Shown here piece after piece: positions 1-64,000 of a stretch of DNA of 64,000 bases. A program made the position numbers and the translations under genes. How positions within the stretch are numbered: the stretch's first letter is position 1; each line of letters opens with the position of its first letter. Origin of the DNA: Micromonospora mirobrigensis (GTDB lineage: Bacteria; Actinomycetota; Actinomycetes; Mycobacteriales; Micromonosporaceae); assembly GCF_900091555.1 (NCBI RefSeq), contig NZ_FMCX01000003.1, positions 186,001-250,000 of the forward strand, read 5' to 3'. The notes below the pieces were generated by a model. The model was given only the letters and a program-made list of their open reading frames with translations, had not been told where the DNA came from and searched no databases.

Positions 1-297
1 GAGCACCCCGACCCGGTGGCCGCGCGCCCGCAGCGCCCGGACCAGCTCGTTGGTGGTGGTCGACTTGCCCACCCCGGGCGAGCCGGTCAGGCCGACGACC
101 TGGGCCTGCCCGGCATAGGGCGCGAGGGCCGCCGCGACCTGCGGCAGCACCTCGTCACCGGACTCGACCAGGGTGATCAGCCGGGCCACCGCGCGGGGGT
201 CACCCGCGCGGGCCCGCTCCACCAGCATCGGTACGTCCCGACTGCGGCGCACCGGTCCGGTGGCCGCGGCCGGGGCGTTCTCGACGGTCTCGCTCAC
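1..297 (-). CDS. meaB: MeaB-type GTPase, methylmalonyl-CoA mutase chaperone (partial)
   Basis: N-terminal 99 residues of a G3E-family P-loop GTPase; the rest lies beyond the window edge. Walker A is GSPGVGKST at residues 72-80, preceded by the helical region typical of MeaB/ArgK (PMLVERARAGDPRAVARL). MeaB proteins load and protect adenosylcobalamin in acyl-CoA mutases such as methylmalonyl- or ethylmalonyl-CoA mutase. The start is GTG at 297; an ATG at 304 is in another frame. The thiolase gene lies 46 nt upstream on the same strand, so the two probably share a transcript. A mutase and an adenosyltransferase are encoded elsewhere in the window. Confidence 0.9.
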   Translation of the reverse strand, partial: MSETVENAPAAATGPVRRSRDVPMLVERARAGDPRAVARLITLVESGDEVLPQVAAALAPYAGQAQVVGLTGSPGVGKSTTTNELVRALRARGHRVGVL

Positions 298-343
298 TGG
301 TCATGTCCCCTGTTCCGCTCGCGGGTCACGCCGGACCACGCGC

Positions 344-1543
344 TCACTGCTGGGCGTCGGCGCCCGCCGGCACGTGGATGATCAGCGCGTCGCCCTGACC
401 ACCGCCGCCGCAGAGCGCCGCCGCGCCGGTGCCACCGCCGCGCCGCTTCAGCTCCAGCGCCAGGGTCAGCACCAGCCGGGCGCCGGACATGCCGATCGGG
501 TGGCCGAGCGCGATCGCCCCACCGTTGACGTTGATCCTGTCGAGGCTCACCCCGAGGTCGCGCGCCGACTGGATGCCCACCTGGGCGAACGCCTCGTTGA
601 TCTCGATCAGGTCGAGGTCGTCGACGCTCAGCCCGCCCTTCTTCAGGGCGTGGTTGATCGCGTTGGACGGCTGCGAGTGCAGGGAGTTGTCCGGGCCGGC
701 CACGTTGCCGTGCGCGCCGACCTCGGCCAGCCAGGTCAGCCCCAGCTCCTTGGCCTTGGCCTTGCTCATCACGACCACCGCGGCGGCGCCGTCGGAGATC
801 GGCGAGGAGCTGCCGGCGGTGATCGTGCCGTCGGAGGTGAAGGCGGGACGCAGCTTGGCCAGCGACTCGGCGGTGGTGTCCGGGCGGATCCCCTCGTCCT
901 CGCTGATCACCAGCGGGTCGCCCTTGCGCTGCGGGATGATCACCGGGGTGATCTCGTCGGCGAAGTGGCCGTTCTTCTGGGCGGCGGCGGCGCGCTGGTG
1001 GCTGGCGGCGGCGAAGGTGTCCTGCTCCTCGCGGCTGATGCCGTGCTTCGTCCCGTGCCGTTCGGTCGACTCGCCCATCGAGCAGCAGTCCCAGGCGTCG
1101 CTGAGCCCGTCGTGGGCCGTGTGGTCCTTGATCGTGACGTCGCCGTACTTGTAGCCGGTGCGCTGGCCCAGCAGCAGGTGCGGGGCGTTGGTCATCGACT
1201 CCATGCCGCCGGCCACCACGATGTCGAACTCACCGGCCCGGATGAGCTGGTCGGCCAGCGCGATCGCGTCCAGGCCGGAGAGGCAGACCTTGTTGATGGT
1301 GAGCGCCGGGGTGGACATCGGGATGCCCGCCTCGACCGCCGCCTGGCGGGCCGGGATCTGACCCGTGCCGGCCTGGAGCACCTGCCCCATGATCACGTAC
1401 TGCACCTGCTCGGGGGCGACGCCGGCGCGCTCCAGCGCGGCCTTGATCGCCACCCCGCCGAGCTTCGTCGCCGGGAGGTCCTTGAGGTTGCCGAGCAGCC
1501 GACCCATCGGGGTACGCGCGCCGCTGACGATCACCGAAGCCAT
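344..1543 (-). CDS. acetyl-CoA C-acetyltransferase (thiolase)
   Basis: 399 residues, the usual length of a biosynthetic or degradative thiolase. The acyl-accepting Cys is C87 in [11 protein letters not shown]. The second half carries GHPIG with the catalytic His (about H348) and the second catalytic Cys (about C378) in CGGGGQGDA. It condenses two acetyl-CoA to acetoacetyl-CoA, the entry step of the ethylmalonyl-CoA route, or works in reverse in beta-oxidation. The ATG at 1543 has GGAGG-type pairing just upstream. It is divergent from the epimerase gene, sharing a 64-nt promoter region, and precedes meaB. Substrate specificity beyond acetoacetyl-CoA cannot be read from sequence. Confidence 0.93.
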
Positions 1544-1578
1544 GCCTGCCTCCGAGGGGGGGGTGCCGACCTGTACGC

Positions 1579-1598
1579 CTTAACGATTGTTCGGTCAG
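1579..1598. promoter_or_regulatory. candidate operator between thiolase and epimerase genes
   Basis: TTAACGATTGTTCGGTCAG (1580-1598) is an imperfect palindrome (T-A-CGA / TCG-T-A arms) in the divergent promoter region. Read on the minus strand it contains CGTTAAG, which matches part of the motif before the fused dehydrogenase gene and resembles the CGTTCAG motif of ccrA and the mutase gene. TetR-type regulators commonly bind sites of this form; no regulator gene is visible nearby. Confidence 0.35.
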
Positions 1599-1607
1599 AC
1601 TAGCGCC

Positions 1608-2081
1608 ATGGCTGAGAACTCCCCCGTCGAGCCCGCTGCCGACTATGTCACAGACATCGGCCTGCGCCGCATCGACCACGTAGGGGTCGCCGTGGCCGAC
1701 CTGGACGCCGCGATCGACTTCTATCAGCGCACCTTCGGCATGCGCTGCGTGCACACCGAGACCAACACCGAACAGGGCGTACGCGAGGCGATGCTGGCCG
1801 TCGGCCCGACCGCCGAGGGCGGCTGCGTGCAGCTGCTCGCCCCGCTGACCCCGGAGTCGACCATCGCGAAGTTCCTCGACCGCAACGGTCCCGGGGTGCA
1901 GCAGGTGGCGTACACGGTGGCCGACATCGACGCGGCCTGCGCGGCGCTGCGCGAACGCGGCGTCCGGCTGCTCTACCCGGAGCCGAAGCGGGGCACCGCC
2001 GACTCGCGGATCAACTTCGTCCACCCCAAGGACGCCGGCGGCGTCCTGGTCGAACTGGTCGAGCCCGCCGCCGGCCACTAG
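1608..2081 (+). CDS. mce: methylmalonyl-CoA epimerase
   Basis: 157-residue VOC-superfamily protein with two beta-alpha-beta-beta-beta halves: RRIDHVGVAVADLDAA with the metal-binding His near residue 24, QQVAYTVADIDAA in the middle, and the C-terminal GVLVELVE with the metal Glu. It interconverts the C2 epimers of methylmalonyl-CoA (and of ethylmalonyl-CoA in the ethylmalonyl-CoA pathway) for the B12 mutase. ATG 1608 is preferred over an upstream in-frame methionine because homologues begin close to here and CAGACT lies 6 nt before it, suggesting a leaderless message. It sits back to back with the thiolase gene. Confidence 0.93.
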   Translation: MAENSPVEPAADYVTDIGLRRIDHVGVAVADLDAAIDFYQRTFGMRCVHTETNTEQGVREAMLAVGPTAEGGCVQLLAPLTPESTIAKFLDRNGPGVQQVAYTVADIDAACAALRERGVRLLYPEPKRGTADSRINFVHPKDAGGVLVELVEPAAGH

Positions 2082-2138
2082 AGGCAAGGAGGGGGCCCCT
2101 GTCAACGCCTCCGGTAGAGCAGGGGGCCCCTCTCAACA
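2082..2138 (+). repeat. GGGGCCCC hairpin repeat, copy A
   Basis: Begins one base after the epimerase stop codon. It has the family pattern AGGAGGGG, CCCC, TGTCAACGC, a short spacer with CGGTAGAG, then CAGGGGGCCCC and CTCAAC. The arms GAGGGGGCCCCTG and CAGGGGGCCCCTC pair over 13 bp with one G-G mismatch. Related copies are at 41619, 50445 and 50551. Its place and orientation suggest a 3'-end or terminator role for the epimerase message. Confidence 0.85.
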
Positions 2139-2233
2139 AGCCGTCGAGCACGGCATTGCGCGGTACAACGTCAACCCGCACACCTCCACGCATCGGCCGA
2201 TGCAGTTTTTCACAGAGGACTTCCGGCCCTAGC

Positions 2234-2246
2234 TACCGTTCAGTAA
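2234..2246. promoter_or_regulatory. shared ethylmalonyl-CoA gene motif upstream of ccrA
   Basis: TACCGTTCAGTAA, about 130 nt before the ccrA start. The identical 13 bases (TTACCGTTCAGTAA there) lie 15 nt before the ethylmalonyl-CoA mutase start at 19581-19594. The outer TTAC/GTAA is palindromic, as expected for a dimeric repressor or activator. Function is inferred from sharing only. Confidence 0.55.
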
Positions 2247-2374
2247 CGTCCGGCCCCACCGGAGCGTGCCCGGCGCCGGATGTGTCGTTCGCCGACATGG
2301 CGGCGGGCCACTACCGGCGCCGACGATGGCAGCACCCTGCCCCCGGTGTGGGTGCGGACGAACGGGAGGGCACC

Positions 2375-3730
2375 GTGCAGGACATCCTCGAAGCGATCAT
2401 GGCTGCGGAGGGCTCCGCGCAGCCGGAGCGGGAACTCGCCGGCCTGGCCGGCCTGCCGGTACCGGAGAGCTACCGGGGTGTGGTGGTCCGCGCCGAGGAC
2501 ACCCGGATGTTCGACGGGATGGCCACCCGCGACAAGGACCCGCGCAAGGCGCTGCACGTGCAGGAGGTGCCGACCCCCGAGCTCGCGCCGGGCGAGGCGC
2601 TGGTGGCCGTGATGGCCAGCGCCATCAACTACAACACCGTGTGGACCAGCATCTTCGAGCCGCTGCCCACCTTCAAGTTCCTCCAGCGCTACGGCCGGCT
2701 CTCCGAGCTGACCCGCCGGCACGACCTGCCGTACCACGTGGTCGGCTCGGACGCCGCCGGCGTGGTCCTGCGGACCGGCCCCGGGGTGACCCGCTGGAAG
2801 GCCGGCGACGAGGTGGTCGCGCACTGCCTGTCGGTGGAGCTGGAGGACGCGGCCGGGCACGACGACACGATGCTCGACCCGCAGCAGCGGATCTGGGGCT
2901 TCGAGACCAACTTCGGCGGTCTCGCCGAGCTCTGCGTGGTCAAGGCCAACCAGCTGATGCCGAAGCCGCGCCACCTGAGCTGGGACGAGGCGGCCAGCCC
3001 CGGGCTGGTCAACTCGACGGCGTACCGGCAGCTGGTGTCGCACCACGGCGCGAACATGAAGCAGGGCGACGTGGTGCTGATCTGGGGCGCCTCCGGCGGC
3101 CTCGGCGGCTACGCCACCCAGATGGCGCTCAACGGCGGGGCGATCCCGGTCTGCGTCGTCTCCTCCCCGGAGAAGGCCGAGCTGTGCCGGAAGATGGGCG
3201 CCGAGCTGGTCATCGACCGCACCGCCGAGGGCTTCCGGTTCTGGAAGGACGAACAGACCCAGGACCAGGACGAGTGGCGCCGCTTCGGCGAGCGGATCCG
3301 GGAGCTGACCGGCGGGGAGGACCCGGACATCGTCTTCGAGCACCCGGGTCGGGAGACCTTCGGCGCGAGCGTCTACGTCGCCAAGAAGGGCGGCACCATC
3401 GTCACCTGCGCGTCCACCAGCGGCTTCCTGCACCAGTACGACAACCGCTACCTGTGGATGCACCTGAAGCGGATCGTCGGCAGCCACTTCGCCAACTACC
3501 ACGAGGCGTGGCAGGCCAACCGGCTGGTCGCGCTCGGCCAGATCCACCCGACGGTGTCGAGGACGTACCCGCTGGAGCAGACCGGCCAGGCCGCGTACGA
3601 GGTGCACCGCAACGCGCACCAGGGCAAGGTGGGGGTGCGCTGCCTGGCGCCCGAGGACGGGCTCGGCGTGCGCGACCCGCAGCTGCGGGCCCGGCACGAG
3701 TCGGCGATCAACCGGTTCCGGGGTCACTGA
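2375..3730 (+). CDS. ccrA: crotonyl-CoA carboxylase/reductase
   Basis: 451 residues, full family length. It makes (2S)-ethylmalonyl-CoA from crotonyl-CoA, CO2 and NADPH. It is a zinc-less medium-chain dehydrogenase: SAINYNTVW, LPYHVVGSDAAGVV and WKAGDEVVAHC in the catalytic half, then the Rossmann segment VLIWGASGGLGGYATQ, and FEHPGRETFGASVYV near the end, all typical of Ccr. The GTG start at 2375 is chosen over upstream methionines because it follows GGGAGGG by 4 nt and gives the family N-terminus (VQDILEAIMAAE). It provides ethylmalonyl-CoA for acetyl-CoA assimilation or as a polyketide extender unit. The motif at 2234-2246 may control it, and a strong terminator follows. Confidence 0.96.
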   Translation: MQDILEAIMAAEGSAQPERELAGLAGLPVPESYRGVVVRAEDTRMFDGMATRDKDPRKALHVQEVPTPELAPGEALVAVMASAINYNTVWTSIFEPLPTFKFLQRYGRLSELTRRHDLPYHVVGSDAAGVVLRTGPGVTRWKAGDEVVAHCLSVELEDAAGHDDTMLDPQQRIWGFETNFGGLAELCVVKANQLMPKPRHLSWDEAASPGLVNSTAYRQLVSHHGANMKQGDVVLIWGASGGLGGYATQMALNGGAIPVCVVSSPEKAELCRKMGAELVIDRTAEGFRFWKDEQTQDQDEWRRFGERIRELTGGEDPDIVFEHPGRETFGASVYVAKKGGTIVTCASTSGFLHQYDNRYLWMHLKRIVGSHFANYHEAWQANRLVALGQIHPTVSRTYPLEQTGQAAYEVHRNAHQGKVGVRCLAPEDGLGVRDPQLRARHESAINRFRGH

Positions 3731-4048
3731 TCCCCCGTCGGGGTGGCCGGCGGTGGTCCCTCCGGCCGATGCCGGGTTGACCATTGCGGCGAGCCGGGCA
3801 TTGCCTTTCGGTTCCCCGGGGCGGGAATCCCATTTGCTCGATACCGGTACGGCTCGACAAAGGGCCGCGGGCGACGTCCCGCGGCCCTTTTCCGCGGTCA
3901 CCCTGCGTGCCGTCCGCCGCGCCCGGGAGCTGCCAAGATCGCCGTTTGGTCCGGTGTCCCGGCCCAGCGAAGTTGACCATGTAATGAGGACAGGAAAGCT
4001 CCGGACCGCTCTTGCGAAGGCCCCTGGGGCGTCTGCCAGTATGTCCCA
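3731..4048. other. intergenic region after ccrA
   Basis: 318 nt without a convincing gene. It holds the ccrA terminator (3859-3890). A CAGTAT box 6 nt before the ATG at 4049 could be the promoter of a leaderless FilP-like gene. Otherwise I see nothing here. Confidence 0.6.
3859..3890 (+). terminator. intrinsic terminator of ccrA
   Basis: Perfect 13-bp stem AAAGGGCCGCGGG / CCCGCGGCCCTTT with loop CGACGT, followed by TT. It lies 128 nt after the ccrA stop codon. Confidence 0.85.
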
Positions 4049-5308
4049 ATGCCCCAGCAGCAGTCCTCCCCTCTCGCGTTCTTCGATAACGCGAACTCGC
4101 AGCCAGATTTCACCGTTGGCCTGCGCGGCTACAACGTCGGTCAGGTCGATGACTTCATCGGCCGGCTGACCGCCGCCCTCACCCAGTCCGAGCAGGCCCG
4201 GGCCGAGGCCGAGCAGCGGATGAACGACGCCCAGCGCCGGCTGCGCCAGGCCGAGCAGCGCCAGAGCGCGCTGGAGCAGAAGCTCACCGACACCAACAAG
4301 CAGCTCGAGGAGAACAGCCGGCCGACCCTCTCCGGCCTGGGCACCCGCGTCGAGCAGATCCTCCGGCTGGCCGAGGAGCAGGCCAACGACCACCGCAACG
4401 AGGCCAAGCGCGAGTCGGAGGGCATCCTCTCCGCCGCCCGCCTCGAGGCCCGCGAGATCACCGACAAGGCCCGGGCCGAGGCCGCGGCGATGAAGGCCAC
4501 CGCCGAGCGGGAGGCGGGCAGCGTCCGCACCGCCGCCGAGCGGGAGGCGGCCGAGGTCCGGGTGCAGGCCCGCCGCGAGGCGGACACCCTGCGCTCCGAC
4601 GCGGAGCGGGAGACCAAGCAGCTGCGTACGGTCACCGCGCACGAGGTGGCCGAGCTGAAGTCCACCGTCGAGCGTGAGGTCGCCACCCTGCGGGCCACCG
4701 CCGAGCGGGAGATCACCCAGCAGCGGGCGAAGGCGGCCCGCGAGGCCGAGGAGAAGCGGGCCGAGGCCACCAAGCTGCTCACCGACGCGCGGGACAAGCG
4801 CGACAAGGACCTCCAGGCCCTGGAGCTCCAGCTCGCCGAGCGGCGGGAGAAGGCCGAGCGCGAGGAGTCCGAGCGGCACGCCGCCCAGGTGGCGCAGACC
4901 CAGAAGCTGGTCGGCGAGGCCGAGCAGCGGGCCCGGGCCGCCCAGGATCGGGCCAAGGAGATCGAGCAGCGCGCCGAGTCCCGTCGGGTCGAGTCCGAGC
5001 GCACCGCCAACGAGCGGGTGGAGAAGGCCAAGGCGCTGGCCGAGAAGACGCTCGGCGAGGCCAAGGCCGAGTCGCAGCGGCTGCTCAGCGAGGCGCGCAC
5101 CGAGGCCGAGCTGACCACCCAGGCGGCCCGCCGCGAGGTCGAGGACCTCACCCGGCAGAAGGACGCCGTCACCTCCCAGCTCGGACAGATGCTCTCCGGC
5201 CTGGCCGGCATCGTCCCGGGGGTGCCGGCCGCCGCGCCGGCCAAGGCGGAGCCGGCCAAGCCGGCCGAGGCCACCAACGCCAAGGTGAACGCGGAGTCGG
5301 CCAGCTGA
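4049..5308 (+). CDS. DivIVA-domain coiled-coil protein, FilP-like
   Basis: 419 residues. Residues about 22-45 (FTVGLRGYNVGQVDDFIGRL) are a DivIVA-type membrane-curvature domain. Residues 45-370 are almost continuous coiled coil rich in Ala, Glu, Arg and Gln with AEREA-type 11-residue spacing, and the tail is Ala/Pro/Lys-rich. In Streptomyces, FilP and Scy are adjacent genes whose products form cytoskeletal scaffolds for polar growth, next to the epimerase, thiolase and meaB genes; the same neighbours are seen here. The ATG at 4049 is the only start in frame that keeps the DivIVA domain near the N-terminus. Function is by family and synteny. Confidence 0.8.
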   Translation: MPQQQSSPLAFFDNANSQPDFTVGLRGYNVGQVDDFIGRLTAALTQSEQARAEAEQRMNDAQRRLRQAEQRQSALEQKLTDTNKQLEENSRPTLSGLGTRVEQILRLAEEQANDHRNEAKRESEGILSAARLEAREITDKARAEAAAMKATAEREAGSVRTAAEREAAEVRVQARREADTLRSDAERETKQLRTVTAHEVAELKSTVEREVATLRATAEREITQQRAKAAREAEEKRAEATKLLTDARDKRDKDLQALELQLAERREKAEREESERHAAQVAQTQKLVGEAEQRARAAQDRAKEIEQRAESRRVESERTANERVEKAKALAEKTLGEAKAESQRLLSEARTEAELTTQAARREVEDLTRQKDAVTSQLGQMLSGLAGIVPGVPAAAPAKAEPAKPAEATNAKVNAESAS

Positions 5309-5335
5309 CCGACCGCCCGCACGGGGCATGACCGC

Positions 5336-5379
5336 ACGGCGCGGGGTGACACCGGGTGACCGGTCGAACCCCGCGCCGT
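5336..5379 (+). terminator. hairpin after FilP-like gene
   Basis: Perfect 12-bp inverted repeat ACGGCGCGGGGT / ACCCCGCGCCGT with a 20-nt loop, 28 nt after the stop codon. It separates the FilP-like gene from the next coiled-coil gene, so each probably has its own promoter. Confidence 0.75.
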
Positions 5380-5487
5380 ACGCGTTTCCCACCCTCCGGT
5401 CGCGGCCCTCCTGGGGGGAGTGAAGTAGGTCCCAACCGGGGCGTCCGTATCGCCCCAACCGGGCCGGATGCGTGTGAGGATGGGGGC

Positions 5488-7479
5488 ATGTCGCACGGCG
5501 AGGAACTGTTCGCTCTCGGCGGGGACGTGACCACGGAGCCCAGCTTCGAGTCCGCTCTGCGGGGGTACGAGAAACGACAGGTCGACCGGTACGTCGCTCG
5601 TGCGGAGCACGAGATCTCGACGCTGACGGCCGAGCGGGAGCAGGCCTACACCCAGATCCACAAGCTGGCCGGCCAGGTGGAGCACCTACAGCGGGATCTG
5701 GCCCAGGTGCGCAAGCAGGTGGGCGTGGTGGACCGGGCCTCGTTCCGGCACCTGGGGCCGCGGGTCGAGCAGATCCTCACCATCGCCGAGGAGCAGGCGG
5801 ACGCCATCCTGGCCGCCGCCAACCAGGAGATCGAGGCCCGCCGGGCCGCCGCCGAGCACATCATCGAGGAGGCCCGCGGTCAGGCCGCGCAGGCCCTGAA
5901 GGACTTCGAGATCGCGCTCGCCGCCCGCCGGGCCGAGGAGGAGCGGCACACCGCCTCCCGCAGGGCGGAGGCCGAGGCCACCCTCGCCAAGGCCCGCGAG
6001 GACTCGGCCACGCTGCGCCGCAGCACGTCCGAGGAGACCACCCGCCTGCGCAAGGAGGCCCAGGACGCGCTGGCCAAGGCCCAGCAGGAGGCCACCCAGC
6101 TCCGCGACACCGCCAAGGAGATCCACAACCGGGCGCAGCAGGAGGCGACCACGCTGCGCAAGAACGCGCAGGACGCCCTGGCCAAGGCCCAGCAGGAGGC
6201 CACCCAGCTCCGCGACGCCGCCAAGGAGGTGCACGCCAAGGCCCAGCAGGAGGCCCGGCGCCTCACCGAGCAGGCGACCGAGGCCGGGCGGGCCACCCAC
6301 GCGAAGGCGCTCCAGGAGGCCAAGAAGATCACCGACGACGCCGAGGAGGCCGCGAAGGCCACCCGGGGTCGGGCCCGGCAGGAGGCCAACCGGCTCACCA
6401 CCGAGGCGGGCGAGGCGGCCAAGCGGCACCGTGCCGAGACCGAGTCGTACGTGCAACGGATGCGCGCCGAGACCGAGTCGTACGTGCAGCAGGCCCGAGC
6501 CCAGACGCAGCAGGAGCTGGGCGCCTGGCGGGCCGGGGTGGAGAAGGAGGTCAACTCCCGGCGGGAGCAGGCCGACCAGGAGCTGGCCCGGCGCAAGGCC
6601 GCCGTGGAGCAGGAGTACGCCAAGCGCCGCGACGAGGCCGAGCAGCAGTACCGGTCCCGCCAGGAGCAGCTGGCGCAGCAGCACGGGGCCCGGCAGGACG
6701 AGCTGGAGTCGGCGTACGCGGCCCGCCGCGACGAGATCGAGCAGGGGGCGGCCGGGATCCGGCAGGCCGCCGAGCAGGACGCGGCGACCCTGCGCCGGCG
6801 GGCCGAGGAGGAGTCGGCCGAGCTGCTCCGCCGGGCCGAGGAGGCCGCCGCCGAGCAGCGCCGCAAGGCCGACGAGCACGTCGCGGCCGGACGGCGTCAG
6901 TACGAGGAGTACGCGGCCACCACCCAGCAGCACCTGGCGACCACCCAGCAGCACCTCGCCGCCACCCAGCAGGAGGTGGCCACCGGCCGCCAGCAGCTCG
7001 CCCAGGTGATGCTGGAGATCGCGCAGGCCCAGCAGCAGCTCGCCGACCTGCGGCAGGAGACCTGGAAGTCCCGTCAGGAGTCCGACGACCTCCAGCGGCG
7101 GCTGACCGAGCTGAAGCTCCAGGCGGTCGCCGACGGGGCGGACCTCTCCACCCGGGCCGGCGCCGACGGGAAGCGCCCGACCGACGACCGCCCGGCCGGC
7201 GCCAAGGGCATGGTTACGGTGCCGGCGGAGGCCGGGGCGAAGGGTGACGGCGCCTCCCCCACCCGGCCGGCGGCGGAGCCGGTCACCACGGTCGACGGCG
7301 GCGCGGCGAGCGCCGGGGTCGACGGCGAACCGACGGTCGCGGCGATGCCCGGCGAGGGTGGCCGGGACGCCACCCCCACGAAGATCACCAGCACCGGTGA
7401 GAACGGCAAGCGACCCAGCAAGCCGACCACCGACGAGCGCAGCGCCAAGCCGAGCAAGGTGACGGTCGAGTCCGAGTGA
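5488..7479 (+). CDS. Scy-like DivIVA-domain coiled-coil polarity protein
   Basis: 663 residues from ATG 5488. The N-terminus has a DivIVA-type segment (FESALRGYEKRQVDRYVARA, about residues 19-38), followed by about 500 residues of Gln/Ala/Glu-rich coiled coil and a disordered Thr/Pro/Gly/Lys tail of about 110 residues. The coil has 11-residue spacing and two visible internal duplications (6061-6228 and 6430-6495). Streptomyces Scy has the same design but is about twice as long and organises growing tips with DivIVA and FilP. An in-frame upstream extension to 5356 is rejected because it has no DivIVA-like content and overlaps a terminator. GAGGAT lies 6 nt before the ATG. Confidence 0.8.
   Translation: MSHGEELFALGGDVTTEPSFESALRGYEKRQVDRYVARAEHEISTLTAEREQAYTQIHKLAGQVEHLQRDLAQVRKQVGVVDRASFRHLGPRVEQILTIAEEQADAILAAANQEIEARRAAAEHIIEEARGQAAQALKDFEIALAARRAEEERHTASRRAEAEATLAKAREDSATLRRSTSEETTRLRKEAQDALAKAQQEATQLRDTAKEIHNRAQQEATTLRKNAQDALAKAQQEATQLRDAAKEVHAKAQQEARRLTEQATEAGRATHAKALQEAKKITDDAEEAAKATRGRARQEANRLTTEAGEAAKRHRAETESYVQRMRAETESYVQQARAQTQQELGAWRAGVEKEVNSRREQADQELARRKAAVEQEYAKRRDEAEQQYRSRQEQLAQQHGARQDELESAYAARRDEIEQGAAGIRQAAEQDAATLRRRAEEESAELLRRAEEAAAEQRRKADEHVAAGRRQYEEYAATTQQHLATTQQHLAATQQEVATGRQQLAQVMLEIAQAQQQLADLRQETWKSRQESDDLQRRLTELKLQAVADGADLSTRAGADGKRPTDDRPAGAKGMVTVPAEAGAKGDGASPTRPAAEPVTTVDGGAASAGVDGEPTVAAMPGEGGRDATPTKITSTGENGKRPSKPTTDERSAKPSKVTVESE
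6061..6228 (+). repeat. 36-codon tandem duplication inside the Scy-like gene
   Basis: The 60 nt at 6061-6120 recur at 6169-6228 with only two differences, a period of 108 nt or 36 residues (QDALAKAQQEATQLRD...). A second, 33-nt tandem repeat (RAETESYVQ, 11 residues) is at 6430-6495. These show how the coiled coil grows and shrinks by unequal recombination. Confidence 0.9.
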
Positions 7480-7494
7480 GCCCGGCGGGGACGG

Positions 7495-8304
7495 TCAGCC
7501 GGCCCGGTTCTGCGCCGGCCCGGGGACCGGGGTGTCGGCGAACGACGCCACCGTCCGGTCGGCGTACGCGCTGACGTCGCCGGCCTCCATCGGGCCGTCC
7601 CAGGTGGTGGGCAGCGGCACCGGCACGGCCGGGTTGACCCGGCGGACCACCTCGTCGAGCGCGGTCTCCGCGTCGCCCACCCAGAGGTGCTTGGCGCCGT
7701 CCACCCCGACCACCTCGGCCTGCGGGATCGCCGCGAACCGCTCCCGCGCCTCGGCGGGACGCAGGTAGTCGTCGAACTCGGGCACCAGCGCGGTGAGCGG
7801 CTTGCCCGACTCCGCCCAGGTGGCCAGGTCGTCGGGGGCGGAGAAGCGCAGCGGCGGGGAGAGCAGGACCGCGCCCTCGATGGCCGGGTCGCAGCCGTAC
7901 TTGAGGATCAGGTCGGTGCCGAACGACCAGCCCAGCAGCCAGATCTTCGGCAGCTCCGCGAACTCCGCGTACTCGATGGCGGCGGCGACGTCGAACCGCT
8001 CGCCGACCGCGCCGTCGAAGGCCCCCTCGCTGGTGCCGCGCAGGCTGCTGGTGCCCCGGGTGTTGAAACGCAGCACGGCCAGGTCGGCCAGCGCCGGCAG
8101 CCGCCAGGCGGCCTTACGCAGCACGTGGCTGTCCATCATCCCGCCGTGGGTCGGCAGCGGATGGAAGCAGACCAGGGTGGCCGCCGGCTCCCGGTCGGCG
8201 GGGCGGGCGAGCTCACCGACCAGGCGCAGGCCGTCGGCGGTGTGCAGTTCGATGTCCTCGCGGTGCCCGGGCAGGATCGAGGACGCACGGATCGGGGTGC
8301 TCAC
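7495..8304 (-). CDS. alpha/beta hydrolase
   Basis: 269 residues. The nucleophile elbow is GWSFGTD (Ser in GxSxG), the oxyanion-side motif is CFHPLPTHGGMMD, and the likely catalytic His is in GAKHLWVGD. This resembles the KANL3/Tex30-like or dienelactone-hydrolase-like group that acts on small esters or serves unknown roles. The GTG at 8304 is preceded at 6 nt by GAGACT. It is convergent with the Scy-like gene, with 15 nt between the stops. The substrate is not predictable; a cytoplasmic location is likely because no signal peptide is seen. Confidence 0.8.
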   Translation of the reverse strand: MSTPIRASSILPGHREDIELHTADGLRLVGELARPADREPAATLVCFHPLPTHGGMMDSHVLRKAAWRLPALADLAVLRFNTRGTSSLRGTSEGAFDGAVGERFDVAAAIEYAEFAELPKIWLLGWSFGTDLILKYGCDPAIEGAVLLSPPLRFSAPDDLATWAESGKPLTALVPEFDDYLRPAEARERFAAIPQAEVVGVDGAKHLWVGDAETALDEVVRRVNPAVPVPLPTTWDGPMEAGDVSAYADRTVASFADTPVPGPAQNRAG

Positions 8305-8371
8305 CGGTCAAGTCTCACCCCTCGGGCCGCCCGCCGCCGGGCGGGGCGGGAACCGAAGTGATCCAGATCGC

Positions 8372-8698
8372 TCAGCCGTAGCGGGGAGCGCTGCGCCCGC
8401 GCTGGACCGCCGGGCCGCGCCGGTCCCGGGCCCGCCAGCACCCGCTGTGCCAGTGCCGCCGGTCGCTGAGGTCACCGGAGCCGTCCGCCGGCCAGGCCAC
8501 CAGGTGCGCCACCCCGGGCCGGATCTCCTGGTCACACCCCGGGCAGCGGTACGTCTTGACCGACGCCCCGCCGCCGATGCCGCGGACCTGCCACTCGCCG
8601 TCGCGCCACTGCTGGACCGAGGCGACGCCCTGGCGGACCCGGTCGGAATCCACGTGGGCCTGCTCGTCACGGCGGGGACGGTTGCGGCGCGGGCTCAC
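8372..8698 (-). CDS. small conserved zinc-ribbon-like protein
   Basis: 108 residues starting at GTG 8698 (GGAG 8 nt upstream), giving VSPRRNRPRRDE, a beginning I recall from conserved actinobacterial proteins. A basic N-terminus is followed by CPGCDQEI and, about 30 residues later, HWHSGCW, a plausible CxxC...HxxxC zinc site. Longer in-frame starts add only low-complexity sequence. Such genes are widespread in actinobacteria and are often labelled ATP/GTP-binding, for which I see no motif. Function unknown. Confidence 0.7.
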   Translation of the reverse strand: MSPRRNRPRRDEQAHVDSDRVRQGVASVQQWRDGEWQVRGIGGGASVKTYRCPGCDQEIRPGVAHLVAWPADGSGDLSDRRHWHSGCWRARDRRGPAVQRGRSAPRYG

Positions 8699-8774
8699 GT
8701 TCTCCAGCGTACGGGCCGGCACGGCGACCGGCCCGGGACGGGAGGCGTCCGCGGGCCGGTCGGTGACCAAGCGC

Positions 8775-9830
8775 TCAGTCCCAGGTGTCGGGGCGGGTCG
8801 GGTCGGCCACCTCGGCACCGCTCAGCACGGCCGCCGCGTCGCGGTCGTCGAAGCCCCGGGACGGCCAGCCGAAGTCGACCGTCAGGTGGGCCTTGGGGAA
8901 GCCGAGCAGTTCCATCCGCTTCATCTGGCCCTGCTCGTAGAGAATGGCCGGCCGGCCGTCGATCGTCGTGTTGCCCTGGGCCGACGCGTCGGCCGCCTCG
9001 ATCGCGTAGACGTACGAGACGGTCATGTCCGTGCCCACCTTCCGACCGACGATGGTGAACCGCGCGGTGAGCAGCCTCGGATAGCTGTCGGCGTCGACCT
9101 GGCAGCGGATCGACGCGCCACCCGGCACGGTCCGAAGGCGGACCGGGGCGGCACAGCGGCGCGCCTCGTCCAGCCGCAGCGCCTGCGCCGCCACGGTGAG
9201 CCCGGTGTCCCGGTCGGCCGAGACGGTGGCCCGGGCGTACACCCCGGGTGCCGGTTGCCACTGACGGACCTGGATCGGCAGGCCGTCCACGGTCAGCCGG
9301 ATGGTCCGGCCGTCGAAGCCCGCGTCGCCGGCGAGTTCGGCGACGTCCCAGGGCACTCCCTGGGGGGTGGATTCGCGCAGCGGCCGCGGCGATCGTGCCA
9401 GCTCCACGGTGACGGGCCGCCCGTCGCCGACGTCCAGCCGTACGCTCTCCGTCCCGCCGTCCCCGGACGCCCAGCCCAGGTAGCGGGCCTTGGCGGTGTC
9501 GACGCCGAAGTGCAGCAGCTGCGCGTCGGTGCCGAGCGTCTGCGGGGCGTCGGCGGCGCCCGGCGCGGAACGCACCAGCGGTGGAACCGCGCCGGCCGGC
9601 GCGGCCGGCCCGGCGGCGGTGAACGGCCGCCCCACGCCGGGCAGGCCCGGTCCGACGGCGACGCCGCCGAGCAGCGCCACCAGGGCGAGACCGCCGCCGA
9701 TCAGCGCGTGCCGGCGCCGCCGCCGGCGGCGGCCACCGGCCACCGACCGGGCCACCAGCCGGTCGGTGTCCACCGGCCCCTCGGCGTGGTCCCGGAGGGT
9801 ACGAAGAATGTCCTGATCCAGGTCGGTCAC
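8775..9830 (-). CDS. membrane-anchored partner of ECF sigma factor (putative anti-sigma)
   Basis: 351 residues from GTG 9830, whose GTGA overlaps the stop codon of the sigma-factor gene, implying translational coupling. The N-terminal 33 residues (DLDQDILRTLRDHAEG) are the cytoplasmic part, RRRRRRR is at 34-40, and one transmembrane segment spans about 41-60. About 290 extracytoplasmic residues follow, without a domain I recognise and with two widely spaced Cys. The layout fits anti-sigma-like proteins encoded after SigE-family sigma genes. There is no zinc HxxxCxxC anti-sigma motif, so binding to the sigma factor is inferred from position only. Confidence 0.65.
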   Translation of the reverse strand: MTDLDQDILRTLRDHAEGPVDTDRLVARSVAGGRRRRRRRHALIGGGLALVALLGGVAVGPGLPGVGRPFTAAGPAAPAGAVPPLVRSAPGAADAPQTLGTDAQLLHFGVDTAKARYLGWASGDGGTESVRLDVGDGRPVTVELARSPRPLRESTPQGVPWDVAELAGDAGFDGRTIRLTVDGLPIQVRQWQPAPGVYARATVSADRDTGLTVAAQALRLDEARRCAAPVRLRTVPGGASIRCQVDADSYPRLLTARFTIVGRKVGTDMTVSYVYAIEAADASAQGNTTIDGRPAILYEQGQMKRMELLGFPKAHLTVDFGWPSRGFDDRDAAAVLSGAEVADPTRPDTWD

Positions 9831-10321
9831 GGCCGGCTCCCGTTGGTCATCGGGGCGCCGACGCGCTCCCGGAGATGGGCGAGCGCCCGCATCGCGTGGG
9901 TGCGGACGGTGACCGGGGAGCAGTCCAGGATCTGCGCGATGGTCGCGTCGTCCAGGTCCTCGTAGTAGCGCAGCACCAGCACGGCACGTTGCCGGTCGGG
10001 CAGGCCGAGGATCAGCCGCCACATCTCGTCCCGGGTGGCCGCCTCACCGCCGAGGTCGCCCGGTTGCGGGCGTTCGGCGAACGTGTCGGTGGCCTGCTCC
10101 CGGTTCGACCGGCGCCGCCACCAGGACGCGTTGGCGTTCACCAGCATCCGGCGCACGTACACGTCGGGCCGGTCCGCCCGGGAGATCTTCCGCCAGTGCA
10201 GGTACGCCTTGGCCAGCACGTCCTGGGTCAGGTCCTCGGCCCGGTGCTGGTCGCCGGTCAGCAGCCGGGCCAGCCGGATCAGGGCCGGGCCGCGGCTGCC
10301 GACGTACTCCTCGAAGGTCAC
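9827..10321 (-). CDS. SigE-family ECF RNA polymerase sigma factor
   Basis: 164 residues. Region 2 (about 8-75: RLARLLTGDQHRAEDLTQDV, then YVRRMLVNANASWWRRR) and region 4 (about 103-155: LPDRQRAVLVLRYYEDLDD, then a helix-turn-helix with SPVTVRTHAMRAL) are both present, as in the actinobacterial SigE family of about 170 residues. The GTG at 10321 is the start, with GAGGAT close upstream. It is co-transcribed with the membrane protein downstream. No target promoter can be assigned. Confidence 0.92.
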   Translation of the reverse strand: MTFEEYVGSRGPALIRLARLLTGDQHRAEDLTQDVLAKAYLHWRKISRADRPDVYVRRMLVNANASWWRRRSNREQATDTFAERPQPGDLGGEAATRDEMWRLILGLPDRQRAVLVLRYYEDLDDATIAQILDCSPVTVRTHAMRALAHLRERVGAPMTNGSRP

Positions 10322-10362
10322 ATCCTCAAGACGCCGTCACCGGCGGCGGGCGTTGACCGCCG

Positions 10363-12153
10363 TCAGCGCCGGGTGTGGTCGCGGAACCCGCGACCGCTCT
10401 TGCGGCCCAGGTAGCCGGCGGTGACCAGGTGCTCCAGCAGCGGCGCCGGAGCGAAGCCGGGCTCGCGCAGCTCCAGGTAGAGCTCGCGCTGGATGGCCAG
10501 CGAGACGTCCAGCCCGACCACGTCGAGCAGCTCGAACGGACCCATCGGGTAGCCGCAGCCGAGCTTCATGGCGTGGTCGATGTCGTCGGCGGTGGAGTAG
10601 CTCGCCTCCAGCATCTTCACCGCGTCGTTGAGGTAGGGGAAGAGCAGCGCGTTGACGACGAAGCCGGACCGGTCGCCACAGACCACGCCGGTCTTGCCGA
10701 CGGCGGCGCAGATCGCGCGGGCCGTGGCGGTGGTCTCCGCGGAGGTGCGGATGGTCTGCACCACCTCGACCAGCGGCATCACCGGGGCCGGGTTGAAGAA
10801 GTGCAGGCCGATCACGTCGGCCGGCCGCTGGGTGGCCATCGCGACGTCGATCACCGGCAGCGACGAGGTGGTGGTGGCCAGCACGACGCCCGGCTTGCAG
10901 ATCTCGTCGAGGCTGGCGAAGAGCGCCTTCTTGACGCTCAGCTCCTCGATCACCGCCTCGACCACCAGGTCGACGTCGGCCAGGTGCTCCAGCGTCGCCG
11001 ACCAGTTGATCCGGCCCAGCGCGGCGTCCCGGTCGGCCTCGGTCAGCTTGCCCCGGACCACGCTCTTGTTCAGCGAGGTCTTCACCGTCTCGAAGACCTT
11101 GGCCGACTTCTCCGCGCCGCGGGTCACCGAGACGACCTCGTAGCCGGCCTTGGCGAAGACCTCGATGATGCCGGTGGCCATGGTGCCGGAGCCGACCACG
11201 CCGACCTTCGCGATCCCCCGCGCGCCGTCGGCGAGCGCCGGGCCCGTCGCGGCCGGGGTCTGCCCGTCGGGTACGACCACCGGGGAACCCGGCCGCTCGT
11301 AGGTGTAGAAGCCGCGGCCGGACTTCCGGCCGAGCAGCCCCGCGGTGACCATCTGCTTGATCAGCGGCACCGGTGCGTGCCGGCGGTCCCGCCCGCCGCG
11401 CCGGTACATGGTGTCCAGGATCTCGTACGCGGTGTCCAGGCCGATCAGGTCCATCAGGGCGAGCGGGCCCATCGGCAGGCCGCAGCCGAGCTTCATGGCG
11501 GCGTCGATGTCCTCGCGGGTGGCGTACTTCGCCTCGAACATGCTCACGGCGTGGTTGAGGTAGCCGAAGAGCAACGCGTTGGCGATGAAGCCGGCCCGGT
11601 CGCTGATGGTGACGTCGACCTTGCCGAGCCGGTCGCAGAGGGCCTCGACGTCGGCCACCACGTCGGCGGAGGTGACCACCGTGCGGACCACCTCGACCAG
11701 TTTCATCACCGGCGCCGGGTTGAAGAAGTGGATGCCGATGACCTGGTTGGGTCGGGCGGTGGCCACGGAGATCTCGGTGACGCTCAGCGACGAGGTGTTG
11801 GTGGCCAGGATCGCCTCGGGCTTGCAGACCCGGTCCAGCTCGGCGAAGATCCGCTGCTTGAGGTCCAGGTGCTCGGGGACGGCCTCGATCACCAGGTCCA
11901 CCGAGTGCAGGGCGCCCAGCCCCACCTGGAAGTCGACCCGGGCGTGCAGGGCGTCCCGGTCGGCCTCGGCGAGCTTGCCCTTGGCGACGGCCCGGTCGGT
12001 GGAGCCCTTCAGCGTGGCCCGGCCGCGCTCCAGGGCGGCCGCGGAGATCTCCACCGCCACCACGTCGATGCCGTTGCGGGCGAAGACTTCCACGATGCCG
12101 GCACCCATGGTGCCCAGCCCCACCACACCCACACTGGTGAACTCGCGCGCCAC
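10363..12153 (-). CDS. tandem-fused 3-hydroxyacyl-CoA dehydrogenase
   Basis: 596 residues made of two complete 3-hydroxyacyl-CoA dehydrogenase modules, about 1-290 and 312-596. Each has its own NAD-binding loop (GLGTMG at 12-17; GSGTMA near 320), the catalytic segment HFFNPAPVM and the C-terminal LGCGxPMGP dimer domain. It oxidises 3-hydroxybutyryl-CoA, or reduces acetoacetyl-CoA, with NAD(P). It starts with GTG 12153 after GGGGAGG. The gene stands alone between the sigma factor and FHA genes. A motif close to that of ccrA lies 35-44 nt before the start. Whether both modules are active is unknown; both keep the His motif. Confidence 0.92.
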   Translation of the reverse strand: MAREFTSVGVVGLGTMGAGIVEVFARNGIDVVAVEISAAALERGRATLKGSTDRAVAKGKLAEADRDALHARVDFQVGLGALHSVDLVIEAVPEHLDLKQRIFAELDRVCKPEAILATNTSSLSVTEISVATARPNQVIGIHFFNPAPVMKLVEVVRTVVTSADVVADVEALCDRLGKVDVTISDRAGFIANALLFGYLNHAVSMFEAKYATREDIDAAMKLGCGLPMGPLALMDLIGLDTAYEILDTMYRRGGRDRRHAPVPLIKQMVTAGLLGRKSGRGFYTYERPGSPVVVPDGQTPAATGPALADGARGIAKVGVVGSGTMATGIIEVFAKAGYEVVSVTRGAEKSAKVFETVKTSLNKSVVRGKLTEADRDAALGRINWSATLEHLADVDLVVEAVIEELSVKKALFASLDEICKPGVVLATTTSSLPVIDVAMATQRPADVIGLHFFNPAPVMPLVEVVQTIRTSAETTATARAICAAVGKTGVVCGDRSGFVVNALLFPYLNDAVKMLEASYSTADDIDHAMKLGCGYPMGPFELLDVVGLDVSLAIQRELYLELREPGFAPAPLLEHLVTAGYLGRKSGRGFRDHTRR

Positions 12154-12187
12154 GACCGGCCTCCCCTGGTTGACTCCGTCGTTGCCG

Positions 12188-12197
12188 TACTTAACGG
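12188..12197. promoter_or_regulatory. near copy of the ccrA/mutase motif upstream of the fused dehydrogenase
   Basis: On the minus strand CCGTTAAGTA matches 9 of 10 bases of CCGTTCAGTA, the core of the sites before ccrA and the mutase gene. It overlaps the palindrome AACGGCCGTT. Found by eye; significance not computed. Confidence 0.4.
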
Positions 12198-12306
12198 CCG
12201 TTGAGGTTATGCGCCGGAGTCTGCCACGTGACGCTCCGTTGTCGAGACGCCGTGGGATATTTCACCACCGCCGGCCGCGGCCGCGGGCCGAGCGGCGGGT
12301 GGACCG

Positions 12307-12768
12307 TCAGGACCGGGCCTCCACCTCCCGGGGCATCCCCCAGGTCGACCCGTCGTCCTGGGGACGGCGGTTCGGCGCGATCGGCAACGGCAGGGTCGGC
12401 CGGTGGGTCTGCCGCGCGTCGAAGCGGATCCCCACCGGGTCGGTACGCGCCATCCCGGGGTCGGAGAAGCGCAGCTCGCTGCGGCCCATCCGGATGACGT
12501 CCCCGTCGCTGAGCCAGGCCGGGGCGTCGATCCTGCGGTCGTTGACCCAGGTGCCGTTGGTCGAGCCGAGGTCGACCAGCGCCACGCCCTCGTCGGTCAC
12601 CTGAACGGTCGCGTGCTTGCGACTCAGGTGCGGGTCCTGAAGCACGATGTCGGCCGTCGCCATCGCCCGGCCGATCACCTGCTGGACCCGGCTGAGCCGG
12701 AAGCTCACCCCGCGCATCGGCCCGTCGGCCACTCTCAAGGTCGGAACGAATTCCGGATGATCCTGCAT
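12307..12768 (-). CDS. FHA-domain protein
   Basis: 153 residues. Residues about 20-105 form a forkhead-associated domain that binds phosphothreonine peptides: RVQQVIGRA, then LSRKHATV (Ser/Arg/His of the binding loop) and STNGTWVND. The C-terminal 45 residues are Pro/Arg-rich. It has no membrane segment or enzymatic domain, so it is likely an adaptor for Ser/Thr kinase signalling. The start is ATG 12768 after GGGGAG. It is divergent from the aldehyde dehydrogenase gene across 217 nt. Partners are unknown; no kinase is encoded nearby. Confidence 0.88.
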   Translation of the reverse strand: MQDHPEFVPTLRVADGPMRGVSFRLSRVQQVIGRAMATADIVLQDPHLSRKHATVQVTDEGVALVDLGSTNGTWVNDRRIDAPAWLSDGDVIRMGRSELRFSDPGMARTDPVGIRFDARQTHRPTLPLPIAPNRRPQDDGSTWGMPREVEARS

Positions 12769-12972
12769 GGACAGTCAGCTCCCCACCCACCGTCGCCGCG
12801 GTCAGCCTGCCACCCCACCGTAGTCGCCAGTACCCCCGCGTGGTCACCCCGTGTACGTCGGGTGGTCGACTTCCGTTCACCGGTCCGGTCAGTTGCGCCG
12901 GCAGCGGCGTCACCGGCGGCGGCGCGTACGTCCGTCGATCCGCGACCCCTACCGGCCGGTAAGGAGCGGGTC

Positions 12973-12978
12973 TAGACT
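12973..12978 (+). promoter_or_regulatory. -10 box of leaderless aldehyde dehydrogenase gene
   Basis: TAGACT ends 7 nt before the ATG at 12986, so transcription would begin at or next to the start codon. The only purine-rich Shine-Dalgarno candidate (GGAG) is about 20 nt away, too far to act. Confidence 0.55.
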
Positions 12979-12985
12979 CCAGGCC

Positions 12986-14485
12986 ATGACGGCTGTGCAT
13001 GTCCCGGGAGCCCCCGCCATCTCCGCCGGCCAACTGGTCTCCACCAGCCCGGCCACCGGCGCCGAGGCCGGCCGGGTGCCGGTCACCGACCCGCCCGACG
13101 TCACCGCGGCGGTCGACCGGGCCCGGGCCGCCGGCCAGTGGTGGGCCGGGCTCGGTTTCACCGGGCGCCGCGAACGGCTGCTGCGCTGGCGGTCCCTGCT
13201 CGCCCAGCGGATCGAGCAGCTCGCCCAGCTGGTCCACGACGAGGGCGGCAAGCCGGTCGCCGACGCGATCGTCGAGATCACCACCGCGATCGAGCACATC
13301 GACTGGGCCGCGCGCAACGCCGGCCGGGTGCTCGGCCCGCGTCGGGTCCGGTCCCGGCTGATCCTCGCCGAGTTCGCAGGCCACCTCGAATACCAGCCGT
13401 ACGGGGTGATCGGCGTGATCGGCCCGTGGAACTACCCGGTCTTCACCCCGGTCGGCTCCGCCGCGTACGCGCTGGCCGCCGGCAACGCGGTGGTCTTCAA
13501 GCCCAGCGAGTACACCCCGACCGTCGGCCAGTGGCTGGTCGACAGCTTCGCCGAGGTGACGCCGGAGCACCCGGTGTTCAGCGCCGTGCACGGGCTCGGC
13601 GACGTGGGCGCCGCGCTCTGCCGCTCCGGCGTGGACAAGGTGGCTTTCACCGGCTCCACGGCGACGGCCAGGAAGGTGATGGCCGCCTGCGCCGAGTCGC
13701 TGACCCCGGTGCTGATCGAGGCCGGCGGCAAGGACGCGATGATCGTCGACTCCGACGCCGACCTGGACGCCGCCGCGGAGGCGTGCGTCTGGGGCGCGCT
13801 GACCAACGCTGGGCAGACCTGCATCGGCATCGAGCGGGTGTACGCGGTGGAGCCGGTCTACGACGCCTTCGTCGCCAAGGTGGTCGAGCGGGCCGGCCGA
13901 CTGACCGTGGGCGCCGAGGGCGCCGACATCGGCCCGATCACCATGCCGAGCCAGGTCGACGTGATCCGCCGGCACATCGACGACGCGCTGGCCCGGGGTG
14001 GCCGGGCCGTCCTCGGCGGGGCGGACGCCGTGCAGCCGCCGTACGTCCACCCGACCGTGCTGGTCGACGTCCCGGAGGACTCGTCGGCGATCCGCGAGGA
14101 GACGTTCGGCCCGACGGTGACCGTCACCCGGGTCCGCGACGCCGACGAGGCCGTACACCGGGCCAACGCCCTGTCGTACGGCCTCGGAGGTTCGGTCTTC
14201 GGTCGGGCCCGCGCGGTGGCGATCGCCCGGCGGCTGCGTTCGGGCATGGCCTCGGTCAACTCGGCGCTCACCTTCGCCGGCATGTCCACCCTGCCGTTCG
14301 GCGGGGTGGGCGACTCCGGCTTCGGCCGCATCCACGGCGAGGACGGCCTGCGCGAGTTCAGCCGGCCCAAGGCGATCACCCGACGGCGGGCCCGGTCACT
14401 GCTGCCATCGATGACCTTCGAGCGGACCCCGGCCGACGTGGCCCGCCTGGTCAAGGCCGTCAAACTGATGTACGGCCGGCGCTGA
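12986..14485 (+). CDS. NAD(P)-dependent aldehyde dehydrogenase
   Basis: 499 residues with the full ALDH fold. Visible are the cofactor and anion-hole segment GVIGPWNYPV, AGNAVVFKPSEYTP, the NAD loop FTGSTATARKV, the catalytic-base region VLIEAGGKDAMIVD (Glu) and the nucleophile region NAGQTCIGIERV (Cys). The C-terminus with MTFERTP and VKLMYGRR matches the actinobacterial succinate-semialdehyde-dehydrogenase-like class. It oxidises an aldehyde to the acid; the substrate is not clear. ATG 12986 is chosen because TAGACT lies just upstream and earlier codons add only Arg-rich filler. It is convergent with nucS. Confidence 0.9.
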   Translation: MTAVHVPGAPAISAGQLVSTSPATGAEAGRVPVTDPPDVTAAVDRARAAGQWWAGLGFTGRRERLLRWRSLLAQRIEQLAQLVHDEGGKPVADAIVEITTAIEHIDWAARNAGRVLGPRRVRSRLILAEFAGHLEYQPYGVIGVIGPWNYPVFTPVGSAAYALAAGNAVVFKPSEYTPTVGQWLVDSFAEVTPEHPVFSAVHGLGDVGAALCRSGVDKVAFTGSTATARKVMAACAESLTPVLIEAGGKDAMIVDSDADLDAAAEACVWGALTNAGQTCIGIERVYAVEPVYDAFVAKVVERAGRLTVGAEGADIGPITMPSQVDVIRRHIDDALARGGRAVLGGADAVQPPYVHPTVLVDVPEDSSAIREETFGPTVTVTRVRDADEAVHRANALSYGLGGSVFGRARAVAIARRLRSGMASVNSALTFAGMSTLPFGGVGDSGFGRIHGEDGLREFSRPKAITRRRARSLLPSMTFERTPADVARLVKAVKLMYGRR

Positions 14486-14521
14486 GCCCGCGCCGCTCAC
14501 GGCCCCGGCCGGTGCGGCGGC

Positions 14522-15181
14522 TCAGAAGAGCGTCAGCTCGTCGCGCTCGATGCCACGCAGCTTGTCGTAGTCGACGACCACGCAGCGGATGCCCCGGTCG
14601 GTGGCGAGCACCCGGGCCTGCGGCTTGATCTCCTGCGCCGCGAACACCCCGCTCACCGGGGCGAGCAGCGGATCGCGGTTCATCAGCTCCAGATAGCGGG
14701 TGAGCTGCTCGACGCCGTCGATCTCACCGCGCCGCTTCACCTCCACCGCCACCGCGCCGGAGTTGGCGTCCCGGCAGAGCAGGTCGACCGGGCCGATGGC
14801 CGTCATGTACTCCCGCCGGACCAGGGTGAAGCCCTCGCCCAACGTGGTCGGGTTGGCGGCCAGCAGCTCCTGGAGGTGCGCCTCCACGCCGTCCTTGCGC
14901 AGCCCCGGGTCGACGCCCAGCTCGTACGAGGTGTCCTGGAAGACCTCCTCCAGGGTGATCCGCAGTTCCTCGCCGGCCTTGTTCACCACCCGCCAGACGC
15001 CGGGGGCCTCCTCCAGCCGGCACGGCGGGCTCATCCAGTTCAGCGGCTTGTACGCCCGGTCGTCGGCGTGGATCGACACCGACCCGTCCGCCTTCACCAT
15101 CAACAGCCGGGTGGCCAGCGGCAGGTGAGCCGAGAGCCGTCCGACATAGTCCACCGAGCACTTCGCAATGACCAACCGCAC
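14522..15181 (-). CDS. nucS: mismatch-specific endonuclease NucS/EndoMS
   Basis: 219 residues, family length. The N-terminal domain begins [16 protein letters not shown] and carries [15 protein letters not shown], the DNA-binding part. The C-terminal RecB-like nuclease has the D-ExK type signature VDLLCRDAN...[13 protein letters not shown] and QLTRYLEL. NucS cuts both strands at mismatches and is the main replication-fidelity repair system in actinobacteria, which lack MutS/MutL. The GTG at 15181 is chosen because homologues begin at this point; TACCCT ends 6 nt upstream, suggesting a leaderless gene. The extreme C-terminal RDELTLF fits a beta-clamp-binding tail. Confidence 0.95.
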
Positions 15182-15252
15182 CCGACGAGGGTAGCCGAGG
15201 GGCCGGCCCGCGCCGACGAGCGGCACTGGCGCGCCGGTGCGATGCTGAGATC

Positions 15253-15870
15253 GTGCTCGAAGTCCTCACCGGCTCCGGCCTGGCCGCATCGGCCGGGCTG
15301 AACGCCTACATCCCCCTCCTCCTGATGGGCGTACTCGCCCGCTACACCGATCTGGTCGACCTGCCCAGCGGCTGGCAGTGGCTGGGCAACGGCTGGGTGA
15401 TCGGCATCCTCGCCGTGCTGCTCGCCGTCGAGGTGGTGGCCGACAAGGTGCCGGTGGTCGACCATTTCAACGACGTGTTGCAGACCGTCGTCCGGCCGAC
15501 CGCCGGCGGCCTGGCCTTCGGCGCCGGCTCCACCTCGGAGACCGTCACGGTCAGCAACCCGGACACGTTCTTCTCCTCCCACCAGTGGGTGCCGGTGGTC
15601 ACCGGCGTCCTCATCGCGCTCGGCGTGCACCTGCTCAAGTCGGCGGCCCGGCCGGTCATCAACGCGACCACCGCCGGGTTCGGCGCGCCGGTGGCCAGCA
15701 CCGCCGAGGACGCGACCAGCGCGGTGATGTCGGTGGTGGCGCTCCTGCTGCCGGTGCTGGTGCTGGTCTTCCTGGTCGGGTTGGTCGGGTTCCTGTTCTG
15801 GTTCCTGCGGCGGCGCAAGGACCGGCAGCGGGAGCGGGCGGCTGCTCGGGGGGCTGGGTTCCGGGTCTAG
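15253..15870 (+). CDS. DUF4126-family membrane protein
   Basis: 205 residues with four to five hydrophobic segments: residues about 5-30 ([14 protein letters not shown]), 45-65, 115-130, 155-185, and a basic cytoplasmic tail ([15 protein letters not shown]). The pattern, including the short [12 protein letters not shown] start and [13 protein letters not shown], is that of the DUF4126 family, widespread and uncharacterised. It starts at GTG 15253. The nucS gene is divergent at 72 nt. No enzymatic motif is visible. Confidence 0.75.
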
Positions 15871-15897
15871 TTCTGTTCTTGCCGGTCGGCGGGTCGG

Positions 15898-15973
15898 GGG
15901 CTCGGGGGCGAGCGTCCCCGGCTCCGGGCGGTCAGGCTTGATCCCTGCGCCGGGGACGCTCGCCCCCGAGCCC
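15898..15973. repeat. 25-bp perfect inverted repeat
   Basis: Arms at 15898-15922 and 15949-15973 are exact reverse complements (GGGCTCGGGGGCGAGCG on, closing with CCCCGGC) around a 26-nt loop. It stands between two convergent genes, 28 nt after the DUF4126 stop. It could be a bidirectional terminator, but it is much longer than needed; a small mobile remnant is possible. No target-site duplication is evident. Confidence 0.9.
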
Positions 15974-16024
15974 GTCGTGGTCGGGCTGGTGTCCGTCGCT
16001 TCGGCGTTCGGCCGTGGAGATGCT

Positions 16025-16057
16025 GCTGGCCGGCACCCGTCAAGGGTGCCGGCCAGC
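16025..16057. terminator. bidirectional terminator
   Basis: Perfect 14-bp stem GCTGGCCGGCACCC / GGGTGCCGGCCAGC with a 5-nt loop (GTCAA), 14 nt beyond the stop codon of the secreted lysozyme-fold gene on the minus strand. Confidence 0.8.
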
Positions 16058-16070
16058 GTTCGTTCATGGG

Positions 16071-16661
16071 TCAGTTGTTCCAGTGCTGGGCGACGAGGTC
16101 GGCGGCCTGCTGCTCCCACTGGGCGTAGGCGTCGGGGTAGGCCGAGACCTGGACGGTCTGGGCGGCGTCGGTCAGGGGCATGTCCTGCCAGCCGTCGACC
16201 TGCTTCAGACCCTTCAGGAACGCCGTCGTCGAGTAGGCCGGGTCGGTGATCTGCTCCGGGCTGCCCCAACCACTGGACGGGCGCTGCTGGAACAGGCCCA
16301 GCGAATCGTGGTCGTTCTTGTCGCCCAGGTGACCCAGGTTCTCCAGCTTCGACTCCTGCAGGCTCGTCGCGATCGAGATCACCGCGGCCCGCTCCGGCAG
16401 ACCGGCCTTCTTCGTGGCGGCGATGATCGCCTTGGCGTTGGCGGTCTGCTCGTCGTTCAGGTCGATGTGCGACTGGGTGCCCTGCACACCGTGCGGGATC
16501 AGCGCCTTCGCGTCCACGCCCGGCTTGTCGGCCTGCACCGCGGCGACCGGGGAGGCGTGCACCGGCTCAGCAGCGTGAGCGGCAGCCGGACCGGCGAACA
16601 CACCACCGGTGAAAGCAAGACCAGCAATACCCAGCACACTCTTGGTCAGCATCTTGTTCAT
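16071..16661 (-). CDS. secreted lysozyme-fold (transglycosylase-like) protein
   Basis: 196 residues. The signal peptide is residues 1-30 (KSVLGIAGLAFTGGVF, cleavage after AHA). A mature region of about 165 residues contains ISIATSLQESKLENLG, with the Glu expected of lysozyme/transglycosylase folds, then DSLGLFQQRPSSGWG and YAQWEQQAADL. Such domains are found alone or at the ends of actinobacterial cell-wall hydrolases. It probably cleaves or binds peptidoglycan outside the cell. The ATG at 16661 follows AAGGAG by 8 nt. A leader of several hundred nucleotides with hairpins precedes it. Activity is inferred. Confidence 0.8.
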   Translation of the reverse strand: MNKMLTKSVLGIAGLAFTGGVFAGPAAAHAAEPVHASPVAAVQADKPGVDAKALIPHGVQGTQSHIDLNDEQTANAKAIIAATKKAGLPERAAVISIATSLQESKLENLGHLGDKNDHDSLGLFQQRPSSGWGSPEQITDPAYSTTAFLKGLKQVDGWQDMPLTDAAQTVQVSAYPDAYAQWEQQAADLVAQHWNN

Positions 16662-17186
16662 GACGAAGCTCCTTGGGGTTGGCGCGCCACCCGAGGGGGA
16701 TCAGGCGACGCGCAAGCACCGTCAGGCGCTCAAAAAGATCCAGGGAAAAGTCTCTGGGGGGCGGTCGCGGACCCTGAGGGCTCATCGCGACCAGCACCGG
16801 TTCCTGCCAGCCACCCGAACCCGTAGGGCTCGTCGTGGCGGCGGACCATGTGTAACGACCTCGGACCCGGGATCATTCCGGGGCCCGGCCCGATCCGTCG
16901 GGGCATCGGCGCTGGCAGCCGGGGGTGCTGCTGCGGTCGTCCAGAGGGTGTAGCGGCCCGGGGCCGGCCGCCATTCCACCGCGCGGTCCGGAAGAAACGG
17001 ACATCCGGCTCCTAACCGCCCAGGTGGCGAGCGGAGGGAAGACTTCGCTGCTCGATCCTGCGAGGAAGTGGCCCATGGATGCCGGAAGTCCGGGGCGGCA
17101 CTCCTGGGGGTGAGCGGATCGGAATCCACAGGGACAAACCTCACCAATTACCTAGCATCGGGACAAGAGTCGAGAGGGAGGTCGCC
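16662..17186. other. long structured divergent intergenic region
   Basis: 525 nt between the secreted-protein gene (minus) and the DUF1540 gene (plus), with no convincing gene. It is rich in inverted repeats, for example GGTCGCG / CGCGACC (16763-16792) in the minus-strand leader, and, on the plus strand, GTCCG / CGGAC followed by CGCC / GGCG (about 16986-17030). A -10-like TAGCAT lies at about 17153 for the plus gene. A structured regulatory leader is possible; I could not match it to a known riboswitch. Confidence 0.5.
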
Positions 17187-17483
17187 GTGACCGCAGCGAT
17201 GGAGATGCCCCGGGTGCAGGAGTGCGTGGCGACCTCCTGTGCCTACAACCAGACGAACGCCTGCCACGCGTTCGCGATCACGATCGGCAGCAGCAGCCAC
17301 GCGCACTGCCACACCTTCATCGAGATGCCGGTCCGCGGTGGGATCGAGACCCTGATCGCCCAGGTCGGGGCCTGCCAGCGATCGGACTGCCGGCACAACT
17401 CCGAATTGGAGTGCCACGCCCCGTCGATCCGGGTCGGCCCGGACAACGACGGCGCGGACTGCATGACCTACACCGCCCGCTGA
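17187..17483 (+). CDS. DUF1540 double-repeat cysteine-rich protein
   Basis: 98 residues from GTG 17187, which follows GAGAGGGAGG. It carries two DUF1540 modules: VQECVATSCAYNQTNACHA (residues about 9-27) and VGACQRSDCRHNSELECHA (about 59-77). Each has C-x4-C-x7-C spacing and is followed by a short beta segment ending in Cys, likely metal sites. DUF1540 proteins are small, widespread in actinobacteria and Firmicutes, and of unknown function. It is convergent with the mutase gene. Confidence 0.85.
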   Translation: MTAAMEMPRVQECVATSCAYNQTNACHAFAITIGSSSHAHCHTFIEMPVRGGIETLIAQVGACQRSDCRHNSELECHAPSIRVGPDNDGADCMTYTAR

Positions 17484-17559
17484 CCGGCCCGACCCCGGCC
17501 ACCGGGGACAGCAACCACCGGAGACAGGAGCGAACCGGGGACGGCGCCGGGGCCGAGGC

Positions 17560-19566
17560 TCAGGGCAGGTCGTTGGCCTCGCGGATGACGGTGACGAGCT
17601 CGTCGATGATGCCGGTGAGGGCGAAGTCGCGGGGGGTGAAGACGCGGGCCACCCCGGCGGCGCGGAGGGTGTCCGCGTCCGGGTTGGGGATGATGCCGCC
17701 GACCACCACGGGCAGGTCGGGGCGACCGGCGGCGCGCAGCCCGTCCAGCACCGCGGGCACGGCGGCCAGGTGCGAGCCGGAGAGTACGGAGAGGCCGACC
17801 AGGTCGACGTCCTCCTCCATGGCGGCGGCCACGATCTGCCCGGCGGTCAGCCGGATGCCCTGGTAGACCACCTCGAAGCCGGCGTCGCGGGCGCGTACCG
17901 CGATCTGCTCGGCGCCGTTGGAGTGTCCGTCCAGGCCGGGTTTGCCGACCAGCAGCCGCAACCGACCGCTGCCCAGCTCGCGGGCGGTGGCGGCGACCCG
18001 CTCGCGGACCCCGGCGAGCCCCGCGTCGCCGCTGGCACCGGCCGCGCCGGTCAGCCCGGTGGGCGCCCGGTACTCGCCGAAGACCTGGCGCAGCGCGCCC
18101 GCCCACTCGCCGGTGGTCACTCCGGCCCGCACGCACTCGAGCGTCGCGTCCATCAGGTTCGCGGTGGTCGCGGCCTCCTTGCGCAGCCGGGTCAGCGCCG
18201 CGTCGACCGCCGCGTCGTCCCGGCCGGCCCGCCATTCGCGTACGGAGTTGGCGGCGGCTTCCTCGACCGCCGGGTCGACCTGTTCGATCGCCTCGGCGCC
18301 GGCCGCGGTCAGCGGCGACGGCTCGGTCTCGGTGAACCGGTTGACCCCGACCACCACGTCGGTGCCGACCTCCATCCGACGGCGTCGTTCCGCCAGCGAG
18401 GCGACCAGGGCGCTCTTCAGGTAGCCGGTCTCCACGGCGGCCACCACGCCGCCCATCTCCAGCACCTTCGCAAGCTCGGTACGTGCACCGGTGACGATCC
18501 CGTCGACCAGGGCGGTCATCACGTGCGAGCCCTCGAAGAGGTCGGGGTATTCGAGCAGGTCCGACTCGTACGCCAGCACCTGCTGCATCCGCAGCGACCA
18601 CTGCTGGTCCCAGGGGCGGGGCAGGCCGAGCGCCTCGTTCCAGGCGGGCAGCTGCACGGCGCGGGCCCGGGCGTCCCGGGAGAACGTCACGCCCAGCATC
18701 TCCAGCACGATCCGCTGGATGTTGTTCTCCGGCTGGGCCTCGGTCAGGCCGAGCGAGTTGACCTGCACGCCGTAGCGGAAGCGGCGCTGCTTCGGGTTCG
18801 TCACGCCGTAGCGCTCGCGGGTGATCTCGTCCCAGAGCGTCCCGAAGGCGCGCATCTTGGCGATCTCCTCGACGAAGCGCACCCCGGCGTTGACGAAGAA
18901 GGAGATCCGCTGCACCACGTCGCCCATCCGCTCGGCGGGCACCTGGCCGCAGTCGCGTACCGCGTCGAGCACGGCGACGGCGGTGGCCAGCGCGAAGCCG
19001 ACCTCCTGCACCGGCGTCGCGCCGGCCTCCTGGAGGTGGTACGAGCAGATGTTCACCGGGTTCCACCGGGGCATCTCGCGCAGCGTGTACGCGATGACGT
19101 CGGCGGTCAGCCGCAGCGACGCGGCCGGCGGGAAGATGTACGTCCCCCGGGACAGGTACTCCTTGATGATGTCGTTCTGGGTGGTGCCGGCGCAGCGGCT
19201 CAGCTCGGCGCCCTGCTCGACGGCGACCGTGCCGTAGAGGCCGAGCAGCCACATCGCCGGCGCGTTGATCGTCATGGACGTGTTCATCTCGGCGATCGGG
19301 ATGCCCTCGAAGAGGGCCCGCATGTCGCCCAGGTGCGCCACCGGCACCCCGACCCGGCCGACCTCGCCGGTGGCGAGCTCGTGGTCCGGGTCGTACCCGG
19401 TCTGGGTGGGCAGATCGAAGGCGACCGACAGGCCGGTCTGGCCCTTGGCCAGGTTGCGCCGGAAGAGCGCGTTGGTGGCCGCGGCGGAGGAGTGCCCGGC
19501 GTACGTGCGCATCACCCAGGGGCGGTCGCGCTCCGGCAGCCGGCCCGGGAGTGCCTTCTCGTCCAT
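17560..19566 (-). CDS. ecm: ethylmalonyl-CoA mutase (MeaA-type B12 mutase)
   Basis: 668 residues in one chain: a TIM-barrel substrate domain (about 1-520), then the cobalamin domain with DGHSNG (the B12-ligating His), LSVLSGSHL and VVVGGIIP. The N-terminus RTYAGHSSAAATNALFRRN, followed by SVAFDLPTQTGYDPDHELA, is the form I know from ethylmalonyl-CoA mutases; methylmalonyl-CoA mutases usually have RQYAGFS and longer chains. It converts (2R)-ethylmalonyl-CoA to methylsuccinyl-CoA. The start at 19566 has no good Shine-Dalgarno, and the motif TTACCGTTCAGTAA lies 15 nt upstream. It functions with CcrA, the epimerase, MeaB and the adenosyltransferase. Specificity should be confirmed by phylogeny. 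Confidence 0.9.
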   Translation of the reverse strand: MDEKALPGRLPERDRPWVMRTYAGHSSAAATNALFRRNLAKGQTGLSVAFDLPTQTGYDPDHELATGEVGRVGVPVAHLGDMRALFEGIPIAEMNTSMTINAPAMWLLGLYGTVAVEQGAELSRCAGTTQNDIIKEYLSRGTYIFPPAASLRLTADVIAYTLREMPRWNPVNICSYHLQEAGATPVQEVGFALATAVAVLDAVRDCGQVPAERMGDVVQRISFFVNAGVRFVEEIAKMRAFGTLWDEITRERYGVTNPKQRRFRYGVQVNSLGLTEAQPENNIQRIVLEMLGVTFSRDARARAVQLPAWNEALGLPRPWDQQWSLRMQQVLAYESDLLEYPDLFEGSHVMTALVDGIVTGARTELAKVLEMGGVVAAVETGYLKSALVASLAERRRRMEVGTDVVVGVNRFTETEPSPLTAAGAEAIEQVDPAVEEAAANSVREWRAGRDDAAVDAALTRLRKEAATTANLMDATLECVRAGVTTGEWAGALRQVFGEYRAPTGLTGAAGASGDAGLAGVRERVAATARELGSGRLRLLVGKPGLDGHSNGAEQIAVRARDAGFEVVYQGIRLTAGQIVAAAMEEDVDLVGLSVLSGSHLAAVPAVLDGLRAAGRPDLPVVVGGIIPNPDADTLRAAGVARVFTPRDFALTGIIDELVTVIREANDLP

Positions 19567-19580
19567 GGCCGGAGTCTAAG

Positions 19581-19594
19581 TTACCGTTCAGTAA
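19581..19594. promoter_or_regulatory. shared motif upstream of the mutase gene
   Basis: TTACCGTTCAGTAA, 15 nt before the start codon, where it would overlap the promoter or the transcription start. Thirteen of these bases recur exactly before ccrA at 2234-2246. Confidence 0.55.
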
Positions 19595-19718
19595 AACGGG
19601 CTGTGGAAAACCACACAGGTCCATGTGACCGGTCCACCGGGCCCGCCGGGTGCCGTATGGCCGACACCACCACACCCCGGGGCCCCGCCAGACACCCGGC
19701 GGTCGCACACTTGACGGC

Positions 19719-20564
19719 ATGGATGACCAGCTCGCGATCTCCGTACGGGGACTGCGCAAGGCGTACGGCGACAACCTCGCGGTGGCAGGGGTCGACCTCG
19801 ACGTCCACCGGGGCGAGGTGTTCGCGCTGCTCGGCCCGAACGGCGCCGGCAAGACCACCACGGTGGAGATCCTGGAGGGCTACCGGCGTCGCGACGCGGG
19901 TGAGGTCTCGGTGCTGGGCAGCGACCCCGGCTCACCGGCCGCCGACTGGCGCTCCCGGGTCGGGATCGTGCTCCAGGGCACCGGCGAGTTCGACGAGCTG
20001 ACCGTCGGCGAGGTGGTCCGGCACTTCTCCGGCTTCTATCCCGACGCCGACGACCCGGACAAGGTCGTCGAGCGGGTCGGGCTGAGCGCCAAGGCCAAGG
20101 CCCGGACGCACACTCTCTCCGGCGGGCAGAAGCGCCGCCTCGACGTGGCACTGGGCATCATCGGCCGGCCCGAGCTGCTCTTCCTCGACGAGCCGACCAC
20201 CGGCTTCGACCCGGAGGCCCGCCGCGAGTTCTGGGAGCTGATCCGGGACCTGGCCGCCGCCGGCACCACCATCGTGCTCACCACGCACTACCTGGACGAG
20301 GCGGAGTCGCTCGCCGACCGGGTGGGCGTGATCGCCGGCGGCCGGCTGGTCGAGGTGGCCCCGCCGAACCGGCTGGGCAACCGGCAGGACGCCCTGGCCA
20401 CCGTCTCCTGGCGTACCCCGGAGGGGGTGGCGGAGAGCGCGGAGAGCGCGACGCCGACGGCGCTGGTGGCGGAACTGGCCGCGCGCTTCGGCGGCGAGGT
20501 CCCCGGCCTGACGGTGACCCGGCCGACCCTGGAAGACGTCTACCTGAAGATGATCGGACACTGA
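19719..20564 (+). CDS. ABC transporter ATP-binding protein
   Basis: 281 residues. Walker A GPNGAGKTT (about 38-46), signature LSGGQKRRLDVA, Walker B LLFLDEPTTGFD and the switch His in LTTHYLDEAE are all intact, in the DrrA-like order of ABC-2 exporters. It provides ATP hydrolysis for the permease encoded next. The ATG at 19719 is used; CACACT ends 7 nt upstream. It is divergent from the mutase gene. The cargo is unknown (drug, lipid or polymer export). Confidence 0.93.
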   Translation: MDDQLAISVRGLRKAYGDNLAVAGVDLDVHRGEVFALLGPNGAGKTTTVEILEGYRRRDAGEVSVLGSDPGSPAADWRSRVGIVLQGTGEFDELTVGEVVRHFSGFYPDADDPDKVVERVGLSAKAKARTHTLSGGQKRRLDVALGIIGRPELLFLDEPTTGFDPEARREFWELIRDLAAAGTTIVLTTHYLDEAESLADRVGVIAGGRLVEVAPPNRLGNRQDALATVSWRTPEGVAESAESATPTALVAELAARFGGEVPGLTVTRPTLEDVYLKMIGH

Positions 20565-21412
20565 TGACGACCACGACGAAGCCGGCGGCTCCGGTCGCCG
20601 CCGCCCCCGGTGCCCGGCGGCTCGGCTCGGGCGCCCTCGCGCTGCGGCAGGGCCGGCTGGAGATCACCCAGTTCCTGCGCAGCCGGGAGTCCGTCGTGTT
20701 CACGATGGGCTTCCCGATCATCATGATCCTGATCTTCGCGTCGATCTTCGACGGGACGATCGGCGGCGGGGTGAAGTTCACCCAGTACTTCATCACCGGC
20801 ATGATCGCCACCGGCCTGATGACGGTGAGCTTCCAGAACCTCGGCATCTGGATCCCGATCGAGCGGGACCGGGGCGTCCTCAAGCGCTACCGGGGCACAC
20901 CGATGCCGAAGTGGGTCTGGTTCGCCGGCAAGGTGATCATGGTGGTGGCGATCGGCATCGCCGAGACCGCCCTGCTGCTGGCCTTCGCCGTGCTCCTGTT
21001 CGACCTGGACCTGCCGGCCACCGTCGGGAAGTGGGTCACCTTCGGCTGGGTGTCGGTGCTGGGCGTCACCGCCTGCACCCTCTGCGGCATCGCCATCTCC
21101 TCGCTGGCCCGCACCGCCCGCAGCGGCTCCGCCGTGGTCACCCCGGTCGCCCTGGTGCTCCAGTTCATCTCCGGGGTGTTCTTCGTCTTCACCGACCTGC
21201 CGGCCTGGATGCAGCAGATCGCCGCGCTCTTCCCGCTCAAGTGGATGTGCCAGGGCCTGCGGGCGGTCTTCCTGCCGGAGAGCTTCGGCGCGCGGGAGCC
21301 CGGCGGCTCGTTCGAACTGGGCCGGGTCGCGCTGGTCCTGGCGCTCTGGTGCGTGGTCGGCCTGGTTCTCTGCCTGACCACCTTCCGCTGGACCACCAAG
21401 CGCGACGGCTGA
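20564..21412 (+). CDS. ABC-2 type transporter permease
   Basis: 282 residues with about six membrane segments, the first after FLRSRESVVFTMGFPIIMIL. The ABC-2 loop FQNLGIWIPIERDRGVLKRY and the core VVTPVALVLQFISGVFFVF are typical. Start and preceding stop overlap as TGATG, so it is translationally coupled to the ATP-binding subunit. The pair is a minimal exporter; the substrate cannot be named. Confidence 0.92.
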   Translation: MTTTTKPAAPVAAAPGARRLGSGALALRQGRLEITQFLRSRESVVFTMGFPIIMILIFASIFDGTIGGGVKFTQYFITGMIATGLMTVSFQNLGIWIPIERDRGVLKRYRGTPMPKWVWFAGKVIMVVAIGIAETALLLAFAVLLFDLDLPATVGKWVTFGWVSVLGVTACTLCGIAISSLARTARSGSAVVTPVALVLQFISGVFFVFTDLPAWMQQIAALFPLKWMCQGLRAVFLPESFGAREPGGSFELGRVALVLALWCVVGLVLCLTTFRWTTKRDG

Positions 21413-21428
21413 ATGGCAGACTCGCCGC

Positions 21429-22238
21429 ATGGCGAGAATCGTGACCCGGCGCACGGTGCTGACCGCCGGAGCCGGGGTGGCCGGCGCCGCCGTCGTCGGC
21501 GGGCTGGCCGCCCGGGAGATCCGGCGGAACACGGCGGAGTCCACCGGCGCCCCCGACGTGCCCGTCGGGGACGAGCGGCTGATCCGGATCCGCTCCGGCG
21601 CCCGCAACCGCGAGGTCGACTTCTGGACGGCCGTGCCCGAGGGGTACGGCGACGGCCGGGGCCTGCCGGTCTGCCTGGTGCTGCACGGCGCCTCGGCCAC
21701 CCCCCGCGACTACGGCCGGCTGGGCCTGGCCCGCTTCCTCACCGACGCGGTACGCCGGGGCACCCCGCCGTTCGTCCTCGCCGGGGCGGCCGGCGGACGG
21801 CTCTCCTGGCGCCCCTCCGGCGCCGACGACCCCCAGCGGATGGTCCGGGAGGAGATGCCCACCTGGTGTGCCCGCCGGGGCTTCGACAGCAGCCGGCTCG
21901 CCGCATGGGGCTGGTCGATGGGGGGCTTCGGCGCGCTGCTGCTCGCCGAGACGTACCCGGGATGGGTGCGGGCGGTGGCGGCCTTCTCCCCCGCCGTGCG
22001 CCCGGGCGACGCGGTCTTCGCCGGGGTGGACCGGCTGCGCGGGACCCCGGTGGGGCTCTGGTGCGGCCGGCAGGACAACCTGCTGCGCGACGTCCGCACC
22101 CTGGCCGGGGAACTCCCGGAGCCGGCGAGGGTGACCCGCTGGTCGGACGGCCGGCACAACTTCGGCTACTGGGGCACCGTCATCCCGGAGGCGTTCGCCC
22201 TGCTCGGCACCGCGCTCACCCCGCCCGGCCGGCCGTGA
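21429..22238 (+). CDS. exported or membrane-anchored esterase-like alpha/beta hydrolase
   Basis: 269 residues. TRRTVLTAGAGVAGAAVVGG (residues 6-25) looks like a Tat signal or an anchor. The body has the esterase D pattern: CLVLHGASATPRDYG, then nucleophile GWSMGGFGAL (GxSxG), and His in SDGRHNFGYW near the end, with an Asp in CGRQDNLLRD. It follows the ABC-2 genes by 16 nt and may share their transcript. It probably cleaves an ester outside the membrane. A mycolyl- or acyl-transferase role is less likely. Confidence 0.8.
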   Translation: MARIVTRRTVLTAGAGVAGAAVVGGLAAREIRRNTAESTGAPDVPVGDERLIRIRSGARNREVDFWTAVPEGYGDGRGLPVCLVLHGASATPRDYGRLGLARFLTDAVRRGTPPFVLAGAAGGRLSWRPSGADDPQRMVREEMPTWCARRGFDSSRLAAWGWSMGGFGALLLAETYPGWVRAVAAFSPAVRPGDAVFAGVDRLRGTPVGLWCGRQDNLLRDVRTLAGELPEPARVTRWSDGRHNFGYWGTVIPEAFALLGTALTPPGRP

Positions 22239-22239
22239 C

Positions 22240-22264
22240 GTCCCCGACCGGTCCGGCCGGGGAC
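22240..22264. terminator. bidirectional terminator
   Basis: Arms GTCCCCG (22240-22246) and CGGGGAC (22258-22264) with an internal ACCGGTCCGGC loop that can fold further, lying in the 37-nt gap between convergent genes. Confidence 0.7.
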
Positions 22265-22275
22265 GGCGCCGGACG

Positions 22276-23124
22276 TCAGTACGAGTAGAAACCCTGGCCG
22301 GTCTTGCGGCCCAGGTCACCGGCGGTCGCCATCCGCTGGAGCAGCTCCGGCGGGAAGAACTTCTCGTCCGCGGTGTCGGTGTAGATGTTCTTCGTGGCGT
22401 TGAGCAGCACGTCCACGCCGGTCAGGTCGACCGTGGCCAGTGGGCCCATGGCGTGGCCGAAGCCCAGCTTGCACGCGGTGTCCAGGTCCTCGGCGGAGAT
22501 CACGCCCGACTCGACCAGCTTGACCGCCTCCATGGCGAGGGCACAGATCAGCCGGGTGGTCACGAAGCCGGCGATGTCCCGGTTGACCACCACCACGGTC
22601 TTGCCGATCCCCTCGGCGAAGTCCTTCGCCCGGTTCAGCGTCTCGTCGCTGGTCTTGTAGCCGCGGACCAGCTCGCAGAGCTTCATCATCGGCACCGGGG
22701 AGAAGAAGTGGGTGCCGACGACGGCCTCCGGCCGCTGGGTGACGGTGGCGATCTGGGTGACCGGGATTGCCGAGGTGTTGGTGGCGAGGATCGCGTCGGA
22801 CTTGCAGATCTTGTCCAGCGCCCGGAACACCTCGTGCTTGATCTCGAGCTTCTCGAAGACCGCCTCGACCACGATGTCCGCGTCGCCGGCCGCCTCCAGC
22901 TCGGTGGTCGGGGTGATCCGGCCGAGGGCCGCCTCGACGTCGGACGCCTCGATCTTCCCCTTCTCGGCGAACTTCGTCAGCGACCTGCGGATGCCGTCGA
23001 CGCCCCGCTTCGTGGCCGCGTCGTCCACGTCCCGCAGGGTCACCTGCCAACCCGCCTGCGCCGCGACCTGGGCGATGCCCGAGCCCATCAGCCCGGCACC
23101 GATGACCGCGAGTCGACCCGCCAT
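22276..23124 (-). CDS. 3-hydroxybutyryl-CoA dehydrogenase
   Basis: 282 residues, a single-module 3-hydroxyacyl-CoA dehydrogenase: NAD loop GAGLMGSGIAQ at 9-19, ILATNTSAIPVTQ, the catalytic segment GTHFFSPVPMMKLCEL, FVTTRLICALAMEAV, and the dimer domain LGFGHAMGP. It matches the FadB2/PaaH-type 3-hydroxybutyryl-CoA dehydrogenase. ATG 23124 follows AGGGAGAAG. A TAGGGT box and a CGTTCA sequence lie 40-60 nt upstream. It is the second such enzyme in the window besides the fused one and could supply crotonyl-CoA precursors for CcrA or work in beta-oxidation. Confidence 0.92.
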   Translation of the reverse strand: MAGRLAVIGAGLMGSGIAQVAAQAGWQVTLRDVDDAATKRGVDGIRRSLTKFAEKGKIEASDVEAALGRITPTTELEAAGDADIVVEAVFEKLEIKHEVFRALDKICKSDAILATNTSAIPVTQIATVTQRPEAVVGTHFFSPVPMMKLCELVRGYKTSDETLNRAKDFAEGIGKTVVVVNRDIAGFVTTRLICALAMEAVKLVESGVISAEDLDTACKLGFGHAMGPLATVDLTGVDVLLNATKNIYTDTADEKFFPPELLQRMATAGDLGRKTGQGFYSY

Positions 23125-23217
23125 CTGCTTCTCCCTCGCCTGGTTGAGTGTCTGCCAGCACCCTAACCGGCGGGGTTGAACGAAGATTAAGCCGGCCGCT
23201 GCGCGGTGGCCGTCCGC

Positions 23218-24660
23218 TCAGATGGTCAGGTCCGGCTCCTCCGGCGCGGTGCCCCGCTCCACCTGCACGCCGAGCGCCCGCAGGTCCGCCACGAAGTCCG
23301 GATAGCCCCGGTCGACGTGGTGCACGTGGGAAACCTCGGTGAGCCCGTCGGCGCAGAGCCCGGCGATGATCAGGCCGGCCCCGGCCCGGATGTCGGTGGC
23401 CCGCACCGGCGCGCCGGAGAGCTGCTCACGGCCGCGTACCACCGCGTGGTGGCCGTCGGTCTTGATGTCCGCACCCAGCCGCATCATCTCGTTGGCGAAC
23501 ATGAACCGGCCGTCGAAGATGTTCTCGGTGATCAGGGACGCCCCGTCGCTCACCGCGGCCAGCCCGATCGCCATCGGCAGCAGGTCGGTGGCGAAGCCCG
23601 GGAACGGCAGGGTCACCACGTCCACCGCCCGGGGACGGTCGTCCATCCGTACCCGGAAGGCGTCGCCGCGGGTCTCCACCAGGCCACCGGCCGCGACCAG
23701 CTTGTCCAGCGCGACCTCCAGGAAGGCCGGCTGCACCCCGGTCACCGTGACGTCGCCGCGGGTCATCGCGGCGGCGAACGCCCACGTCCCGGCGACGATC
23801 CGGTCCCCCACCGTGGCGTGCCGCACCGGCCGCAGCTCCGGTACGCCGACGATGCGCAGCGTCGAGCTGCCCGCGCCGGAGATCCGGGCGCCCATCCCAC
23901 GCAGCATCATGCAGATGTCCACGATCTCGGGCTCCCGGGCGGCGTTGTCGATCACCGTCTCGCCCCGGGCCAGCACCGCCGCCATCACCAGGTTCTCGGT
24001 CGCGCCCACGCTCGGGAAGTCCAGCAGGATCTCCGCGCCGTGCAGCCCGTCCGGCGCCTCGGCGATGACGAAGCCGTGCTCGCCGGAGATCTCCGCGCCC
24101 ATCCGGGCCAGCCCGGCGATGTGCATGTCCAGGCCCCGGGAGCCGATCGCGTCCCCGCCGGGGTGCGCCACCCGGACGTGGCCGCGGCGGGCCAGCAGCG
24201 GGCCGAGCACGCAGATCGAGGCGCGCAGCCGACGGACCAGGTCGTAGTCGGCCTCCGCCCCGGGCTGCTCCGGCACGTCGATGACGACCTGACGGGAACG
24301 GGCCACCCCGCCCCGGGCCACCATCGGGTCCACCGGGTCGTCGGCGTCGAACCGGACCTCGCAGCCGAGCCGGCGCAGCACCTCCCCCATGATCGCGATG
24401 TCGGTGATCCGGGGGACGTTGGTGATCACGTTCCGGCCGGGGGCCAGCAGCGCGGCGGCCATCAGCTTCAACGCCGAGTTCTTCGCACCCACCACGTGCA
24501 CGGTGCCGGCGAGCCGGGCGCCGCCCCGGACCCGGATCACATCGACGTCGTTGACCGCCGGGTCACCGGCGTCGCCGGGCCCCACCCCGACCGACCGGGC
24601 GGCGGCGCCGTCGGGCCGCGCCGGGATGGTCAGGTCGGGTATCCGTAGGCTGTGCGTCAT
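23218..24660 (-). CDS. murA: UDP-N-acetylglucosamine 1-carboxyvinyltransferase
   Basis: 480 residues. It transfers enolpyruvate from PEP to UDP-GlcNAc, the first step of peptidoglycan synthesis. The two-lobed inside-out barrel is recognised by [34 protein letters not shown] and [16 protein letters not shown]. The active-site loop reads [15 protein letters not shown], with Asp170 where most bacteria have Cys, which predicts intrinsic fosfomycin resistance as in mycobacteria. The ATG at 24660 has GAGGTG about 9 nt upstream; it adds some 40 residues before the conserved core compared with most MurA, so a start near 24540 (GTG) is possible. Start codons of this gene and the adenosyltransferase overlap in CATG. 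Confidence 0.94.
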
Positions 24661-25231
24661 GGCCGTCCACCTCACGCGCATCTACACCAAGGCCGGCGAC
24701 GCCGGCATGACCAGGCTGAGCAACAACGAGCAGGTGCCGAAGACCGATCCCCGGATCGCGGCGTACGCGGATGTCGACGAGTGCAACGCCGCGATCGGTG
24801 TGGCGCTCGCCCTCGGGCAGCTCGACGACGAGCTGCGTACGGTGCTGGCGTCGATCCAGAACGACCTGTTCGACGTGGGCGCGGACCTGGCGACCCCGGT
24901 CGAGCCGGACCCCGAGTATCCGCCGCTGCGGGTCACCGAGGAGTACGTGGAGCGCCTCGAGGGCTGGTGCGACGAGTACAACGGGCGCCTGAGCAAGCTC
25001 GACTCCTTCATCCTCCCCGGCGGCACCGCGGGCGCGGCGCTGCTGCACGTGGCACGGACGATCGCCCGGCGCGCCGAACGGGCGGCCTGGACGCTGGTCG
25101 GACACGATCCGGATCGCACCAGCTCCCTTCCGGCCAAGTATCTCAACCGCCTCTCCGATCTGCTGTTCATCCTGTCAAGAACGGCAAATCCGGCCGGCGA
25201 TGTGCTATGGGTCCCGGGCGGCAGGCGCTGA
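24659..25231 (+). CDS. cob(I)alamin adenosyltransferase, PduO type
   Basis: 190 residues. The N-terminal [21 protein letters not shown] has the TKxGDxG ATP-binding motif, followed by [11 protein letters not shown]; the C-terminal half has [22 protein letters not shown] and [13 protein letters not shown]. This is the five-helix PduO family that makes adenosylcobalamin, the cofactor of the mutase at 17.6-19.6 kb. The ATG at 24659 overlaps the murA ATG on the other strand. TAGGCT at 24646-24651 ends 7 nt before it, so the message is probably leaderless and its promoter lies inside murA codons. Pairing with murA is also known in mycobacteria. Confidence 0.93.
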
Positions 25232-25623
25232 GCCACGGATCGCTGCACCACGTCGAGGTCTGGGTACCCGATCTCGACGCGGCGATGCTGAGCTGGGGCT
25301 GGCTCCTGGGCGAGCTGGGCTGGACGCCGTTCCAGGACTGGCCGGCCGGCCGGTCCTGGCGGCTCGGCCCGACGTACCTGGTCATGGAGCGGTCCCCGGC
25401 GCTGTCCGGGCCGGTGCACGACCGGCTCGCCCCGGGGCTGAACCACCTGGCCTTCCACGCCGGTCCGCCCGCCGAGGTGGACCGGCTGGTCGCCGCCGCG
25501 CCGGCGTACGGCTGGGAGCTGCTCTTCGCCGACCGGCACCCGCACGCCGGGGGCCCCGGGACCTACGCCGGCTACCTGGCCGACGGGCAGGGGTACGAGG
25601 TGGAGCTGGTCGCCGGGGAGTGA
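25207..25623 (+). CDS. VOC-superfamily (glyoxalase-like) protein
   Basis: 138 residues starting at ATG 25207, which overlaps the adenosyltransferase gene by 25 bp in another frame. One glyoxalase/dioxygenase fold: LHHVEVWVPDLDAAMLSW at the start, GLNHLAFHAGPPAEVDRL in the middle, and GYEVELVAGE with the terminal Glu. His near residue 14, His near 80 and the late Glu could bind a metal. Substrate unknown. Translational coupling to the adenosyltransferase suggests co-expression, but no functional link is known to me. Confidence 0.75.
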   Translation: MGPGRQALSHGSLHHVEVWVPDLDAAMLSWGWLLGELGWTPFQDWPAGRSWRLGPTYLVMERSPALSGPVHDRLAPGLNHLAFHAGPPAEVDRLVAAAPAYGWELLFADRHPHAGGPGTYAGYLADGQGYEVELVAGE

Positions 25624-25626
25624 CCG

Positions 25627-26352
25627 TCAGCAGTGGTGCGGCACGCCCCGCCGGGCCGGCGCGGTCCGCCCGGCTCCGGGACGCCGCGAGCCGGGCACCG
25701 GCCCGACGGGTGACCGGCCCCGTCGTACCGGCCCCCGGCAGGGCCGCCCGGCGGGCCGGCGGCGGGCCCGCACCCGACGGGTCCCCACGGTGACCGCCAC
25801 CCCGGCGGCCAGCAGCAGCCCGGCAGCCAGCGGGAGTCCGGCCGGCACCCCGCCGGCCGCCCAGCCGATCAGCACGGTGCCCGGCACCCAGACCGCCACC
25901 GCCGCCGCGTCGAACGCCACGAAGCGCCGGTACGGCAGGCCGGCCATCCCGGCCACCCGGGGCACCAGCGTCCGGGCGAAGGCGGTCCACCGTCCCACCA
26001 GCACCGCCGCTCCGCCCCGGCGCGCGATCAACGACTCGGCCCGGTCCCACCGGGCGGGGCCGATCCACCGGCCGATCCGGCCGTCGCGCAGCCGCGGCCC
26101 GAGCAGCCGGCCCTCCCAGTAGCCGAGCTGGTCACCGGCGAACGCGGCCAGCGTGGTCACCGCCAGGGCGGCGCCCAGGTCCAGGGTCCCGGCCCGGGCC
26201 AGCAGCCCGACGGTCAGCATCGTGCTCGCCGCCGGCACCGCCACCCCGACCAGCAGGCCGACCTCGGCGGCGAGCAGCGCCGCCGCGAGCAGCAGCACCT
26301 GGCCGGGCGGCAACGCGCCGAGCCGGTCGAGCAGGGCATCGGAGAAGGTCAC
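25627..26352 (-). CDS. DedA-family membrane protein
   Basis: 241 residues. Hydrophobic segments at about 18-50, 58-72, 140-165 and 170-190. The DedA pattern is visible: AAFAGDQLGYWEGRLLG, then FARTLVPRVAGMAGLPYRRF, with the conserved Arg. DedA proteins are now linked to lipid-carrier (undecaprenyl phosphate or phospholipid) flipping. The last 55 residues are a basic, Arg/Gly/Pro-rich tail without homology that I can see. It starts with GTG 26352. Confidence 0.85.
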   Translation of the reverse strand: MTFSDALLDRLGALPPGQVLLLAAALLAAEVGLLVGVAVPAASTMLTVGLLARAGTLDLGAALAVTTLAAFAGDQLGYWEGRLLGPRLRDGRIGRWIGPARWDRAESLIARRGGAAVLVGRWTAFARTLVPRVAGMAGLPYRRFVAFDAAAVAVWVPGTVLIGWAAGGVPAGLPLAAGLLLAAGVAVTVGTRRVRARRRPAGRPCRGPVRRGRSPVGPVPGSRRPGAGRTAPARRGVPHHC

Positions 26353-26469
26353 CCCTCCAGCGTGCTGCGCCGGGAGCCGCCCGCCGTCCTCCCGCCGGGC
26401 GGCCCCGGCTCCTCCGGGTGGCCGCCCGTCTCCCTAGGGAGGCCCCGGCCCGGGGTCCGGGTCGAACGC

Positions 26470-27168
26470 TCACCGGCCGGGGTCGGGCACCGGCTCGAAG
26501 TCGTCGTCGACCAGGCCGAGCCGGTGCGCCACCACGGCCGCCTGCACCCGGTTGCGCAGCTCCAGCTTCTCCATCGCCGCCGAGACGTGGGTCTTCACCG
26601 TGGTCACCCCCAGATGCAGCCGGGCGCCGATCTCCCCGTTGGACAGCCCGGCGCCGACCAGGGCCAGCACCTCCCGCTCCCGGGAACTGAGCAGGCGCAG
26701 GCCCGGCTGAGGGGTGCCCGCGCCCGGCCGCGCCTCCCGGTCGTGCGCGCCGATCGCCCGCTGCACGATCCGGGCGAGCACCCGGGGCGACACCAACGCC
26801 TCGCCACGCGCCGCCCGGCGGACCGCCTCGATCAGATCCTCCGGGGGACCGTCCTTCACCAGGTAGCCGATCGCCCCGGCCCCCAGCGCACCGTAGACGT
26901 CGGCGTCCTCGGCGAAGGTGGTCAGCACCAGCACCCGGACCCCGGGCTGCCGGGCGCAGATCCGGCGGGTCGCCTCGATGCCGTCCAGTCGGGGCATCCG
27001 CAGGTCCATCAGGACGACGTCCGGTCGCAGCCGCTCGCTGAGCCGTACGGCGTCCAGACCGTCCCCCGCCTCACCGACCACCTCGAAGTCGCCGGCCGTC
27101 CGCAGCAGCAGGCCCACCCCCGCGCGGACCAGCGCCTGGTCGTCCACCACGAGCACCCGGATCAACAC
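26470..27168 (-). CDS. NarL/LuxR-family response regulator
   Basis: 232 residues. Receiver domain 1-120 (VVDDQALVRAG with acidic pair, DVVLMDLRMP with the phosphorylated Asp, and LTTFAED, then GYLVKDGPP with the Lys) and a C-terminal LuxR helix-turn-helix (LSSREREVLALVGAGLSNGE). The GTG at 27168 overlaps the end of the kinase gene by 7 bp and uses GGGAGGTG inside it. It is activated by the neighbouring histidine kinase; the targets are unknown. Confidence 0.94.
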   Translation of the reverse strand: MLIRVLVVDDQALVRAGVGLLLRTAGDFEVVGEAGDGLDAVRLSERLRPDVVLMDLRMPRLDGIEATRRICARQPGVRVLVLTTFAEDADVYGALGAGAIGYLVKDGPPEDLIEAVRRAARGEALVSPRVLARIVQRAIGAHDREARPGAGTPQPGLRLLSSREREVLALVGAGLSNGEIGARLHLGVTTVKTHVSAAMEKLELRNRVQAAVVAHRLGLVDDDFEPVPDPGR

Positions 27169-28343
27169 ACCACCTCCCGTACCGGCAGCCGGGCCCGCAG
27201 CCGCCAACCGCCGGCGGCGGTGGGACCCGCGGTCAGCGTGCCACCCAGCAGCCCGACCCGCTCGCGCATGCCGGTCAGCCCGTGCCCGGACGAGGGCAGC
27301 GTCGCCTCCGGCCGGGGCCCCGCCGGTCCACTGTCGAGCACCTCCACCAGCAGTCCGGGCGGTTCCAACCGGACGACGGCGGTGGCGATCGCACCGGCAC
27401 CGGCGTGCTTCAGGCTGTTGGTCAACCCCTCCTGGATCACCCGCGCGGCGGTGGTCCGCACCACCAGCGGAGTCGTCGCGGCCCGGTGGTCCACCGTCAC
27501 CTGCACGCTCAGCCCCGCCGCCCGGACCAGGCGTTGCGCCTCGGTGATGATCTGCTCGGGCTCCACCATCGGCGCGCCGCCCTCGACCGCCTCCGGATCA
27601 CGCAGCACCTCCAGCAGCTCACGGAGCTCGTCCAACACCCGGGCGGCCGTGGTACGCAGCTCGCCGAAGGCGGTCACCGCGTCGTCCACCCGACCGGTCT
27701 GGCGGATCGCGTACTGCGACGCCCCGGCCTGGAGGGCGATCGCCGCGACGTGGTGCGCGACGATGTCGTGCAGGTCGCGGGCGATGCTGGCCCGCTCGGC
27801 GAGCCGGGCGGAGCGGGTCTGCATCTCCTGCCGCGCCTCCGCCTCCCGGGCCCGCTCCTCGGCCACCGCGGCGGCGTTGCGCAGCCCGCCCAGGTAGCGG
27901 CCGAAGGCGACCGGCGCCGCCGTCGCCGCCACCAGCGTGGTCAACCGGAGCACCCCGGCCCCACCGGTCAGCACGCCGGGAACCGCGGAGCGGACCACCG
28001 TGCCGATCACGGCCGCGAGGTAGACCGCGAACGCCGCGCCGGTGGACGACCAGCCGGACCGGTACGCCACGAAGCCCAACGCGACCGCCCCGCACAGCAC
28101 GGGGGTGCCGGTGCCGAAGGGTGCCACCTCGACGGCGACCAGCATCAGCAGGGTCTCCAGCACCAGCACCACCCAGGGCCGTCGCCGTACGCCCACCAGG
28201 GCCAGCCCGGCGGCGACGGCGAGCGCGGCGTGCCGGCCGGCGCTCTCGGCGCCGAGCACGCTGTTCACCCCGGACGCCAGACCCAGCAGGGTCGCGACCA
28301 GGCCGAGCAGCAGCTCCGGCCACCAGCCGCGGAGTCCCCTCAC
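27162..28343 (-). CDS. sensor histidine kinase (HisKA_3)
   Basis: 393 residues. Residues 1-160 hold five to six membrane helices with short loops and no large sensor domain. A coiled linker follows, then the HisKA_3 dimerisation domain with ERASIARDLHDIVAHHVAAI (phospho-His in RDLHD) and an ATP-binding domain ending in GHGLTGMRERVGLLGG. GTG 28343 is chosen because TAGGGT ends 7 nt upstream and a longer reading frame would run into the divergent methyltransferase gene. It forms a two-component system with the overlapping response-regulator gene. The signal is unknown and probably sensed in the membrane. Confidence 0.92.
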   Translation of the reverse strand: MRGLRGWWPELLLGLVATLLGLASGVNSVLGAESAGRHAALAVAAGLALVGVRRRPWVVLVLETLLMLVAVEVAPFGTGTPVLCGAVALGFVAYRSGWSSTGAAFAVYLAAVIGTVVRSAVPGVLTGGAGVLRLTTLVAATAAPVAFGRYLGGLRNAAAVAEERAREAEARQEMQTRSARLAERASIARDLHDIVAHHVAAIALQAGASQYAIRQTGRVDDAVTAFGELRTTAARVLDELRELLEVLRDPEAVEGGAPMVEPEQIITEAQRLVRAAGLSVQVTVDHRAATTPLVVRTTAARVIQEGLTNSLKHAGAGAIATAVVRLEPPGLLVEVLDSGPAGPRPEATLPSSGHGLTGMRERVGLLGGTLTAGPTAAGGWRLRARLPVREVVC

Positions 28344-28473
28344 CCGGCCAACCCTACGGAACCCCGCTGCCCCGCCGGTCCTCCCACCGGCCGGCCGCCC
28401 TCCTCCGGGTGGTCGGTCGACGGGCCGCGGGAGTGACCCGGTGGCGGGAGCGGCGTCCCTAGCGTGGAGCGGC

Positions 28474-29061
28474 GTGACCGACTCGTCGACGTTCCTCAAG
28501 CAGTTCGCCCGCCATCCGCGCACCGTCGGGGCGGTGGCGCCCAGCGGGGCGGGGCTGGCCGCCGACATCACGGCGGCGGTGCCGCGTACCGGTGAGCCGG
28601 TGGTGGTGGAGCTGGGCCCGGGCACGGGCGTCTTCACCGGCGCGGTGCAGCGGCGGCTGGCCGGCCGGGGACACCACTTGGCGCTGGAGATCAATCCGCG
28701 CTTCGCGGCCCGGGTGGCGCGGCGCTACCCGGCGGTGGAGGTGCTGCTCGCCGACGCGGCGACCCTGGGCGACCTGCTGGCCGACCGGGGTCACGCCCGG
28801 GCCGACGTGGTGATCAGCGGCCTGCCGTGGGCGGCGTTCGGCGCCGACCGGCAGCGCCGGGTGCTCGGCGCGGTGGCCGACGCGCTGGGCGCGGGGGGCG
28901 CGTTCACCACGTTCGCCTACCGGCACGCCCGGTGGACCCCACCGGCCCGGCGGTTCCGGCGCCTGCTCGACGAGACGTTCGACGAGGTGACCACGGGCCG
29001 CACGGTGTGGGCGAACCTGCCACCGGCGTTGGTCTACCACTGCCGCCGTCCGCTGCGCTGA
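28474..29061 (+). CDS. SAM-dependent methyltransferase (phospholipid or rRNA type)
   Basis: 195 residues. SAM-binding VVELGPGTGVFTGAV (about 45-59) is followed by LALEINPRFAARVARR and the acidic DVVISGLPWAAF, which resembles the NLPY/GLPW motif of the KsgA/PmtA-like group. This form is most like bacterial phospholipid N-methyltransferase-type proteins, but the acceptor cannot be stated. It starts with GTG 28474, with TAGCGT ending 8 nt before it (leaderless). It is divergent from the two-component genes. Confidence 0.8.
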   Translation: MTDSSTFLKQFARHPRTVGAVAPSGAGLAADITAAVPRTGEPVVVELGPGTGVFTGAVQRRLAGRGHHLALEINPRFAARVARRYPAVEVLLADAATLGDLLADRGHARADVVISGLPWAAFGADRQRRVLGAVADALGAGGAFTTFAYRHARWTPPARRFRRLLDETFDEVTTGRTVWANLPPALVYHCRRPLR

Positions 29062-29094
29062 GGCCGTCGGGCGTCGGGTGCGGGCCGGCGACCG

Positions 29095-29550
29095 TCAGGC
29101 GGCGGGCCAGTCCTGGGAGGCCAGACGCGGCGAGGCCGCCCCGGGCGGGGCGGCCTCGAGCCAGGAGAGGAAACCGGTCACCGTGGAGCGGGCCATGGCG
29201 ATCTCCACCGGGGCGTGCCGGCTGGTACAGCGGAGGATCACCCAGTCCGCGGGCATGGAGAGGCGCTCCTGCGCCTCCGGGAGGCGCCGGCGCTCGACCG
29301 CCAGCTCCTTGCGGGAGAGCACCCGCTTGGGCCGGATGGCGAAGCTGAACATCCGGTACCACCGGAGCTCGTCACCGGCGAACCGGCCGAAGCCGGGCGA
29401 CCAGCCCCGGCCGTCGAGCACCGAGGTCACCCGGACGCTGAGCCGGATGATGCCGCCGCTACGGGTGACCAGGGCACGGCGGAGGAAGAGGACCAGGACC
29501 GCGGCGAGAATCACCGCGATGCCGATTCCGACCCCTTCCACGATCTGCAT
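29095..29550 (-). CDS. DUF2550 membrane protein
   Basis: 151 residues. One N-terminal membrane helix (about 7-27, GIAVILAAVLVLFLRR), then a cytoplasmic domain with WSPGFGRFAGDELRWYRMFS and PADWVILRC. DUF2550 genes lie directly after atpC throughout actinobacteria, as here (12 nt). Function unknown; the conserved position hints at a link with ATP synthase or simply long-lived synteny. Confidence 0.85.
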   Translation of the reverse strand: MQIVEGVGIGIAVILAAVLVLFLRRALVTRSGGIIRLSVRVTSVLDGRGWSPGFGRFAGDELRWYRMFSFAIRPKRVLSRKELAVERRRLPEAQERLSMPADWVILRCTSRHAPVEIAMARSTVTGFLSWLEAAPPGAASPRLASQDWPAA

Positions 29551-29562
29551 CGGCGGTGTGGC

Positions 29563-29847
29563 TCAGCGGTTCTGCGCGGAGCTGGCCGGGGTGGCGCTCT
29601 CGGCGAGCACCGTGACGCCCTCGCCGGTCACCGAGAGGAAACCCCCGGCGACGTCGTAGGCGACCTGCTGACCGCCGGCCTGCTTGATGCGGACCTGGCT
29701 GGGCTCGGCGAGCTGGCCGAGCAGGGGCGCGTGCCCAGGCAGCACACCCAGCTCACCCTCGGTCGTCCGGGCGACGACCATCTCGGCCTCACCCGACCAG
29801 ACCTTCTCCTCGACGGCTACGAGCTCGACGTGAAGCTGCTGTGCCAC
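29563..29847 (-). CDS. atpC: ATP synthase F1 subunit epsilon
   Basis: 94 residues, a short epsilon with only the N-terminal beta-sandwich (LHVELVAVEEKVWSGEAEMV, then GELGVLPGHAPLL) and almost none of the C-terminal inhibitory helices of E. coli epsilon. GTG 29847 follows AAGGAGAC. Unlike the usual atpD-atpC arrangement, an LCP gene and two hairpins separate it from atpD, and a good promoter lies directly upstream (29881-29910), so it is probably transcribed with the DUF2550 gene alone. Confidence 0.95.
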   Translation of the reverse strand: MAQQLHVELVAVEEKVWSGEAEMVVARTTEGELGVLPGHAPLLGQLAEPSQVRIKQAGGQQVAYDVAGGFLSVTGEGVTVLAESATPASSAQNR

Positions 29848-29880
29848 GCTGTCTCCTTGCTGCGGCGGCGGACTGCCGAA

Positions 29881-29910
29881 ATTCTAGTCGCGCCGTCCGG
29901 CGCCACCCAA
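29881..29910 (-). promoter_or_regulatory. promoter of atpC
   Basis: On the minus strand: -35 TTGGGT (29910-29905), 18-nt spacer, -10 TAGAAT (29886-29881), start codon 34 nt further on with AAGGAGAC. It fits a housekeeping-type promoter well. Confidence 0.6.
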
Positions 29911-29921
29911 CGCGGGTGGCG
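29901..29921. terminator. hairpin between LCP gene and atpC
   Basis: Perfect 8-bp stem CGCCACCC / GGGTGGCG with loop AACGC. It overlaps the -35 region of the proposed atpC promoter. Confidence 0.5.
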
Positions 29922-29932
29922 AGAGGTGCGCC

Positions 29933-29960
29933 ACGGGTCACCGGACGGCCCGTGACCCGT
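29933..29960 (-). terminator. terminator of the LCP gene
   Basis: Perfect 9-bp stem ACGGGTCAC / GTGACCCGT with a 10-nt loop, 11 nt past the LCP stop codon. Confidence 0.65.
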
Positions 29961-29971
29961 TGGCGCTGACG

Positions 29972-31108
29972 CTACTTCGTGGTCTGCCGGAACTCGGGAT
30001 GTTCCAGCAGGAACGCGTCCAACCGCTCCTCGTTCAGGGCGGTGAAGAAGTCCTTCGCGGCCGGCTGGAACTCCTCGCCGAGGTAGCGGGAGCCGCTGTT
30101 CACCGGCCCGCCCGGCAGCTTGATCGTCTCGATCGAGCTGGAGCGCAGGCCCTTGAGGGCGAGGGCGTAGTCGACCACGCTGTTCCCGCGACCGTTGAAG
30201 ATCAGCGACTGGCCGGCGGCCCGGACCACCCGGTCCAGCTTCACCGGGTTGGTCACCACGTCGGCGCTGAACGCCTGGTCGACCATCGCCTTGATGAACT
30301 GCTGCTGGTGCCGCTGCCGCCCGTAGTCCGCGTCCGGCACGCCGTTGCGCGGGTAGCGCTGCCGGACGTAGTCCAGCGCCTGCCAGCCGTTGAGGTGGAC
30401 GTCGCCCTTCTTGTACTCGGCCTGCGGGCCGATGTAGCCGTACCCGTTGGGGTTGCCCTCGCGCAGGGTGCCGTCCGGCCGGCGGTGCTCGGAGCGGACG
30501 TCGCGTTCGATGTACATGTCGACGCCGCCCATCGCGTCGACGATCTTGGTGAAGCCGCTGAAGTTGATGATCGCTCCGGCGTCGAAGCGCTTGATGCTGG
30601 TCGTCTGCTGCACGGTCTTCGCCAGCAGCTCGAAGCCGCGGGCCGCGTCCGGGTCGGCGCCGGGCACGTTGCTGCCGTGCGACATCGCGCCGTTCAGCTT
30701 GCCCCGGCCGCCGGCGTACTCCGCCTTCGGGAACGCGGGGATGTCGACGTACAGGTCGCGGGGCACCGAGAAGAGGTACGCCCTGTCCATGCTCGCCGGC
30801 ACGTGCAGGATCATGATCGAGTCGGCGAGCGGCCGCTGCTTGGCGTTCCGCGGGTCGATGCCGACCAGGAGGATGTTCAGCGGCCCGGAGATGTCGCTGC
30901 GCTTCTCCTTGGCACCGGCCGCCTGGTCGCCGAAGAGGTCGGCCTTGCCCACCGAGCCCTCGTAGCGGGCCAGCAGGGCCTCGTATCCCACCAGGACCGC
31001 GCCGCTGAGCACCACCAGCACGGTGCCGAAGATCGTGCACAGCCGGGCCCAGCGGGGCACCCCCGCCCAACGCGACCGTCCCCGACGGTCCTTCCCGGCC
31101 TGGTTCAC
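29972..31108 (-). CDS. LCP (LytR-CpsA-Psr) family cell-wall ligase
   Basis: 378 residues. A cytoplasmic Arg/Lys-rich start, one membrane helix (about 26-48, TIFGTVLVVLSGAVLVGYEA) and an extracytoplasmic LCP domain from about 76: NILLVGIDPRN, ADSIMILHV, FSVPRDLYVDI (Arg contacting the pyrophosphate), DYVRQRYP and DYGRQRHQQQF. LCP enzymes attach lipid-linked polymers (teichoic-acid-like or arabinogalactan) to peptidoglycan. It starts with GTG 31108 after GGGAGA. It is placed between atpD and atpC and flanked by hairpins on both sides, so it is likely a separate transcription unit that entered the atp cluster. Confidence 0.9.
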   Translation of the reverse strand: MNQAGKDRRGRSRWAGVPRWARLCTIFGTVLVVLSGAVLVGYEALLARYEGSVGKADLFGDQAAGAKEKRSDISGPLNILLVGIDPRNAKQRPLADSIMILHVPASMDRAYLFSVPRDLYVDIPAFPKAEYAGGRGKLNGAMSHGSNVPGADPDAARGFELLAKTVQQTTSIKRFDAGAIINFSGFTKIVDAMGGVDMYIERDVRSEHRRPDGTLREGNPNGYGYIGPQAEYKKGDVHLNGWQALDYVRQRYPRNGVPDADYGRQRHQQQFIKAMVDQAFSADVVTNPVKLDRVVRAAGQSLIFNGRGNSVVDYALALKGLRSSSIETIKLPGGPVNSGSRYLGEEFQPAAKDFFTALNEERLDAFLLEHPEFRQTTK

Positions 31109-31289
31109 TCGCGTCTCCCGTCGTCACGCCACGGATTTCGTCACGCCCATGAATCAGGACGGGCGCAGGGTGCCGAATGGTTGCAGGTTCCACGCCCAAC
31201 GTGAGCGTGGCTCGAACGGTACCCCCGACGCGCGCACGGCAAGCCGCCCGCGAAATCCGACATCCGGCGCGAACGGCCTCGGCAACGCG

Positions 31290-31323
31290 AAGGGCCACCC
31301 CGGTATCGACCGGGGTGGCCCTT
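31290..31323. terminator. strong hairpin terminator after atpD
   Basis: Perfect 15-bp stem AAGGGCCACCCCGGT / ACCGGGGTGGCCCTT with tetraloop ATCG, 19 nt past the atpD stop codon. No U-tract follows on the minus strand, as is common in actinobacteria. Confidence 0.85.
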
Positions 31324-31342
31324 TTACGCTGTGGCGGAGTTC

Positions 31343-33729
<2,387 letters not shown>

Positions 33730-33732
33730 GGA

Positions 33733-35385
33733 TCAGCTCTCGGCCGGGCGGTCGGTCGTGCCGTCGCGGAAGCGGGTCACCGTCTCGCGGTTCTCCTCGC
33801 CCTCCAGCGGCGTGGCCGGCGCCTCGTTGATCCGACGCTCGTCCTCCTTGCCGAGGAAGACCTGCTTGAACTCGGCGATGGCCGAGTCGAGCGTGCCGAT
33901 GATGTCGTCGCCCCACTGGTTGTCCGCGATGGCGGCGAGGACACCCTCGTGCTTGTGGCGCAGGTACTGGAGGAACTCCGACTCGAAGCGCCGGACCTCA
34001 CCCACCGGGATGTCGTCGAGCTTGCCCTCGACGCCGGCCCAGACCGAGACGACCTGCTCCTGCACCGGGTACGGCGAGTAGTTCGGCTGCTTGAGCAGCT
34101 CGACCAGGCGGGAACCCCGGTTCAGCTGGTTCTGCGAGGCGCGGTCCAGGTCGGAGGCGAAGGCGGCGAACGCCTCCAGCTCGCGGAACTGGGCCAGGTT
34201 CAGCCGCAGCGAACCGGCGACCTTGCGCATCGGCTTGACCTGCGCGGCGCCACCGACCCGGGAGACCGAGGTGCCGACGTTGATGGCCGGCCGGACGCCC
34301 TGGTTGAACAGGTCCGTCTCGAGGAAGATCTGGCCGTCGGTGATCGAGATGACGTTGGTCGGGATGAAGGCCGAGATGTCGTTGGCCTTCGTCTCGATGA
34401 TCGGCAGACCGGTCATCGAGCCGCCACCCAGCTCGTCGGAGAGCTTCGCGCAGCGCTCCAGCAGGCGGGAGTGCAGGTAGAAGACGTCACCCGGGTACGC
34501 CTCACGGCCCGGCGGACGACGCAGCAGCAGCGACACGGCGCGGTACGCCTCGGCCTGCTTGCTCAGGTCGTCGAAGATGATCAGGACGTGCTTGCCGCCG
34601 TACATCCAGTGCTGCCCGATGGACGAGCCGGTGTACGGGGCGAGGTACTTGAAGCCCGCCGGGTCCGACGCCGGGGAGGCGACGATGGTGGTGTACTCCA
34701 TCGCCCCCGCCGCCTCCAGGGTGCCCTTGATCGAGGCGATCGTGGAGGCCTTCTGGCCGATGGCGACGTAGATGCAGCGGACCTGCTTCTTCGGGTCGCC
34801 GGAGCGCCAGTTGTCCCGCTGGTTGAGCACCGCGTCCAGGGCGACCGTGGTCTTGCCGGTCTTCCGGTCGCCGATGATCAGCTGCCGCTGGCCCCGACCG
34901 ATCGGGGTCATCGCGTCGATGGCCTTGATGCCGGTCTGCAGCGGCTCGAACACCGACTGCCGGGACATCACGTTGGGGGCCTGGAGCTCCAGCTCGCGGA
35001 AGCCCTCGTTCGGGATGTCGCCGAGCCCGTCGATCGGCTGGCCGAGCGCGTTGACCACGCGGCCGAGGAAGGCGTCGCCGACCGGAACCGAGAGCACCCG
35101 GCCGGTGCGCTTGACGCGCTGCCCCTCCTCCAGCTTGGCGGAGTCACCGAGAACGACGACACCGATCTCCCGGACGTCGAGGTTCAGCGCCACGCCGAGC
35201 GTGCCGTCCTCGAACTCCAGGAGCTCGTTGGTCATGGTCGAGGGCAGGCCCTCGACGTGTGCGATGCCGTCACCGGTGTCGGCGACGGTGCCGACCTCCT
35301 CGCGGGAGACGTCGGCCGTGTAGGAGGAGACGTAGCGCTCCAGGGCGCCGCGGATCTCCTCCGTCGAGATGGTCAGCTCGGCCAT
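33733..35385 (-). CDS. atpA: ATP synthase F1 subunit alpha
   Basis: 550 residues. Non-catalytic nucleotide site with Walker [19 protein letters not shown], and [14 protein letters not shown] with the arginine-finger region [10 protein letters not shown]. The C-terminal tail of about 35 residues ([16 protein letters not shown]) is longer than in E. coli, resembling the mycobacterial alpha extension that suppresses ATP hydrolysis. It lies between atpH and atpG in the operon; the 86-nt gap to atpH is the largest inside F1. Confidence 0.98.
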
Positions 35386-35471
35386 CCTCTGCTTCCTTAA
35401 GTATCTCAGGGCCCGGGATACCTAGTACCGACCGGTCCGATGACGACGAATCAGGGCTGTGGAAGCGCTGG

Positions 35472-36293
35472 TCAGCTCTTCGCGAGCGCGTTGCGGGTCT
35501 CGTTGAGGCGGCGCAGGACGGTGCCGTCGTACAGGTCGGAGCCGACCCGCACGCTCACCCCACCGAGCACCTCGGGGTCCACCGTCTGCCTGACGGAAAC
35601 CTCTCGACCGTACATCTCGGAGAGGCGGGCACCCAGGCGTCGCTCCTCGGAGTCACTCAGCGGCGCCGCCACGGTCACGTACGCGACCTGCCGGTCCCGC
35701 CGCTCGGCGGCGAGCTCGACCAGCCGGGTGAGCGCACCGGAGAACCGGCGTCCGCCGAATCCACCGAGCGCGACCCCGACGAGGTAGCCGGTGACCGGCC
35801 GGGCCTTGCCGGCGAGCAGCTGGTCGACCAGGGCCGCCCGCCGCTCCACCGGTGCCGCCGGGTCGGCCAGCACGTTGGACAGCTCCGGGGAGCCGGCGAC
35901 GACCTGCCCGAAGCGGAACAGCTCGTCCTCGACCTCACCCAGCTCACCGGACTTGTCGGCGCTCGCGAGGAGCGCCTCGATGCCCAGTCGCTCGGTGGCG
36001 TCGAGCAGCTCCGACGGCGCCGACCAGCGGCCGGAGACCAGCGACGCGAGCAGGTCCAGCGCCTCGGCGCCGAGCTTGCCGCGCAGCATCTCACCGAGCA
36101 GGCCGGCGCGGTCGGCGCCGGAGCGGGCCGGGTCCGACAGCGCCCGGCGCAGCCGCGGCTCCCGCCGCAGCAGGGCGGCGACGGAGAGGATGTCGTCGGC
36201 GGTGGAGGCCACCGCCGACGGCTCCGCGCCGCGGACGTACGCGTCGAGGCGCTCGGCCGCGACCTTGTACGACTCCCGGCTGGCGGCCTGCAT
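35472..36293 (-). CDS. atpH: ATP synthase F1 subunit delta
   Basis: 273 residues, longer than the ~180 residues of E. coli delta, as usual in actinobacteria. The N-terminal part is helical (SREVYK-like start, residues 1-90), and the C-terminal OSCP domain has RRAALVDQLLAGKARPVTGYL and the final LGGVSVRVGSDLYDGTVLRR. Connects F1 to the b stalk. Its start ATG overlaps the atpF stop in TGATG. Confidence 0.96.
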   Translation of the reverse strand: MQAASRESYKVAAERLDAYVRGAEPSAVASTADDILSVAALLRREPRLRRALSDPARSGADRAGLLGEMLRGKLGAEALDLLASLVSGRWSAPSELLDATERLGIEALLASADKSGELGEVEDELFRFGQVVAGSPELSNVLADPAAPVERRAALVDQLLAGKARPVTGYLVGVALGGFGGRRFSGALTRLVELAAERRDRQVAYVTVAAPLSDSEERRLGARLSEMYGREVSVRQTVDPEVLGGVSVRVGSDLYDGTVLRRLNETRNALAKS

Positions 36294-36835
36294 CAGCGGG
36301 CCCCCGTGCTCTCGAGACCGCTCAGGAACCGGTCCACGGTGCCCTTGCGACGCGCCTCGTCGGCGAGCGACTCACCGACGATCCGGCTGGCCAGGTCGAC
36401 CGCGAGGGTGCCCACCTCGGTGCGCAGCTCGCGCACGATGGTGGCCCGCTCGGCGGCGAGCTGGTCCTTGCCGGCCTGGATGACCCGGTCGGACTCCTCC
36501 CGCGCCTTGGCGAGGATGTCCTGCCGGATGCCCTCCGCGTCGGCCCGGGCGTCGTCCCGGATCTTCGCGGCGTCGGTGCGCGCCTCGGCGAGCTGCGCGC
36601 GGTACTGCTCGAGGAGCTGGTTGGCCTCGGCCTGGGCGGCCTCGGCGCGCTTGATGCCACCCTCGATCGCGTCGACCCGGGCCTGGAACGTCTGCTCCAT
36701 GCGCGGGAAGACGAACTTCATGAGCACGAAGCAGAGCACGGCGAAGGCGACGGACCCCACCACGATCTCCTGCCAGATCGGGACGATCGGGTTGTGCGTC
36801 GACTCACCACCCTCTGGAGCGGAGAGGAAGAACAT
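36293..36835 (-). CDS. atpF: ATP synthase Fo subunit b
   Basis: 180 residues. One N-terminal membrane helix (about 18-40, EIVVGSVAFAVLCFVLMKFV) followed by a long Ala/Arg/Glu helix (QARVDAIEGGIKRAEAAQAE) that forms the peripheral stalk. The ATG at 36835 follows GGGAGGTAACC; upstream in-frame sequence runs into atpE and is not used. Separate b and delta genes, not the fused b-delta of mycobacteria. Confidence 0.96.
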   Translation of the reverse strand: MFFLSAPEGGESTHNPIVPIWQEIVVGSVAFAVLCFVLMKFVFPRMEQTFQARVDAIEGGIKRAEAAQAEANQLLEQYRAQLAEARTDAAKIRDDARADAEGIRQDILAKAREESDRVIQAGKDQLAAERATIVRELRTEVGTLAVDLASRIVGESLADEARRKGTVDRFLSGLESTGAR

Positions 36836-36861
36836 GGTTACCTCCCGGTCTAAGGGCGGGA

Positions 36862-37092
<231 letters not shown>

Positions 37093-37189
37093 TCAGTTCC
37101 TCCTGGTTATCTCGCGTGACTCTCACGCGGGACGACAACGGTTGGTACGAGATGGATCAGTGCCCGCTCGCGAGCACCACGCTGGTGGA

Positions 37190-37987
37190 TCAGTGCTCTT
37201 CGGCGAGCGCGCCCTGGATGTAGCTGGCGCTCAGCACCGTGAAGACGTAGGCCTGCAGGATGATGACCAGCGCCTCGAGCAGCGTCAGCGCCACGGTCAT
37301 CACCCAGGAGACCACCGAGATCGGCGCCAGCCAAGCATTGGCGTTGAGCATCGCGAAGCCGCCGAGCGTGAAGACCAGCAGGAGCATGTGGCCGGCGAAC
37401 ATGTTCGCGAAGAGACGAACGGCCAGCGAGAACGGCCGGATGATGAAGGTCGAGAACGCCTCGATCGGAATCAGCAGCGGCAGGATGTACCAGGGGGCCG
37501 GCGGAATCAGGGCGTGCTTGAAGTATTTGACGAAACCGTGGTGCCGGATGCCGATGTAGTTGAACAGCAAATAGCTGATCACCGCGAGGATCGCCGGGAA
37601 GGCGATGTGCGAGTTCGGCGAGATCTGGAACAGCGGGATGATCGCGAACGCGTTCGTCAGCAGCACGAAGCAGAACAGCGTGGTGAAGTACGGCGCGAAC
37701 CGCACCCCCGCGTGCCCGATCATGTCGACCGAGATGTTGTTGCGCACGAAGCCGTAGATCGACTCGGCGAACCACTGCTTCTTGGTCGGCACCAGCTGCG
37801 GCTTCCGGTAGGTCGCCAGGAAGAAGATGATCAGGACCCCGACCGCGATCCAGATCATCGCCGTGAACTTGGTGATCCAGTACGAGTCGTGCGCACCCCA
37901 GGGCAGGATGCTGGGCAGGTAGAAGTCCTCCACGCTGGGTGGGAATGCCGCCTGGCCAGCTGCCAGGACGTTCGCCTGTCCGAACAC
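37190..37987 (-). CDS. atpB: ATP synthase Fo subunit a
   Basis: 265 residues from GTG 37987, which follows AGGAAGGG. Five to six membrane helices. The essential Arg is in IRPFSLAVRLFANMFAGHML. N-terminal FPPSVEDFYLPSILPW faces outside. The start is preferred over longer in-frame options because these run through atpZ. atpE follows after 100 nt. Confidence 0.96.
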   Translation of the reverse strand: MFGQANVLAAGQAAFPPSVEDFYLPSILPWGAHDSYWITKFTAMIWIAVGVLIIFFLATYRKPQLVPTKKQWFAESIYGFVRNNISVDMIGHAGVRFAPYFTTLFCFVLLTNAFAIIPLFQISPNSHIAFPAILAVISYLLFNYIGIRHHGFVKYFKHALIPPAPWYILPLLIPIEAFSTFIIRPFSLAVRLFANMFAGHMLLLVFTLGGFAMLNANAWLAPISVVSWVMTVALTLLEALVIILQAYVFTVLSASYIQGALAEEH

Positions 37988-37998
37988 CGCGTCCCTTC

Positions 37999-38235
37999 CT
38001 AAGTAGGCGTGCCGAGTCGGCGGATGACCAGGATGACTCCCCCGGCCATGCCGAGCACGAAGCCGATGCCGGTGGCGATGCCGCCGGTGTCGAGCCACTG
38101 GTCGACCAGCCAGCCGATGAAACCCCACACGAGCATGCCCGCGATCAGGTAGCTGAGCGCGGTCCAACCCTGACCGGCGCCGGGCGGAACATCGTCCGGG
38201 GCGCCGCTGGGCCGGGGGGTTTGGTCATCAGCCAT
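37999..38235 (-). CDS. AtpZ/AtpI-family ATP synthase accessory protein
   Basis: 78 residues from ATG 38235: a Pro-rich cytoplasmic start and two membrane helices (WTALSYLIAGMLVWGFIGWL; GIATGIGFVLGMAGGVILVI) with the family-specific Asp between them (VDQWLD). Such proteins precede atpB and help c-ring assembly or Mg2+ handling. It lies 11 nt from atpB and is the first gene after the proposed atp promoter. Confidence 0.82.
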   Translation of the reverse strand: MADDQTPRPSGAPDDVPPGAGQGWTALSYLIAGMLVWGFIGWLVDQWLDTGGIATGIGFVLGMAGGVILVIRRLGTPT

Positions 38236-38332
38236 GACGGGGCGAACGATATCAGCCGGAGATACGAGGCTGTGCCTCACCCCCCGCACAACCGTCGTTG
38301 TGTGGGCGTCTGGCGGGCTTCTCGTCTGGGGG

Positions 38333-38360
38333 CACGCTACTCCCCTTCCGCCACCCCGCA
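38333..38360 (-). promoter_or_regulatory. promoter of the atp operon
   Basis: On the minus strand: -35 TTGCGG (38360-38355), 16-nt spacer, -10 TAGCGT (38338-38333). The leader to atpZ of about 90 nt contains a CACAAC / GTTGTG hairpin near 38286-38301. Found by eye. Confidence 0.5.
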
Positions 38361-38408
38361 AACGACCGAACGGCGACAGTCGGGCGCGCCGTCCGACAGG
38401 TGGGACGG

Positions 38409-38840
38409 TCAGGCCGCCGACCGGCGGGAATGCACCCTGGTCAGCCACCAGATGTGCACCCCGGTCCAGACCGCGACGCCCGCGGCGATGCCGACACAGA
38501 GCGCCGCCAGACCACCCCAGCCTGTCGATGCCACCGTGGCCATCACCACGCCGAGCAGGGTGAACTTGGCGACGTACAGGCCGACGCCGAACGGGAGCAC
38601 CAGCTGCGGGTTACGCGCGTCGGCCCAGGCCAGCACGACCGTGGTGAGCGTGTAGCTGACCACCGTGACCGCCACCCCGGCCGCCGCGCCGAGCGCCGCG
38701 TCCCCGCCGCCGGTCACCCCGCCGACCACCGCGGCGACGGCGCCGAGCAGCGCCGACGTGGCCAGCAGCACCGGCAGGTGGCGCAGCCGCCAGCGCGGGT
38801 CCGCGGTCAGCTCCGCGCCGCGCGTCCCCGGCTCAGCCAC
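38409..38840 (-). CDS. atpI: AtpI-like membrane protein
   Basis: 143 residues with four membrane helices ([74 protein letters not shown]) and short basic ends. Position before the atp operon and helix pattern fit the poorly conserved AtpI (ATP synthase protein I). GTG 38840 lies within the last codons of glyA, so the two are co-translated. Confidence 0.75.
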
Positions 38841-40122
38841 GGGGGTACGCCGGGAAGTCGGTGACCAGCTCGGTCACCTCGGCGGCGATCCGGGTCAGCG
38901 CGTCGGCGCCCCCGGGTTCGTCGGGGTCGGTGCGTACCGCCCGGGCGACCAGCCCGGCCACCCGGCGCAGCTCGCCCTCGCGCATGCCCTGGGTGGTGAC
39001 GCTCGGGGTGCCCACCCGGATGCCGGAGGCGACCATCGGCCTCTGCGGGTCGTACGGGATCGCGTTCTTGTTCAGCGTGATGCCGGCGGCCTCGCAGCGC
39101 GCCTCCGCCTCGGCGCCGGTGACGTCGAGCCGCCGCAGGTCGACCAGGGCCAGGTGGGTGTCGGTGCCCCCGGAGACCGGCCGCATCCCCTCGTCGGCCA
39201 GCCCGGCGGCGAGCGCCTGGGCGTTGCCGACCACCTGGGCGGCGTAGGTCCGGAACTCGGGCTGGGCGGCCTCCCGCAGGGCGACCGCCTTGGCGGCCAC
39301 GGCGTGCATCAGCGGCCCGCCCTGGGTGAACGGGAAGACCGCCTTGTCGATCCGCTGGGCCAGCGACTCCCGGCAGAGGATCATGCCGCCGCGCGGGCCG
39401 CGCAGCACCTTGTGCGTGGTGGCGGTGACCACGTCGGCGTACGGCACCGGGGACGGGATCGCCCCGCCGGCGACCAGCCCGATGAAGTGCGCCGCGTCCA
39501 CCATCAGGTAGGCCCCGACCTCGTCGGCGATCTCCCGGAACGCGGCGAAGTCGATCAGCCGGGGATAGGCGGTCGCCCCGCAGATGATCATCTTGGGCCG
39601 GTGCGCCCGGGCCAGGTCCCGCACCTCGTCGTAGTCGATCAGCTCGGTGTCCGGCCGCACGGTGTAGCCGACCGGGTGGAACCACTTGCCGGAGAAGTTC
39701 ACCCGGCTGCCGTGGGTCAGGTGCCCACCGTGCGGCAGGTCCATCGCCAGCACGGTGTCCCCCGGCTGCACCAGGGCGGCGTACGCGGCCAGGTTGGCGC
39801 TCGCGCCGGAGTGCGGCTGGAGGTTGGCGTGCTCGGCGCCGAAGAGCTCCTTCGCCCGGGCGACGCCGATCTCCTCCGCCCGGTCCACCTCGGCGCAACC
39901 GCCGTAGTAGCGCCGGCCGGGGTAGCCCTCGGCGTACTTGTTGGTCAGCGTCGAACCGAGCGCGGCCAGCACCGCCGGGGAGGTCAGGTTCTCGCTGGCG
40001 ATCAGCTGGAGGCCGCCGCGCAGCCGGTCCAGCTCGCCGAGCACCACCCCGGCGATCTCCGGATCGACGGCGCTGAGCTGCTGGAAGTCCGGTCCCCAGA
40101 AGGTGTCACTCGCGTTCTCCAC
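38833..40122 (-). CDS. glyA: serine hydroxymethyltransferase
   Basis: 429 residues. PLP enzyme converting serine plus tetrahydrofolate to glycine plus 5,10-methylene-THF. [55 protein letters not shown] and the PLP-Lys segment [14 protein letters not shown] are all present. GTG 40122 is chosen over a GTG nine codons earlier because TAGACT (minus strand, 40136-40131) ends 8 nt before it and would lie inside the longer version. A short promoter gap separates it from the divergent gene at 40158. Confidence 0.96.
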
Positions 40123-40130
40123 AGCGAAGC

Positions 40131-40136
40131 AGTCTA
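40131..40136 (-). promoter_or_regulatory. -10 box of leaderless glyA
   Basis: TAGACT on the minus strand, 8 nt before the GTG at 40122; decides the glyA start. CACACT on the other strand precedes the GTG at 40158 by 7 nt, so the two divergent promoters overlap within about 35 bp. Confidence 0.5.
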
Positions 40137-40157
40137 CGGAGCCGCACACTGGAGATC

Positions 40158-41618
40158 GTGAGATGCCTGGTCACCGGAGCGACGGGTTACATCGGCGGGC
40201 GCCTGGCGCCCCGGCTGCTGGACGAGGGGCACCAGGTGCGCTGCCTGGCCCGCAACGCCGGGCGGCTGCGTGACGTGCCGTGGGCCGCGCGCGCCGAGAT
40301 CGCCGAGGGCGACCTGCGGAGACCGGACACCCTGCCGGCTGCCTTCGCCGACGTCGACGTGGCGTACTACCTGGTGCACTCGCTGGGGCAGGCCGACTTC
40401 GAGGCGGCCGACCGGGAGGCCGCGACCAACTTCGCGCGGGCCGCCGCCGAGGCCGGCGTACGCCGGGTCGTCTACCTGGGCGGCCCGGAGCCGAAGGAGG
40501 ACGGCGAGGTCCCCTCGCCGCACCTGCGGTCCCGGGCCGAGGTGGGGCGGATCCTGCTGGCCGGGGAGGTGCCCACGGCGGTGCTGCGGGCGGCGGTGAT
40601 CATCGGCTCCGGCTCGGCGTCGTTCGAGATGCTGCGTTATCTCACCGAGCGGCTGCCGGCCATGGTCACCCCACGTTGGGTACGCAACCGGATCCAGCCG
40701 ATCGCGGTCCGGGACGTGCTGCGCTACCTGGCGGGCGCGGCGACGCTGCCGCCGGAGGTGAACCGGGCCTTCGACATCGGCGGACCGGACGTGCTCACCT
40801 TCCTGGCGATGATGCAGCGCTACGCGCAGGTCGCCGGCCTGCGCCGGCGGATCATCGTGCCGGTCCGACCGCTGACCCCGTCGCTCTCCTCGCACTGGGT
40901 CGGCCTGATCACCCCGGTGCCGAACGCGATCGCCCGTCCGCTGGTGGAGAGCCTGATCCACGAGGCGGTGGCGCACGAGCACGACATCGCCGGGTACGTC
41001 CCCGACCCGCCCGGCGGGCTGACCGGCTTCGACCAGGCGGTGGGGCTGGCCCTGGCCAAGGTCCGCGACGCCCAGGTGGAGACCCGGTGGTCCACGGCGA
41101 GCGGCCCGGACGCCCCGGCCGAGCCGCTGCCCAGCGACCCGAAGTGGTCCGGCGGCACGGTCTACACCGACGTCCGGGAACGGGCGGTCGACGCCCCGAC
41201 GAGCGCGCTGTGGCGGGTGATCGAGGGGGTCGGCGGCGAGCACGGCTGGTACTCCTTCCCGCTGGCCTGGTCGGTGCGGGGGTGGCTGGACCGGCTGGTA
41301 GGCGGGGTGGGGCTGCGCCGGGGCCGGCGCGACCCGCACCGGCTCCAGGTCGGGGAGGCGCTGGACTTCTGGCGGGTCGAGGAGATCGTGCCGGGCCAGC
41401 TGCTGCGGCTGCGCGCCGAGATGCGGCTGCCCGGCCGGGCCTGGCTGGAGATGCGCGCCGAACCGGCCGGCGACGGCCGCAGCCGGTACGTCCAGCGCGC
41501 CGTCTTCCTCCCCCGCGGCCTGCCCGGGCACGCCTACTGGGGTTCGGTGGCCCCGTTCCACGCGATCGTCTTCGGCGGGATGGCCCGCAACATCGCCCGC
41601 GGCGCCGAACAGCTGTAA
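40158..41618 (+). CDS. NAD(P)-binding / DUF2867 fusion protein
   Basis: 486 residues. Residues 1-290 are an atypical short-chain dehydrogenase fold: [20 protein letters not shown] (GxxGxxG), [25 protein letters not shown], and [14 protein letters not shown]. Residues 310-486 are a DUF2867 domain ([19 protein letters not shown], and [18 protein letters not shown]), a START-like lipid- or ligand-binding fold. Similar fusions occur widely but the reaction is not known; nucleoside-sugar or quinone-related reductase roles are guesses. A GGGGCCCC repeat begins directly at its stop codon. Confidence 0.85.
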
Positions 41619-41670
41619 GGAGGGGCCCCCTGTTAACGCTTCCGGTATGGCAGGGGGCCCCTATTAACAG
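41619..41670 (+). repeat. GGGGCCCC hairpin repeat, copy B
   Basis: Begins immediately after the TAA at 41616-41618 and ends one base before the convergent PBP gene. The arms AGGGGCCCCCTG and CAGGGGGCCCCT form a perfect 12-bp stem around TTAACGC...GGTATGG; a second TTAACAG follows. Confidence 0.9.
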
Positions 41671-41671
41671 C

Positions 41672-43789
41672 TCAGTTGCCGTCGCGCGGTCCGGCCTGGC
41701 GGAACGCTGTCGACTCGCTCGGCGGGACGAAGTCGCGCGCCGGCTCGCCGCGCAGCGTGGTGGCGAGCACCCGGCCGACGGCGTCGATCATCTCCTTCTG
41801 CACCGCCTTGCCCACCGCCTGGCGCGGGTCGTCCGGGTTCGCCGCGATGGAGGCGACCGCCAGCTGCGGGGTGAAGGCGACCACCGACTCGGTCTCGTTC
41901 CGCTCCGAGCTGCCGGTCTTGCCCGCCACCGGCCGGCCCAGCCGGGGGGCCAGCTGCGGGGCGGTGCCGCCGTCGCAGCGGCCGTACATCGACTGGCCGC
42001 CGACCGGGCAGCGGGCCGCGTCCGTGGCCGCCCGGGCCACGTCGGTGTCGAGCACCTGGCGGCAGTCCGGCCGGCCGGCGGCCACCGGGCGCCCGGACGG
42101 GTCGGTGATCGACCGGACCGGCGACGGCGCGCACCAGGTCCCCTCGGCGGCCAGCGTGGCGTACGCGTTGGCCAGGTCCAGCGGGGTGGTGGCGGAGACG
42201 CCGAGGGTGAACGCCCCCCAGTCCCGGGCCGAGTAGCGGGCCAGTTTGGCGTCGTCCTCGGCGCGGAACCTGATGCCCAGCCGCTCGGCCATCTCCACCA
42301 CCCGATCCGCGCCGACCTGCTCCGTCAGCCAGGCGAAGTACGTGTTCACCGAACGGCCGAAGGCGCTCCACATGGTCCGCGGGCCGTCCATCCCGACCAG
42401 GTCGGCGTTGGTCGGGCACCAGCGGCCGGCGCAGCTGGCCGGGCCGCCGGCCGCCGGGAACCGGGTCAGCAGCCGGTGCGGGGCGTCGTACCGGGTGTCC
42501 AGGGGCAGGCCGGCCTCCAGGGCGGCGAGCAGGGTGAACAGCTTGAACGTCGAGCCGGCCTGGTAACCGGCGATCGTCCCGCCGCCGGCGACCAGCTGGT
42601 TGACGGTGTTCGGGTAGTTCTCCTGGCCGGGCGGGTTGCCGGCCACCCCGTAGTCGCGGTTCACCGCCATCGCCAGCACCCGTCCGGTGCCGGGCTGGAC
42701 CACCGCGGTCGGCACCGCCAACGGGTCGTCGGTGGGATAGATGCCGAGCACCTGGCCGCGGGTGGTGGCCTGCACCGCCGGGTCCAGCGAGGAGACGATC
42801 CGGAAGCCGCCGCGGCGCAGCAGGCCCTGCCGCTCGTCGACCGACGCCCCGAACGCCGGCTGGGCTCCCCACCAGCGGGTGAACCAGTCGCAGAAGAAGC
42901 CCCAGTCGTTGTGCGCCGCGGGCACCGCCGCGCAGTCGTTCGGCGTCTCGCTCGGGTCCAGGCGCAGCTGCTCGGCCCGGGCCTTCGCCGCCTCGGCGGC
43001 CGGGACCTGGCCGGTCTCCACCAGCCGGTCCAGCACGTACGACCGGCGGGCCAGGGCGGCGTCGGCGTCACCGTTGATCGGGTCGTCGGTGGCCGGTGAG
43101 CGGACCAGACCGGCCAGCAGGGCCGCCTCGGCCAGCGTCAGCTGGGCCGGCGACCTGGAGAAGTACCGCTTGCTGGCGGCGGCGATCCCGTACGCCCCGG
43201 CGCCGAAGTAGGCGATGTTGAGGTAGCGGCTGAGGATCTGGTCCTTGTCCAGGGTGCGTTCCAGGGCCAGGGCGTAGCGCATCTCGCGCAGCTTGCGACC
43301 GGTGCTGATCTCGGTGGCCCGGGCGCGTTGCTGGGCGGTGAGCCGAGGGTCGCCGGCGAGCGCGTTGCGCACGTACTGCATGGTCAGCGTCGAGGCGCCC
43401 TGCCGGGTGGCGCCGTCGCGCCGGTTGACCGTGAAGGCCCGTACCACGCCCCGGAGGTCGACCCCCCGGTGCTGGTAGAAGCGGACGTCCTCGGCGGCCA
43501 CGATGGCCTGGCGCATCACCGGCGCCACCCCGGCCAGCGGCACGTCCACCCGGTCCTCCACGTAGAAGGAGGTGATCAGGGTGTTGCCGTCGTTGGCGTA
43601 CAGGTTCGACCGCTGGACGGTCGGTGGGGTGCGCAGCGAGTCGGGCAGCTCGGACCAGGGCGTGGCGAGCGCCCCGAAGCCGAGTCCGAGCACCAGTGCG
43701 GCCGGCAGGGCCGCCACGGCGAGCACCAGCCCGGCCAGCGACCCGGCGATCAGCACGGTGAAGATCTTGTCGAGATGGGCCCGGATCAT
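41672..43789 (-). CDS. class A penicillin-binding protein
   Basis: 705 residues. A short cytoplasmic start, membrane helix about 10-42, glycosyltransferase domain about 75-250 (AAEDVRFYQHRGVD with the catalytic Glu, RQGASTLTMQYVRN, YLNIAYFGAGAYG), and transpeptidase domain about 350-650 with SxxK (GSTFKLF), SxN (GRSVNTYFA) and KTG (AGKTGSSE). Polymerises and cross-links peptidoglycan. ATG 43789 follows GGGGAGAG; TAGCGT about 27 nt upstream is its likely -10. It overlaps no neighbour and lies divergently from the LMW-phosphatase terminator region. Confidence 0.95.
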   Translation of the reverse strand: MIRAHLDKIFTVLIAGSLAGLVLAVAALPAALVLGLGFGALATPWSELPDSLRTPPTVQRSNLYANDGNTLITSFYVEDRVDVPLAGVAPVMRQAIVAAEDVRFYQHRGVDLRGVVRAFTVNRRDGATRQGASTLTMQYVRNALAGDPRLTAQQRARATEISTGRKLREMRYALALERTLDKDQILSRYLNIAYFGAGAYGIAAASKRYFSRSPAQLTLAEAALLAGLVRSPATDDPINGDADAALARRSYVLDRLVETGQVPAAEAAKARAEQLRLDPSETPNDCAAVPAAHNDWGFFCDWFTRWWGAQPAFGASVDERQGLLRRGGFRIVSSLDPAVQATTRGQVLGIYPTDDPLAVPTAVVQPGTGRVLAMAVNRDYGVAGNPPGQENYPNTVNQLVAGGGTIAGYQAGSTFKLFTLLAALEAGLPLDTRYDAPHRLLTRFPAAGGPASCAGRWCPTNADLVGMDGPRTMWSAFGRSVNTYFAWLTEQVGADRVVEMAERLGIRFRAEDDAKLARYSARDWGAFTLGVSATTPLDLANAYATLAAEGTWCAPSPVRSITDPSGRPVAAGRPDCRQVLDTDVARAATDAARCPVGGQSMYGRCDGGTAPQLAPRLGRPVAGKTGSSERNETESVVAFTPQLAVASIAANPDDPRQAVGKAVQKEMIDAVGRVLATTLRGEPARDFVPPSESTAFRQAGPRDGN

Positions 43790-43926
43790 CAGCTCTCCCC
43801 GCAGGAGCCGGTCACGCTAGGACCCGTACAGAATGCCCTTTTTGCTCTTGTTTTCGGGCAAACCTGGAGAAAGCTCGCGAGGATTACACACGACCGGTCG
43901 ACCCCCGGCGGCGCCGGGACGGGAGG

Positions 43927-44538
43927 TCAGGGCAGCAGACCGGCGGCGAGGGGGTGGACGGCCTCCTCGATCTCGTCGGCGACCCGGCTGAAGCACTGGT
44001 CGCCTCGACCCCACGGGTCGTCCAGGTCGTCGGTGGTCAACGCGGAGGCACCCGCACGGGCCTCGTGGGCGGCGGCCACCAGGGCGACCCCCCGGGCGTG
44101 TACCGCTTCCGGCGTGGCCGCCGCCGGGGGCAGGTCGGCCAGGTCCACCGCGGGCAGCAGCCGGCCGAACTCACCCAGGACGAACGTCCGGGCGGCCGCG
44201 TCGGGGCGCAGCGCCAGCACGTACTCGTGCTGGTCGGCGGTGGCGGTGAGCACCAGGTCCGCGGCGTCGATGTGGTCCGAGCGCAGCTTGCGCGCGGCGA
44301 ACCCGTCGACGTCGCCGCCACGGGAGAGCACCTGCCGGGCCGCCGGCGGGTTCATCTCCTCACCGGCGTGCCAGCCGCCGGTCCCGGCGCTGTGGCTGTG
44401 CAGCAGCTCGTCGGCCCGGACCGGGTCGACGTCCAGCCGGCCCAACCGCTCCCGCAGGGCGAGCACCAGCAGCCGCTCGGCCATCGGGGAGCGGCAGATG
44501 TTGCCCATGCACACGTGCAGGACGGTGAACGGCGGCAC
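43927..44538 (-). CDS. low-molecular-weight protein-tyrosine-phosphatase
   Basis: 203 residues. The P-loop is CMGNICRSP (residues 10-18) with a catalytic Cys and Arg; the Asp of the general-acid loop is in TTDDLDDPWGRGDQ near the end. GTG 44538 abuts the stop of the Sua5 gene directly, so the two are coupled. LMW-PTPs near Sua5 and PrmC are conserved in actinobacteria; an arsenate reductase role is less likely given the DP motif. The substrate is unknown. Confidence 0.92.
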   Translation of the reverse strand: MPPFTVLHVCMGNICRSPMAERLLVLALRERLGRLDVDPVRADELLHSHSAGTGGWHAGEEMNPPAARQVLSRGGDVDGFAARKLRSDHIDAADLVLTATADQHEYVLALRPDAAARTFVLGEFGRLLPAVDLADLPPAAATPEAVHARGVALVAAAHEARAGASALTTDDLDDPWGRGDQCFSRVADEIEEAVHPLAAGLLP

Positions 44539-45186
44539 TCACGCCTCCCGGGCGTCGAGGATGTCCGGGACCACGTCGCGCAGCTTCTCCAGCGGGATGG
44601 CGCCCCGGCGCAGCACCTGCGGCACCTCCCCGGTCACGTCCACGATCGTGCTCGGCACCGGGTCCGGGCAGGGGCCGGCCTCCAGGTAGGCGCGCACCGA
44701 GTAGGCCAGCTGGTCGCGGGCCTCCTCCGCGGTGACCGCGGCCGGCTGGCCGGTCCGGTTGGCCGAGGAGACCGCCATCGGGCCGGTCTCCCGCAGCACC
44801 TCCAGCGCCACCGGGTGCAGCGGCATCCGGACCGCCACCGTGCCGGTGTCGTCGCCCAGGTTCCAGCTCAGCGTGGGCGAGTGCTCGACCACGATGGTGA
44901 GCGCGCCCGGCCAGAACGCCTCGACCAGGTCACGGGCCGCCCGGGGCAGCGAGAAGACCAGGCCGTCGAGGGTGTGCCGGGAGCCGATCAGCACCGGCGG
45001 CGACGCCTGCCGGCCCTGGCCCTTCGCGTCCGCCAGGGCCTTGACCGCGTACGGGGTGAACGCGTCCGCGCCGATCCCGTAGACGGTGTCCGTCGGCAGG
45101 ACGACCAGCTCGCCGTTCTTGACCGCCTCGATGGCCGCAGCGATGCCGCGGTCCCGGTCGGCGGGCGACCGGCAGTCGTAGAGCAT
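44539..45186 (-). CDS. tsaC: L-threonylcarbamoyladenylate synthase (Sua5/YrdC)
   Basis: 215 residues. Makes threonylcarbamoyl-AMP from Thr, bicarbonate and ATP for t6A37 of tRNA. Recognisable are VVLPTDTVYGIGADAF, KGQGRQASPPVLIG, FWPGALTIVVEHS, VAVRMPLHPVA and PMAVSSANRTGQPAAVT. It is the short YrdC form without the Sua5 C-terminal domain. The ATG at 45186 overlaps the prmC stop as TGATG. Confidence 0.95.
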   Translation of the reverse strand: MLYDCRSPADRDRGIAAAIEAVKNGELVVLPTDTVYGIGADAFTPYAVKALADAKGQGRQASPPVLIGSRHTLDGLVFSLPRAARDLVEAFWPGALTIVVEHSPTLSWNLGDDTGTVAVRMPLHPVALEVLRETGPMAVSSANRTGQPAAVTAEEARDQLAYSVRAYLEAGPCPDPVPSTIVDVTGEVPQVLRRGAIPLEKLRDVVPDILDAREA

Positions 45187-46094
45187 CACGAGGAGCCAGT
45201 CTGCCACGCCGTGCCCGCATCGGCGCGGTCGCCGTCCGGACGGCGGGACGCGGTGGCGAACCGGGGACGCCCGGCCAGGTCGTGGTGCTCCGCCACGGCC
45301 GTGAACCGGCCGTCGGCGGCGAGCAGTTCCGGCACCGCCGTACCGTGCGTGTCGTCGTGCTCGATGCCGAGCACGCCGCCGGGGCGCAGCAGCTCCGCCG
45401 CCCGGCGCACCACCGGGCCGATCACCGCCAGCCCGTCCGCCCCGCCGAAGACCGCCTCGTCCGGGTCGTGCCCGGCCACCTCCGGGGGTACGACCACCGA
45501 GCGCGGCACGTACGGCGGGTTGCAGAGCAGCACGTCGACCCGGCCGGCCAGGTCGGCCAGCAGCTCCGGGTCGGTGACGTCGGCGACCACCACCTCGACC
45601 GGCCGGTCCCCCGCCGCGGCCCGGTCCGTCGCGTTGCGCCGCAACCAGCGCAACGCCTCGGGCGAGCGCTCCACCGCCACCACCCGGGCGCCCGGCAGTT
45701 CCTGCGCGACCGCCAGGGCGATCGCGCCGGAACCGCTGCACAGGTCCACCACCAGCGGCCGGTCCACCACCTCCAGACCGCGGGCCACCCCCCAGCCGGC
45801 CAGCAGCTCGGTCTCCGGGCGGGGCACGAACACCCCCGGGCCCACCGCCAGCTCCAGGTGCCGGAAGCCGGCCGTCCCGGTCAGGTGCTGCAACGGCTCC
45901 CGGTCGGCCCGCCGGGCCACCAGCTCGTCGAAGCGGCGCAACTGGTCCGGGTCGAAGCCGTCGGCCAGGGCCAACCGACCCCGCGGCACCCCCAGCACGT
46001 ACGCGGCCAACTGCTCGGCCTCGGCCCGGGCCGCGTCGACGCCGGCGTCGGCCAGCCGCCGGGCGGCGCCGGACACCGCCCGGGAGGGCCGCAC
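45186..46094 (-). CDS. prmC: release-factor glutamine methyltransferase
   Basis: 302 residues. Methylates the Gln of the GGQ motif of release factors; its target RF1 is encoded nearby. The N-terminal helical domain is followed by FRHLELAVGPGVFVPRPETE, the SAM site VVDLCSGSGAIALAV and the catalytic NPPY (LLCNPPYVPRSV). GTG 46094 follows GAAGGGA by 7 nt; a GTG 14 codons earlier (46136) is the alternative. Coupled to tsaC. Confidence 0.94.
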   Translation of the reverse strand: MRPSRAVSGAARRLADAGVDAARAEAEQLAAYVLGVPRGRLALADGFDPDQLRRFDELVARRADREPLQHLTGTAGFRHLELAVGPGVFVPRPETELLAGWGVARGLEVVDRPLVVDLCSGSGAIALAVAQELPGARVVAVERSPEALRWLRRNATDRAAAGDRPVEVVVADVTDPELLADLAGRVDVLLCNPPYVPRSVVVPPEVAGHDPDEAVFGGADGLAVIGPVVRRAAELLRPGGVLGIEHDDTHGTAVPELLAADGRFTAVAEHHDLAGRPRFATASRRPDGDRADAGTAWQTGSS

Positions 46095-46211
46095 GGGATC
46101 TGTCCCTTCGGACGGGTGTCGGGCATGGTGGGTCACGTCATAATCATGAGTCGTCGCCGGGGCTGACCGCGCCCGGGTGCGGCGCGGGACACACCGACAG
46201 GGAGGTCGCGG

Positions 46212-47765
46212 GTGGGCTGGTTCGACCGGGTCACCGACCAGGTTGACGCCCTGCAGCACGCCGAACACCTCCAGGAGGTCAGCCGGTCCGCCGAGGCGTG
46301 CGAGCTCCTGGACCGGGTCGTCGCCACCACCACCGACCCCTACGCCCGGGCGTACGCGCTGGTGCAGCGCCTCTCCGCGCTGATCAACCTGGGCCGCACG
46401 GCGGAGTACACCCGCGCCATCGACCAGGCCTCCACCGCCGTCCGGGACCTCGCCGAGCCCTACCTGCACGGGCACCTCAACGCGCTGGCCGCCCTCGCCG
46501 CCCACCACCAGGGCGCGCTGGACCGCTGCGTCACCCACCTGGTGAAGGCGGCCCGGGCGCTGGGCGCGGCGGAGGAACCGGACTCGCGCACCGCCTGGGG
46601 CTGGCACGACCTGGCGATGGCGTACTCCTACCTCAGCTTCCACGGCTACGCGCTGGGCGCCATCGAGCGGGCCCGCCAGCTCGGCACCGCCGCCGGCATC
46701 CCCGAGGAGACCTTCGCCGCCCCCGGCATCCGGCTTCGCAACGCGGTCGCCCTGGACCACAACGGCGACAGCGACGGCTGCCTGCGGGTGCTGCGCGACG
46801 TGGCCGCCGACCTGGCCCGGTTCGTCCGCGCCGGGCGGGCGGGCCGGATCCGGCCGAGCAGCCTGGCCGCGTACGGCTACGCCGCCGCCCGCCGCGCCGC
46901 GTTCGGCGACCGGGCGGAGAGCGGCACCGACACCGACCCGGTCCGGCTGCTCGGGCACGGCGGGGACAGCGCCCGGGCCCGCGACATGCGGGAGCTCGGG
47001 CGGGTCTGCCTGGCGGTGGCGGACGGCCGACCGATCGAGGCGGTCACCCGGCTGGACCGGATCCGGGTCGGCGACGAGACGCTGGGCGCGGCGGAGCCGG
47101 CCCGACTGCGCAGCATCGCGCTGTCCCGGGCCGGCGACCACGCCGCGGCGCACCGCACCGACCGGCTGGCGTTCCGGCTCGCCGCCCAGCGCAACGACCG
47201 GCTCCGCGACGTCTACATCGACGGCATCGCCGCCCGGATCGACCACGAGGAGATGCGCCGCGAGGCCGCCCGGTACGAGGGCGAGGCGCTCACCGACCCG
47301 CTGACCGGGCTGCCCAACCGGCGCCGGCTGGAGCGCTACATCGGCGTGGTGGTCGGCCGTGGGGAGCGGGTGGTGATCGGCGTCTGCGACCTGGACGGCT
47401 TCAAAGCGGTGAACACCCGGCACGGCCACCACTCCGGCGACCTGGTGCTGCAACGGATCGCCGGCGTGATCAACCGGGTGATGCGCCGGGGCGACTTCGT
47501 GGCGCGCTACGGCGGGGACGAGTTCGTGGTGGTGCTCCCCGGCGCCGGGATGGGCGAGGCCGCCGAGGTGGCCCGCCGGATCGACGCCGCGGTCCGGGAC
47601 GAGGACTGGGAGTCGCTGGTGCCGGGCACCCCCGTCGGGATCAGCATCGGCTTCGCCGAGGTCGGCGACGGCGCGGGGCCGTCCCTGCGGGACGCCCTGG
47701 GCGCCGCCTTCGAGGCCGCCGACCGGGAGATGCTCCGGGCCAAGGCCCGCCCCCGGGCCAGCTGA
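46212..47765 (+). CDS. TPR-like / GGDEF diguanylate cyclase
   Basis: 517 residues. Residues 1-340 are helical repeats resembling TPRs ([39 protein letters not shown]), likely a protein-interaction sensor. Residues about 350-510 are a GGDEF domain with the active-site loop [13 protein letters not shown] intact and the inhibitory I-site RRGD five residues before it, so it should make c-di-GMP with product control. No membrane segment. GTG 46212 follows GGGAGG. It is divergent from prmC; it is flanked by translation genes, with no obvious c-di-GMP effector nearby. Confidence 0.9.
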
Positions 47766-47781
47766 CCCGGCTCTCCCCGCC

Positions 47782-47810
47782 GGCCGACCCGACGCCCCGG
47801 CCGGTCGGCC
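47782..47810. terminator. bidirectional terminator
   Basis: Arms GGCCGACC and GGTCGGCC (8 bp) with a 13-nt loop between the stops of the GGDEF gene and prfA, which are convergent. Confidence 0.65.
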
Positions 47811-47821
47811 CGGCCCCCGGG

Positions 47822-48910
47822 TCAGCGGCGGGACAGGTCCGGCTCCCCGGCCAGGCGGGCGGCGCGGTCGGCCTCGGCGAGGGCGTCCAGGACACCGTCG
47901 AGGTCACCGGCGAGCGCCAGGTCCAGGTTGTACGCCGTGTAGCCGATCCGGTGGTCGGTGATCCGGTTCTGCGGGAAGTTGTAGGTGCGGATCCGCTCCG
48001 ACCGGTCCACCGTGCGGACCTGGGCCTTGCGGGCGTCCGAGGCCGCCGCGTCGGCCTGCTCCTGGGCGGCGGCCAGCAGCCGGGCCCGCAGGATCCGCAT
48101 CGCCTGCTCCCGGTTCTGCAACTGGGACTTCTCGTTCTGGCAGGAGACCGTGATCCCGGTCGGCACGTGGGTGATCCGGACCGCCGAGTCGGTGGTGTTC
48201 ACCGACTGGCCGCCCGGCCCGGACGACCGGAACACGTCGATCCGCAGGTCGTTGGGGTCGATGGTGACGTCGACGTCCTCGGCCTCGGGCAGCACCAGGA
48301 CGCCGGCGGCGCTGGTGTGGATCCGGCCCTGCGACTCGGTGACCGGGACCCGCTGCACCCGGTGCACGCCGCCCTCCCACTTGAGCCGGGACCAGACGCC
48401 GTTGCCACCCTCGGGCACGCCCTTGGTCTTGATCGCCAGGGAGACGTCCTTGACGCCGCCGAGGTCGGAGTCCTGGGCGTCGATCACCTCGGTGAGCCAG
48501 CCGTGCCGCTCGGCGTACCGGGTGTACATCCGCAGCAGGTCGCCGGCGAACAGCGCCGACTCCTCGCCGCCCTCGCCGGCCTTGATCTCGACGATCACGT
48601 CCTTGGCGTCGTGCGGGTCACGCGGGATGAGCAGCTCGGCGAGGCGTTCCTCCAACGCCGGCAGGCCCGCCGCGAGCGACTCCGCCTCCGCCGCGAAGGA
48701 CGGGTCCTCGGCGGCCAGCTCCCGGGCCGCCGCCAGGTCGGCGCGCGCCTGCTCCAGCTCGCCGGCCGCCTTGTGCAGCGGGACCAGCTCGGCGTACCGG
48801 CGACCCACCCGGCGGGCGGTGTTCTGGTCGGTGTGCAGCGCCGGGTCGGCCAGCCGCTTCTCCAGCTCGGCGTACTCGTCGAGGAGGGCGGCCAGGCGCT
48901 CACTGCTCAT
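47822..48910 (-). CDS. prfA: peptide chain release factor 1
   Basis: 362 residues. Reads UAA and UAG. The codon-recognition region has [17 protein letters not shown], and the peptidyl-transfer loop is [15 protein letters not shown] with GGQ, followed by [15 protein letters not shown]. The C-terminus has [13 protein letters not shown]2 would have SPF instead of the PVT tripeptide. ATG 48910 has AAGGAG about 11 nt upstream. It lies between rpmE and the tsaC/prmC group in conserved order. Confidence 0.97.
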
Positions 48911-48988
48911 GCGGGGGATGCTCCTTCGACGACGAGGACACCGGGGCCGGTGGGGACCGGCGAGGACTTCCGGGGGCGTAACGGACGA

Positions 48989-49023
48989 ACGCCCGTGCCC
49001 GGCACAGGGCCGGACACGGGCGT
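48989..49023 (-). terminator. terminator between rpmE and prfA
   Basis: Perfect 9-bp arms ACGCCCGTG / CACGGGCGT enclosing CCGGC / GCCGG pairs, 11 nt beyond the rpmE stop codon. Confidence 0.75.
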
Positions 49024-49034
49024 CGTCGGAAGAG

Positions 49035-49259
49035 CTACTTGGCCTTCTTCGCCTGAACCTTGGCGTACTTCTGCTGGAACTTCGCGACCCGGCCCGCGGT
49101 GTCGAGGACGCGCTGCTTGCCGGTGTAGAACGGGTGGCAGGCGCTGCAGGTCTCGACCGTGATCGAGCCGCCCTTGGCGGTGCTGCGGGTCGTGAAGGTG
49201 TTACCGCAGGAGCACTTGACCTCGGTCGAGGTGTACTCCGGGTGGATGTTGGGCTTCAT
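49035..49259 (-). CDS. rpmE: 50S ribosomal protein L31 (zinc-binding form)
   Basis: 74 residues from ATG 49259 ([19 protein letters not shown]) with AGGACCGAGG upstream. Cysteines in KCSCGN and [12 protein letters not shown] form the zinc ribbon, so this is the C+ paralogue used under zinc sufficiency. The basic C-terminus ends [14 protein letters not shown]. It directly precedes prfA in transcription order. Confidence 0.97.
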
Positions 49260-49547
49260 GTCGCCTCGGTCCTTTCGTGGGTGGTCGCCGGGTCGCCCCC
49301 GCTGCCGTTCGCGGCGGGTCGGGCGTGAACCGGAACCGGTGGCCGATTGACCAGTGTGCCATGGGCTCGCGCCGACCCGGCAGGCGGGCCGCACACGTGG
49401 TCACGGCTGGCTCAACGCTCACCTCCCGGTACGCATTCCCGCCCGCCGGGTGGGCATTCGTCCGGCGCCCGCCGGGTGGTCGTACGGTGGGGGCCGCCGG
49501 CGGATCGGACGGCCCGGCGGCGACCCGACGAGCACGAGGAGACGGGG

Positions 49548-50444
49548 ATGTTCCGCCTGATCGCCACCCGCGGCCTGCCCGCCTCCGGCAAGACCACCTT
49601 TGCCCGCGGCCTGCAACCCGGGGTGGTCCGGATCAACCGGGACGACCTGCGCCGGATGATGCACGGCGAGCGGCTGTTCACCCAGTGGGCCGAGGGGCAG
49701 GTCGCCCGGGCCCAGCGGGCCCAGGTGGAGGCGCTGCTGGCGGCCCGGGTGAGCGTCTGCGTGGACGACACCAACCTGCGCTCCCGGACGCTGCGGGACT
49801 GGGCGGAGCTGGCCGAGCGGTACGGCGCGGCGTTCGAGGTGCACGACTTCACCGACGTGCCGCTGGACGAGTGCCTGCGCCGGGACGCCGCCCGCCCCGA
49901 GACCGACCGGGTCGGCGAGGCGGCCATCCGCCGGCTGCACGAGCGCTACCTGGCCCGCCGGCCGCTGCCGCTGCCGGCGCCGACCGGCCGCGTTGGCGGT
50001 CCCGGCCGGGTGAGCCGCGCCGAGCCGGAACGACCGGACATCGTCCTGGTCGACATCGACGGGACCGTGGCGTTGAACGTCTCCCGCAGCCCGTACGACA
50101 TGACCCGGGTCGGCGAGGACGTCCCCAACGAGGCGGTGATCGCGGCGGTACGGGCCATGCACGCGGCCGGGCACGGGGTGGTCTTCTGCTCCGGCCGGGA
50201 CGCCTCGGCCCGGCCCGCCACGGTGACCTGGCTGGCCCGGCACGTCCGGGTGCCGTACCTGGCGCTGCACCTGCGGGCGCTCGGCGACCAGCGCAAGGAC
50301 GCGATCGTCAAGCGGGAGATCTACGACCGGGAGATCCGGGACCGCTACCGGGTGGTGGGGGTCTTCGACGACCGGCAGCAGGTGGTCCGGATGTGGCGCT
50401 CGCTCGGCCTGACCGTCTTCCAGGTCGCCGAGGGCGACTTCTGA
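49548..50444 (+). CDS. T4 Pnkp-like polynucleotide 5'-kinase / 3'-phosphatase
   Basis: 298 residues, close to T4 Pnkp (301). Residues 1-140: kinase with P-loop GLPASGKT (9-16), the INRDDLRRMM segment with the acidic base, DDTNLRSRTLRDW and a lid with RRDAARPETDRVG. Residues 165-298: HAD phosphatase with VDIDGTVAL (Asp169, Asp171), VVFCSGRDAS, and FDDRQQVVRMWRSLGL followed by GDF, very like the T4 C-terminus. Predicted to heal broken DNA or RNA ends. ATG 49548 has GAGGAG upstream. No ligase gene is adjacent. A GGGGCCCC repeat begins at the stop codon. Confidence 0.9.
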   Translation: MFRLIATRGLPASGKTTFARGLQPGVVRINRDDLRRMMHGERLFTQWAEGQVARAQRAQVEALLAARVSVCVDDTNLRSRTLRDWAELAERYGAAFEVHDFTDVPLDECLRRDAARPETDRVGEAAIRRLHERYLARRPLPLPAPTGRVGGPGRVSRAEPERPDIVLVDIDGTVALNVSRSPYDMTRVGEDVPNEAVIAAVRAMHAAGHGVVFCSGRDASARPATVTWLARHVRVPYLALHLRALGDQRKDAIVKREIYDREIRDRYRVVGVFDDRQQVVRMWRSLGLTVFQVAEGDF

Positions 50445-50503
50445 GGTGTAAGCACGGGCCCCCTGTTAACGCTTTTCGCATAGCAGGGGGCCCCTGTTAA
50501 CAG
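50445..50503 (+). repeat. GGGGCCCC hairpin repeat, copy C
   Basis: Starts directly after the TGA at 50442-50444. The arms GGGCCCCCTG and CAGGGGGCCC pair over 10 bp around TTAACGCTTTTCGCATAG; the second TTAACAG follows. Same sense as the gene before it. Confidence 0.9.
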
Positions 50504-50508
50504 CCGCT

Positions 50509-50545
50509 CCGCCGGCCGGCCACCCGAGGGACGGCCGGCCGGCGG
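50509..50545. terminator. 13-bp hairpin between two repeats
   Basis: Perfect arms CCGCCGGCCGGCC / GGCCGGCCGGCGG with an 11-nt loop, midway between copies C and D and between two convergent genes; probably a bidirectional terminator. Confidence 0.8.
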
Positions 50546-50550
50546 GCAGG

Positions 50551-50609
50551 GTGTTAAGAAGGGGCCCCTGCTCTACCGAATGCGTTAACAGGGGGCCCCT
50601 CCTTGCACC
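50551..50609 (-). repeat. GGGGCCCC hairpin repeat, copy D
   Basis: On the minus strand it starts directly after the TGA of the giant secreted-enzyme gene: AAGGAGGGG, CCCCCTG, TTAACGC, ATTCGGTAGAG, CAGGGGCCCC, TTCTTAACA. It is inverted relative to copy C, so each copy follows the gene on its own strand. Confidence 0.9.
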
Positions 50610-53600
50610 TCAGGCGGCGGGGGCCTCCCCAGGTGCCGCCGCCGTGAGGGCGATCGTCGCCTCGGCACGTACGCCGTTGACGGTGACCGCGAGCAGGACC
50701 TGCGCGCCGGGGCGCAGGGCGGTGAGCTGCCCGGTGGCCGGGTCGAAGCGGGCCACGTGCCACGGCTTCACCCCGCCGGCCGGGCCGACGTGCAGGTTCG
50801 GCGAGCCGGACCAGTCGGCGCTGACCGGCGCGGCCACCGGGACGGTACGCCCGCCGGGCTGGGTGAGCGTCGCGGTGACCCGGGCCGGCGCGCCGACCGG
50901 CACGGTGGCCGGGGCGGTCAGGGTCAGCCGGTCGACGTGGGCGTGGAACTCGGCGGCCACCCACTCCGGCCCCTCGGCGAGCGGGTCGCGGCGGGCCCGG
51001 TCCGCCTCCGGGGGAGTGACCGGGTCGACGCCGAACTCCGTCCAGCCGGTGAAGCCGCCCTGCTCGGCCGGGGTGGACGGGTTCTTGCCGGAGTTGCCGT
51101 TGACCACGTACGGCACGCCGTCGACCCGGTCGGCGTGGAAGGTGCCGACGTGTCCGTTGACCATGAGCGCGCCCTTGCCGGTGCGGTGCTGGAAGTCGGC
51201 CAGCCACTGCTCCACCAGGGCGGCCTCCTTCCGGTCGCCGAGCTGGCTGGCCTTGGCCGGGCTGGGGTCGCGGGGCGGGTGGTGGAAGAGCACGGCCACC
51301 GAGCCGACGGCCGGGTCGGCGGCGGCCGAGTCGAGCGTGTGGCGCAGCAGCTCCACCTGGTCGAAGCCGCTGCCGCGCAGTGAGCCGGCGGAGCTGTTCA
51401 GCGTGACGAACCGGGTGCCGGCGTGGTCGAAGACCCGGGAGGCGTCGCCGAAGGCGGCCCGGAAGTTGTCGATCGGGGCGCCCATCACCTCGTGGTTGCC
51501 GGGGACGTAGTACCAGGGCAGGTCCCCGCCCAGCTCCTCGTCGAGGATCCGCCGGGCCAGGGCGAAGTCCGCCGGATAGGCGGTGTCGACGAAGTCCCCG
51601 TCGATGACCAGGAAGTCCGGCTTCGCCGCCCGGATCTCGCGGAGCGTACGGCGGGCCTGGGCGACCAGATCGCTGTCCGGGTCGGCGGCGACGAACTGGG
51701 CGTCGGACAGCACCGCGAAGCGCCAGGGCGCGCCGTCGACGGTGCCGTCGCGCAGCACCACCCGGTCGGTGCGCTGCGGCTCGGCCGGCGCGTCGACCGT
51801 GGGCGGCACCTTCGCCACCAGGTCGTCGATGACGATCTCGCTGGCGTACTGCTTCGCCGGGTCGGTCTCGGCGACGTAGAACCGGCGCACCCGCACCGGG
51901 TACTGCACGCCGGCCGGGACGGCGAACTCGACGTACCGCCAGCCGGTCCAGGTGACGTACGGGCCGCGGAGCACATGCTGGGTGTCCTGGGCGTCGTGCA
52001 GGTGCAGGCTGGGCCACTCGCCCCGGCCGTTGCCCTTGATCCACATGCCGAACGCCTGGGGCTGGCCGGGTACGTCGATCCAGGCGGGCGGGTCGGCGTA
52101 GGCGGCCCGGGTGCCGGTGGACTGGCCGAAGTCGTACGCCAGCTTCAGGCCGGTGCCGGTGTGGCCCGGCGCGGGGGCGACCGAGCCGGCGGCCCGGGCC
52201 TGGCTGAACCGCCAGGCGGCGGCGTCCTCGAAGCCGGCGACCGGGACGTCGGTCAGCCCGACGGTGACCGGCAGGACGGTGGTGGAGCCGCCGACGTGGG
52301 CGGTGAGCAGGGCGGATCCGCTGTCGTGCAGCGCCCGGACCGACAGGTTGCCGTCGGCGGTGGGGGTGATGTCCAGCAGCTCGTGGTCGTACTCCAGCCG
52401 CAGGTCGGCCGGCTCGATCGGGGCGGTGTTCCCCTCGGCGTCGTAGCCGACCACGCCGAACAGTCCGGTCTCGCCAGCCCGGTTCAACCCGAGCCGGTCC
52501 ACGGTGGCGTCGATCCGGTCCAGCGGCCCGAGGACGGTGAGGCCCAGGGTGCCGCGGGCCTCCCCGCGCCAGGCGGTGACGGTGGTCCGGCCGGCGGCGC
52601 CGGCCCGGAAGACGCCCTCGTCGTCCACCGTGCCCTGCGCGGCCGGGTTGGCCCGCCAGCGGGGTGCGCCGGCGGCCGGCCCGTACGTCTCGTCGTAGCC
52701 GGCGGCGGTGAGCCGGCGGGTGAGGCCGGGGAAGACCCGGTCCGGCCGGCCGCCGCGGATCGGGGCGACGCCGGGCGCGGCGGTCGGGTCGCTCGCCGTC
52801 TCCAGCCAGTAGCCGGTGAGCCGGCCGCTGCCCTGCGGCGCGTAGACGGCCAGTCCGTTGGGGACCGGGCGTTCGGTGCCGTCGGAGGGGGCGTTCTCCA
52901 CCTGCACGGCGGCGGCGCCGGGTTCCCGGGCGAGCAGGGTGGACGAGCCGCCGCCGTCGAGGTTGAGCGCGTTCGCCGCGCCCAGCTCGACCATCATCCG
53001 GCCCATCTCGGTCTGGGTGACGCCCCGGCTGTCCACCGACCGGCCGTCCACGGTCAGCATGACCATCCGGCGGCCGTCGGCGGAGAAGCCGACCGAGGTG
53101 CGCGGGGCGAGCGTCCGGTCGGCGATGTCCTGCACGACACCGTCGCGGACCAGCACGTTGCCGCCGCCGACCGCCGCGCGCAGCGGGCCGCCGTCGGCGG
53201 CCCGCGGTCGCCAGGTCACGTCCACCGGGTCGCCGGGGCGCAGCGCGGCGAGGGCGTCCGCGCCGGCCTCCCGGCCGAGCAGCACGGTGGTCCCGGCGGG
53301 GACCGGACCGTCGCCGGCCGTGTCGGCCACGCTCGCGACCCGACCGCCGGTCACCGTCACCTCGACCGTCCGGGCCGCGCCGCTGACCGCCCGCGCCCGG
53401 GTGTACGTCCCCCAGAGCGGGGTGAACACGCCGATGCCGTCGCGCTGCACCATGTTGTTGAACTGGGTGAGGCCGACCGGTCCGGCGGGCAGCGTGGCGG
53501 TGCCCTCGAAGCCGACCTGGATGATCCGGCCGAGGCCCGCGCCGTCCAGGGCAACGGCGTTGGGGTGGCCGGCGATCGGCGACTGGACCAGCTCGCCCGC

Positions 53601-54098
53601 GCGGATGCCGACGCCCTGGGCGGCGCCGGAGTTGTTGATGTCGAAGAAGTCGCCGTTGACGGCGGCCACCGCCCGGGCCCGGTCCACGGCGGCCCGCAGC
53701 GGCTCGTCCCGGGTGACCGCCCCGGAGTTGACGTAGTCGACCGTCAGGCCGCCGGAGAGGTCGGCGGTGAGCGCGTCGGCGCGCAGCCAGCCGTCGGCGT
53801 CGTACCGGTCGAAGGAGGTCAGGTCCAGGCCGGGGGCGACCGGCCGGGTGGTCTTCGCGGTCTGGAGGCCACTGGCCGGTTCCAGCCCCGTGGTCGGCGC
53901 GGCGGTCGGGGTGGGGCGGCGGGCCAGGGCGACCGGGCCGGCCGGCCCGGAGGAGGCAACCGGCGCGTCCTCGGCGGTGGTGTCGGCGGCGACGGTGGGG
54001 CCGGCCGCGCCGGCGGCCGGGGACGGCCCGGGGAGGGCGAGCAGCGGGGTGAGCAGCAGGACAGCTGCCGCCCGAGCGGATCGACTGCGGGTACGCAT
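50610..54098 (-). CDS. secreted phosphodiester glycosidase / metallophosphatase fusion
   Basis: 1162 residues. A signal peptide of about 31 residues (AAAVLLLTPLLALPGPSPAAG). An N-terminal NAGPA-like phosphodiester glycosidase domain, about 75-440, with AAVNGDFFDINNSG and ANALNLDGGGSSTLL. A bacterial Ig-like (BIG2) stretch about 480-570, a lectin- or CBM-like beta domain about 650-770, and a calcineurin-type metallophosphoesterase about 800-1040 (VLSDAQF, IDGDFVDT, PGNHEV, LFHHPP, MVNGHVGTFHAD). A BIG-like C-terminus. The first domain would remove phosphodiester-linked sugars and the second the phosphate, for example on wall polymers or foreign teichoic acid; this order is inferred. It has an unusual GAAGTTTC/GAAAACTTC region upstream and repeat D directly after it. 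Confidence 0.88.
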   Translation of the reverse strand: MRTRSRSARAAAVLLLTPLLALPGPSPAAGAAGPTVAADTTAEDAPVASSGPAGPVALARRPTPTAAPTTGLEPASGLQTAKTTRPVAPGLDLTSFDRYDADGWLRADALTADLSGGLTVDYVNSGAVTRDEPLRAAVDRARAVAAVNGDFFDINNSGAAQGVGIRAGELVQSPIAGHPNAVALDGAGLGRIIQVGFEGTATLPAGPVGLTQFNNMVQRDGIGVFTPLWGTYTRARAVSGAARTVEVTVTGGRVASVADTAGDGPVPAGTTVLLGREAGADALAALRPGDPVDVTWRPRAADGGPLRAAVGGGNVLVRDGVVQDIADRTLAPRTSVGFSADGRRMVMLTVDGRSVDSRGVTQTEMGRMMVELGAANALNLDGGGSSTLLAREPGAAAVQVENAPSDGTERPVPNGLAVYAPQGSGRLTGYWLETASDPTAAPGVAPIRGGRPDRVFPGLTRRLTAAGYDETYGPAAGAPRWRANPAAQGTVDDEGVFRAGAAGRTTVTAWRGEARGTLGLTVLGPLDRIDATVDRLGLNRAGETGLFGVVGYDAEGNTAPIEPADLRLEYDHELLDITPTADGNLSVRALHDSGSALLTAHVGGSTTVLPVTVGLTDVPVAGFEDAAAWRFSQARAAGSVAPAPGHTGTGLKLAYDFGQSTGTRAAYADPPAWIDVPGQPQAFGMWIKGNGRGEWPSLHLHDAQDTQHVLRGPYVTWTGWRYVEFAVPAGVQYPVRVRRFYVAETDPAKQYASEIVIDDLVAKVPPTVDAPAEPQRTDRVVLRDGTVDGAPWRFAVLSDAQFVAADPDSDLVAQARRTLREIRAAKPDFLVIDGDFVDTAYPADFALARRILDEELGGDLPWYYVPGNHEVMGAPIDNFRAAFGDASRVFDHAGTRFVTLNSSAGSLRGSGFDQVELLRHTLDSAAADPAVGSVAVLFHHPPRDPSPAKASQLGDRKEAALVEQWLADFQHRTGKGALMVNGHVGTFHADRVDGVPYVVNGNSGKNPSTPAEQGGFTGWTEFGVDPVTPPEADRARRDPLAEGPEWVAAEFHAHVDRLTLTAPATVPVGAPARVTATLTQPGGRTVPVAAPVSADWSGSPNLHVGPAGGVKPWHVARFDPATGQLTALRPGAQVLLAVTVNGVRAEATIALTAAAPGEAPAA

Positions 54099-54125
54099 GG
54101 ACGACAGTCAACCCGAGCCTGCACA

Positions 54126-54165
54126 GAAGTTTCAATACCTGGGCGCTTACACGAAGGAAAACTTC
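54126..54165. promoter_or_regulatory. inverted GAAGTTTC/GAAAACTTC region upstream of the giant gene
   Basis: GAAGTTTC (54126-54133) and GAAAACTTC (54157-54165) are near reverse complements, 28-67 nt before the start codon; the latter lies in GAAGGAAAACTTC, itself palindromic at its ends. It is A/T-rich against the surroundings. A regulator site is likely but unidentified. Confidence 0.4.
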
Positions 54166-54198
54166 ATGCGGCCGGGGCGGGACCGAGCGGTGCGTACA

Positions 54199-54240
54199 CG
54201 AGGGAAGGGCACGGCCGCGAACGGCCGTGCCCTTCCCTCG
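54199..54240. terminator. very strong hairpin terminator after rho
   Basis: Perfect 19-bp stem (54199-54217 with 54222-54240; CGAGGGAAGGGCACGGCCG) with tetraloop CGAA, 21 nt beyond the rho stop codon and next to the divergent giant gene's promoter. Confidence 0.9.
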
Positions 54241-54261
54241 ATCGGTCCTACCGGGGCGGTG

Positions 54262-56412
54262 TCACTCCCCCGGCGTGGACTTCGCGATCTGCATCAGGAA
54301 CTCGATGTTGGTACGCGACTTCTTGAGCCGGTCCAGCAGCAGGTCCAGCGCCGCCTGCGAGTCCAGCGAGTGCATCACCTTGCGGAGCTTGTGGATGATC
54401 GCCAGCTCCTCCGGCGCGAGCAGGATCTCCTCCTTACGCGTGCCGGACGCGCTCACGTCGACCGCCGGGAAGGTCCGCTTGTCGGCGATCTTCCGGTCCA
54501 GCTTCAGCTCGGCGTTACCGGTGCCCTTGAACTCCTCGAAGATGACCGTGTCCGCCATGGACCCGGTCTCCACCAGCGCGGTGGCGAGAATGGTCAGCGA
54601 ACCGCCGTTCTCGATGTTGCGCGCCGCGCCGAGGAAGCGCTTGGGCGGGTAGAGCGCCGTGGAGTCGATACCACCCGACATGATCCGGCCGCTGGCCGGC
54701 GCCGCGAGGTTGTACGACCGCCCGAGCCGGGTCACCGAGTCGAGCAGCACGACCACGTCATGGCCCAGCTCGACCAGGCGCTTGGCCCGCTCGATCGCCA
54801 GCTCGGCGACCGTGGTGTGGTCCTGCGGCGGACGGTCGAACGTGGCCGCGACGACCTCGCCCTTCACCGACCGCTGCATGTCGGTGACCTCTTCGGGCCG
54901 CTCGTCCACCAGCACCACCATCAGGTGGCACTCCGGGTTGTTGTGGGTGATCGCGTTGGCGATCGCCTGGAGCACCATGGTCTTACCGGCCTTGGGCGGG
55001 GACACGATGAGCGCCCGCTGCCCCTTACCGATCGGCATGACCAGGTCGATGACCCGGGTGGTCAGGATGTGCGGCTCGGTCTCCAGCCGCAGCCGCTCCT
55101 GCGGGTAGAGCGGGGTGAGCTTGTAGAACTCCGGCCGACGCCGGGCCTCCTCGGGCTCCATCCCGTTGACCGTGTCCAGCCGGACGAGCGGGTTGTACTT
55201 GTCCCGCCGCTGGTCGCCGCTGTTGCCGCCGTCGCGGCCGGCCCGCACGGCGCCGGTGATCGCGTCACCGCGACGCAGGCCGTACTTCTTGATCTGGGAC
55301 ATCGAGACGTAGACGTCGTTCGGGCCGGCCAGGTAGCCGGTGGTCCGGACGAAGGCGTAGTTGTCCAGCACGTCGACGATGCCGGCCACCGGGACGAGGA
55401 CCTCGTCCTCGCCGACCTGCGGCTCGCGGCCACCGCCGCCGCCACCGCCCTCGTTGCCGCCCTCGACCCGGTCGCCGCGCCCGCGGCGCCGGTCGCGGAA
55501 CCGGCTGCGCCGGCCCCGCCGGCCGCCGCCCTCGCCGTCGTCGTCGCCGTCGTTGTCCCGCTCGGCGCGCTGACCACGGTCGTTGCGGTCACCACGGTCG
55601 TTGCGGTCACTCCGGTCGTTGCGCTCGTTGCGGTCACCGCCGCGGTCGTTGCGCTCGGCCCGCTCGCCGCCCTCGGCCCGGTCACCACGGTCGTTGCGCT
55701 CGGTGCGCTCCGCCCGCTCGGTGCGGTCACCGCCGCGGTCGTTGCGCTCGGCCCGGTCACCGCCACGCTCGGCACGGTCGGTCCGCTCGCCACGCTCGGC
55801 CCGCTCGCCGCCACGCTCGGCACGGTCGGCCCGCTCGCCACGCTCGGCCCGCTCGCCGCGGTCGGCGCCACGCTCGGCACGGTCGGCGCCACGCTCGGCA
55901 CGGTCACCGGTGCGCTCGGCGCGGTCCCGGCCGCCCCGGGGCTCGCCGCGGTCGGCGGTCTCCTCGGCGCGCGGCTCGGCGGCCGGCGCCTCGACCGGGG
56001 TGGCGGTCGCCGCGGCCCGGCCACGCCGGGTACGGGTACGGCCCTCGGTCGGTGCGGCGGCCTGCTCGGCCGCCGGCTCGGTGGCCCGACGCTCCGCCTC
56101 GGGACGCTCGGTGGCGCCCCGCACCTCGGCGCGGACCTCGTCACGGGCGGGAGCGGCCGCGGCCGGCACCTCGGCCCGCGGTCGAGGGGTACCGGCGGCG
56201 GCGCCGCCCTGCCGCTCGGAGATGGCGCTGATCAGCTCGCCCTTGCGCATGCGAGCCGTACCGGAGATGCCGAGCGACGCGGCCAGGCTCTGGAGCTCCG
56301 GCAGCAGCATCGCGGACAGGCCGGTGCCGCTGCGCCGACGGCGGGTGGGGGCGGCAGCGGCTTCGCCAGCGACGTTGGAAACATCCGACGTCATGTCGGT
56401 GGTGTCGCTCAA
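54262..56412 (-). CDS. rho: transcription termination factor Rho
   Basis: 716 residues from TTG 56412, which follows AGGAA and gives LSDTTDM, matching known actinobacterial Rho starts (MSDTTD). Rho_N (LPELQSLAASLGISG, about 37-73), a 128-residue repeat region of Arg/Asp/Glu/Gly (162-289), the RNA-binding OB domain about 333-410 (IVDVLDNYAFVRTTGY), then the ATPase with Walker A PPKAGKT, DERPEEVTDMQRSV and the R-loop region. Terminates non-coding transcription and works on phage and antisense RNA. A long insertion before the OB domain is typical of actinobacteria, but the repeat is unusually regular. A rare start codon and a hairpin-rich leader suggest self-control. Confidence 0.95.
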   Translation of the reverse strand: MSDTTDMTSDVSNVAGEAAAAPTRRRRSGTGLSAMLLPELQSLAASLGISGTARMRKGELISAISERQGGAAAGTPRPRAEVPAAAAPARDEVRAEVRGATERPEAERRATEPAAEQAAAPTEGRTRTRRGRAAATATPVEAPAAEPRAEETADRGEPRGGRDRAERTGDRAERGADRAERGADRGERAERGERADRAERGGERAERGERTDRAERGGDRAERNDRGGDRTERAERTERNDRGDRAEGGERAERNDRGGDRNERNDRSDRNDRGDRNDRGQRAERDNDGDDDGEGGGRRGRRSRFRDRRRGRGDRVEGGNEGGGGGGGREPQVGEDEVLVPVAGIVDVLDNYAFVRTTGYLAGPNDVYVSMSQIKKYGLRRGDAITGAVRAGRDGGNSGDQRRDKYNPLVRLDTVNGMEPEEARRRPEFYKLTPLYPQERLRLETEPHILTTRVIDLVMPIGKGQRALIVSPPKAGKTMVLQAIANAITHNNPECHLMVVLVDERPEEVTDMQRSVKGEVVAATFDRPPQDHTTVAELAIERAKRLVELGHDVVVLLDSVTRLGRSYNLAAPASGRIMSGGIDSTALYPPKRFLGAARNIENGGSLTILATALVETGSMADTVIFEEFKGTGNAELKLDRKIADKRTFPAVDVSASGTRKEEILLAPEELAIIHKLRKVMHSLDSQAALDLLLDRLKKSRTNIEFLMQIAKSTPGE
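55546..55929 (-). repeat. Arg/Asp/Glu low-complexity repeat region in Rho
   Basis: Residues 162-289 are made of short units such as GDRAER, GERAER and RNDRGG, repeated more than 20 times with nearly equal numbers of basic and acidic residues. The DNA shows imperfect tandem repeats. Such disordered segments bind RNA and can promote condensates. Confidence 0.85.
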
Positions 56413-56708
56413 TGGATTCCTTCCCTCGATAGGCCGGGACTGCCCGGAGTCGACGTACGAGGTGGCCGGGCGGCCTCGGTGCACCCGCCTCGCAGGGACG
56501 CGTCGCGGGAGTCTGTGACACAGCAGCCGGTCGGTTTCCCGACTCACCAGTCTCGGTGAGCAGGTCTCGCCGTCTGCGGCGACCTGTGGAAACTGCGGTC
56601 CGGCGTGGGCCTAGGCAGGGGTGACGGGCTTACCGCCGAAAGCTTCGGGGGTGCGCCGACCCGCAGGGAGATCGCATGCTTCGCGGCTGTGCTAGGTCTA
56701 GAGCGTAA
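56413..56708 (-). other. thrB-rho intergenic region and rho leader
   Basis: 296 nt with three consecutive hairpins on 57 nt: GTCGG-TTTC-CCGAC (56530-56543), CTCACC-AGTCTC-GGTGAG (56543-56560), and CAGGTC(tc)GCCG-TCTG-CGGCGACCTG (56561-56586, two-base bulge). On the minus strand they precede rho by 118-174 nt and follow the thrB stop by 123 nt. They may end the thrB message or lie in the rho leader. Confidence 0.65.
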
Positions 56709-57656
56709 TCAACTCTTCCGACCTGCGGCAACAGGGTCCCGCTCGGCGTGTCCCAGTCTACCCCGTACGACCGTGGCGCCGTGCACCTCTACCGGCAACC
56801 GCCAGGACCGCCAGCCCATTCCCGGCGCGAAGCCCTCCGGCGGCTCGGTGAGTGCCAGCACCGTCGGCCCCGCCCCACTGACCACAGCCGCCACACCCGC
56901 CGCACGCAGCGCCGTGACCAGGGCGGCCGTCCCCGGCATCCCCTCGGCGCGGTAGTCCTGGTGCAGCCGGTCGACGGTGGCCGGCAGCAGCAGCTCCGGC
57001 GCCCCGGTCAGCGCGTGCACCAGCAACGCGGCCCGCCCGGCGGTCAGCGCGGCGTCGGCGTGTGGCACCGCCGCCGGCAGCGCGGCCCGCGCGACCGCGG
57101 TCAGGCCCCGCTCGTCCGGCACGAACACCGTCGGGCGTACGCCGTCGGCCACCGCCAGTGAGACCGCGCGGGCGCCGGCGGGCTCCGTCCAGGCCACCGT
57201 GAAGCCGCCGAGCAGGCAGGGCGCCACGTTGTCCGGGTGGCCCTCGATCTCCGCCGCCAGGCGCAGGGCCGCCGCGTCGTCCAGCCGCTGAAGCCCGTCG
57301 ACCACCAGGGCCCGGGCCAGCAGCACGCCGGCCACGATCGCCGCCGACGAGGAACCGAGGCCCCGGGCCTGCGGGATCCGGTTGACGCACTCCAGCGCGA
57401 GCCCGGTGGGCCGGCCGCCGAGCACGTCGAAGGTCGCCCGCATCGCCCGGGCCACCAGGTGCCGGTCGTCGGCCGGCAGCTCCCCCGCGCCCTCCCCGGT
57501 GACCGTCACCCGCACCCCGGGTTCGGCGGAGACCTCGGCGGCGACGTCGTCGTGCAGCCCCAGGGCGAGACCGAGCGCGTCGAACCCCGGCCCCAGGTTG
57601 GCGCTGGTGGCGGGCACTCGGACCCGGACCGGCCCGGTTTCGAAAGTCAACGGCAC
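56709..57656 (-). CDS. thrB: homoserine kinase
   Basis: 315 residues, GHMP family: VPATSANLGPGFDALGLALG, ATP-binding GLGSSSAAIVAGVLLA (about 100-115), and AVVSGAGPTVLAL near the end. Phosphorylates homoserine for threonine synthesis. GTG 57656 is preceded at 6 nt by TAGCAT, so thrB has its own leaderless promoter. The threonine synthase gene lies about 6 kb upstream on the same strand, split off by three transport or envelope genes. Confidence 0.95.
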   Translation of the reverse strand: MPLTFETGPVRVRVPATSANLGPGFDALGLALGLHDDVAAEVSAEPGVRVTVTGEGAGELPADDRHLVARAMRATFDVLGGRPTGLALECVNRIPQARGLGSSSAAIVAGVLLARALVVDGLQRLDDAAALRLAAEIEGHPDNVAPCLLGGFTVAWTEPAGARAVSLAVADGVRPTVFVPDERGLTAVARAALPAAVPHADAALTAGRAALLVHALTGAPELLLPATVDRLHQDYRAEGMPGTAALVTALRAAGVAAVVSGAGPTVLALTEPPEGFAPGMGWRSWRLPVEVHGATVVRGRLGHAERDPVAAGRKS

Positions 57657-57775
57657 CGCCTCATGCTAGGGCCCGGGTCCGACGGCCCGGTGGAGCGCGG
57701 GCCGCCCCGCCCGCAGCCTGGGACGCCGGCCCGGCGGATTCCCGTCCGGTGCCGGATCGACCGGGTGCGGCCGGG

Positions 57776-59020
57776 TCAGCGGGGTACGGCCGGGTCCGGC
57801 GTGTCCGCCGGGTCGGTGAGCGACAGCCGGCGGGTGGCGACCCGCCAGCCCAGCGCGTAGAGCAGGGTGACCAGGCCGCAGCCGGCCAGCACCACCCGCT
57901 CGTCCACCAGGTCCACCACGCCGGCCACCACCAGCTGGCTGACCGAGATGGCCAGGGTCGCCAGCATCATGTCGGTGGCGAAGATCCGACCGCGCAGCCG
58001 GTCCGGCACCTCTCCCTGGAGGGCGAAGTTCGACAGCACCCAGTTGCTGCCGCCGCCCAGGTGCGCCACGAAGACCAGGACCAGCACCAGCGGGAACCAG
58101 CCGGTCACCGAGGTGCCCAGGTACGCCAGGCCGTACAGCGACATGGACAGCGCCAGCCCGGGCAGCAGCCAGGACCGGTCGGTCAGCACCCGCCGCATCA
58201 GGATCGGCCCGACCAGCGCCCCCGCGCCCCGGGCGGCGAAGAGCAGCCCGGTGCCCACCGAACCCACGCCGAACACCCCGGCCAGCAGCGGGAAGACGGT
58301 CAGCACGCCGTTGCCCAGCCCGACCGCGGACTTCACCGTGACCAGCGCCAGCACCCGCGGGTGGTGGCCGATGTGCCCCAGCGCCTCCCGGATCGCCGGC
58401 CAGGTCCGCTGCACCGGCTGGGTGGCGTCCCGGGGCGCCTGCAAGGGCCGGCGGATCCGGGTCGCCAGGCCCGCGGCCAGCGCCAGGCCGACCGCGGCCA
58501 CCACGAAGGAGACGTACGGGCCGGTGACCGCGCTCAGCACGCCGCCCAGCGACGCGCCGACCACCGTCATGGTGCCCCAGGCCGACCCGGCCACCGCGTT
58601 GCCGGCGGCCAGCTCGTCCGGGTCCAGCACGTTGGGCAGGGCGGCCTGGGCGGCCGGCGAGTAGAGCGCCTTGGCCACCGCCACCACCGCGATGCCGAGC
58701 ATGGCCAGCCAGGCGGTGCCGGCGCTGCGCACCCCGAGCAGCAGCAGCACCCCGGCCAGGGCGGCGACGTTCGCCACCATCATGATCTTCCGGCGGTCGT
58801 ACCGGTCGGCGATGGTGCCGGTCCACGGCAGCAGCAGCGCCACCACGCCGGTGTCCAGGGCGAGCACCAGCGCGCCCCAGACGCCGCTGCCGGTCAGCTG
58901 CGGCAGCAGCACCAGCAGCGGGACCATGACGAACCAGTCCGCACCGAAGACCACCAGCTCGGCCAGGAAGAGGTTGCGGAAGTCCCGGTTACGGACCAGG
59001 ACCGAGACGGTGGGTGACAC
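57776..59020 (-). CDS. MFS transporter
   Basis: 414 residues, about 12 membrane segments, with the MFS A-like motif TGTIADRYDRRKIMM (about 66-80) between helices 2 and 3, SVTGWFPLVLVLVFVAHLGG and EVPDRLRGRIFATDMM in the second half. The order is that of EntS/TetA-like drug and siderophore exporters. GTG 59020 follows TAGGGT by 6 nt (leaderless). It lies between thrB and thrC; substrate unknown. Confidence 0.9.
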   Translation of the reverse strand: MSPTVSVLVRNRDFRNLFLAELVVFGADWFVMVPLLVLLPQLTGSGVWGALVLALDTGVVALLLPWTGTIADRYDRRKIMMVANVAALAGVLLLLGVRSAGTAWLAMLGIAVVAVAKALYSPAAQAALPNVLDPDELAAGNAVAGSAWGTMTVVGASLGGVLSAVTGPYVSFVVAAVGLALAAGLATRIRRPLQAPRDATQPVQRTWPAIREALGHIGHHPRVLALVTVKSAVGLGNGVLTVFPLLAGVFGVGSVGTGLLFAARGAGALVGPILMRRVLTDRSWLLPGLALSMSLYGLAYLGTSVTGWFPLVLVLVFVAHLGGGSNWVLSNFALQGEVPDRLRGRIFATDMMLATLAISVSQLVVAGVVDLVDERVVLAGCGLVTLLYALGWRVATRRLSLTDPADTPDPAVPR

Positions 59021-59037
59021 CCCGGCACCCTAGCGGC

Positions 59038-59847
59038 TCAGACCTCGGCGCCGGCATGCAGGAGTTGGGAAACCGTCACGAAGCGGTAGCCGCGACCGCG
59101 CAGGCCGGCGATCAGGTCGGGCAGCCCGTCCAACGCCACCAGCCGCTGTCGCGTACCGACGTCGTGCGCCAGCAGGATGGTCCCGGGGCGGACGTCGGCC
59201 ACGATCCGCCGGGCGTGTCCCGCCGGGTCGTCGGGGAACTCGCCCTCCACCATCTGGAGGGTCCAGAGCACCAACCGGTAGTCCAGCCGGGCGGCGGCGT
59301 GCAGCACCGCACCGCCGAGGTGCCCCCACGGCGGCCGGAGCAGCCGGGGCGCCACCCCGGTGACCTCGGCGATGGTGTCGTGGCTGCGGCGCAGGTCGTC
59401 GTGGACGGCGGTGGCGTCCATCCGGGCCAGATCCCGGTGCGCCCAGCTGTGGTTGCCGACCTCGTGCCGGCCCAGCCGGCCGCGTACCACGTCGGCGTGC
59501 CGGCGGGCCCGCTCACCGACCAGGAAGAAGGTGGCCGGCACGTCGAGGCGGTCCAGGGTGTCCAGCACCATGGGTGTCCACTGTGGCCCCGGACCGTCGT
59601 CGAAGGTGAGCGCCACCAGCGGGGTGTCCGTCCGCACCCCCCAGGTGACCGCGACGGCGCCCGCGCCGACCTGCTGGAACCGGCTGCCCAGGGTGGCGCT
59701 CGCCGGCCCCCCGGCCAACGGCAGTCGGCGGTCGGCGATCCAGCTGCTCTCCGCGGTGGCCACCGCCCCGGCCGCGGCTCCGCCGGCCAGCAGGACGGTC
59801 CGGCGCAGCAGGGCCCGCCGCCCCCACCGGCCCGCCTCGTCCGACAT
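59038..59847 (-). CDS. secreted polysaccharide deacetylase (NodB family)
   Basis: 269 residues from ATG 59847. RRALLRRTVLLAGGAAAGAV (about 9-28) is a Tat or standard signal. The NodB domain has ALTFDDGPGP (Asp-Asp), NHSWAHRDL (metal His pair), RPPWGHLGG and AHDVG. It removes N-acetyl groups from peptidoglycan or an envelope glycan. It lies 17 nt from the MFS start. An in-frame extension to 59970 is rejected as Arg/Gly-rich, without a family match. Confidence 0.88.
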   Translation of the reverse strand: MSDEAGRWGRRALLRRTVLLAGGAAAGAVATAESSWIADRRLPLAGGPASATLGSRFQQVGAGAVAVTWGVRTDTPLVALTFDDGPGPQWTPMVLDTLDRLDVPATFFLVGERARRHADVVRGRLGRHEVGNHSWAHRDLARMDATAVHDDLRRSHDTIAEVTGVAPRLLRPPWGHLGGAVLHAAARLDYRLVLWTLQMVEGEFPDDPAGHARRIVADVRPGTILLAHDVGTRQRLVALDGLPDLIAGLRGRGYRFVTVSQLLHAGAEV

Positions 59848-60042
59848 CCCCGCTCCGCTCTGCCACCGGCGGATGGCCGGGCACCCGTCGCCGCAGGTCC
59901 CCGGCGACCGACGCGCGCGGCGATCCGGGCACCGGCCCCGCCGGCCATGATGGGGAGAAAGGCACCCCAACCTTCAGTATGCGCGCCTTCACCGTACGTG
60001 ATGAGTCGGATCTCGGACCAGCCGCCCGGGCCGCCTCCGGCG

Positions 60043-60090
60043 GATCGTGGCGGGAAACCACCCCGGCGGGGGCCGCTCCCCGCCACGATC
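60043..60090 (-). terminator. terminator after RND gene
   Basis: Perfect 12-bp arms GATCGTGGCGGG / CCCGCCACGATC with a 24-nt loop that itself contains CCCCG/CGGGG pairs, 26 nt past the RND stop codon. The rest of the 268-nt gap 59848-60115 shows nothing else. Confidence 0.75.
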
Positions 60091-60115
60091 TGCCAGCGGT
60101 GACCGTCGACGCGGG

Positions 60116-63100
60116 TCAGTCGGTCGGCGGGAGCGGGGAGCGGCGGCTCCTCGGGAGGCGGAGCACCTCGAACTGGTCCGTCCCGTCGACCAGCGCGGCC
60201 GACGGCGCGGAACGCTGCGCCGGCACGGTGACCCCCGCCGGGCGGGTCGCCGCCGGCACGTCACCCGACGGCCCCGGCCCGGACGAGGTGCCGGCGTCGG
60301 ACGGGGCCGCCTCGGCCCGGACGGCCGGTTCCGCCCCGCCGGCGGGACCGTCCGTCGTGTCGCGGCCCCAGCGCCGCCGCACCGACTCCTTGGCGTACTC
60401 GACCATCGCGTACAGCGTGGGCACCAGCACCAGGGTCAGCAACGTCGAGCTGATCAGGCCGCCGATCACCACGATGGCCAGCGGCCGGGAGATGAAGCCG
60501 CCCTCACCGGTCAGGCCGAACGCCATCGGCAGCAACGCGAAGACGGTCGCCACGGCGGTCATCAGGATCGGCCGCAGCCGGCGCCGGCCGCCCTCGACCA
60601 CCGCCTCCGCCACGCCCATGCCCTGCGCCCGGTACTGGTTGACCAGGTCGAGCAGGACGATCGCGTTGGTCACCACGATGCCGACCAGCATCAGCACGCC
60701 GATCAGCGCCGGCACGCCGAGCGGGGTCCCGGTGACCAGCAGCAGCCCGATCGCGCCGGTCGCCGCGAACGGCACCGAGACCAGCAGGATCAACGCCTGG
60801 GTGATGCTCCGGAACGTGGCCACCATGATCAGGAACACGATGGCGATCGCCGCCAGCACCGCCAGCCGCAGGTCGCCGAAGGCGTCCTTCTGCTGGGCAC
60901 TGGCCCCGCCGACGGTGAACGTCGCCCCCGGCACGTCGATCGCGTCCAGCCGCTGCTGGAGCTCCCGGGTGGTGGCGCCCAGGTTGGAGCCGGTGGCCGT
61001 ACCGGTCACCGAGACGCTGCGCCCGCCGTCGATCCGGGTCACCTGCTGCGGCCCCTGCGCCTCGGTCACCTTCGCGACCGCGCCCAGCTTGACCGGCCCC
61101 ACCGGCAGCGCCTTGAGCTGAGCCACCGTCGCCGGCGGGGTGGCGGTGGTCCGCAGCACCACCTGCCGGGGCACGTCGTCGAAGGTCACCTCGCCCAGCG
61201 GGGTGCCCCGGTACGCCTGCGCGACCAGCTGCCCGACGGCCGCCTCGCTGAGCCCGTACCGGGCCGCGGCGACCCGGTCCACGGCGACGTCCAGCCGGGG
61301 CACCCGGTCGGCCAGGCCGCTGCTCACGTCCGCGACGCCCGGGGTGCCGGCCAGCGCCGACCGGGCGGCCTCGGCGGCCCGGTTCAGCACCTCCGGGTCG
61401 CCCGCCTGGACCACCACCTCCAGCTCGTTGCCGGAGGCGCCGCCCTGGCCCCGCCCGAAGGTCAGCTCGCCGGCCGCCGCGCCGAGCCGGTCGAACTCCC
61501 GGCGCAGCTCCTCGCGTACCTCCGGGGCGTCGCGCTTGCCGTCCAGGGCCAGCGACCAGCTGGCGGTGTCGTTGCCCCCGCCGCCCTCCCACGGCCGGTC
61601 GCTGCCACCGATGCTGACCTGGTACGTCTCGACGCCCGCGGTCCGGGCCAGCACGGCCTCGACCGCCTTGGCCGCCTCGTCGGTGCCGGCCAGTCCGGTG
61701 CCGGCCGGCATCCGCTGGCTGATGTTCAGCGTGTCCTGGCCGGAGTCGTCCAGGAAGTTCGTCTCCAGCTGGCGGGAGAGGCCGAAGGTGCCGAGCAGCA
61801 CCACCAGTCCCACCGCCACGGTCGTCCAGCGGGTCCGCCGGGAGCCGGTGGCGAACCGCACCACCGGCAGGTACGCCCGCTGCAACGGGCTGCGCCGCTC
61901 CCGCTCCTGCGCGGCCCGGCGCGCCGCCGGGTCCTCGACACCGGCCCGCGGAGCCCGCAGGAACCAGTACGCGAGCACCGGCACCACGGTCAGCGAGACC
62001 AGCAGCGAGGCCAGCAGGGCGACCGTGACGGTGATCGCGAACGGCGCGAAGAGCTGCCCGACGAAGCCACCGACCAGGGCGATCGGGGCGAAGACGGCCA
62101 CCGTGGTGAGGGTCGAGGCGGTCACCGCGCCGGCCACCTCGCGGACCGCGCCGAGGATGGCGTCCCGCCTCGGCTCGCCGTAGCCGAGGTGCCGCTTGAT
62201 GTTCTCCAGCACGACGATCGAGTCGTCGACCACCCGGCCGACCGCGATGGTCAGCGCGCCCAGGGTGAGCAGGTTCAACGAGTAGTCACCGGCCCAGAGG
62301 GCGATCAGGGCGACCAGCACCGACAGCGGGATGGAGACCGCGGTGACCAGGGTGGAGCGCACCGACAGCAGGAAGACCAGGATGACCACCACGGCCATCA
62401 GCAGGCCGAGCAGCCCCTCGGTGGTCAGGCTCTCGATGGACCGCTCGATGAACGGGGCCTGGTCGAAGACCACGGCGAGGTCGGCGCCACCGGCGTCCTT
62501 CAGCTCGGCGAGCCGGTCCCGGATCTCGTGCGAGATGGTCACCGCGTTGCCGTCCGGGGCGGCGGTGACGGCGAGGCCCAGGCTGGGCCGGCCGTTGGTA
62601 CGGGTGATCGCGGTGGCCGGGGCGAGTTCCTCGGTGACGGTGGCCACCGACCCGAGGGTCACCGCCCGGGCGGGCGCGCGGCGCGCCGGCGGGGCGGCGA
62701 CCGGCTTGACCGCCGGCTTCCCGGCGACCGGCTTGACGGCCGGCGGCCGGGGCGGGGCGGGTCGCGCGGGCGGCGTCACGACCTTGAGGACCAGCCCGCG
62801 CAGCTCCTCCGCCGAGCGGATCGGGCCACCCACCTGCACCGGCAGGGAGCGGCTGCCGTCGGTGACCGTGCCGGCGGGGATCGCCACGCCGTTGCTGCGG
62901 AGCAGCTCGGCGATGGCGGTGGGCTCGATCCGGTTCGCGGCGAGCTTCGCCGGGTCCGGCCGGACCACCACGATCGGGTCCCGGGCACCGGTCAGCGCCA
63001 CCGAGCGGACGCCCTCGATCGCCTCCAGCTCCGGCAGGACCGACCGGCGCAGCCGCTCGGCGAGGGCCTGCTCGTCCCCGTCGCCGGAGGCGGCCAGCAC

Positions 63101-63517
63101 CACGGCCGGCAGGTCGTCGGTGGAGCCGGCGAGCACCTGCGGCTCGACGCCGGCCGGGAGCTGACCGGCGATCCGGCCCAGCGCGGCCTGCATCTTGTTG
63201 ACCACGTCGTCCACGTCGGTGCCGAACGTGTACTGCACCACGACGGTGGCCGAGCCCTCCCGCGAGGTGGAGGTGATCTTCTCCAGCCCCGGGACGCCCT
63301 GGAGGCTGTTCTCGATCGGCTCGGTCACCTGCGCCTCGACCACCTCGGGCGAGGCGCCGGGCTGGACCGCCACGACGAACGCGGCGGGCAGCTCCAACGA
63401 GGGCAGGAGCTGCTGCTTCAACGACGGTACGGCGAACGCCCCGAACGCCGCGGTCACCACCGCGATGAGGGCGACGAGCCCCCGGTTGGCGAGGCTGGAT
63501 CTGGCGAGCAGCGACAT
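60116..63517 (-). CDS. RND-family efflux pump (AcrB/SwrC-like)
   Basis: 1133 residues with two halves of six membrane segments each, and porter-like loops. The proton-relay acidic pair is in TIAVGRVVDDSIVVLENIKR (DD in helix 4), and GIVVTNAIVLLDLVNQ marks helix 10. It belongs to the HAE-1/AcrB-like class, related to the Gram-positive SwrC, not the MmpL class. A Pro/Ala/Lys-rich insert (about 250-285) lies in the first porter loop, and the last 100 residues are a disordered tail. No adaptor or outer-membrane gene is adjacent. ATG 63517. Substrate unknown; toxic lipid or drug export is likely. Confidence 0.9.
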   Translation of the reverse strand: MSLLARSSLANRGLVALIAVVTAAFGAFAVPSLKQQLLPSLELPAAFVVAVQPGASPEVVEAQVTEPIENSLQGVPGLEKITSTSREGSATVVVQYTFGTDVDDVVNKMQAALGRIAGQLPAGVEPQVLAGSTDDLPAVVLAASGDGDEQALAERLRRSVLPELEAIEGVRSVALTGARDPIVVVRPDPAKLAANRIEPTAIAELLRSNGVAIPAGTVTDGSRSLPVQVGGPIRSAEELRGLVLKVVTPPARPAPPRPPAVKPVAGKPAVKPVAAPPARRAPARAVTLGSVATVTEELAPATAITRTNGRPSLGLAVTAAPDGNAVTISHEIRDRLAELKDAGGADLAVVFDQAPFIERSIESLTTEGLLGLLMAVVVILVFLLSVRSTLVTAVSIPLSVLVALIALWAGDYSLNLLTLGALTIAVGRVVDDSIVVLENIKRHLGYGEPRRDAILGAVREVAGAVTASTLTTVAVFAPIALVGGFVGQLFAPFAITVTVALLASLLVSLTVVPVLAYWFLRAPRAGVEDPAARRAAQERERRSPLQRAYLPVVRFATGSRRTRWTTVAVGLVVLLGTFGLSRQLETNFLDDSGQDTLNISQRMPAGTGLAGTDEAAKAVEAVLARTAGVETYQVSIGGSDRPWEGGGGNDTASWSLALDGKRDAPEVREELRREFDRLGAAAGELTFGRGQGGASGNELEVVVQAGDPEVLNRAAEAARSALAGTPGVADVSSGLADRVPRLDVAVDRVAAARYGLSEAAVGQLVAQAYRGTPLGEVTFDDVPRQVVLRTTATPPATVAQLKALPVGPVKLGAVAKVTEAQGPQQVTRIDGGRSVSVTGTATGSNLGATTRELQQRLDAIDVPGATFTVGGASAQQKDAFGDLRLAVLAAIAIVFLIMVATFRSITQALILLVSVPFAATGAIGLLLVTGTPLGVPALIGVLMLVGIVVTNAIVLLDLVNQYRAQGMGVAEAVVEGGRRRLRPILMTAVATVFALLPMAFGLTGEGGFISRPLAIVVIGGLISSTLLTLVLVPTLYAMVEYAKESVRRRWGRDTTDGPAGGAEPAVRAEAAPSDAGTSSGPGPSGDVPAATRPAGVTVPAQRSAPSAALVDGTDQFEVLRLPRSRRSPLPPTD

Positions 63518-63588
63518 CGGGACGGCTCACTCCTGAGGGGAAGGGACGGCTCGGTGGGGAAAGTGTGCCGGAACCGATCTTCGCCACC

Positions 63589-63615
63589 CGCGCCGCCCCC
63601 GCACGGGGCGGCGCG
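63589..63615 (-). terminator. terminator of thrC
   Basis: Perfect 11-bp stem CGCGCCGCCCC / GGGGCGGCGCG with loop CGCAC directly after the thrC stop codon. Confidence 0.8.
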
Positions 63616-63616
63616 C

Positions 63617-64000
63617 TCAGGCCAGGTCGAGGGAGCGGGCCGCCGCCAACGGGTCGTTGGCGATGGTGACCGGCGCGGGCGCGGTGGAGATCGCCCACTC
63701 CGGGTCCTTGAGGCCGTGCCCGGTGACCGTGCAGACCACGGTGGACCCCGCCGGCACCCGACCGGCCGCCCCCTGCTGGAGCAGGCCGGCCACGCTGGCC
63801 GCGCTGCCCAGCTCGACGAAGACCCCCACCTCGCGGGCGAGGAGACGGTACGCCGACAGGATCTCCCGGTCGGTGACCGAGGCGATCAGCCCGCCGGAGG
63901 CGTCCCGGGCGTCGATCGCCCTGGTCCAGCTGGCCGGGTTGCCGATCCGGATGGCGGTGGCGATGGTGGACGGCTCCGGCACCACCTTGCCGCCGACCAG
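63617..64000 (-). CDS. thrC: threonine synthase, C-terminal part (partial)
   Basis: The last 127 residues of a PLP-dependent threonine synthase; the N-terminus lies beyond the window. TIATAIRIGNPASWTRA, SGGLIASVTDREILSAYRLL, GVFVELGSAASVAGLLQ and VTGHGLKDPEWAI are characteristic. The segment is usually EPxSAAS; here ELGSAAS. Converts O-phosphohomoserine, the product of ThrB, to threonine. A hairpin terminator follows immediately, so thrC is not co-transcribed with the three genes behind it. Confidence 0.92.
   Translation of the reverse strand: MVGGKVVPEPSTIATAIRIGNPASWTRAIDARDASGGLIASVTDREILSAYRLLAREVGVFVELGSAASVAGLLQQGAAGRVPAGSTVVCTVTGHGLKDPEWAISTAPAPVTIANDPLAAARSLDLA

Follow-up and report, generated by a model that had tools for sequence, protein, structure and literature searches.

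The locus raises the question of what a single protein that joins a phosphodiester glycosidase-like (NAGPA) domain to a calcineurin-like metallophosphoesterase does in Micromonospora mirobrigensis. The window analyzed, a stretch of 64,000 nucleotides from contig NZ_FMCX01000003.1, carries the fusion gene on the minus strand at 50610..54098. The reading frame is uninterrupted and encodes 1162 amino acids, with an ATG at the start and the stop codon within the range; the plus-strand reading of the same stretch is interrupted by a stop. The initial annotation of this DNA had the two ends right and left the strand unstated. It also placed a NAGPA-like domain and a calcineurin-like phosphoesterase, in that order, in one protein. 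The domain search and structure prediction that it named as checks recover both enzyme domains, and the order is borne out by the Pfam positions and by structure alignments with the AlphaFold2 model (mean pLDDT of 77.4).

All protein segments described here are encoded on the minus strand. Approximately residues 1–30 (54009..54098) resemble a signal peptide by eye, with an Arg-rich portion, a hydrophobic run and small residues, which adds a putative signal to the earlier proposal that the protein is exported. The NAGPA (DUF2233) domain spans residues 54–422 (52833..53939), as delimited by structure alignment. A β-rich stretch follows in the model, residues 423–614 (52257..52832), and is presumed to be Ig-like; a Big_2 (Ig-like) Pfam match at residues 481–514 falls under its cut-off (E value of 0.73). 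Residues 614–774 (51777..52259) form a jelly-roll domain that aligns in the model with the FlaA1 sheath protein 9cyn (Z score of 18.7) and is possibly a carbohydrate-binding part. The calcineurin-like metallophosphoesterase, defined by Pfam, structure alignment and motif residues, occupies residues ~ 788–1053 (50940..51737). The C-terminal part, residues ~ 1054–1162 (50613..50939), is again β-rich in the model and presumed Ig-like, and no membrane or sortase anchor was seen in it by eye. Of the lectin- and Ig-like parts in the initial annotation, the jelly roll thus has a model-based counterpart and the Ig-like modules stay presumptive.

The comparison set comprised the best 80 of 572 relatives from a genome scan, 81 sequences with the query. 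The relatives place the window in Micromonospora. Each of the best 80 loci has one matching open reading frame, at 62.6–87.1% identity, and in 78 of them the match covers at least 90% of the query. Judged from these sequences, the fusion is conserved and is therefore no chance product. It is a widespread actinobacterial protein type of already published architecture. No study of an actinobacterial NAGPA–phosphoesterase fusion, nor any biochemistry on this clade, was found in searches of the open-access literature.

The NAGPA domain is recognized by PF09992 with an E value of 4.8e-39 and 134.7 bits against a cut-off of 25, the best stretch being residues 244–419. In the predicted model, residues 54–422 align with DUF2233/NAGPA structures (3ohg, Z score of 24.6, 251 residues, 3.1 Å), and guinea-pig NAGPA (6pku) aligns over residues 89–421 (Z score of 19.1, 217 residues, 3.1 Å). 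The mannose-6-phosphate uncovering enzyme and BACOVA_00430 (PDB 3ohg) therefore share the modeled fold with this protein, and alignments with NAGPAs of the PDB show the stretches NGxFFD/NGGYFD, RT, DG and DGGGS in common with vertebrate NAGPA. The present protein differs from them in being bacterial and multidomain, with an added phosphoesterase. N148–F152 (NGxFF), R333, T334, D351, N379 and D381GGGS385 are identical in all 81 sequences, and E364 in 80.

The phosphoesterase domain matches Metallophos (PF00149) over residues 793–983, with an E value of 1.5e-10 and 42.3 bits against a cut-off of 21.5. In the AlphaFold2 model, residues ~ 788–1093 align with GpdQ, Rv0805 and purple acid phosphatases with Z scores of 20–22; the GpdQ alignment (2zo9) has a Z score of 22.3 over 226 residues at 2.9 Å. 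The fold is common to all of these proteins at 15–20% identity in the structural alignments, whereas motifs I and V are altered here. The canonical metal motifs of calcineurin-like metallophosphoesterases are DxH, GD, GNHD/E, H and GHxH. PMC11488536 speaks of five conserved motifs. The corresponding residues in the present protein are D799xQ801, D835xxD838, N868-H869-E870, H939, H983-V-G985 and H988. Motif I reads DxQ instead of DxH, and motif V has Gly in place of its second His (HVG, G985), both in 81 of 81 sequences; motifs II–IV are present. D799, Q801, D835, D838, N868, H869, E870, H939 and H983 are identical throughout the set, and residue 988, three past G985, is His in 76 sequences, Asp in two, Asn in two and Ser in one. 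Loss of key catalytic residues in either domain was the outcome that the initial annotation had set against its own reading; among the residues checked, the NAGPA signature is kept, and the DxQ and HVG of the phosphoesterase amount to a partial loss, which weakens that reading.

These two changes make phosphoesterase activity less certain. They would fit a protein in which only the NAGPA domain is catalytic and the calcineurin-like domain, lacking full metal binding, has become a module that binds phosphate or polymer, a reading that is possible but on the doubtful side. The variability of residue 988 points the same way, as does the recurrence of HVG in a Streptomyces clavuligerus homologue (WP_003959332.1, a 'phosphodiester glycosidase family protein' with 56.9% identity over 92% of the query and the same motifs) and of HAG in a distant homologue from a faecal contig. 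However, the nine other motif residues checked are invariant, and an inactive domain should have drifted at them. A Metabacillus NAGPA protein, inspected by eye, pairs DTQ with an intact GHDH; DxQ by itself is therefore no mark of inactivity. ADPRibase-Mn may be a precedent for DxQ metal ligands. A term search of the ADPRibase-Mn paper PMC3407115 returned no mention of such ligands. With HVG replacing GHxH throughout, the biochemical question is whether the phosphoesterase half is active and with which metals.

The closest published comparison is the ShfP/YvnB-like radiation of phosphoesterases, whose members, according to PMC11488536, may also be fused to NAGPA, so that the fusion is not new as a kind. 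The architecture found here, with export read by eye and the Ig-like modules presumed, would fit this radiation of secreted calcineurin-like domains with Ig-like or carbohydrate-binding modules, some with NAGPA. In the same source, the calcineurin-like domain of Bacillus subtilis ShfP (YvnB) is needed for glycerol release, with lipoteichoic acid the likely substrate in the authors' view; ShfP is described with a lamin-tail domain, seven Ig domains and H1114/H1116 in motif V, and is described there without NAGPA. The present protein has an N-terminal NAGPA domain, a jelly roll and HVG instead. An orthologue of ShfP was considered and rejected, as the 1162-residue protein gave no lamin-tail Pfam match at E values up to 1 and carries NAGPA in its stead.

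The preferred explanation, held with middling confidence, is that the protein is a secreted exo-hydrolase of sugar-1-phosphate-linked envelope polymers in which both domains act in turn. The jelly-roll and Ig-like parts would keep the enzyme on the polymer. The NAGPA domain would cleave the sugar C1–O–phosphate bond to free the sugar, and the next unit would retain a phosphomonoester. The metallophosphoesterase would then take off this phosphate, or cut the neighboring alcohol-phosphate ester, and the cycle would repeat. Such an order would be chemically sensible, since a phosphatase could act on the phosphomonoester left by NAGPA. In Micromonospora the enzyme may help to turn over or scavenge wall glycopolymer, whether the cell's own or left by cells that have lysed. 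This explanation is supported by the NAGPA profile far over its cut-off, the modeled fold that matches solved NAGPA/DUF2233 proteins and the invariant signature residues, by the GpdQ/purple acid phosphatase-like fold with D799, D835, N868, H869, H939 and H983 in every one of the 81 sequences, and by the presence of the jelly-roll and β-rich modules; the glycerol release by ShfP argues for a role on envelope polymers. The missing second His of motif V weakens it. If the domains do work in turn, sugar-1-phosphate glycopolymers could be dismantled by one protein alone, which might also become a tool in wall-polymer analysis.

The genomic evidence for an envelope substrate is mixed. The genome of M. 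mirobrigensis contains one TagF-like glycerophosphotransferase gene, which favors such a role. However, all 61 genus genomes have a TagF-family match (weak and partial in G047, 3.9e-8) and 19 of them have no NAGPA match at all; TagF cannot discriminate, and the co-occurrence link was dropped. The product of TagF is a polyol-phosphate polymer, not necessarily a sugar-1-phosphate one, which weakens the envelope-polymer role further. A link to Stealth sugar-1-phosphate transferases was also dropped, as the search matched neither this genome nor any control genome. The window neighbors tested match families other than wall-polymer synthesis, except a penicillin-binding protein ~ 7 kb away, and this too counts against the role. 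In 33 loci the gene lies outside its rho context, and neighbors there include GH2 glycosidase clusters (14 loci), sugar-type ABC permeases (nine) and solute-binding proteins (eight), named after each cluster's representative in locus L051, which lend the proposed role some support. Three reading frames upstream of the gene, from Nonomuraea and a close relative (L051:4476-6632, its frame possibly wrong, L053:4226-6640 and L053:1967-4207), had no Pfam match at E 0.01. The Nonomuraea neighborhood may be no more than a sign of common descent.

The gene lies between rho and rpmE/prfA in Micromonospora and close relatives. Among the best 80 loci it precedes rpmE and prfA in all 42 with long enough contigs. 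This placement disfavors an accessory weapon, and with it the earlier suggestion of a tool against competing bacteria. Although NAGPA combined with TelC-type domains is proposed for biological conflict in Bacillota in PMC12419801, an antibacterial effector against competitors' walls is very improbable here, the architecture and sequence also being kept across the best 80 of 572 relatives.

Sequence comparison identified a conserved upstream element, TGAAGTTTTCCTTC-N17-TTGAAACTT (54127..54166, minus strand), which accompanies the gene in other genomic contexts too and is possibly an operator or activator site. The single pattern searched matched once in this genome, at this gene, and so gave no sign of a broad regulon. 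A promoter-like arrangement, TTGAAA-N18-TTGACT-N7-ATG, lies at 54096..54135 on the minus strand, its reading as a promoter being suggested by the spacing. A bolder form of the two-enzyme proposal is speculative and rather unlikely: the actinobacterial clade would have remodeled the metal site of its phosphoesterase (Gln801 and Gly985, His988 or Asp838 being the substitute) and coupled it with NAGPA, giving an exo-enzyme that works processively on poly(glycosyl-1-phosphate) in two strokes. A promoter element devoted to the gene, and carried along with it, would exert control.

The upstream region also bears on two further roles. An exoenzyme of phosphate starvation, scavenging phosphate from teichoic acids or other phosphodiesters in the manner of secreted PhoD, which PMC11488536 names as a precedent, would agree with the resemblance to GpdQ and purple acid phosphatases. 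It is nonetheless unlikely, and the phosphate acquisition of the initial annotation loses ground: a crude tandem PHO-box-like pattern, a weak test with a pattern not derived from a matrix, occurred in none of 76 upstream regions, and the single genomic match of the upstream element is unlike a broad regulon. Quite improbable is a developmental enzyme that frees glycerol or another small molecule from the wall in sporulation or differentiation. ShfP, whose calcineurin-like domain belongs to the same radiation, acts so in B. subtilis, a dedicated conserved promoter would fit a timed gene, and the plasmid-borne S. clavuligerus homologue lies between genes for a SigB/SigF/SigG-type sigma factor and a SpoIIE-type phosphatase; yet PMC11488536 reports no particular correlation of ShfP-like phosphoesterases with sporulation, and the domain make-up of ShfP is different.

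A scan for sigma-70 and terminator consensus sequences listed no site, including at the hairpin that follows rho. By eye, this hairpin (54199..54240, minus strand) is perfect, with 19-nt arms, and is probably the rho terminator.

The fusion gene is an unbroken open reading frame (ORF) on the minus strand of the window (50610-54098) that starts with ATG and encodes 1162 residues; the plus-strand reading of this interval is interrupted by a stop. Pfam searches identified a NAGPA domain (E 4.8e-39) and a Metallophos domain (E 1.5e-10), with one Ig-like Big_2 match that stays below threshold. NCBIfam yielded weak matches far under the cut-off, the best to a FlaA1-type model (residues 674-733, E 0.031). 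By sequence, the first half matches DUF2233/NAGPA proteins in the PDB, and the second half matches GpdQ and its kin. The AlphaFold2 model, built on an alignment of 47 sequences, has a mean pLDDT of 77.4 and a pTM of 0.68, with low confidence at residues 1-75, 152-162, 173-177, 443-449, 777-785, 943-954 and 1158-1162. Foldseek matches were re-examined with VIA-align 2. Residues 54-422 of the predicted model align on 3ohg (Z 24.6, 3.1 Å, 251 residues), residues 614-774 on 9cyn, the FlaA1 sheath protein (Z 18.7, 3.6 Å, 160 residues), and residues ~788-1093 on GpdQ, Rv0805 and purple acid phosphatases (Z 20-22). The domain assignment and order proposed in the initial annotation are correct. The fusion is real, conserved across relatives and ordinary in kind.

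The architecture class is already in print. PMC11488536 places B. subtilis ShfP (YvnB) in a very large radiation of calcineurin-like phosphoesterases that are either secreted or membrane-anchored and are joined to carbohydrate-binding and adhesion domains, and it states that NAGPA may be fused on as well. There, ShfP yields extracellular glycerol in sporulating cells, a process requiring the phosphoesterase residues, and lipoteichoic acid is named as the likely substrate. In Bacillota, NAGPA is combined with TelC-type domains and a conflict role has been proposed, according to PMC12419801.

A genome scan matched at least 588 stretches, at least 572 of which encode a relative, and the best 80 of these were analyzed. 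Among them the nearest are Micromonospora proteins (identity up to 87.1%), followed by those of Plantactinospora, Asanoa and Phytohabitans, and then of Nonomuraea, Streptosporangium, Microtetraspora and Thermocatellispora (62.6-66.1%). Each of the 80 loci has one matching ORF, some crossing contig ends, and at least 90% of the query is covered in 78. NAGPA matches occur in 55 of 101 genomes (M. mirobrigensis and 100 relatives) and in 42 of the 61 of the genus; a hand count scored on NAGPA (E ≤3.2e-36) and ORF length (at least 1000 aa) gave 35 of these 61. Genomes G002, G015, G024, G042 and G044 have NAGPA ORFs of 442-481 aa only; the ORF is 583 aa long in G014 and 913 aa long in G049. The single match in the M. 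mirobrigensis genome is the fusion gene. Seven plasmid records contain a match, and in two of them it spans 80% or more of the query; one of these two matches is a protein of Streptomyces clavuligerus that existing annotation already assigns to the phosphodiester glycosidase family. A Nonomuraea record filed under plasmids, NZ_LT559118.1, is 11.85 Mb in size and thus probably a chromosome. A NAGPA protein on a Metabacillus plasmid also shows, by eye, a C-terminal phosphoesterase with DTQ and GHDH. A homologue 39.8% identical over 91% of the protein lies at 9001-12180 of an UNVERIFIED 'Bacteriophage sp.' faecal contig (L084), which is perhaps bacterial DNA rather than a source of a phage gene.

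Residue conservation was counted over 81 aligned sequences, the query and the best 80 of at least 572 relatives. In the NAGPA half, N148-G-D-F-F152, R333, T334, D351, R353, N379 and D381-GGG-S385 are invariant and E364 is kept in 80; the conserved stretches are common to vertebrate NAGPA. In the phosphoesterase half, D799, Q801, D835, D838, N868, H869, E870, H939 and H983 are invariant. The initial annotation presupposed intact key catalytic residues in both domains, which stands for the NAGPA signature but not for the second His of the phosphoesterase GHxH motif. The position two residues after the first motif-V His, normally that second His, is Gly in 81/81. At residue 988, 76 sequences have His, two Asp, two Asn and one Ser; the S. 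clavuligerus and faecal-contig homologues read AHVGVFH and AHAGVFH. In the calcineurin-like superfamily one metal is bound jointly by the DxH His and the His that is missing here, so that this metal site would be either rebuilt, with Q801, D838 or H988 as candidate ligands, or weakened. The altered site is the chief reason not to assume activity in both halves. In ShfP, Ala substitutions in the motifs, including H1114 with H1116, lost complementation partly or wholly (PMC11488536).

The most economical reading, to which we give roughly even chances, is that both halves are enzymes and that the secreted protein acts as an exo-enzyme on sugar-1-phosphate-linked glycopolymers. The NAGPA half would free the terminal sugar and expose the phosphate, which the phosphoesterase half would then take off; this two-step chemistry fits both families. 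The genome encodes a TagF-like polymerase, the product of which need not contain sugar-1-phosphate bonds. It may be that the phosphoesterase half is altered or has no activity, and the Gly in motif V of all 81 sequences would suit an enzyme with NAGPA activity alone, a reading we consider rather unlikely. Phosphate scavenging, developmental signalling and antagonism are each given a still smaller chance than NAGPA activity alone.

In all 42 loci with contigs extending to rpmE, from Micromonospora, Plantactinospora and Phytohabitans, prfA follows rpmE. The rho gene precedes the fusion gene in 38; in the remaining four (L016, L022, L034 and L040) the contig starts no more than 470 nt from the match, which is too near to judge. 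An L31-Actinobacteria ribosomal protein leader (RF03158, 49283-49339, minus strand, 52 bits) lies upstream of rpmE. A convergent gene for a polynucleotide-kinase-like protein (AAA_33 and PNKP-type phosphatase; 49347-50444, plus strand) separates the fusion gene from the rpmE/prfA side in 34 of these 42 loci and was not found in eight. The other eight window neighbours tested were found in none of the three Asanoa loci and the Streptosporangiaceae loci. Among 33 Asanoa/Streptosporangiaceae-type loci outside the rho context, some of them short and with family names taken from L051 representatives, 17 have a cluster of amidohydrolase and M20-peptidase ORFs, 14 GH2, nine an ABC permease, eight a solute-binding protein and 12, by eye, an EF-Tu-like ORF. 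These loci are mostly of one genus, and their neighbourhoods are therefore weak evidence for a carbohydrate role. In one locus (L053) the following ORF starts 27 nt past the homologue, so that an operon is possible. On the S. clavuligerus plasmid (L082, 6250-14489) the homologue is flanked by genes for a SigB/SigF/SigG-type sigma factor and a SpoIIE-type phosphatase.

Upstream of the fusion gene lies a conserved element in which TGAARTTTTC is followed after 31-32 nt by TTGAAACTT, then by TTGA(C/G)T and, a few bases later, by the start codon. Since the regular expressions were composed after viewing the sequences and the loci share kinship, the counts are descriptive: among 76 loci with enough upstream sequence (four of the 80 were left out), the strict form is present in 61 and absent in 15, and the TTGAAA…TTGA(C/G)T…start part occurs in 72. 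The strict form has no further site on either strand across the 80 loci (1,345,354 bases); the single extra TTGAAA…TTGA(C/G)T match is in L052, a left-out locus, close to its own gene start. A shorter pattern occurs once in the 6.17-Mb M. mirobrigensis genome, at the fusion gene (reversed control, 0). The element is retained where the gene has other neighbours and thus, by sequence comparison, belongs to the fusion gene. Two features stand out, the puzzling HVG motif in the protein and the upstream element, a neat observation on regulation; searches of open-access text brought up neither the actinobacterial clade nor its HVG motif or upstream element.

The interval between the polynucleotide-kinase-like and fusion genes (50441-50613) holds an inverted repeat whose 81-nt arms are 81% complementary; its units are spaced 31 nt. 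In the same genome GTTAACAGGGGNCC has 87 copies (36 forward and 51 reverse, against 0 for the reversed control), and a hand count gives ten pairs at a distance of exactly 31 nt; GTTAACAGGGG occurs just four times across loci L002-L045. The repeat, together with the other genomic sites, looks like a dispersed REP-type element. Elsewhere in the window, an AcrB-type RND efflux protein is encoded at 60116-63517 on the minus strand (PF00873, 674.7 bits), with an MFS transporter nearby. AcrB-type pumps are unusual in actinobacteria. Many of the related loci keep a sequence akin to this one at the equivalent position.
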